Shown one piece after another: positions 1-33,785 of a DNA stretch of 33,785 nucleotides (the stretch's first letter is position 1; every line of letters starts with the position of its first letter). Origin of the DNA: Frankiales bacterium. GTDB taxonomy: Bacteria > Actinomycetota > Actinomycetes > Mycobacteriales > SCTD01. The notes under the pieces are model-generated. The model worked only from the letters and a program-made list of their open reading frames with translations. It was not told the origin of the DNA and did no database searches. Position numbers and translations under genes: made by a program. The DNA is taken from contig JAOPWP010000016.1 in the NCBI GenBank assembly GCA_025965615.1, forward strand, positions 1 through 33,785, in the 5' to 3' direction.

Positions 1-12
1 GGAGCCCGGAGG

Positions 13-915
13 TCAGTCGCGCTGGTCGGCGAGCTTGCCGCGCAGCTGGAGCACGGCCTTGGTGTGCATCTGGCAGATGCGGCTCTCGGTGACCCCGAGG
101 ACCTGGCCGATCTCGGCCAGCGTGAGCCCCTCGTAGTAGTAGAGCGTCACGACGATCTTCTCGCGCTCCGGGAGGAGGTTGATCGCCTTGGCGAGCAGGT
201 ACTTGGTCTCTTCGGTCTCGAACGCCTGGACCGGGTCCTCGGCCTTGGTGTCTTCGAGCGTGTCGACGAGCGAAAGCTTGTCGCCGCGCTCCTGACCGGC
301 CGACATCAGCTCGTCGAGGGCGACGACGTTGACGAAACTGACCTGGCTGAAGATCGTGTGCAACTCCTCGAGTGCGATGCCGAGCTCGCCGGCGACCTCC
401 GCCTCGGTGGGGGTGCGGTGCAGCCGGGCCTCGAGCGCGGCATACGCCCGCTCGACCTCACGGGCCTTGTAGCGCACCGAACGCGGGATCCAGTCGATCG
501 ACCGGAGCTCGTCGATGATGGCGCCCTTGATCCGGCTGATGGCGTAGGTCTCGAACTTGATCGCACGCTCGAGGTCGAACTTCTGGATCGCGTCGATGAG
601 CCCGAAGATGCCGTAGGAGACGAGGTCGGCCTGCTCGATGTTGGGCGGCAGACCGACGCCGACCCGGCCGGCGACGTACTTCACCAGCGGGGAGTAGTGC
701 AGGATCAGCCGCTCGCGCAGCCGCTCCTCACCCGTCGACTTGTACTCGCGCCACAGCTCCGCGATCGCCGACTCGATCTCAGCGCGTTCCTCGTCGCTGA
801 CACCGGCGTAGCGGCCACGTCGGGCAGGCGCCTTGGGAGCGGGAGCGATGCTCTCAGCCTCGGCGGTGGACCCGCGACCGGAGGCACCGTCGGCACCGGA
901 GGTACGGACGGTCAA
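13..915 (-). CDS. whiG: RNA polymerase sigma factor, FliA/WhiG family
   Basis: Region 2 ([76 protein letters not shown]) and region 4 ([45 protein letters not shown]) typical of FliA/WhiG; lies next to xerC/dprA as in actinobacteria. Start is TTG at 915, or slightly downstream. Confidence 0.93.
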
Positions 916-1006
916 GGCGCCTCCTCTCGGGGATCAAGGGCCCGACTCTGCCCGTCGCGCGAGCCTAGCCTGAGGGTGGCGCCCGTGGTGGGCGCTCCGT
1001 CGAACA

Positions 1007-1939
1007 TCACGCACGAGGGTGGGCCTGCGCATAGCTCGACCGCAGCCGCTCGACGCTCACGTGGGTGTAGATCTGCGTGGTGGCCAGCGAGGCGTGACCG
1101 AGCAGCTCCTGCACGGTCCGCAGGTCGGCTCCCCCTTCGAGCAGGTGGGTGGCGGCGCTGTGCCGGAGCCCGTGCGGCCCGAGGTCCGGGGCCCCCGGCA
1201 CGTCGGCCAGGCGCCGGTGCACGAGGGTCCGGACCGCCCGCACGTCGAGGCGCCCGCCTCGGGCCCCGAGCAGCAGTGCCGGGCCGCTCCGCTCCTGCAC
1301 CCAGGCCGGACGCCCGCTGGTCAACCAGGCCTGCACGGCGCGGGCCGCGGGAACGCCGTACGGGACGCTGCGCTCTCGCGAGCCCTTGCCCATCACGCGC
1401 ACCACCCGGCGGCCCGTGTCGACGTCGTCGATGTCGAGGCCGCAGAGCTCGGCCACCCGGACCCCCGTCGCGTAGAGCAGCTCCAGGACGGCTCGGTCCC
1501 TCAGCTGCTCGGGCGAGGTCCCGTCGACCTGGTCGACCAGGCGAGCCGCCTCGTCGGCGCGGAGCACGTCGGGGAGCAGCCGGTGGCCCTTCGGCGTCAC
1601 CAGCAGTGAGCCCGGGTCCGTCGCGAGCAGCCCGCGGCGGTGGGCCCACGCGGTGAAGACCCGGGCGCTGGAGCCACGACGGGCCAAGGTGGTGCGCGCT
1701 GCGCCCGTGACGCGCGAACGGGCCAGCCAGCTCCGCAGGACCGCGAGGTCGAGGGCCTCGAGCTCGGTCACCCCGCGGCGTGACGCGTGCTCGAGCAGCG
1801 CCGCGACGTCACCGGTGTAGGCCCGGACCGTGTGGTCGCTGCGCGAGAGCTCCAGCTCGAGGTGCCGCTGGAACCCCTCCAGCGCGGCGGCGAGGGCCGG
1901 CGGGAGGACTCCCCCACCCGGTCCCGCTGCGCCTGCCAC
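1007..1939 (-). CDS. xerC: Tyrosine recombinase XerC-like
   Basis: SAM-like N-domain and catalytic motifs [60 protein letters not shown] opens at 2014; GTG at 1939 is a plausible start. Confidence 0.9.
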
Positions 1940-2053
1940 CTGTGCACGGTGGCCGGGCCGCCGCGACAGGTCAAGGCGGCTGGCCGTCGAACCCGGCCCG
2001 GGCGGGCACCGCACGTGGCGCCTCAGGGCCGCCGCGGGCCGCGGGACGAGAGG

Positions 2054-3208
2054 TCAGCGCGCCCCCAGCGACGTGAGCCGCCACCCCTGTGGCGTCCGCT
2101 CGACGAGCCCGTGGACCAGCAACGGGGGCAGGACCTGCTGGACGACCAGCGTGCTGACCCCGGCGGCCCGGGCCAGCGCGGCCTCGCCTGCGCCACCACG
2201 GACGGGGACCGCGTCGAGCACCCGCCGGACGGTCTCGGGCAGGTCGTCCCGCACTCGCACCGGCCCGCGCAGCGGGGTCGACGCGTCGACCCCGATCGCA
2301 CCGACGCTGTCGAGCACCTCCTCGACCCGGGTCACGCAGACCGCCGGGTGGTCCGGGTGCCGGAGCTGCTCGTGGCACCCGGCCGACGCCCCCGACGTGA
2401 TCTGCCCGGGGACGACCATCACGTGCCGGTTGAGCAACCGTGCCCGCTGCAGGGTGGCCAGGGAGCCGCTGCGGCGAGCGGCCTCGACGACCACGGTGCC
2501 CAGGCTGAGGGCGGCGATCAAGCGGTTCCGCACGAGGAAGCGCCCACGCGTCGGCGTCGTGCCCGGGGGCAGCTCGGAGACGATCAGCCCCTCCTGGGCG
2601 ATCCGGTGCAGCAGGCGCTCGTTGCCCTTCGGGTAGCTGATGTCCACACCGCACGCGAGGACGGCGATCGTCGACGCGCCGGTCGAGCTGAGGGCTCCTC
2701 CGTGAGCCGCTGCGTCGATCCCGTAGGCGCCGCCACTGACCACGCTGACCCCCCGGTCCGCGAGCCCGAGGGCCAGCTCGCGCGCCACCCGCACGCCGTA
2801 GGCGGTAGCGGCTCGAGCGCCCACCAGCGCGACGGAGCGGTCCACGACGTCGGCCAGCCTGGCGGGGCCGACCAGGTAGAGCGCGAGCGGAGGCGCTTCC
2901 AGACCCGGCTGGGCCGACCAGGTGAGTCGCGCCAGCGGCCACTCCGCGTCACCGGGGCAGAGCAGGCGCCCCCCGCCGTCCTCGAGCCGCCGCAGCTGCT
3001 CGGCCGGGCGGTAGCCCTCTGCCCTCAGCGCTGCTCCGGCTCGCAGCTCCGGGGACAGGGCCCCGCAGGGATTCCCCCGCCGCAACGCCTCCCAGGCAGC
3101 GACCGGGCCCAGGTCGGCGACGGCGGCGTGGAGCGCCCGGTGCCCCGGCTCCACGACGTGGGACAGCCCGACCAGGGCCTGCGCGACCTCGTCCGGCGCT
3201 GCGCTCAT
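2054..3208 (-). CDS. dprA: DNA-processing protein DprA
   Basis: Rossmann DprA core ALVGARAATAYGVRVARELALGLADRGVSVVSGGAYGIDAAAHGGAL...TIAVLACGVDISYPKGN; ATG at 3208 overlaps the comM stop by 4 bp (ATGA). The 3451 start in the ORF track is an over-extension. Confidence 0.93.
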   Translation of the reverse strand: MSAAPDEVAQALVGLSHVVEPGHRALHAAVADLGPVAAWEALRRGNPCGALSPELRAGAALRAEGYRPAEQLRRLEDGGGRLLCPGDAEWPLARLTWSAQPGLEAPPLALYLVGPARLADVVDRSVALVGARAATAYGVRVARELALGLADRGVSVVSGGAYGIDAAAHGGALSSTGASTIAVLACGVDISYPKGNERLLHRIAQEGLIVSELPPGTTPTRGRFLVRNRLIAALSLGTVVVEAARRSGSLATLQRARLLNRHVMVVPGQITSGASAGCHEQLRHPDHPAVCVTRVEEVLDSVGAIGVDASTPLRGPVRVRDDLPETVRRVLDAVPVRGGAGEAALARAAGVSTLVVQQVLPPLLVHGLVERTPQGWRLTSLGAR

Positions 3209-4734
3209 GCGGCGAGCCCCGCAGAGCCGCCGGAGAGCCGGTAGCCGAGGGCGTGAGCGACGTGCTCCGGACCGGGCACCCCGGCCTGGGCCAGGTCCGC
3301 CAAGGTCCAGGCGAGCCGCAGCGTCCGCCCGTAGCCCCGCGCCGTGAGCTGACCCAGGTCCATGGCCCGCTCGGCCTGTGCGGTCGACGCCCGGGGCACC
3401 GGCCAGCGGCGCCGCAGCTCCACCGCGGGCACCTCGCCGTTGGTCCGCCACGGGGTGCCCGCGTAGCGCTCGGCGGCCCGCGCCCGTGCGGCGACGACCC
3501 TGGCCGCCACCTGGGAGCTCGGCTCACCGCGGCCGTCCTCGGCCAGCATCTCGGCCCGGGAGATGCGGGAGACCTCTACCCGCAGGTCTATCCGGTCGAG
3601 CAGCGGCCCCGACAACCTGGCGAGGTACCGCCGGCGCACGTCCGGTGTGCACGAGCACCGGTCGTCCGGCTGGGCGCAGGGGCAGTGGTTCGCGGCCATC
3701 AGCAGGGTGAAGACAGCGGGGTAGACGGCGGTGCCGCCGACGCGGGTGATCGACAGCCGCCCGCTCTCCAGCGGCTGCCGGAGCGCGTCGAGGACGCGAG
3801 CGGCGAACTCCGGTGCCTCGTCCAGGAACAGGACTCCTCGATGGGCGAGCGAGGCCGCCCCGGGCTTCGCGATGCCGCTCCCACCGCCCACGATCGACGC
3901 GACCGTCGCGGTGTGGTGCGGGTCCTGGAACGGCGGCCGGACGATCAGCGGGCTGCCGGCCGGCAGGGTGCCTGCGACGGAGTGGACGGCGGTGACCTCG
4001 AGGGCCGCGTCGAGGTCGAGCGGTGGGAGCAGCCACGGCATCCGCTCGGCCAGCATGGTCTTGCCGCTGCCCGGCGGTCCGAGCAGCAGGGCGTGGTGCC
4101 CGCCGGCCGCGCAGACCTCGATGGCCGTGCGGCCGACAGGCTGACCGGCCACGTCGAGCAGGTCCGGGACCGGCTCGTCCTGCCCCGGGACAGGCGGTTC
4201 CGGCGCGGCGTCGTCGTAGTCCACCCCCGTCAGCAGGCAGACCAGGTCCCGCAGGGAACCCACCCCCCGGGCGTCCACCCCGGGCAGCAACCGGGCCTCG
4301 GCGAGGTCCTGGAGGGGCACCACCACCCGTTCGAAGCCGGCCCGGGCTGCGGTCAGCACCGCCGGCAGGACCCCGCGCACCGGGCGCACCCGGCCGTCCA
4401 GGCTGAGCTCGCCGATCAGGACCCGCCCCATCAGCGACGAGGGTGGGACGACCCCGGCGGCTGCGAGCAGCGAGGCCGCCAGCGCCAGGTCGAAGCCGCT
4501 CCCCCTCTTGGGCAGGGACGCCGGGGAGAGCGCGAGCGTGATCCGGCGCTGCGGCCAGGCCTGACCGCTGTTGACGATCGCCGCCCGGACGCGGTCCCGG
4601 GCCTCCCCCAGCGACGCGTCGGGCAAGCCGATCACGGTCAGTCCGGGAAGCCCCAGTGCGAGGTCGGCCTCCACCTCCACCACATGGCCGTCCACGCCGA
4701 CCAGCCCCACCGCGTACGCCCGGGCCAACGCCAC
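3205..4734 (-). CDS. comM: YifB/ComM family Mg-chelatase-like AAA ATPase
   Basis: LVGVDGHVVEVEADLALGLPGLTVIGLPDASLGEARDRVRAAI; Walker A LLLGPPGSGKTMLAERMPWLLPPL; FLDEAPEF; ANHCPCAQPDDRCSCTP. GTG start at 4734 inferred from the family N-terminus. Confidence 0.95.
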   Translation of the reverse strand: MALARAYAVGLVGVDGHVVEVEADLALGLPGLTVIGLPDASLGEARDRVRAAIVNSGQAWPQRRITLALSPASLPKRGSGFDLALAASLLAAAGVVPPSSLMGRVLIGELSLDGRVRPVRGVLPAVLTAARAGFERVVVPLQDLAEARLLPGVDARGVGSLRDLVCLLTGVDYDDAAPEPPVPGQDEPVPDLLDVAGQPVGRTAIEVCAAGGHHALLLGPPGSGKTMLAERMPWLLPPLDLDAALEVTAVHSVAGTLPAGSPLIVRPPFQDPHHTATVASIVGGGSGIAKPGAASLAHRGVLFLDEAPEFAARVLDALRQPLESGRLSITRVGGTAVYPAVFTLLMAANHCPCAQPDDRCSCTPDVRRRYLARLSGPLLDRIDLRVEVSRISRAEMLAEDGRGEPSSQVAARVVAARARAAERYAGTPWRTNGEVPAVELRRRWPVPRASTAQAERAMDLGQLTARGYGRTLRLAWTLADLAQAGVPGPEHVAHALGYRLSGGSAGLAA

Positions 4735-4965
4735 GAAGCACCACCTCCGCCCAGGACGCTGCCGCCTGCAGGGCGCGGTCACCAGGGTCCGGCGCAGGCT
4801 GTGGACGGCCGCCACCTGTGGACGGAGCCACCGCGTCCCGGCCGCCTCCTCGGGCGGGGGGACCAACGGCCCTGGCGGGACGTCCCGGGCAGGACCAGCA
4901 TCGTGCTGCCGCCGTGAAAGCACCGGCCCCACGTGGCGGTCCGCGCCGACCGAAGGAGCACGACC

Positions 4966-6495
4966 GTGAGCCTCAACCTGGCCACCATGCTGTGCGAGTC
5001 CGCCCGTCAGGCCCCCGAGAAGGTGGTCCTGATCGAGGGCACGCACCGGATGACCTACGCCCAGCTCGACGGGGCCTCGGACCAGTTCGCCGCGGGGCTG
5101 CTCGAGCGGGGGATCACGCCGGGAGGGCGGGTGGCGCTACAGCTCCCCAACGTGGGCCAGTTCGTCGTCGCGTACTTCGGGATCCTCAAGGCCGGCGCCG
5201 TGGTGGTGCCGGTGAACGTGCTGTACAAGTCGCACGAAGTCGCCCACATCCTGGGCGACTCCGGGGCCGAGCTGCTGATCACCTGGTCGGTGGTGGCCGG
5301 GGAGGCGGCCAAGGGGGCAGCCGACGCCGGGCTCACCGAGATCGTCGTGCTGACGACCGGGGGCGGGCCGGCATCGGACCTCGGCACCCGCTTCGAGGAC
5401 GTGCCGGTGCCCGTGCCCGGGCGTCCGCCGCTGCACCAGAGCGACCCCGGCGACGTGGCCGTCATCGTCTACACGTCAGGCACGACGGGACGCCCCAAGG
5501 GAGCCGAGCTCACCCACTTCCAGCTGCTCATGAACGCGGACACGCCGGGCCGCCTGTTCGGCATCCGCGACGACGACGTCGTGCTCGTCGCGCTGCCGCT
5601 GTTCCACGTCTTCGCGCTGTCGAGCATCCTCGACATCTGCGTCCGCTTCGGGGCGACCATGACGCTCGTCCCGCGCTTCGACGCGGGTGTGGTGCTGGAC
5701 GTCGTCCAGCGGGACCGGGTGACGGTCTTCGAGGGTGTGCCGACGATGTACATCGCCCTGCTCGACCACCCCGAGCTCGGCAGGTACGACCTGTCGAGCC
5801 TGCGCGTCGGGATCTCCGGAGGCGCGGCACTTCCCGCGACCGTGATCGACCAGTTCGAGGCCCGCTTCGGCGTCGTGATCCTCGAGGGCTACGGCTTGTC
5901 CGAGACCGCCTCGACGACGACCTTCAACGTCAGCGCGACCGACCGGCGGGTGTACAGCGTCGGCCGGGCGATCTGGGGGGTGGAGGTCGAGATCTGGGAC
6001 GACGCGGGTCAGGTGCTGCCCGCCGGCGACGCGCACGTCGGCGAGCTCGTCGTGCGCGGTGTCAACGTCATGCGCGGCTACCACGGCGACCCCGAGGGCA
6101 CGGCGGCGGCGTTGGCCGACGGCTGGCTGCACACCGGCGACCTCGGCTACGTGGACGAGGACGGCTTCTTCTTCATCGTGGACAGGAAGAAGGAGCTCAT
6201 CATCCGCGGCGGCGACAACGTGTACCCCCGCGAGGTCGAGGACGTCCTGTACACCCACCCGGCGGTCGCGCAGGCTGCTGTCGTCGGGGTCCCCGACGAC
6301 CGGCTCGGCCAGGAGGTCAAGGCCTTCGTGTCGCTCCACCCCGGCCGGCACGTCACGGAGGGCGAGCTGGTCCAGCACGTGCGGGAGCGGATCGCGGCCT
6401 ACAAGTACCCGCGCACGGTGGAGATCCGCGACGGCCTGCCGCTCAACGCGACCGGCAAGATCGTGAAGCGGGAGCTGCAGTCATGCAGCGCCTGA
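4966..6495 (+). CDS. Long-chain fatty-acid--CoA ligase (AMP-forming ANL superfamily)
   Basis: VIVYTSGTTGRPKGAELTH, GYGLSETAS, GWLHTGDLGYVDEDGFFFIVDRKKELIIRGGDNVYPREVE, LPLNATGKIVKREL. GTG at 4966 preceded by AAGGAG. Confidence 0.93.
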   Translation: MSLNLATMLCESARQAPEKVVLIEGTHRMTYAQLDGASDQFAAGLLERGITPGGRVALQLPNVGQFVVAYFGILKAGAVVVPVNVLYKSHEVAHILGDSGAELLITWSVVAGEAAKGAADAGLTEIVVLTTGGGPASDLGTRFEDVPVPVPGRPPLHQSDPGDVAVIVYTSGTTGRPKGAELTHFQLLMNADTPGRLFGIRDDDVVLVALPLFHVFALSSILDICVRFGATMTLVPRFDAGVVLDVVQRDRVTVFEGVPTMYIALLDHPELGRYDLSSLRVGISGGAALPATVIDQFEARFGVVILEGYGLSETASTTTFNVSATDRRVYSVGRAIWGVEVEIWDDAGQVLPAGDAHVGELVVRGVNVMRGYHGDPEGTAAALADGWLHTGDLGYVDEDGFFFIVDRKKELIIRGGDNVYPREVEDVLYTHPAVAQAAVVGVPDDRLGQEVKAFVSLHPGRHVTEGELVQHVRERIAAYKYPRTVEIRDGLPLNATGKIVKRELQSCSA

Positions 6496-7883
6496 CAGCC
6501 CTGGACGCGGCCTTCCTGCTCGTCGAGGACGAGGAGCCCGACGTGTCCCTCGCCATCTCCTCCATCGCCGTGTTCGACGGGCCGCCGCTGTCGGCGGAGG
6601 AGTTCACGGCCATGTACGCCGAACGCGTCTCGCGCATCCCACGCTTCCGCCAGAAGGTGCACACGATCCCGCTCGACCTGGGACCGCCCGTCTGGGTCGA
6701 CGACGTGGGCTTCGACCTGGCGCACCACCTGCGCCGTACCGCCCTGGCCGCGCCAGGCGGGGACGCGGAGCTGGCGGCGCTCATGGGGCGGCTCATGTCA
6801 CGCCGCCTGGACCGCGACCGGCCGCTCTGGGAGACCTGGCTGGTCGAGGGGCTGGAGGACGGGCGGTGGGCGCTGGTCTCGACGATCCACCACTGCATGG
6901 CTGACGGCGTCTCCGGGACCGACATCTACCACGCCGTCCTGGACGACAGCGCGAAGTCGCGTCCAGGTGCGCCGGAGGCCTGGCGTCCAGAGCACCAGCC
7001 CTCGACGCTGACACTGACCGCGAGCGCGCTGGCCCGGCTCGGCGTGCTGCCGGTGCAGCAGGGCGCCGCGCTGGCCGGCGCGCTGCGCCACCCGGTCTGC
7101 CTGGCCGCGCAGCTCGCGCGTACCGCCCGCGGGCTGCACGCCCTCCCGCTGCGACCCGTCGAGGCGTCCTCGCTGACCGGCCCGGTCTCCGCACACCGCC
7201 GCTATGCCTTCTCCCGGGGGTCGATGACGGACGTGCAAGCCGTGCGCCAGGCCTTCGGGGGGACGTTCAACGACGTCGTCCTCGCCGCCGTCACCGGTGC
7301 CTTCCGTGCGCTGCTGATGTCGCGGGGGGAGCCGCTGCACGGCCGCTCCGTGCGGACGCTCGTCCCGGTCAGCGTGCGCGCTCCCGGCGAGGTGGGCGCA
7401 CGCGGCAACCAGGTCTCGGTCCTGCTGGCCGACCTGCCGGTCGACGTGGCGGACCCGCTGGAACGGCTGTCCCTCGTGCGCAGCCGGCTGGCCGCGTTGA
7501 AGGCCAGCGACGAGGCCCCGGCCGTCGCGACGGTGACGGCCCTGTCCGAGCGCGGTGTCTATCCGCTGGTCGGTGCGCTCTACCGGGCCGCCGCCCGACT
7601 GCCGCAACGGTCGCTGACGACCGTGACCACCAACGTGCCCGGGCCCCGGGAGCAGCTCTACGCCCTCGGCCGCCCGCTGCGTGAGGTCATCCCCTACGTC
7701 CCGATCGCGTCCAGCATCCGCACGGGGGTGTCGATCATGACGTACCGCGGAGGGATCGCCTTCGGGGTGACCGGTGACGAGGACACGGCCGCAGACGTCG
7801 GGACGCTGGCCGAGGGCATCGCGCAGAACCTGGCCGAGCTGGTCGCGCTGGCGCCTATGAACATCGGCTGCGGGCTGCCATAG
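6483..7883 (+). CDS. Wax ester synthase/diacylglycerol acyltransferase (WS/DGAT)
   Basis: HHxxxDG catalytic motif (STIHHCMADGVSG), LTALDAAFLLVEDEE N-terminus, NVPGPREQLYALGRPL C-domain motif; overlaps the ligase by 13 bp. Confidence 0.92.
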   Translation: MQRLTALDAAFLLVEDEEPDVSLAISSIAVFDGPPLSAEEFTAMYAERVSRIPRFRQKVHTIPLDLGPPVWVDDVGFDLAHHLRRTALAAPGGDAELAALMGRLMSRRLDRDRPLWETWLVEGLEDGRWALVSTIHHCMADGVSGTDIYHAVLDDSAKSRPGAPEAWRPEHQPSTLTLTASALARLGVLPVQQGAALAGALRHPVCLAAQLARTARGLHALPLRPVEASSLTGPVSAHRRYAFSRGSMTDVQAVRQAFGGTFNDVVLAAVTGAFRALLMSRGEPLHGRSVRTLVPVSVRAPGEVGARGNQVSVLLADLPVDVADPLERLSLVRSRLAALKASDEAPAVATVTALSERGVYPLVGALYRAAARLPQRSLTTVTTNVPGPREQLYALGRPLREVIPYVPIASSIRTGVSIMTYRGGIAFGVTGDEDTAADVGTLAEGIAQNLAELVALAPMNIGCGLP

Positions 7884-7914
7884 TCGGACCAGGGAGCAGG
7901 GGGGGTGGTTCAGC

Positions 7915-8595
7915 GTGAGCTGGTACCTCGCACACTCTCTGGTCCGGCTCCGGGCGCAGGTCGACGCGGGGTACCCCGGGCGACCCAAGGGCTCGGACGG
8001 CACCATCGGGGACGCCGAGCACAGCAGTCGCCAGAGCGACCACAACCCCACCGCCTCCGGAGCCGTGTGCGCGATCGACCTGACCGAGTGGGTCCAGGAC
8101 GGCATCGAGATGAACGACGTGCTGACGGAATGCCTTCGTGCCCAACGGGATCCGCGGTTGAAGTACGTCATCTCGGACGGGCGCATGTTCAGCAGCTACG
8201 CGACAGCGGGACGTCGCGCGTGGGAATGGGGACCGTACAGCGGGGTGAACGCCCACACCAAGCACGCCCACATCAGCGTGCACGGCTCCATCGACGACGA
8301 CCGACCCTGGAGTCTCACCGGGGCGCCCGGGACACCTCCCGTTCCGGCAGCAGCTCCTCCTCCGACAGAAGGTGTCGACGTGTCCGCACTCCCTGTTCTC
8401 CGCAAGCCCTCACAAGGACAGCACGTCAGGAACCTGCAGGGCCTGCTCGTGGCCCACGGCAGTCCCGTGGTCGTGGACGGCGACTTCGGGGCCGCCACCG
8501 AGCGCGCTCTCACCAGCTGGCAGGGCGCGACCGGGTCGCTCACCCCCGACGGAGTCGCGGGCCCGCTGACGTGGGCCCGCCTGATCGGCGTCTGA
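7915..8595 (+). CDS. Phage-endolysin-like peptidoglycan peptidase with C-terminal PG_binding_1 domain
   Basis: HSSRQSDHNPTASGAVCAIDLTEW ... NAHTKHAHISVHG (His/Asp metal-ligand pattern as in M15-type/endolysin peptidases) plus LRKPSQGQHVRNLQGLLVAHG...VDGDFGAATERALTSWQ...DGVAGPLTWARL. No obvious signal peptide. Confidence 0.75.
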   Translation: MSWYLAHSLVRLRAQVDAGYPGRPKGSDGTIGDAEHSSRQSDHNPTASGAVCAIDLTEWVQDGIEMNDVLTECLRAQRDPRLKYVISDGRMFSSYATAGRRAWEWGPYSGVNAHTKHAHISVHGSIDDDRPWSLTGAPGTPPVPAAAPPPTEGVDVSALPVLRKPSQGQHVRNLQGLLVAHGSPVVVDGDFGAATERALTSWQGATGSLTPDGVAGPLTWARLIGV

Positions 8596-8609
8596 GACCG
8601 ACCGCCGAC

Positions 8610-10010
8610 TCAGGCTGTCGAGGCCGGCGAGCGTCCACTGAGCTCAGCCAGTCTGTTCAGCCCGGGGCCGCTGTGGGTCTGGAGCCGCTCGAGCACAGCG
8701 TCCATCCGCCGGGTCCCGCTGTGCGCCGCGGGGATGCGGGCCGGGTTGAGGGCGACTCCGGCCACCCACGCCTGGATGTCAGGCTCTGCGCCGAAGGCCC
8801 GCGTGGCCCGTGCTCCCAGGACGTTCATGTGCGCCCAGTCGGCCAGCGTGCTGGGGTACGGCGTCGGAGGGCAGAGCCGGTTCTTCTCGGCGTCGTCCAC
8901 GCGGGTCGCTTCCACGTAGCCGGCCAGAGCCGCGCCCAAGCAGGGGAAGCCGCTGCGGATCGGCTGCAGCGTGATGGCCGACTCCCCCCAGATCGGCACG
9001 CTCGGCGGGTACCTCAGGCCGGACGCTGCGCAGTGGACCACCAGCGCGTCCCGCGCGACGTCGACCACCCCCTCCTCCAGGGTGATGCGCCCTGGCTCCA
9101 CCCGACGTACATGCCCTCGCCGTACGACGTTCTCGACGCTGCGCAGGAGCTCCAGCTCCCAGGTCGCCAGCGTCGGTGTCTTGGCCATGGTCGGGGTGGT
9201 GGACGCGTCGATGCGGACCATCACGCCGGCCTCTTCGAGTCGCAGGAACAGGTCCTCCAGCGAGGCGGCGGCAGCTGCTGCCTCCATGGTGTCGGCGACC
9301 ATCCCGAGGAAGATCGCGGGATCCGGCTGCACGACGGCGCGGTTGAGCATCCACGGGTCGCGAGGCCTCACCCAGCAGATGGCGTCCGGGTCGACGCCGT
9401 TGCCGAGCAGCCAGACGCAGGCGTCCGTCGCGGTCTTGCCGGAGCCCACGAGCACGTACTGGCTGGGGGCCTCGGTGACAGCGACCAGGTCGTTGACGGG
9501 GACCACCCGCGCGCCGTCCGCGACCTCGAACGGCGGAAGCGTCGTCGAGGGGATGTCGGGCGCGAGGTACCTCGCGTCGACGATCCGACAGGACCCGGGA
9601 ACCTCGAACCGTCGCCCGGAGATCCGGGAGACGACCTGCCGGTCACCCGTGTACTCGCAGCTGGAGAACACCTCGACCTTGCCCGAGACCATCCGGTCGG
9701 CGAGCACCCGTTCGTAGTAGGTGCAGATCTCGGAGACGCTCGCGCGTTCGTGCAGACCGGCCTCCGGCCCCCGTGGCTGCACGCGCCCGCCACCCAGCAG
9801 CGTCGAAGCCACCCCGTAGAAGGCCGAGGCCTGGTGCAGGCGCACGAACGGGTAGGCGTCGAGCCAGTGCCCGCCGACGCTGTGCCGGCGGTCCACGAGC
9901 GCCACGCTCACCTCGGCGTGGTCGAGCAGCGCGTCGGTGAACGCCATGCCCATGGCGCCCGCGCCGACGACGAGGTAGTCGACGTCGCCCTCGAGGAGCG
10001 CTCTGGTCAT
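8610..10010 (-). CDS. FAD/NAD(P)-binding oxidoreductase (flavin monooxygenase-like)
   Basis: N-terminal VDYLVVGAGAMGMAFTDALLDHAEVSVALVDRRHSVGGHW (GxGxxG) and second dinucleotide motif VLVGSGKTATDACVWLL. ATG at 10010 preferred over the ORF start at 10115. Confidence 0.8.
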   Translation of the reverse strand: MTRALLEGDVDYLVVGAGAMGMAFTDALLDHAEVSVALVDRRHSVGGHWLDAYPFVRLHQASAFYGVASTLLGGGRVQPRGPEAGLHERASVSEICTYYERVLADRMVSGKVEVFSSCEYTGDRQVVSRISGRRFEVPGSCRIVDARYLAPDIPSTTLPPFEVADGARVVPVNDLVAVTEAPSQYVLVGSGKTATDACVWLLGNGVDPDAICWVRPRDPWMLNRAVVQPDPAIFLGMVADTMEAAAAAASLEDLFLRLEEAGVMVRIDASTTPTMAKTPTLATWELELLRSVENVVRRGHVRRVEPGRITLEEGVVDVARDALVVHCAASGLRYPPSVPIWGESAITLQPIRSGFPCLGAALAGYVEATRVDDAEKNRLCPPTPYPSTLADWAHMNVLGARATRAFGAEPDIQAWVAGVALNPARIPAAHSGTRRMDAVLERLQTHSGPGLNRLAELSGRSPASTA

Positions 10011-10273
10011 GGTCACGCGGCCCCCTTCCCCTCGGACGTACGACGCGAGCGTCTCGAGCACACTGCTCCCGTCGGCCACCGCCTTCAAGGGCCGGCAGGC
10101 GGGATCGCGTGACACCCGGCGGTCGGAGGGCCGCCGTCGAGCGGGTGGCAGCCGGCCCGGGCGACGAGCGCCTGACCCGTGCCGTCCACGAGGTCACGGC
10201 CTCGCCGCGGCCGGGCGGACCTCGCACCACCGCTGCGCCCGCTGTCCTGAGGCCCCGAGGTCCCCGCGGCACG

Positions 10274-10702
10274 TCAGAACGCGCCCCGCAGGTGCGTCAG
10301 CTTCGGCTGCTCCCCCGGTCGCCGGACGACGCTGACGACGTCGAAGCGGAGCTCAGGCCCGCCTGGCTGCGGGTTGGCGAGCAGCCACGCGCACGCCAGC
10401 ACCCGGAGGCGGCGGGCCTTGACCCGGCCCACGGCCTCGGCGGGCTGTCCGAAGCCGGTGCCTGCGCGCGTCTTCACCTCGACGAAGACCACGGTCCCGT
10501 CGCGGTCCCGGGCCACCAGGTCGAGCTCCCCCTGCCGGCACCGCCAGTTGCGGGCCAGCACCGACATCCCGGAGCCGACGAGGTGCTGCGCCGCCAGCTC
10601 CTCGCCGTAGCGGCCCAGGACCTGGGTCGCCGTGCCGGGGCTCGCCACCGTGCCGCGCGTGACCGCGCCCTCTCCTGCGCTCGCGCGCTCGTCCTTGCTC
10701 AC
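10274..10702 (-). CDS. yraN: YraN / UPF0102 family nuclease-like protein
   Basis: LGRYGEELAAQHLVGSGMSVLARNWRCRQGELDLVARDRDGTVVFVEVKTRAG...AVGRVKARRLRVLA; GTG at 10702 preceded by strong SD AGGAGGTGACGAC. Confidence 0.92.
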   Translation of the reverse strand: MSKDERASAGEGAVTRGTVASPGTATQVLGRYGEELAAQHLVGSGMSVLARNWRCRQGELDLVARDRDGTVVFVEVKTRAGTGFGQPAEAVGRVKARRLRVLACAWLLANPQPGGPELRFDVVSVVRRPGEQPKLTHLRGAF

Positions 10703-10804
10703 GTCGTCACCTCCTGCGGGGAGGCTGCCGCGCAGACCGGCGGCGGGCGAGGGCCTGCGGCCAGGTTGTGGACAGCACGACGGCGGCGGCGGTTGACTGC
10801 GCCC

Positions 10805-11251
10805 ATGCCCCTGGATGGTGAGTACGAGCCGAGCAAGCAGAAGTGGGTCCGTGACCAGGTCACGGAGTACGAGGCGTCCGGCGGGACCCGGGCCACGACG
10901 CTGATGGACACGGGTCTCCCCGTGGTCATCGTGACCAACCTGGGGGCACGCAGCGGCAAGGTGCGCAAGACGCCCCTGATGCGGGTCGAGCACGAGGGGC
11001 GCTACGCGGCGGTGGCCTCCCAGGGCGGAGCCCCGACGCACCCGGCCTGGTACGAGAACCTGCGGACGCACCCCCGGGTCGAGCTGCAGGACGGACCGAA
11101 CAAGCAGGACATGACCGCCCGGGAGCTCTCCGGCGAGGAGCGCCAGCAGTGGTGGGAGCGGTCGGTCGCGGCCTTCCCGAACTACGCCGACTACCAGAAG
11201 AAGTCCGAGCGGGAGATCCCGGTCTTCCTGCTGGAGCCGCTCGAGGCCTGA
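10805..11251 (+). CDS. F420H2-dependent quinone reductase-like / DDN-family nitroreductase
   Basis: LPVVIVTNLGARSGKVRKTPLMRVEHEGRYAAVASQGGAPTHPAWYENLRTHPRVELQDG is characteristic of the deazaflavin-dependent nitroreductase family. Confidence 0.9.
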   Translation: MPLDGEYEPSKQKWVRDQVTEYEASGGTRATTLMDTGLPVVIVTNLGARSGKVRKTPLMRVEHEGRYAAVASQGGAPTHPAWYENLRTHPRVELQDGPNKQDMTARELSGEERQQWWERSVAAFPNYADYQKKSEREIPVFLLEPLEA

Positions 11252-11273
11252 CCGGGCCTGCGGTCAGGCCTCG
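11242..11273. terminator. Perfect 13-bp inverted repeat spanning two convergent stop codons; candidate bidirectional terminator
   Basis: CGAGGCCTGACCG - ggcctg - CGGTCAGGCCTCG; contains the TGA of 10805..11251 and the TGA (minus) of 11264..11869. No U-tract. Confidence 0.7.
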
Positions 11274-11869
11274 TCGGCCTGAGGCCGGCGCACCCCTTGC
11301 ACCACGGGCAGCTCTTCGCTGCTCCCCTGGAGCGGGCCGTCACCGACGGCTGGGGAGGGGCCGGTGTCCCCGGCGCCCGACGGCTCCTCGCCGTGGGGGC
11401 CGCCCGGGCCAGCGGCACCCGCGCCCTGGCGCAGAGCCGACGCCCCGGCCTCGACGTCCGTGCCCACGGCCTCGCCCTCGGGCGTGGCGCCCTGGCGGCC
11501 CCAGGCCCGCTGTGCGTAGCCCCCGGCCGAGTCCGCGCCGGGCTCGGTGGCCGTGCTGGTGGACGAGTCCGAGCCGGCCGACGGTGGCTGAGCGCCCACG
11601 TGACTCGGCGCCTGCGCGTCGCCCGCACCGACGTTCATCGAGGCGAGCGACGGCGCCCCGGGCGCCTCGGGGTGTCCGGTCTCGGGCGCCATCGGCTCGG
11701 TCTTGGCCTGGTTGGTGTCAGGGCTCCCCTGCCCACCGGGCTCGGTGCGGTCCTCCAGGGTGACCGGGCCGTCGCCCTCGGGCTGGCTCGCCGCACCCGG
11801 CTGCTGGCCCCCCGGGGCGGACGACGCGTCGGACGAGGAGCGGGAGCGCAGGCGCGAGAGGAGACCCAT
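11264..11869 (-). CDS. Hypothetical protein, predicted intrinsically disordered (Gly/Pro/Ala/Ser/Glu rich)
   Basis: 201-aa ORF starting 22 bp after DUF2469; low complexity throughout with short basic N-terminus MGLLSRLRSRSSS. Coding status supported only by operon position and ORF length; SD weak. Confidence 0.5.
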   Translation of the reverse strand: MGLLSRLRSRSSSDASSAPGGQQPGAASQPEGDGPVTLEDRTEPGGQGSPDTNQAKTEPMAPETGHPEAPGAPSLASMNVGAGDAQAPSHVGAQPPSAGSDSSTSTATEPGADSAGGYAQRAWGRQGATPEGEAVGTDVEAGASALRQGAGAAGPGGPHGEEPSGAGDTGPSPAVGDGPLQGSSEELPVVQGVRRPQADEA

Positions 11870-11891
11870 GCGGCGCCCGTACCCGCTGCCC

Positions 11892-12218
11892 CTACCCGCC
11901 GAACGGCGCGCGGCCCCCCGGCAGCTCGAGGTCGGGCTTCTCCAGCTTCTCGACGTTGACGTCCTTGAAGGTCAGCACGCGGACCGACTTCACGAAGCGG
12001 GCCGGGCGGTACATGTCCCAGACCCAGGCGTCGGTGAGGGTCAGCTCGAACCACACCTCGCCGTCGGAGCTGCGCGGCTGCACGTCGACGGCGTTCGCCA
12101 GGTAGAACCGGCGCTCTGTCTCCACCACGAAGTCGAACTGCCGGACGATGTCGCGGTACTCCCGGTAGAGCTGCAGCTCCATCTCGGTCTCGTACTTCTC
12201 GAGCTCCTCCGCGCTCAT
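11892..12218 (-). CDS. DUF2469 family protein
   Basis: MSAEELEKYETEMELQLYREYRDIVRQFDFVVETERRFYLANAVDV...WVWDMYRPARFVKSVRVLTFKDVNVEKL; ATGA overlap with rnhB. Confidence 0.93.
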   Translation of the reverse strand: MSAEELEKYETEMELQLYREYRDIVRQFDFVVETERRFYLANAVDVQPRSSDGEVWFELTLTDAWVWDMYRPARFVKSVRVLTFKDVNVEKLEKPDLELPGGRAPFGG

Positions 12219-12925
12219 GCGAAGGCCCGTGTGCGCTCGTCCATCGCGACAGTCTGCCGCAGGTCGCCCCCGTCACGGGCTGGCCGTACCCGTGACCGGA
12301 CGTTGACGTAGGAGAAGCGGTGCGACGGGCAGGGTCCGTGCTCGTCCAGAGCCGCGGTGTGCTCGGGGGTCACGTAGCCCTTGTGCCGCCGGAAGTCGTA
12401 CTCCGGCCAGGTCTCGTGCAGCTCCACCATCATCCGGTCCCGGGTCACCTTGGCCAGCACGGACGCCGCGGCGACGCACGCGGCCACCCGGTCGCCCTTC
12501 CACACGGCCAGGCCCGGCGCCGGCAGCCCGCCCACCGGGAAGCCGTCGGTCAGCACGTACGACGGAGCCGGCTGCAGCCGGGTGACGGCCTGGCGCATCG
12601 CCCGCACGTTCATCACGTGCAGCCCGCACCGGTCCACCTCCGCAGACGGCACGACCACCACGGACCAGCTGAGCGCCCGGGCCAGCACCTGCTCGTAGGC
12701 CGCCTCGCGAGCCCGCTCGGTCATCAGCTTGGAGTCGTTGAGCCCCGGCACCTCACCCCGCCGGCCCGTCGGCAGGATGCACGCGGCGACGACGAGGGGG
12801 CCGGCGCACGCGCCGCGACCTGCCTCGTCGGTGCCGGCCACGAGAGGGAAGCCGTTGCGCTGGAGCACCCGCTCGAGCGCCCACAGCCCGTTCTCGGACC
12901 GGACGACCGGCCGGGGCGCTAGCAC
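12215..12925 (-). CDS. rnhB: Ribonuclease HII
   Basis: VAGTDEAGRGACAGPLVVAACILP, LNDSKLMTERAREAAYEQV, KGDRVAACVAAASVLAKVTRDRMM, HKGYVTPEH. GTG start 12925. Confidence 0.95.
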   Translation of the reverse strand: MLAPRPVVRSENGLWALERVLQRNGFPLVAGTDEAGRGACAGPLVVAACILPTGRRGEVPGLNDSKLMTERAREAAYEQVLARALSWSVVVVPSAEVDRCGLHVMNVRAMRQAVTRLQPAPSYVLTDGFPVGGLPAPGLAVWKGDRVAACVAAASVLAKVTRDRMMVELHETWPEYDFRRHKGYVTPEHTAALDEHGPCPSHRFSYVNVRSRVRPARDGGDLRQTVAMDERTRAFA

Positions 12926-13380
12926 GGCGCCGCGCCGAGGACGCGACCGAGCACGTCGCGCAGATCGCGCGGGAAGACCACCTCGGACGTCCGCTCGAGC
13001 GCCGGCAGCGTCCACCACCGGTGGCCCGTGATGCCGGGATCGGCGACCGCGCCCGGCCGGTCGGGATCGACCTCGTGGGCGGGCACGCGCAGCAGGAAGT
13101 AGTCCTCCGACTGGCGGTAGTCGCGGCCCGCGAAGCGGAACTCGGTGACCCGCTCGTGGACGACGTGGCCGAGTTCGCTCGCCGGGACCCGCAAGCCCGT
13201 CTCCTCGTCGAGCTCGCGCGCCGCAGCCTGCGGGGGGCTCTCACCAGGCTCGATGCCACCGCCCGGGGTGATCCACCACTGGCCCCGGTCGGGCTCGTCG
13301 GGGTCGCCGCCCTGCAGCAGCAGGACGCGGTGCTCGTTGTCCACGAGCAGCACCCGAGCGGCCCGTCGCTCCTCCTGCAC
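12919..13380 (-). CDS. NUDIX hydrolase
   Basis: Nudix box GGGIEPGESPPQAAARELDEETGLRV; GTG at 13380 directly after lepB. Confidence 0.9.
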   Translation of the reverse strand: MQEERRAARVLLVDNEHRVLLLQGGDPDEPDRGQWWITPGGGIEPGESPPQAAARELDEETGLRVPASELGHVVHERVTEFRFAGRDYRQSEDYFLLRVPAHEVDPDRPGAVADPGITGHRWWTLPALERTSEVVFPRDLRDVLGRVLGAAPC

Positions 13381-13390
13381 GAGCCGCAGC

Positions 13391-14296
13391 CTAGTGCGCA
13401 GGGGCGCCGTCGCGTCGGAGCCGGCGACGAGTACGCAGACCGCGGCGCAGGGCGAGGAGCGGAAGGGCACCGAGCAGGCCGAGGGCGTACGGGGCGCCGG
13501 CCGCCCCGTACGCGGGCAGGGCCTGGAAGCGGTCGCCGAAGGTGTCGGGCACGGGGAGGTTGTCCCACCGGGAGACCGGCCAGATGATCACGAAGGCCCG
13601 GCCGATGACCTCGGACTCGGGGATGGTGCCCTCCTCGCGCGAGTCGAGCGACCCGCCGCGGTGGTCGCCCATCACGAACAGCTGCCCCTCGGGCACGAGG
13701 ACCCCCGGGGCTCCCGGCGGGCAGGCTGACTCGCCGCGGCCGTCGGAGCAGAAGACGAGGCGGTTGTCCTGGTAGAGGTAGGGCTCCTCCAGCACCACGG
13801 GGGTCTGTGAGCCCTTGACCTGCACCGTGACCTTGCCGTCGGCGCAGCAGGCCACCCGGTCGCCCGGAAGACCGATCACGCGCTTGATGTAGTCCTTCTC
13901 CCCCGGGGCCCCGAGCCCGACGAGCCGGGCAAGAGCGCGCAGCGCCCTGTCAGGACCGCTCGCAGGCGGCTCGATGCCGGTCTCAGGGGTGAACGACCCC
14001 TTGCCGTCGAAGACGACGACCTCGCCCCTGCGCACGTCCCGCAGGTCGTAGACGAGCTTGTTGGCGAGAACGCGATCGCTCACGGCGAGCGTCTGCTCCA
14101 TCGAGCCCGACGGGATGTAGAACGCCGAGAACAGGAACGCCTTGATCAGCATCGCGAGGACGACGGCGATGACGACGAGGAACGGGAGCTCGCGCAGGAA
14201 CGAGCCCCGCCGTACCGCTGGCGCCTGTGGCTCGGCACTGCCACCCGGGGCCGGGTCTGCGTCGCCCGTTCTCAACGGCGAGTCGTCACTGGTCAC
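13391..14296 (-). CDS. lepB: Signal peptidase I
   Basis: Catalytic Ser box YIPSGSMEQTL, DYIKRVIGLPGDRV, FVMGDHRGGSLDSRE; N- and C-terminal TM segments. Confidence 0.95.
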   Translation of the reverse strand: MTSDDSPLRTGDADPAPGGSAEPQAPAVRRGSFLRELPFLVVIAVVLAMLIKAFLFSAFYIPSGSMEQTLAVSDRVLANKLVYDLRDVRRGEVVVFDGKGSFTPETGIEPPASGPDRALRALARLVGLGAPGEKDYIKRVIGLPGDRVACCADGKVTVQVKGSQTPVVLEEPYLYQDNRLVFCSDGRGESACPPGAPGVLVPEGQLFVMGDHRGGSLDSREEGTIPESEVIGRAFVIIWPVSRWDNLPVPDTFGDRFQALPAYGAAGAPYALGLLGALPLLALRRGLRTRRRLRRDGAPAH

Positions 14297-14333
14297 CCTG
14301 CTGCTCGTCGACCGCGACCCCAGGCTCGCCGGG

Positions 14334-14774
14334 TCAGGCGTCGGCGGGAGCGGACGGCGCAGCCGTCGAGGGCGAGGCCGGAGCGGCCGGGTTCGCGGGC
14401 GCCGTCGAGGTCGCCGCCTTCGCCGGCACGGCGAAGCGCTTCTCCTTGATCTTGGCCTTCTTGCCCCGCAGCTCGCGCAGGTAGTAGAGCTTCGCGCGCC
14501 GCACGTCGCCGTGGGTCACGATCTTGATGCTCTCGATGACCGGCGTGTGGATCGGGAAGGTGCGCTCGACGCCCACCCCGAAGCTGACCTTGCGGACCGT
14601 GAAGGTCTCGCGCACGCCACCGCCCTGGCGGCGGATGACCACGCCCTGGAAGTGCTGCACCCGGGAGCGGTTGCCCTCGACGACCCGCACGCCCACGTCG
14701 AGGGTGTCCCCGGGGCGGAAGTCGGGGACGTCGGTGCGCAGCTGCGCGGCGTCGAGGTCATCCAGGATGTGCAT
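14334..14774 (-). CDS. rplS: 50S ribosomal protein L19
   Basis: [94 protein letters not shown], plus Ala/Pro-rich C-tail. Confidence 0.97.
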
Positions 14775-14958
14775 CGGGTGCGTCGCTCTCTCGTGCGGCA
14801 GTCGCGCGAACAGGCGCCTGCCGGGTCGGCCATGGATCCCGGTGGGGACCAGGTGGGTGGTGCTGGTCGAACTGCTGCTCTGGCTCGTCTGGCTGGACGG
14901 TCTCGGACTGGTCTGCACTCGGCCTGCAAGCGCCTGGTCCGGGGACAGCAGCGACCCT

Positions 14959-15717
14959 CTACTCTGCCACACCACCGGGTCGGCCTTCAACGTCGTCGCC
15001 AGCCTCCGGTGGCTGCAGCTCGGGACGGCGGGTCGCCGTCCGGCTCACCGCCTGCTCCCTCCGCCAGCGCGAGATCCGTCCGTGGTCCCCCGACTGCAGG
15101 ACGTCCGGGACCTCGAGGCCCCGCCAGACCGGCGGCCGCGTGTAGACCGGGCCCTCGAGAAGTCCGGCCATCAACCCGGGGGCGAAGGAGTCGTCCTGGT
15201 GCGAGGCCGCGTTGCCGAGCACCCCCGGGAGCAGCCGGGTCACCGCCTCGACGACCGCGAGCACGGCGACCTCTCCGCCGGCCAGCACGTAGTCCCCCAG
15301 GCTCACCTCCCGCACGCGGAAGCGCTGCTCGGCGTCCACCAGGACCCGGCTGTCGATCCCCTCGTAGCGCCCGCAGGCGAACACCAGCCACGGCTCGTCC
15401 GCCAGCTCGGCAGCCATCGCCTGCGTGAACCGATGGCCGCTGGGCGTGGGGACGACGAGGACCGGCGCCGCAGGGCTTCCAGGACCGCCCGCGTCGAGGA
15501 CCGCGTCGAGGGCCGCGCCCCACGGCTCGGGCTTCATGACCATGCCCGGGCCACCGCCGTACGGGGTGTCGTCGACGGTGCGGTGGACGTCACCGGTCCA
15601 CGTGCGCAGGTCGTGGACGCGCACCTCGAGCAACCCGCGCTGCCGCGCCTTGCCGAGCAGCGAGAGCTCGAGCGGCGCGAGGTAGTCGGGGAAGATCGTG
15701 ACGACGTCGACGAGCAC
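14959..15717 (-). CDS. trmD: tRNA (guanine37-N1)-methyltransferase
   Basis: [86 protein letters not shown]. Confidence 0.96.
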
Positions 15718-16401
15718 CTAGTCGCCCGGGGGGTCGTCGGTGAGGTCTAGCAGACCCGGGGGCGGATCGACGACGAGGGACCGCGCGGGGACGTCGACCT
15801 CCGGCACCATCGCCCGGACGAAGGGCACGAGGACCTCAGCGCCGTTGTCGGCGCGTCGGACGACCAGCACGTCGCCATGCGGCAGGTGCAGCACGTCGGC
15901 GACCTCGCCCAGGTGACGCCCCTCGACCAGGCGCACGGCCATGCCCCGCAGGACGTGGTCGTGGAACTCGTCGGCGTCCTCGGGCGGCGGCAGGGTGGCC
16001 GCGTCGACCTGCAGGAGCGTCTCGCGTAGCCGCTCCGCGTCGTTGCGGTCGGCGACACCGGCGAACAGCACCATGAGCCGGCCGTTCTGCAGTCGGGACG
16101 ACTCCACCGTCAGCGGCCCGCGCTCGACCGGGTCGGTGAGCAGCACGGAGCCCACCGCGAACCGCGCCTCCGGATCGTCGGTGCGGACCTGGACCGTCAC
16201 CTCCCCCCGGATGCCCTGGGGCTTGCCGATCCGCCCCACGACCAGCAGGTCGGCCGGGGACGCGGAGGGGGGCCCCGGGTAGTCCCGCGAGCTGAGGTCG
16301 AGGCCGTCCGTCGAGGCGGGCTCGACAGCATCCGGGGAAGGGTCCGGGACCGCCGGCGGGGCGGTGGCCGACCGCCGACGGTGTCCGGCGACGCGCGCCA
16401 C
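15718..16401 (-). CDS. rimM: Ribosome maturation factor RimM
   Basis: LLVVGRIGKPQGIRGEVTVQVRTDDPEARFAVGSVL; PRC-barrel-like C-domain; about 50-aa low-complexity N-terminal extension. Confidence 0.93.
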   Translation of the reverse strand: MARVAGHRRRSATAPPAVPDPSPDAVEPASTDGLDLSSRDYPGPPSASPADLLVVGRIGKPQGIRGEVTVQVRTDDPEARFAVGSVLLTDPVERGPLTVESSRLQNGRLMVLFAGVADRNDAERLRETLLQVDAATLPPPEDADEFHDHVLRGMAVRLVEGRHLGEVADVLHLPHGDVLVVRRADNGAEVLVPFVRAMVPEVDVPARSLVVDPPPGLLDLTDDPPGD

Positions 16402-16405
16402 GGGG

Positions 16406-16645
16406 CTAGCGGACCTCGTCGGTGTCGACGACGTCCACCCGCACGCCGCGCCCGCCCAGGGCAGCCATCACGGTGCGCAGGGCCTTGGCGGTGCGCCCGT
16501 TGCGGCCGATGACCTTGCCGAGGTCCTCGGGGTTCACCCGCACCTCGAGCGTGCGCCCGCGGCGGTTGGTGACCAGCTCGACCTCGACGTCGTCGGGATT
16601 GTCGACGATGCCCTTGACGAGGTGCTCGAGGGCGTTCTCGAGCAC
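16406..16645 (-). CDS. khpA: KH-domain RNA-binding protein (KhpA-type)
   Basis: 79 aa; VRVNPEDLGKVIGRNGRTAKALRTVMAALGG contains GxxG KH motif; between rpsP and rimM. Confidence 0.93.
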   Translation of the reverse strand: MLENALEHLVKGIVDNPDDVEVELVTNRRGRTLEVRVNPEDLGKVIGRNGRTAKALRTVMAALGGRGVRVDVVDTDEVR

Positions 16646-16648
16646 CGA

Positions 16649-17296
16649 CTAAGCCTTGTCAGAGGGGGAGTCGGTGCTGGTGGCCGCGTCTGCGGCCAGT
16701 GCCACGGCAGAGGCGTCGGCAGCGCCGCCGGCGGTCGAGGCGCTCCCGGTGCCGGCCTCGGCGGCGGCAGGCTCGGAGCCCTGAGGGGCGGCGGAGACCG
16801 AGCCGGCGCCGAGCTCGACAGCGCCCTCACCGGCGACGGTCGCCGTGGCGGGCTGGTCGGCGGGCGGCGCTGCGTGGCCGGCCGGGGCGGTGTTGTCGTC
16901 CACGACGGTCTTGGGGGCCGCCTTCTTCTTCGGGGTGGTCGCGCCACCGCCGGCCTCGATGCTCTCGCGGGCAGCCGCCTCGAAGGCGACCTTCTTGTCG
17001 ACCTTGGGCTCCGCGACGAGCATGGGGGGCGGGGCGGGCAGGCCCTTGAAGCGCTGCCAGTCACCGGTCACCTTGAGGATCGCGGCGACGGGCTCGGTCG
17101 GCTGCGCGCCCACACCGAGCCAGTACGCGGCGCGGTCCGCGTCGACCTCCATGAAGGAGGGGTTCTCCTTGGGGTGGTACTTGCCGATCGTCTCGATGAC
17201 GCGGCCCTCGCGCTTGGTGCGGGCGTCGGCGACGACGATGCGGTAGTAGGGCGCGCGCATCTTGCCGAGCCGCATGAGCTTGATCTTGACTGCCAC
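16649..17296 (-). CDS. rpsP: 30S ribosomal protein S16 with long low-complexity C-terminal tail
   Basis: [80 protein letters not shown]; 215 aa from GTG 17296. Confidence 0.95.
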
Positions 17297-17638
17297 GGGT
17301 CTTGGTGCTCCGGTCGTGTGAGGGGGGTGGCGTCCGGCGCAGCGCGTGGGGATGCGCGTCCGGGGCCCGCTGCCAGGCCCTCGAGCGGCCCTGACAGCGT
17401 GGTCGCGCAGGTCGACGGGTAGAGGGCCGTCGTCCTGCGGTAGCTCGCCGAACAGTGTGCCAGAAGCGCTGGCGGACCTTGCCCCGCCTGCCCCGGAGGC
17501 GACCTGCTGCGAGCGCGCGCCGGTGTCGGACGCAGCAGGCCACCCCCGGGCGCGGCACCCGGAACCGACGAGACGCACCGGCGGTGACTTCCCTCACAGC
17601 GGCGGTCGAGGCGCTGGCGCGCGGCAGACACTGGCCCC

Positions 17639-18868
17639 GTGACCACCACCCTGGAGCAGCCGACCACGTCGGCTGCCGGCTCGGTGTGGCGCACCGCCGG
17701 ACTTCCGACCCTGTTCGCCGCCTCCACGACGGCCCGCCTCGCCAACGAGGCCGCCCGCGTCGCCATGGTCCTGCTCGTGCTCGACCGGACCGGCTCCCCC
17801 GCCCTGGCCGGCGCCGTGGTCGGCGCCCTGACCCTGCCGGCGCTCCTCACCGGGCCCCTGCTCGGCGCCTGGCTCGACCGCACCCCGCACCGCCGCCAGG
17901 TCTTCGTGGCCAACCAGCTGCTCCTGCTGGGCGCCCTGGTCGGACTGCTCGCGGCGACGGGGCACGCGCCGTCGTACGTCGTGGTCCTGCTCGGGCTGGT
18001 GGCCGGGCTCACCGCGCCCGTGCTGACCGGAGGCTTCACCGGGCTGATCCCGCCGCTCGTGCCCGCCCCCCTCCTGCGGCGGGCGTACGGGGCGGAGGCC
18101 ACCAGCTACAACGTGGCCGGGGTGGCGGGCCCCGCGCTGGCAGGTGCTCTGGCGGCCGTCGCAGGTGCCGACGTCGCTGTCGGAGTGACTGCTGCGCTGT
18201 CCCTGGTCGCCCTGCTCGCGGTCCTGCGGGTCCACATGCCGCTGCCCGTCGCGGACCCGGCGCGGGCCGGTCTGGTCCGCACCGTCGCCACCGGCCTGCG
18301 GTTGCTCGCACGGGTCCCGGCGCTGCGGGCCATCACGGTGGCGACCACCGTGTCGTTCACCGGGCTGGGCGCCCTGCCCGTGGTCTTGCCCCTGCTCGCC
18401 GTCGAGCTGGGCCAGGACCCCGCCGCCGGAGGGGCGTTCTTCAGCGCCTTCGCCCTCGGCGCTCTCGGGGGCAGCGTCGCGGTGGCCTCTCGCGCACCCA
18501 GGACCGGCCCGATGCGGCTGGCCTTCCTCGGGATCGCCGGCCTCGGGCTCGCCTTCGCCGCGGTCGCCGTGGCCCCCACGTTCCCGGTGGCCCTGGTCCT
18601 CGTCGTCCTCGCCGGCGCGCTCGAGGGTCCGGTGCTGGCCTCGACGCTCGCGGTCCGCGCGACGCACAGCCCGGCGGACATGCAGACCCAGGTGGTGATG
18701 ACGGCCGCCAGCCTGAAGTTCGGCGGCTTCGCGGCCGGCTCCGCTCTCGCCGGCCTCGTCGTCGCGGGCCACGGCGTACGCGCTGGGCTGCTCGTGCTCG
18801 CCCTGCTGCAGGGCGTCGCCCTCGTGGCCGGCCTGCTCGCTCGGGGGACACGGCGACGGCCAGGCTGA
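17639..18868 (+). CDS. MFS transporter
   Basis: Multi-pass hydrophobic protein with TPHRRQVFVANQLLLLGALVGLLAATG loop and typical MFS organisation; GTG start. Confidence 0.85.
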   Translation: MTTTLEQPTTSAAGSVWRTAGLPTLFAASTTARLANEAARVAMVLLVLDRTGSPALAGAVVGALTLPALLTGPLLGAWLDRTPHRRQVFVANQLLLLGALVGLLAATGHAPSYVVVLLGLVAGLTAPVLTGGFTGLIPPLVPAPLLRRAYGAEATSYNVAGVAGPALAGALAAVAGADVAVGVTAALSLVALLAVLRVHMPLPVADPARAGLVRTVATGLRLLARVPALRAITVATTVSFTGLGALPVVLPLLAVELGQDPAAGGAFFSAFALGALGGSVAVASRAPRTGPMRLAFLGIAGLGLAFAAVAVAPTFPVALVLVVLAGALEGPVLASTLAVRATHSPADMQTQVVMTAASLKFGGFAAGSALAGLVVAGHGVRAGLLVLALLQGVALVAGLLARGTRRRPG

Positions 18869-18904
18869 CGTGACGATCGACCTCAGCAGGGCAAGATCGG
18901 CCGG

Positions 18905-20143
18905 GTGAGCACACCCCCGAGCGAGAACGACCCCACGCGCAGCTCCGCAGACGTGAGCGCCCCGCCGCCGCCGCCCGACCGCGAGGTGCCCGAGTCGTCG
19001 GTGCGCCGTGAGGCCCGCGTGGGGCGGGCCGTCGCCCGGCTGGCCGTGGCGAGCGTGCGCTTCCTCGCCATCGTCGCCGCCGCCCTCGTCCTGGCCTACC
19101 TGGTGTCGAAGCTGTGGGTCATCGTCCTGCCCCTCCTGCTGGGACTGCTGCTCGCCACGGTCTTCTGGCCCCCCGTGCGTTTCCTGCGGTCCCACCGCGT
19201 ACCGGCGGCCCTCGCGGCGATCGGGGTGCTGCTCGCCGGGGTGCTCCTGATGGTCGGGCTCATCGCGGCGCTGGCGCCGCAGGTGACGGGGCAGGCCCAG
19301 GAGATCGCGGACCAGGTCGTCGCCGGGTTGGAGGACGTCCGGGGCTTCGTGACGGGTCCCCCGCTGAACCTCGGTGAGGATGCGGTCGGCGGCGCCGTGG
19401 ACAACGTCATCGGCGAGCTGCAGGCCAACGCCCAGAGCATCGCCGGCCGCGTGCTGAGCGGAGCGGTGGCCGCCGGCTCGCTCCTGCTCACCGGCCTGCT
19501 GGCCCTCGTGCTGTGCTTCTTCTTCCTCAAGGACGGGCCCAAGTTCCTGCCGTGGCTCGGCGGGTTGGTCGGACCCAGAGCCGAGCCCCACGTGAGCGCC
19601 GTCTCGCGGCGGGGATGGGCGACGCTGTCGGGCTTCATCCGGGCCCAGGCGGCGGTCGGGCTCGTCGACGCCGTCGCCATCGGCACCGGCCTGGCCGTGC
19701 TGGGTGTCCCCCTCGCGGTGCCACTGGCGGTCCTGATCTTCTTCGGGGCCTTCATCCCGATCATCGGCGCCGTGGTCACCGGCGCCCTGGCCGCGCTCAT
19801 CGCCCTCGTGACCAACGGTCCGACGACCGCCCTGATCGTCATCGTGCTGGTGCTGCTGGTGCAACAGCTCGAGGGGAACGTGCTCCAGCCGATCCTGGTC
19901 GGCCGGACCCTCGACCTGCACCCTGCCGTCGTCATCCTCGCCGTCACCGCGGGAGGCACCCTGGCCGGCATCACCGGGGCCTTCCTCGCGGTGCCCGTCG
20001 TCGCTGTCCTGGCGGTGACCATCCGCTACGCGCGGCAGCAGCTGGCCCTCGTCGAACCCGGCCCTGGAGCTCCCCCGCTCGCGGCCGGGCAGCCGGCCGA
20101 GCAGGCCGGTGCCCCGGCCCCGGAGGAGCAGCCCGCGAGCTAG
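18905..20143 (+). CDS. AI-2E family transporter (PerM-like permease)
   Basis: FFLKDGPKFLPWL, GFIRAQAAVGLVDAVAIGTGLAVLGVPLAVPLAVLIFFGAFIPIIGAVVTGALAALIAL, QQLEGNVLQPILVGRTLDLHPAVVILAVTAGGTLAGITGAFLAVPVVAV. Confidence 0.93.
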   Translation: MSTPPSENDPTRSSADVSAPPPPPDREVPESSVRREARVGRAVARLAVASVRFLAIVAAALVLAYLVSKLWVIVLPLLLGLLLATVFWPPVRFLRSHRVPAALAAIGVLLAGVLLMVGLIAALAPQVTGQAQEIADQVVAGLEDVRGFVTGPPLNLGEDAVGGAVDNVIGELQANAQSIAGRVLSGAVAAGSLLLTGLLALVLCFFFLKDGPKFLPWLGGLVGPRAEPHVSAVSRRGWATLSGFIRAQAAVGLVDAVAIGTGLAVLGVPLAVPLAVLIFFGAFIPIIGAVVTGALAALIALVTNGPTTALIVIVLVLLVQQLEGNVLQPILVGRTLDLHPAVVILAVTAGGTLAGITGAFLAVPVVAVLAVTIRYARQQLALVEPGPGAPPLAAGQPAEQAGAPAPEEQPAS

Positions 20144-20185
20144 CGGGGCCGGCAGCTAGCGGGGTCGGCAGCTAGCGGGGTCGGC
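20138..20185. repeat. Three tandem 16-bp units (agctagcggggYcggc) at the convergent junction of the AI-2E gene and ffh
   Basis: 20138 agctagcggggccggc / 20154 agctagcggggtcggc / 20170 agctagcggggtcggc; each unit carries GCTAGC. Confidence 0.95.
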
Positions 20186-21776
20186 GGAGCCCGAACGGGT
20201 CCGGGCCCGAACCCCCGCGGGACGGTCCCGGGGGCAGCCCCGCGCCAGGCGTGCTCCCCGGGAGCTGCAGCCCCTGGGGCAGTGCGCTCGGCAGGCCCTT
20301 CGGCAGACCTGCCGGCGGGCCCGCGCCCTGACCCGGCGGGAGCGCCTGGACCCTGCTCGGCCCGCCCCCGGCGCGTCCCGGACCCTTCTTGCCCTTCTTG
20401 CCCTGCGCGCCCTTCTTGCCCGAGCGCTGTGCCTTGCGCCCGGCCCCGGGCATGCCCGGCATGCCCATGCCGGCCATGCCACCCATCTGCTTCATCATCT
20501 TCTGGGCGTCGTAGAACCGGTCGACCAGGTTGTTCACCTCGGTGACCGACGTGCCCGACCCCTTGGCGATGCGGAGCCGGCGCGAGGCGTTCAGGACCTT
20601 GGGCGTGTGCCGCTCCTGGGGGGTCATCGACCGGATGATCGCGGCGATCCGATCGATGTCGGAGTCCTTGACCTGGTCGAGGGCCTCCTTCATCTGGCCC
20701 ATGCCCGGGAGCATGCCGAGCAGGCTGGTGATCGAACCCATCTTCTTGACCTGGACCATCTGCTCGAGGAAGTCCTCGAGGTCGAAGTCCTCCCCGCTCT
20801 GGAGCTTGCCGGCCATGCGCTCGGCCTGGTCGGCGTCGAAGTGCTGCTCCGCCTGCTCGATCAGGGTGAGCACGTCGCCCATGCCGAGGATCCGCGAGGC
20901 CATGCGCTCGGGGTGGAAGACGTCGAAGTCGCTGAGCTTCTCGCCGGTCGAGGCGAACAGGATGGGCTGGCCGGTCAGGTGCCGTACGGACAGGGCTGCC
21001 CCACCCCGGGCGTCGCCGTCGAGCTTGGTGAGCACGACGCCGGTGAAGCCGACGCCCTCCTGGAAGGCCTGGGCGGTGACCACGGCGTCCTGGCCGATCA
21101 TCGCGTCGACGACGAACAGCACCTCGTCGGGCTGCACGGCGTCGCGGATGTCGGCGGCCTGGCGCATGAGCTCGGCGTCGATGCCGAGCCGTCCGGCGGT
21201 GTCGACGACGACCACGTCGTGGTTCATCCGCCGCGCGTGCTCGACGCCCGTACGGGCCGCCTCCACCGGGTCGCCGACGCCGCTGCCGGCGAAGGGGGCG
21301 AAGACGTCGACCCCGGCCTGACCGCCGACCACCTGGAGCTGCTGCACCGCGCTCGGGCGCTGCAGGTCGCAGGCGACGAGCAGCGGGACGTGCCCCTGCG
21401 CCTTCAGGTGCATCGCGAGCTTGCCGGCCAGCGTCGTCTTTCCGGCGCCCTGCAGGCCGGCCAGCATGACCACCGTCGGCCCGGTCTTGGCGTGGCGCAG
21501 CAGCCGCGTCTGGCCGCCGAGGATCGTGATGAGCTCCTCGTTCACGATCTTGACGACCTGCTGCGCCGGGTTCAGCGCCTGGCTGACCTCCGACCCGCGG
21601 GCCCGCTCCTTCACCGCCGCGATGAACGCCTTGACGACGGGCAGCGCGACGTCGGCCTCGAGCAGCGCGATGCGGATCTCGCGGGCGGTGGCGTCGATGT
21701 CGGCGTCGGACAGCCGTCCCTTCCCGCGCAGGGAGGTGAACACCTTGTCGAGCCGGTCGGACAGCGTGTCGAACAT
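20172..21776 (-). CDS. ffh: Signal recognition particle protein Ffh
   Basis: MLAGLQGAGKTTLAGKLAMHLKAQG, VVVDTAGRLGIDAELM, LTKLDGDARGGAALSVRHLTGQPILFASTGEKLSDFDVF; Met-rich M domain MMKQMGGMAGMGMPGMPG; long Lys then Pro/Gly tail. Confidence 0.97.
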   Translation of the reverse strand: MFDTLSDRLDKVFTSLRGKGRLSDADIDATAREIRIALLEADVALPVVKAFIAAVKERARGSEVSQALNPAQQVVKIVNEELITILGGQTRLLRHAKTGPTVVMLAGLQGAGKTTLAGKLAMHLKAQGHVPLLVACDLQRPSAVQQLQVVGGQAGVDVFAPFAGSGVGDPVEAARTGVEHARRMNHDVVVVDTAGRLGIDAELMRQAADIRDAVQPDEVLFVVDAMIGQDAVVTAQAFQEGVGFTGVVLTKLDGDARGGAALSVRHLTGQPILFASTGEKLSDFDVFHPERMASRILGMGDVLTLIEQAEQHFDADQAERMAGKLQSGEDFDLEDFLEQMVQVKKMGSITSLLGMLPGMGQMKEALDQVKDSDIDRIAAIIRSMTPQERHTPKVLNASRRLRIAKGSGTSVTEVNNLVDRFYDAQKMMKQMGGMAGMGMPGMPGAGRKAQRSGKKGAQGKKGKKGPGRAGGGPSRVQALPPGQGAGPPAGLPKGLPSALPQGLQLPGSTPGAGLPPGPSRGGSGPDPFGLRRPR

Positions 21777-21946
21777 GGGTCCCCAGCAGCGTCGGAAGCG
21801 GTCGGACCAGCCTACGTGGGCGGTGGACTGCTCCACCGGGGTCCGCACCGTTGCGCCGATCAGGCCTACAGGAGCCCCGCGCGCGATCCGATGCAAGCAG
21901 GGTGCCCGTGATCTGTGCCGGGCCGGCACCGGACAGGAGGAGGGAC

Positions 21947-22600
21947 GTGACGCGGGACCGAGGCAGGACGCACCCGCGCCTGCGGCAGCCCTCCCGGCTC
22001 GGCGCCGCCGGCGTCCTGGCTGCGGTGACGCTGAGCACGCCCTTCCTGGCTCTGCCCGCGGCGGCAGCGGACACGCCGACGATCAACTGCGACACCGTGT
22101 CGAGGTCCTCCTCGGACTGGCAGAAGTGCACGAGCCTGGTCGGTACGGCGAAGTGCGTGTGGAACAACGGGAACGGCACCTACACGCTGGCCATGGGATT
22201 CCAGAACCCGACCGACGCCAACCTGTACGCCAAGATCCCGGTCAACGGCTCCCGCACCATCAACAGCTTCACCGCGACCGGCGGCTCGGCGGGCAACCCC
22301 GGCCACCTGGCCCTGTTCCCCCCCGGCACCTACACCACAGCGTTCACGGTCACGTGGTCGCCGACGTCCAGCTCGGACCCGGTGACCTGGACCCTCGTCG
22401 ACGACGTGAAGGCCTGGAACCGCAGGCACACCCCGTGCGCGACCAAGCCGGTCCCGGTCGTGGGCAGTGCTGCGGGCCTGGCGCTGGGCGCCCTCGGGGT
22501 GACCGCCCTGCTCGGCCTGGCCTCGGCCCGCAGGAACCGTCTCGTCGCTGCCCTCAGGCGCCTTCCGGTCGTCGGGAGAGCGGGGCCCCGCGCCTCGTAG
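21947..22600 (+). CDS. Secreted/surface protein with signal peptide and PEP-CTERM-like C-terminal TM-basic segment
   Basis: Signal peptide RLGAAGVLAAVTLSTPFLALPAAAADT; four Cys in ectodomain; C-terminus TKPVPVVGSAAGLALGALGVTALLGLASARRNR...; GTG 21947 preceded by AGGAGGAGGG. Confidence 0.75.
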   Translation: MTRDRGRTHPRLRQPSRLGAAGVLAAVTLSTPFLALPAAAADTPTINCDTVSRSSSDWQKCTSLVGTAKCVWNNGNGTYTLAMGFQNPTDANLYAKIPVNGSRTINSFTATGGSAGNPGHLALFPPGTYTTAFTVTWSPTSSSDPVTWTLVDDVKAWNRRHTPCATKPVPVVGSAAGLALGALGVTALLGLASARRNRLVAALRRLPVVGRAGPRAS

Positions 22601-22617
22601 CGGCCGATCAGGCCGCT
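22599..22617. terminator. 7-bp inverted repeat overlapping convergent stop codons
   Basis: AGCGGCC-gatca-GGCCGCT; contains the TAG end of 21947..22600 and the TGA of 22608..23330. Confidence 0.5.
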
Positions 22618-23330
22618 GGCGCCAGCAGGCGGTCCACGGCGTCGGCCAGCGTGACCGCGGAGAACCAGGGCGGGCAGGGGCCGTCCGGGGCGTCGACGTA
22701 CTCGCCGGTCCTCACCCGGACGCTGGGCAGTCCTGCTGCCTGCGCTCCCGCGCAGTCCTTGGCCGGCCGGTCCCCGACGTGCACAGCAGCGGCCGGGCTG
22801 ACACCGATCCGGCGCAGCGCCTCCACGAACGCGGCCGGGTGCGGCTTGCGCACGGCGCGCCCTCCGAGCTCGTCGCTGATGACGACGGTGTCGACGAGCC
22901 GTTCGACCCCCAGGGCGGCGACCTTCGCCCGCTGCACGGTCGGGTTGCCGTCCGTGACGACGGCGAGGAGCAGTCCGTGGGCCCGCAGGCGCCGGAGGGC
23001 GTCCTCCGCACCGGGGTAGTAGGGCAGGACCTCAGGGGCGTGCCCGGCGAAGGCCCCCACCAGCTCGGGCACCAGCGCCAGGTCGGCGCCCACCAGGCCG
23101 AGGGCCGCGTCGATGATGCCGCCCCGGTCACTGCCACGGGCGGCGGTCTCCTGCAGCGCCGCCAGCAGGGCTGCGACCGGCACCCCGCGCCGGCCTCCCG
23201 CCTCCGCCACGCGGTGCCAGGCGCCTGCGAGCCAGCTCGCCTGCGGGAAGAGCGTGTCGTCCAGGTCCAGGGTGACCGCGCGGATCGGCGGCCGTGCGCC
23301 ACCGGACGACGGCAGGCGCCCGCCCGTCAT
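22608..23330 (-). CDS. HAD family hydrolase
   Basis: VTLDLDDTLFPQ (motif I DxDxT), VVTDGNPTVQRAKV, KPHPAAFVEALRRIGVSPAAAVHVGDRPAKDCAGAQAAG. Confidence 0.92.
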   Translation of the reverse strand: MTGGRLPSSGGARPPIRAVTLDLDDTLFPQASWLAGAWHRVAEAGGRRGVPVAALLAALQETAARGSDRGGIIDAALGLVGADLALVPELVGAFAGHAPEVLPYYPGAEDALRRLRAHGLLLAVVTDGNPTVQRAKVAALGVERLVDTVVISDELGGRAVRKPHPAAFVEALRRIGVSPAAAVHVGDRPAKDCAGAQAAGLPSVRVRTGEYVDAPDGPCPPWFSAVTLADAVDRLLAPAA

Positions 23331-24481
23331 CCGGGGCCGACAGCACGCAGCAGTCCGGCGGGCGTACTCCCCAGAGCGGGCTCGGTCGGCGCCAGCAGTC
23401 GCCGGATGCCCGGCTCGGCCAGCACGTCGCTCACCTGCCGTGCCGTGTCACCCGTCCCGTACGGGCACGCGAGCCCGGCGACGCGCTCGAGGACGGCAGG
23501 CGTGGTGAGCGCCCGGACGGCGTCGAGGACGGCGTCCGCCGCCATCCCGGTGAGGAGCACGGCACCCGAGTGCACCCCCTCCCACCGGGGCGTGGTGTGG
23601 CGCATCACGACGCTCGGGACCCCGAACCACGCCGCTTCCTCCTGCAGGCCACCGCTGTCGGTGACGACGACCCGGGAGGAGGCGAGCGCCCGCAGCAGCT
23701 CCTCGTAGGGGAGCGGTTCGCACACGAGGACGCCCGCGGCTCCGGAGACCTCCTCGAGCAGCCCCGCCCGGGTCAGCCGGTCCCGGGTCCTCGGGTGCAG
23801 GGGGAAGGTGACCGGTCCGTGCTCGGCGCCGAGCCTGCGGACCAGGTCGACCAGTTCGAGCAGTCGCCCCGGGTCGTCGACGTTCGTCGCTCGATGAGCG
23901 GTCAGCAGCACACCGGCCCGCTCGCCGACCGGCCGCACCGCGACACCGGAGTGCACGACCGCGTCGATGACGGGGTTCCCGACCACTCGTACCCGCTCAG
24001 CAGGGACCCCGTCGTCTGCGAGGAACCGGGCGGCGAGGGCCGTCGGCGCGAAGTGCACCGTGGCGAGGGCGACCATCATCCGGCGGTTGACCTCCTCGAC
24101 CGAACGGGGGTTGAACGAGCGCAGCCCGGCCTCCAGGTGCAGCACGCCGATCCCGCGGCTCCGGGCCGCCATCGCCACCAGCGGAGCCGTGTAGGTGTCG
24201 CCGAGGACGAGGACCGCGTCAGCCGGGTGCTGGGCGACGTCGTCGAAGGCCGCCGCGAGCAGCGAGCCCAGCCGGTCGCCCTCGCTCCCGCGCAGCTGCC
24301 ACGCCGCGTCGGGACGGATCCTGGCCTCGTCGAACAGGTCGCCGTACATGCGGGCGTCGACGTGCTGGCCGGTGGCGATGCAGCGCACCGCGTGACCGTC
24401 CTCGATCAGCGCCCGGACGACCGGCGCGAGCTTGATGACCTCGGGGCGGGTGCCGACGGGCACGGTCAGGCGGAGCGTCAC
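23327..24481 (-). CDS. UDP-N-acetylglucosamine 2-epimerase (non-hydrolysing) family
   Basis: VGTRPEVIKLAPVVRAL, VLGDTYTAPLVA, HLEAGLRSFNPRSVEEVNRRM, VVTDSGGLQEEAAWFGVPSVVMRHTT. Confidence 0.88.
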   Translation of the reverse strand: MTLRLTVPVGTRPEVIKLAPVVRALIEDGHAVRCIATGQHVDARMYGDLFDEARIRPDAAWQLRGSEGDRLGSLLAAAFDDVAQHPADAVLVLGDTYTAPLVAMAARSRGIGVLHLEAGLRSFNPRSVEEVNRRMMVALATVHFAPTALAARFLADDGVPAERVRVVGNPVIDAVVHSGVAVRPVGERAGVLLTAHRATNVDDPGRLLELVDLVRRLGAEHGPVTFPLHPRTRDRLTRAGLLEEVSGAAGVLVCEPLPYEELLRALASSRVVVTDSGGLQEEAAWFGVPSVVMRHTTPRWEGVHSGAVLLTGMAADAVLDAVRALTTPAVLERVAGLACPYGTGDTARQVSDVLAEPGIRRLLAPTEPALGSTPAGLLRAVGPG

Positions 24482-25983
24482 TGCTCGATGATCTCGCTGA
24501 AGTAGCGCATCATGCGGACGCCAGGACGAGCCACGAGCCGCTCGGGGCGCATGGGCAGCCCCATGATCGCGCGCAGGTGCTCCTCGACGAGGTCCGCGCC
24601 TGCCGCCAGGCTCAGGGGGAGGCCGCCGGAGAACCGGGGGTTGACCTCGTGGACGGTCACCGTGCCGTCGTCAGCGACGAAGCCCTGCACGTTGGCCGGT
24701 CCGAGCAGCCCGACGGCCTTGAGCACCAGGCCGGACACGTGCTCCACCTCGGCGGACTCGAAGGTCTCGCCCTTCACCGAGATGCCCGCCTTCGTGGCCA
24801 GGCGCCAGCGGGGCACCGCGCCGACGAGGACGCCCGACGGGTCCACCAGCGCGTCGCAGGTGAACTCCCGGCCCGTCAGCCGGGTCTGCACGATCGGGTC
24901 GGGCACCGCCGCGAGCGCCGCCTTGAGCTGTACGCGGTTGGTGCAGAGGACGACGTCGCGGGAGCCCCGTCCGTACCTCGGCTTCACGATCCACGGTCCG
25001 CGGCCCTCTGGGAGCTCGGCCAAGGTCGTGCTCGGCACGGGCAGCCCGGCCGCCACGGTCGTCTCGTGGAACGCCCACTTGTCGGTGCACCGCCGGACGG
25101 CGTCGGCGTCCGGGAGCAGCGTGCGCACACCGGCCTCGTCGAGGAAGGCCTTGGCCGCGATCAGGGCGGGGTACTCCTCCGCGACCGTGCAGATGATCGC
25201 CTGGACGTTGCTCACGGTCGATGCACGCACCAGGGCCGCGACGTACACCGGGTCCGTGCACACGGGCAGGACGTGCGACTCGTGCCCGAGCCGCAGGCCC
25301 GCGGCGAGGGGGTCGGCGTCCGCCGCGATGACGTAGTGGCCGCGCTCGCGGAGGGCCTGGATGACGCTGACCCCGGCGGCCCCGCCGGCACCGGTCACGA
25401 GGACGCGCGTCTGCCCGAGGGCATCCGGATCGTCGACTGCCGGATGGTGACCGAGCGCCCCGGAGTTCTCGGGGACGGCCGCGGAGTGGGTGTCGGTCTT
25501 GCGCTGGAACTTCCCCGAGCGCTCCGGGTCCAGGGAGGGGACGACGGCCACGCCCGCGACGCCGGCGAGCAGCGGCGGCCCGACGGGAGCGGCTGGGCGC
25601 AGCTCGGGGTGGCGGTCGATGAACGCGCGGGCCCACAGCCGCAGCTCCACGACGGCCGCCGTCGACGCGGGTTCCCACTGGCGTGCGGCGACGGTACGGG
25701 TGACCGCGCGGAGCACGGCGGGGTCGTCCTCCGAGTGGACGACGCGCAGCAGGGCCTTCGCGTTGGTGGCGAGTCCCACCTCGCCGGCGTGGGCCACCGC
25801 GTCTGCACGCACGAGGGGGTCGTCGCTGCGCAGGGCCGACCGCAGGACGGCCCGGATGCGCACGGCCCGGCTCGTCCGCCAGGCCACGGCCAGCAGCAGG
25901 ACCGCGCCGCCGACTGCCAGCAGCCAGTCGGCCGACAGACCCAGGCCGGTCTGTTGTGCGGCGAGGCCCGCGGAAGTGGTCAT
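24478..25983 (-). CDS. TM segment + HEAT-like region + ATP-grasp (CarB-like) fusion protein
   Basis: N-terminal TM (ADWLLAVGGAVLLLAVAWR), HEAT-like helices (SDDPLVRADAVAHAGEVGLATNAKALLRVVHSEDDPAVLRAVTRTV), Rossmann TRVLVTGAGGAAGVSVIQAL, ATP-grasp WIVKPRYGRGSRDVVL...VHEVNPRFSGGLPLSLAAGAD. Confidence 0.85.
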   Translation of the reverse strand: MTTSAGLAAQQTGLGLSADWLLAVGGAVLLLAVAWRTSRAVRIRAVLRSALRSDDPLVRADAVAHAGEVGLATNAKALLRVVHSEDDPAVLRAVTRTVAARQWEPASTAAVVELRLWARAFIDRHPELRPAAPVGPPLLAGVAGVAVVPSLDPERSGKFQRKTDTHSAAVPENSGALGHHPAVDDPDALGQTRVLVTGAGGAAGVSVIQALRERGHYVIAADADPLAAGLRLGHESHVLPVCTDPVYVAALVRASTVSNVQAIICTVAEEYPALIAAKAFLDEAGVRTLLPDADAVRRCTDKWAFHETTVAAGLPVPSTTLAELPEGRGPWIVKPRYGRGSRDVVLCTNRVQLKAALAAVPDPIVQTRLTGREFTCDALVDPSGVLVGAVPRWRLATKAGISVKGETFESAEVEHVSGLVLKAVGLLGPANVQGFVADDGTVTVHEVNPRFSGGLPLSLAAGADLVEEHLRAIMGLPMRPERLVARPGVRMMRYFSEIIEQ

Positions 25984-26029
25984 GGCGATCGATCGGATGA
26001 TCTCGGGAGGACCTTGAGACGACGGGCGC

Positions 26030-26566
26030 TCACAGGACGTCGCTGGTGCGCGCCGCCCGCGGAATCCGGGCCGAGGCGCTCGGGAGCAGCAGGTACAGCA
26101 TGAGCAGGAAGCCGCACAGGGTGTAGGCGAGTCCGAACACCGTCCCGACCCAGTCGTGCAGCAGGACCAGGCCGCCCGGGCCGAACTCGAGTCCGCCCCA
26201 GAGGGACAACGCGATCCGGGCCACGTTGCAGGACAGGACGAAGGTCGCGGCGACGCAGAAGGCCGCAGCCCTGCGGGGCACCGGTCCCCTGAGCACGCAC
26301 AAGGCGATGGCGCCGAGCGCCAGGATCGCGACGAGCGAGGAGCAGAAGGGGGTCAGGACCGCCCGGAAGGGCTCCTCCACCGGCGGCAGCACCTGGAACA
26401 CGTGTCCGGGGAGCACCGACACGTTCCCCCCGAACGCCCCGAACAGGGCGAGCACCGCGTTCTCCTCGAGCGTGCGCAGTGGGCCGTTGAGCAGGCGGAA
26501 CCCTCCGAGAGCGAGCCCGACGCTGAGGGCGAGCGCCAGCAGGACGCGCACCCGCCGCTCGGTCAC
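26030..26566 (-). CDS. Exosortase/archaeosortase-family transpeptidase-like membrane protein
   Basis: 178-aa multi-pass protein with ordered Cys-Arg-His signature: PFCSSLVAILALG (C75), RRAAAF...CNVARIALSLWGG (R117), GPGGLVLLHDWVGTVFGL (H137). GTG at 26566 overlaps the GT stop by 4 bp (GTGA). Confidence 0.8.
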   Translation of the reverse strand: MTERRVRVLLALALSVGLALGGFRLLNGPLRTLEENAVLALFGAFGGNVSVLPGHVFQVLPPVEEPFRAVLTPFCSSLVAILALGAIALCVLRGPVPRRAAAFCVAATFVLSCNVARIALSLWGGLEFGPGGLVLLHDWVGTVFGLAYTLCGFLLMLYLLLPSASARIPRAARTSDVL

Positions 26567-28008
26567 CGGGACCCGGTCGAGACGTCCAGGTCGACCCGCT
26601 CGGGCAGCTGCCGCCGCTCCGGCAGCGCCGACCACGACGATCGCGCGGTCTTGGCCCAGGAGTAGGGCCGTCCGAGCACACCTTCGATCCAGGCCCGCGT
26701 GCAGACGAGCATGAAGACGAAGAACAGGGGCGTCATCAGCACCATGGACACCGCGGCCCGCCGGGGGGCACGCCCCACCAGCAGGCCCACGGCGAGCTCG
26801 CAGAAGGGCCCGGCGAACAGCAGCGCGGCCAGCGGCAGCATCTCGAAGACGGTGATGGACGGGCCGATGCCGACCACGCGCAGCACGGCGCTGAGCAGGG
26901 AGATCGCGCAGAGCACGGGCACGTGGTAGACGAGCAGGAACATGATCGTCTCCAGCTTGCTCGCCCAGCTGAGGTGCGGTGACAGCAGCACGGCCTTGCG
27001 GTAGTCCCGCCACGCCTGCTGGTGCCCGCGGGCCCAGCGGTACCTCTGGGTCTTGAAGCGACGGAGGGTGGTGGCCCCCTCCTCGGTGTCGACGGCCATG
27101 ATGTCGTAGCGGATCGTGCCGCCGGTCAGCAGGACCCGGAGGGTCAGGTCGGTGTCCTCCGTGACGCTGGCCGGGTTCCAGCCACCGAGCTCGCGCAGCG
27201 TCGAGGCGCGGACGGCGCAGTTCGCCCCGCCGTAGGCCGGCAGCTCGAACAGGGCCTGCCGCCCGTACTCGTTGACGATGTAGCCGGAGAAGTAGTCGAT
27301 GGCGATGGACCGAGCGAGCCTGGCCTCCACGGAGTTGCGGATGACGCACCGGCCCTGCACCGCATCGACCCGGGGGTCCTGGAAGTGCCGGACGAGGCAG
27401 CCGATGACGTTGCGCCGCGGGATGTGGTCGGCGTCGAAGACGACGACGACCTCGCCCCGCGCGAGCTCGGCAGCGTCGTTGAGGGCGCCCGACTTCCCGC
27501 CGCCGGCACCCGGCAGACGGTGCAGCACGCGGATGTGGGACTCCGAGACGGTCAGCTCGTCCAGCAGCGCGCCCGTGCCGTCGGTCGAGCCGTCGTCCAC
27601 CAGGATGATCTCGAGCCGCGACCGCGGGTAGTGCAGGGCGACCAGGCCCTGGACCAGGGCCCTCGCGACGAGGGCCTCGTCGTGGCAGGCGACGAGCACG
27701 GAGACGTTCGGCTGGTACTGCAGGTCCACGTCGACGCGGTCGTACAGGTCGTCCCCCGCCCACCGCACCGCCGCAGCGGCGAAGGCCACGTGGCGCAGGA
27801 AGAAGGCGAGGAAGGCCAGGTTGATCAGGACCGTCGCCCCGACGAGGACCGAGCCGATGCCGAAGGCGGCCACGGCGACCAGGGCCGCACCGCCCAGGAC
27901 CAGGAACGTCCACGGGGCGCCCTCGGGCCGACCGCGCTGACCGCTGGGCAGCGCGGCCGGGCCCCTCAGCGGAGGGGGCAGCGGAGGCTGGGCAACGCTG
28001 GGGATCAC
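26563..28008 (-). CDS. Processive family-2 glycosyltransferase (membrane polysaccharide synthase-like)
   Basis: VSVLVACHDEALVARALVQGL, ILVDDGSTDGTG, VVVFDADHIPRRNV, SVTEDTDLTLRVL, QRYRW (QxxRW), N- and C-terminal TM segments. GTG at 28008 overlaps the PIG-L stop. Confidence 0.93.
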   Translation of the reverse strand: MIPSVAQPPLPPPLRGPAALPSGQRGRPEGAPWTFLVLGGAALVAVAAFGIGSVLVGATVLINLAFLAFFLRHVAFAAAAVRWAGDDLYDRVDVDLQYQPNVSVLVACHDEALVARALVQGLVALHYPRSRLEIILVDDGSTDGTGALLDELTVSESHIRVLHRLPGAGGGKSGALNDAAELARGEVVVVFDADHIPRRNVIGCLVRHFQDPRVDAVQGRCVIRNSVEARLARSIAIDYFSGYIVNEYGRQALFELPAYGGANCAVRASTLRELGGWNPASVTEDTDLTLRVLLTGGTIRYDIMAVDTEEGATTLRRFKTQRYRWARGHQQAWRDYRKAVLLSPHLSWASKLETIMFLLVYHVPVLCAISLLSAVLRVVGIGPSITVFEMLPLAALLFAGPFCELAVGLLVGRAPRRAAVSMVLMTPLFFVFMLVCTRAWIEGVLGRPYSWAKTARSSWSALPERRQLPERVDLDVSTGSR

Positions 28009-28703
28009 CGGCTCAGGGTGCTGACGGAGGCCAGGTGCTCGAGCGGATCGGCTTCCGGTGCGCGCTCGACGAAGGCGTTGTCCGCCTTCGCCGGACGCAC
28101 GATGTCCCAGACGAAGCGCGTCGTCTCGAAGGGCTCGGCGTAGCCGATCCGGGCCCGGCTGCCCCAGTACCGGCAGCCGGCCTCGACGGCTTCCAGGTCG
28201 ACCATCGCGCACTGGGTGACCTGCGACCAGTGGGCCTCGAGCGCCGCGAGCTTGCCGCGCATCGTGCTCTCGACGTCGACGAAGACCGACGGCGCGAAGG
28301 TCGTGGTCGAGGGCGACTGGTAGTAGAGGACCCGTGCGGTGCGACGGGAGGCCGCGTGGGCCGACTGCGAGGTCGCGACGTGGTCCTGGTGGGTGTCTGC
28401 GGGTGCGTGGACGTAGACGATGTCGGCCCCGGTGCTGCGCACTGCGGCGTCCAGGACCGCGACGGACGCCCGGCCCGCCGGGATCTCGTTGTCGGGGAAG
28501 CCGCCCCAGAGCAGCTGCGCGCCGATGATCCGGGCAGCGTGCTCCTGCTCCTGCGCGCGGGACACGACGCCCTGGGGACCGTGCTCCACTTCGCTCATCA
28601 CCAGCATGGTGACCTCGTCGCCCACCTCGACGTGGCGCAGGAGGGCGCCAGCGCAGCCGAGCTCGATGTCATCCGGGTGCGCGCCCACGGCCAGGACCCT
28701 CAC
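28005..28703 (-). CDS. PIG-L family N-acetyl sugar deacetylase
   Basis: VLAVGAHPDDIELGCAGALLRHV (AHPDD) and APADTHQDHVATSQ (HxxH); GTG start with GGAGGAG upstream. Confidence 0.93.
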   Translation of the reverse strand: MRVLAVGAHPDDIELGCAGALLRHVEVGDEVTMLVMSEVEHGPQGVVSRAQEQEHAARIIGAQLLWGGFPDNEIPAGRASVAVLDAAVRSTGADIVYVHAPADTHQDHVATSQSAHAASRRTARVLYYQSPSTTTFAPSVFVDVESTMRGKLAALEAHWSQVTQCAMVDLEAVEAGCRYWGSRARIGYAEPFETTRFVWDIVRPAKADNAFVERAPEADPLEHLASVSTLSR

Positions 28704-28853
28704 GGCACTCCTCCTCCACGCACTCGAACGTGCCGGTCACCAGCCCCGCCCGGGCGGACCTGGGCGATCACTCTGGAAGGATCTTCGGACGCATCCAGGG
28801 TTCCTTGACCCTCCATCGGCCTACAGAAGGCGGCGTCTTCATCACCCGGATGG

Positions 28854-28921
28854 CTCGTGCCCTGGCGGCCGGCGTGTGCCGCCGCACCTGCTACCGCGCC
28901 AGGGCGTGCTCCCGGCACGAG
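28854..28921. other. Nested inverted-repeat element in the glnD/PIG-L intergenic region
   Basis: Outer arms CTCGTGCC (28854-28861)/GGCACGAG (28914-28921); inner CCTGGCG (28861-28867)/CGCCAGG (28897-28903); alternative GGCGGC (28864-28869)/GCCGCC (28878-28883). Confidence 0.5.
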
Positions 28922-28966
28922 GGTCCGGAGGGAACCCGGCGGGCGCGGCGGCCGTCCCGACCCGGC

Positions 28967-31309
28967 TCAGCCAGGCTCGTTCGACGGCCGGGCGGCCGCC
29001 AGGACCCGCCGCTCGACCTCGTCGCGCAGGGCCGGGTCCGTGAGGGGACCACCGTCGGGGCCGACTACGTAGAAGGCGTCCACGACGTCGTCCCCCAGCG
29101 TCGAGACGTGGGCCGTCCGGACGTCGAGCCCGCAGTCGTCGAGCGCGGCCGTCAGGCGGTGCAGGACCCCGAGGGAGTCGGGGGCACGGACCTCGACGAC
29201 CGTGGCGGTGTGCGAGGCGTCGTCCACGAGCCGGACGACCGGCGGAGCGGCGCGAGCAAGGCGCGCGTACGCGGCTTCGCGAGTGGCCAGGCGCTCCTGG
29301 ACCGGGAGGCCTCCCCCGATCGCACGCAGCAGGTCGGTCTGGACGACCGACCAGTCCGGCCACGCCCCGAACCGGGGAGCGACCCGGAACACCAGCAGGC
29401 CGGTCTCCTGCGTCGAGCTGGCCCACGCCGAGCGCACGTCCAGGCGGTGCAGTGCCAGCACCCCCGCGGTCACGGCGAGCAGCCCCTGCCGGTCCGGCGC
29501 GACGACCATGACCTCGTCCTCGTGGTGCCCGAGCGCCGGCCCGCCCCGGGCCACCAGCTCGGACTGCCACTCGGCGAGCGGGGCCGGCGCAGGGACCGGT
29601 GTGCCCGACAGCAGCGACCGCGTCCGGTCGGCCAGCTCGCAGACGAGCCGGGCCTTCCACGGGCTCCAGGCGGCCGGACCGGTGGCGAGGGAGTCGGCCT
29701 CGGTGAGGGCCTCGAGCAGCTCGAGCACCTCTTGCGAGCCGACCTGGTCAGCGACGGCAGCTGCCGTCGCAGGGTCAGCCAGGTCGCGACGGGTGGCGAC
29801 GTCGGGCAGCAGGAGGTGGTGCTGCACCATGCGCACCAGCACCTCGACGTCCGCCCCGCGCAGACCCATCCGCGGACCGATCTCCGCGACCATCTCCGCA
29901 CCCACGTCGCTGTGGTCCCCGGGACGGCCCTTGCCGATGTCGTGCAGGAGGGCGCCGATCAGCAGCAGGTCCGGCCGGGCGACCTGCCGGGTGAGTGCGG
30001 CGGCCTCCGCGGCCGTCTCGACGAGGTGCCGATCCACGGTGAAGCGGTGGAAGCTGTTGCGCTGCGGGCGGCTCCGGACCTCGTCCCACTCGGGGAAGAG
30101 GCCGACGAGCAGCCCGGCCTGGTCCAGGTGCTCGAAGACGGGGACCGCTCCCGGGCCGGCCGCCAGCAGGCTGACCAGCTCGTCGAGTGCCGCGCGCGGC
30201 CACGGCTGCGGCAGCGGCGGGCAGGTGCGAGCGAGCCGGTCGAGGGTGGCTGGAGCGACGGGAAGGCCGGCGTGGGCCGCGGCGGATGCGACCCGCAGGA
30301 CGAGCACCGGGTCCGACGCCGGGTCGGCGGCGCGGGCCAGGACCACCTCTCCGTCCTGCGACACGACGTCGTCGGCGAGCGGGGTGCGGACAGGGCCGCG
30401 ACCTGCACCCGGCCGGCCGGCACCGGGGAGTCGGAACCCGAGCCGGCGCCGGGGTGCTGAGGCCGCGACCCGGCGCCAGGTGGTCTCCGCCGCGTAGACG
30501 ATGGTCCGGGCCGCGGTGCTGACCGCCGCCATCAGGGCGTCCGCGTCGTCGTGGCCCAGCGCCGCTGCCACGGCGTCCTGCTCCTGCAGGAGGAGCCGGT
30601 CGACCGTGCTGCGTCCCGAGCTGCCGGTGCGCCGGTGCAGCTCACCCCGTACGTCCAGCAGGAGCTCGTGCGCGGACAGGACCGCCGCGCCGGGCGGGTC
30701 GGCGCGCTGACTGGCCGCGACCGCCTGGAGAGCGTGCACGTCGCGCAGGCCGCCCCTCGCGCTCTTCAGGTCGGGCTCGAGCAGGAACGCCACCTCGCCG
30801 TGCTCGCGGGCCCGCTGCTCCCCCGCCTCGCGCAGCTCGGGCAGGCGTCGCTCCGCGTCGCGGCGCCAGGCCGCTCGCGCTGCGCTGAGCAGCTCGGCGC
30901 TGAGGGCGGCCTCGCCGGCGACGTGGCGCGCGTCGAGCAGGCCGAGCGCTGCCTTCAGGTCCTCACGCGCCACGCCGACGGCCTCGTCGACGGTGCGGAC
31001 CGAGTGGTCGAGCCCCACGGAGGCGTCCCAGACCGGGTACCAGACCTGATCGGCCAGGGCCGCGACGTCCGTGCGCCTGCCGTCGTGGACCAGCACGAGG
31101 TCGAGGTCGGACCCGGCGGCCACCTCGCGGCGCCCCAGGCCCCCGACCGCGACCAGCGCAGCCCCGGGGCCGGGATCGCCCAGCAGCGCCGAGAGCCAGC
31201 CGTCGTAGAGGTCGACCAGCCCCGCCCGCAGAGCCGCGCCGGTCAGGCTGGACGCGAGCAGGGACGCACGGGCGGCCTTGACCTGCGCAGCGCTGGGCGG
31301 GGCGGTCAC
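28967..31309 (-). CDS. glnD: [Protein-PII] uridylyl/adenylyltransferase GlnD
   Basis: Nucleotidyltransferase VAVGGLGRREVAAGSDLDLVLVHDG, HD domain LLHDIGKGRPGDHSDVGAEM, two C-terminal ACT domains. Confidence 0.95.
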   Translation of the reverse strand: MTAPPSAAQVKAARASLLASSLTGAALRAGLVDLYDGWLSALLGDPGPGAALVAVGGLGRREVAAGSDLDLVLVHDGRRTDVAALADQVWYPVWDASVGLDHSVRTVDEAVGVAREDLKAALGLLDARHVAGEAALSAELLSAARAAWRRDAERRLPELREAGEQRAREHGEVAFLLEPDLKSARGGLRDVHALQAVAASQRADPPGAAVLSAHELLLDVRGELHRRTGSSGRSTVDRLLLQEQDAVAAALGHDDADALMAAVSTAARTIVYAAETTWRRVAASAPRRRLGFRLPGAGRPGAGRGPVRTPLADDVVSQDGEVVLARAADPASDPVLVLRVASAAAHAGLPVAPATLDRLARTCPPLPQPWPRAALDELVSLLAAGPGAVPVFEHLDQAGLLVGLFPEWDEVRSRPQRNSFHRFTVDRHLVETAAEAAALTRQVARPDLLLIGALLHDIGKGRPGDHSDVGAEMVAEIGPRMGLRGADVEVLVRMVQHHLLLPDVATRRDLADPATAAAVADQVGSQEVLELLEALTEADSLATGPAAWSPWKARLVCELADRTRSLLSGTPVPAPAPLAEWQSELVARGGPALGHHEDEVMVVAPDRQGLLAVTAGVLALHRLDVRSAWASSTQETGLLVFRVAPRFGAWPDWSVVQTDLLRAIGGGLPVQERLATREAAYARLARAAPPVVRLVDDASHTATVVEVRAPDSLGVLHRLTAALDDCGLDVRTAHVSTLGDDVVDAFYVVGPDGGPLTDPALRDEVERRVLAAARPSNEPG

Positions 31310-31345
31310 GGCGGGCCCGACGTCACGGGCCAGGACCCCCGGGCG

Positions 31346-33785
<2,440 letters not shown>

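Follow-up and report, generated by a model that had tools for sequence, protein, structure and literature searches.

A candidate exosortase system with amino-sugar genes and its own cargo protein in an actinobacterial genome

Organization of the locus

The window, as we call the whole 33,785-nucleotide stretch of Frankiales DNA that was analyzed, carries six co-directional minus-strand genes (22608-28703) in the order PIG-L, GT2, exosortase, HEAT-ATP-grasp, WecB and HAD. All six had been named in the original prediction, which was made from the sequence of this locus; the adjoining gene for a secreted cargo protein, convergent with the HAD gene at a distance of 7 bp, had been missed. The features of the locus and its flanks are as follows.

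28967-31309, minus strand: glnD, left flank, outside the system; about 70% identity to the congener genes, which are followed there by ffh or by other genes
28005-28703, minus strand: PIG-L/LmbE-type de-N-acetylase, 232 aa (PF02585); first gene of the operon, 263 bp after glnD
26563-28008, minus strand: membrane GT2 glycosyltransferase, 481 aa, over the cut-offs of PF00535 and PF13641; DxD, TEDTD and QxxRW motifs
26030-26566, minus strand: exosortase-family transpeptidase, 178 aa (TIGR04178); predicted catalytic Cys75, Arg117 and His137
24478-25983, minus strand: HEAT-repeat and ATP-grasp ligase, 501 aa, over the cut-offs of PF15632 and PF02655
23327-24481, minus strand: WecB, non-hydrolysing UDP-GlcNAc 2-epimerase, 384 aa (TIGR00236, PF02350)
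22608-23330, minus strand: HAD-IA family phosphatase-like hydrolase, 240 aa (PF00702, 89 bits; TIGR01509 and TIGR01549 over cut-off)
21947-22600, plus strand: cargo, a secreted beta-sandwich protein of 217 aa that bears a signal peptide and, at its C-terminus, a sorting signal
22436-22540, plus strand: tripartite sorting signal within the cargo gene (Cys and KPVPVVGSAAG motif, hydrophobic helix, RRNR cluster)
20172-21776, minus strand: ffh, right flank, outside the system; 82-90% identical in congeners

Four of the five junctions between the six genes are 4-bp overlaps, and the gap between the exosortase and ATP-grasp genes measures 46 bp rather than the 47 bp first stated. An RBS-like GGAGGAGG stands upstream of the PIG-L gene, and the cargo gene starts with GTG behind the ribosome-binding site AGGAGG. 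Searches for a sigma-70-type promoter, a terminator and Rfam matches found none, which is uninformative in DNA of 73% GC, and the PADLOC search for anti-phage defence was negative apart from one weak generic hydrolase match.

The exosortase

By its sequence, the 178-aa protein is a member of the exosortase/archaeosortase superfamily with a predicted transpeptidase role. It scores 35.3 bits against the NCBIfam superfamily model TIGR04178 (cut-off 23), which bears out its earlier assignment as exosortase-like, and a scan of its own genome with this model returns it as the sole match (37 bits). The Pfam model PF09721, which describes the longer EpsH type with eight TM helices, gives 16.2 bits (cut-off 25.7) and had no match in a search of the genome, so that the superfamily model was needed. 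Conserved catalytic Cys, Arg and His residues in membrane helices mark the superfamily; here C75, R117, H137, E34, N114 and DWVG are invariant in 25 of 25 aligned exosortases; and the partner cargo has the signal peptide and the C-terminus of motif, TM helix and basic residues typical of the superfamily.

The window exosortase reaches no named subtype. Its score with the XrtS model (NF033767) is 39.5 bits against a curated cut-off of 145, and this model is weakly matched by all 25 exosortases tested (21-51 bits for the others scored in bits; best E = 1.9e-13). Weak matches to the XrtP model occur in five of the 25, the window protein not being among them, and the XrtG model TIGR03110 does not match it. 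A search of solved structures with the exosortase found nothing.

The cargo protein and its sorting signal

Cys196, P202 and G205 are invariant in an alignment of 23 cargo proteins, and the motif reads [LMV]Pxx(G)xxxG, of which LPAxGNGTG is one form, without the Pro-Glu-Pro before the TM helix that marks PEP-CTERM proteins. The tail layout is the same in cargo proteins with unrelated ectodomains, and other lineages have choice_anch_P or FN3 domains in place of the cargo ectodomain with this layout kept. When the cargo model was used for a fold search, no hit was significant (best E = 0.014), and only an immunoglobulin-like beta sandwich was indicated.

Cargo genes adjoin 41 of the 50 loci. A first, strict regular expression found 15 candidate ORFs near the loci and 3 elsewhere, missed obvious cases and was replaced by a second filter with 45 near and 4 in an equal amount of DNA elsewhere. 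Candidates had already been seen when the two filters were written, and these ratios are descriptive. Fairer tests of the exosortase-cargo pairing are provided by a profile HMM built from the other loci with the window row left out, which finds the window cargo at E = 1.2e-11, and by a genome-wide HMM profile of 115 Geodermatophilaceae, where 38 genomes have both families and 76 neither, the two discordant classes holding 1 and 0 genomes (Fisher p = 1e-29, without phylogenetic correction). These data support the proposed coupling of the exosortase to a surface protein. The window cargo is the only significant homologue of the family in its own genome. The closest relative (L021) has no adjoining cargo gene; of its two homologues at other places in the genome, one shares the KPVPVxG motif, and the predicted cargo of this relative lies in trans rather than next to the operon. 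At another locus (L083), the gene of a different exosortase overlaps a cargo-family gene.

Amino-sugar genes and the ATP-grasp ligase

The PIG-L protein scores 71 bits with PF02585 (cut-off 28.2), and its metal motifs, HPDD and an HxDH-type motif, are at least 96% conserved across 46 rows of the alignment. The GT2 motifs are conserved at a level of at least 96% as well, including the previously noted QxxRW, which reads QRYRW. The best NCBIfam matches of GT2 all stay below their cut-offs, namely the PgaC/IcaA poly-GlcNAc synthase (TIGR03937, 126.4 against 422.3 bits) and the glycosyltransferases associated with XrtP (NF053846, 82.6 against 520) and XrtG (TIGR03111, 43 against 364). Since GT2 lies below every polymer-synthase equivalog cut-off, the partly deacetylated surface polymer first suggested is no more than a candidate product, and a lipid- or protein-linked anchor is equally likely. 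WecB reaches 227.5 bits with TIGR00236 (cut-off 210.15) and 267 bits with PF02350, and the catalytic DLDDT, K and GDRP of the HAD protein are conserved in the alignment.

The HEAT-ATP-grasp protein begins with a long hydrophobic helix, and its ATP-site residues K334, E446 and N448 are invariant, placing it in the ATP-grasp superfamily. Its AlphaFold2 model (pLDDT 82) has 2pn1 as the nearest solved structure (TM-score 0.84 by target length); the fold matches include carboxylases and PurK besides amino-acid ligases, and thus its chemistry is not fixed by fold. The original prediction, aware of no described pathway with this combination of genes, had pointed to this protein in particular. It is present as described and is no oddity of one genome, being a conserved partner of the exosortase that is fused to it elsewhere. 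All arrangements of exosortase, HEAT and ATP-grasp are found across the loci, from three separate genes to one fused protein (in 6 genomes; Micromonospora pattaloongensis and Pilimelia have such a fusion), which suggests that the three probably function as a single unit.

Distribution and gain of the operon

The six-gene set recurs, mostly in the same order, in 49 further loci across Actinomycetota, far beyond chance and as expected had the predicted operon been more than a feature of this genome. Named type strains with the cluster belong to Geodermatophilus, Blastococcus, Modestobacter, Micromonospora, Pilimelia, Pseudonocardia and Catenulispora. PIG-L and ATP-grasp are near-fixed alongside the exosortase. 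Four Acidimicrobiia-type loci have no WecB or HAD next door, so ManNAc is not essential to the core.

The operon is absent from every congener and same-family genome searched. Its predicted insertion between glnD and ffh agrees with the congeners, in which the two genes are adjacent or parted by other genes: they are spaced 34-100 bp apart in three genomes (G002, G006 and G007; an empty site) and have other genes between them in two more (G003 and G008). The absence from congeners together with the three empty sites suggests that the operon was probably gained by this genome. Its G+C content equals that of the window (73.6% and 73.4%), so composition gives no mark of foreign origin. Overall, the patchy occurrence of the cluster among soil actinobacteria indicates a scattered, mobile gene set with horizontal spread.

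Proposed mechanism and alternatives

The exosortase model and the co-occurrence data support the predicted coupling of an exosortase to amino-sugar glycan genes and surface-protein processing. We propose, with confidence that is about evenly balanced, a self-contained exosortase system that would display a dedicated cargo on the actinobacterial surface, joined to an amine acceptor built by the operon itself. The cargo, once exported, would stay in the membrane through its C-terminal helix; cleavage by the exosortase at the [LV]Pxx(G) motif, the putative cleavage site, would proceed via a Cys thioester, and the enzyme would pass the new C-terminus to an amine. To provide this acceptor, i) WecB would form UDP-ManNAc, ii) the membrane GT2 would transfer an N-acetylhexosamine to a lipid or glycan, iii) PIG-L would strip the acetyl group to leave a free amine, and iv) HEAT-ATP-grasp, either docked on the exosortase or part of the same polypeptide, would extend or activate the amine, amino-acid addition being the likeliest reaction. 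The HAD protein may take a phosphate off an intermediate. PIG-L and ATP-grasp are presumably cytoplasmic and exosortase chemistry extracytoplasmic, which counts against this scheme in that a flippase is needed, and the operon contains no flippase gene. No published experiments on any member of the system were found in the literature; searches that left most subscription papers outside their scope retrieved nothing on exosortases together with Geodermatophilus or PIG-L, and, for exosortase with ATP-grasp, a single paper that does no more than mention the two terms.

A more specific form of this proposal, which we advance tentatively and consider somewhat less probable, is a GPI-like Gram-positive anchor in which the exosortase and its attached ATP-grasp ligase would join the surface-protein C-terminus to a de-N-acetylated, aminoacylated mannosamine-type sugar. 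If true, it would constitute a novel type of covalent anchoring between protein and glycan, and would give the exosortase acceptor a chemical identity. During eukaryotic GPI anchoring, a PIG-L-family deacetylase prepares the glycan and a Cys transamidase replaces a hydrophobic tail with an amine anchor; the likeness is by analogy only, and no inositol, mannosyl or ethanolamine steps were found here.

GT2 resembles processive synthases, which counts against the proposed scheme and is compatible with a free polymer. The exosortase could process the cargo while the glycan genes serve to produce an independent exopolysaccharide, PNAG-like with partial deacetylation and N-modification, that has no covalent link to the cargo, clustering reflecting co-expression in a biofilm or matrix. 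A correlation with EPS genes has been described for PEP-CTERM/EpsH systems (PMC1569441), and GT2 is closest to PgaC/IcaA and keeps QxxRW. We nevertheless regard this explanation as rather unlikely: a free-polymer route leaves unexplained the fusion or translational linkage of ATP-grasp to the exosortase, the operon has no gene for Wzx/Wzy, export or a secreted CE4 deacetylase, and GT2 misses all polymer-synthase cut-offs.

Less probable still is that a common membrane amine, for instance phosphatidylethanolamine, serves as the acceptor and that the glycan and ATP-grasp genes glycosylate or modify cargo or lipid after transfer. Archaetidylethanolamine has been proposed for the archaeosortase ArtA, whose adjoining genes are proposed to make its amine lipid (PMC7157517), and work cited in PMC7468200 is described there as assigning rhombosortase a glycerophosphoethanolamine-containing group. 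The present system resembles ArtA with PssA/PssD of Haloferax and Methanosarcina in having a sorting enzyme whose neighbours are proposed to make an amine acceptor. Unlike it, amino-sugar genes take the place of lipid-headgroup genes and no PssA/PssD-like gene occurs in the conserved set, in which PIG-L and ATP-grasp persist with the exosortase. A mycothiol- or bacillithiol-like small-molecule glycoside pathway of glycosyltransferase, de-N-acetylase and ligase, to which the exosortase-like protein would belong only incidentally, as a partner in the membrane, could use ATP-grasp as its ligase and has BshB1 (TIGR04001) as the nearest match to PIG-L, but is very improbable given the BshB1 score of 92 bits against a cut-off of 182.5, the membrane-synthase type of GT2, the invariant exosortase catalytic residues and the secreted cargo that tracks the exosortase.

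Comparison with known systems

The attachment partner of exosortase cargo in bacteria has been described as an unidentified compound; some exosortase loci have a deacetylase and an amino-acid-transfer-type enzyme nearby, and the T9SS linking sugar arises by deacetylation and amino-acid addition, a route that the same authors suggest for exosortases (PMC7468200). The gene set reported here points to what the exosortase anchor might be, its content resembling the machinery by which archaeosortase and the T9SS sortase are supplied with amine acceptors. The proposed scheme would share with the Wbp/Vim pathway of Porphyromonas and Tannerella an amino sugar (mannuronic-type in T. forsythia) that is deacetylated and receives an amino acid before a sortase joins the cargo C-terminus. 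This is analogy only, since the T9SS sortase PorU is non-homologous, VimE is of CE4 type and VimA of GNAT type.

Gram-negative PEP-CTERM/exosortase systems (EpsH, XrtA) likewise combine a superfamily enzyme bearing Cys/Arg/His and glycan genes with cargo that starts with a signal peptide and ends in a short motif, a TM helix and basic residues. The differences are an actinobacterial host, the lack of a PEP motif, PIG-L in place of a CE4 deacetylase and ATP-grasp in place of a FemAB/VimA-type transferase, and, where those systems have many dispersed cargo proteins, one cargo-family homologue beside the operon. The short exosortases of Gram-positive lineages (XrtS, XrtP and XrtG) are similar, and the glycosyltransferases associated with XrtP and XrtG are relatives of GT2; unlike those systems, this one adds PIG-L, ATP-grasp, WecB and HAD, and its scores lie far under their cut-offs. 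The cluster is compact (seven genes), often has its own cargo and in some type strains fuses the exosortase to the ligase. Through it, protein sorting in actinobacteria would go beyond LPXTG sortases to include the exosortase type, and it supplies a candidate exosortase subtype and a cargo family not yet named by Pfam or NCBIfam.

Operon structure and exosortase assignment

The operon between glnD and ffh is almost certainly a cargo-specific exosortase system. The six genes described in the original prediction lie on the minus strand at the positions proposed there; four of their junctions are 4-bp overlaps, and the remaining one is a gap of 46 bp. That account did not contain the adjacent gene on the opposite strand, which encodes the cargo, a secreted protein with a signal peptide and a C-terminal sorting signal that is the presumed exosortase substrate.

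Genes of the exosortase system in the window
21947–22600, plus strand: cargo, secreted protein; GTG start behind AGGAGG, between HAD and ffh
22608–23330, minus strand: HAD; HAD family above cut-off
23327–24481, minus strand: WecB; TIGR00236, 227.5 bits (cut-off 210.15)
24478–25983, minus strand: HEAT–ATP-grasp; PF15632/PF02655 above cut-off
26030–26566, minus strand: exosortase; TIGR04178 above cut-off
26563–28008, minus strand: GT2; GT2 family above cut-off, motif QRYRW
28005–28703, minus strand: PIG-L; PF02585 above cut-off

The predicted exosortase identity also stands, and the features found place the system within the exosortase superfamily: the protein carries the superfamily signature TIGR04178 at 35.3 bits (cut-off 23), with PF09721 at 16.2 bits, under its cut-off of 25.7. 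At 39.5 bits against a cut-off of 145 it is not XrtS as curated, and the system does not correspond to XrtG or XrtP as curated. A genome scan identified it as the sole exosortase of its genome. The part of the literature covered contains no paper that joins an exosortase in substance with Geodermatophilus, PIG-L or ATP-grasp.

Distribution in actinobacteria

The gene set co-occurs beyond the window genome: 49 loci, all titled actinobacteria, were found by scanning contigs of ~85,000 species with a single peptide pattern, [VI]L[FL]HDWVG, which loci without the pattern would escape. They include Geodermatophilus, Blastococcus, Modestobacter, Goekera, Trujillonella, Catenulispora, Pseudonocardia, Micromonospora and Pilimelia, as well as metagenome-assembled genomes (MAGs) of Acidothermus, Acidimicrobiia and others. 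With the window counted, GT2, HEAT and ATP-grasp are each present in 49 of 50 loci, PIG-L in the same direction is present in 46, WecB in 45 and HAD in 43, several of the absences being contig ends. In four Acidimicrobiia-type MAG loci (L046, L060, L066, L068) neither WecB nor HAD adjoins the other genes, and the ATP-grasp is more distant; the cargo of L046 and L066 is an FN3-domain protein.

The system is rare across the phylum and common in one family, the Geodermatophilaceae. An even draw across the phylum gave matches in 5 of 397 genomes, with two new strong ones (G304 and G264), both having the gene set, that of G264 cut by a contig end; the exosortase is found at E < 1e-30 in 39 of 115 Geodermatophilaceae. 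Three loci duplicate compared genomes (L035 = G075, L063 = G080, L065 = G050).

Cargo proteins and their pairing with the exosortase

The tail of the window cargo reads Cys…KPVPVVGSAAG, followed by a hydrophobic helix and RRNR. Comparable secreted proteins adjoin 41 of the 50 loci, and in equal lengths of DNA we counted 45 candidate cargo ORFs within 1.5 kb of the operon versus 4 farther off, using a filter tuned after examples had been seen. A profile of 22 cargo proteins, with the window protein left out, finds the latter at E = 1.2e-11; conserved across these proteins are a pair of cysteines, Trp and Gly residues, and the tail [LMV]Pxx G x x x G. Other proteins take this place beside the operon in some lineages, a 'choice-of-anchor P' protein (NF040603) in Pseudonocardia and Catenulispora and an FN3 protein in Acidimicrobiia; their ectodomains are unrelated and the tail plan is the same (e.g. 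VPTGAVGGVLL–helix–RRRRR). One MAG encodes a second cargo-like protein ~2.6 kb from the operon (L067:5245-5985, plus strand), with the tail QVPIGEIGGMVF...RRRSRR.

Judged from sequence, the exosortase–cargo pairing is well established. Among the 115 Geodermatophilaceae, 38 have both the exosortase (E < 1e-30) and the cargo family, one has the exosortase alone (a fragmented, 84%-complete genome), none has the cargo alone and 76 have neither (Fisher p = 1e-29, a statistic that ignores shared ancestry). The pairing is more than adjacency, since 13 of 58 cargo matches, among those listed, are remote from the operon. The Acidothermus MAG has no adjacent cargo and encodes two elsewhere, one ending in KPVPVSGNATA. 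The cargo family was not found in G546, G547 and G558, genomes whose only exosortases are other, weakly matching ones. Several of the remote cargo homologues in Geodermatophilaceae (e.g. in G075, G515, G560) contain an in-frame stop and may be decayed paralogues or matches spanning two neighboring genes. In genome G163 (L083:5345-7686), a cargo-family gene shares 4 bp at its stop with the gene of a different, longer exosortase (TIGR04178, 39.4 bits), which suggests that exosortases of more than one type serve this family; a glycosyltransferase-like ORF follows this exosortase.

The HEAT–ATP-grasp partner

Rearrangement by fusion and splitting is a classical sign of proteins acting in one complex. 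Exosortase and HEAT–ATP-grasp are two genes in 10 loci including the window, an exosortase–HEAT fusion accompanies a separate ATP-grasp in 25, and all three are separate in 7; six genomes (L036, L043, L057, L059, L062, L063) encode a single exosortase–HEAT–ATP-grasp protein, the fused reading being 693 aa, and HEAT was not detectable in one locus of this comparison. These varied arrangements indicate that the three probably work as one unit. In the predicted structure of the window protein (pLDDT 82), the N-terminus forms a long helix, and the model further contains a helical array of HEAT type and an ATP-grasp fold that is complete. Its nearest structure is 2pn1, followed by biotin carboxylases, PurK, PylC and L-amino-acid ligases, so that the modeled enzyme may perform amino-acid ligation or carboxylation, both compatible with the fold.

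Proposed acceptor pathway

The proposed mechanism is guided by two precedents. Archaeosortase ArtA adjoins genes that are proposed to produce the amine serving as its acceptor, and the authors propose that this amine resolves a Cys thioester (PMC7157517). The type IX secretion pathway attaches the C-terminus of its cargo to a sugar previously deacetylated and given serine or glycine; the authors of that work suggest that the exosortase acceptor may be similar, noting a deacetylase and a VimA-like protein near exosortases (PMC7468200). The acceptor-making logic would be alike in the window system, but the enzymes differ (WecB, GT2, PIG-L, ATP-grasp): WecB would produce UDP-ManNAc, GT2 would transfer the sugar to a carrier, PIG-L would take off the acetyl group and ATP-grasp would extend the amine, with HAD presumably a phosphatase acting on an intermediate. 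We give this model as a whole an even chance of being correct, and aminoacylation as such a lower one.

Genomic context and origin

The proposed insertion between glnD and ffh is supported by congeners G002, G006 and G007, where the two genes are only 34–100 bp apart; G003 and G008 have other genes between them. Among 80 relatives, the exosortase occurs in three, all of the window's taxonomic order, and is absent from the same genus (8 genomes) and family (15 genomes). The three also have the other operon genes, with gene order kept apart from PIG-L, which departs from it in two of them. The operon is most closely related to that of the Acidothermus MAG (exosortase 60% identical, GT2 67–70%), sister to the window operon in the GT2 tree with 100% SH-aLRT and located at a different genomic place, flanked by what we take, by eye, to be rho and rpmE/prfA. 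The simplest reading is horizontal gain at a free site; this distribution may instead have arisen by repeated loss, and the G+C of the operon gives no indication either way on horizontal gain. The window genome is a MAG of 282 contigs with an estimated contamination of 3.5%, and a foreign contig is argued against by operon flanks that belong to the genus on both sides. In two congeners, unrelated genes fill the glnD–ffh interval (L071:5616-9129 and L072:4539-8339), which may thus be a site of repeated insertion.
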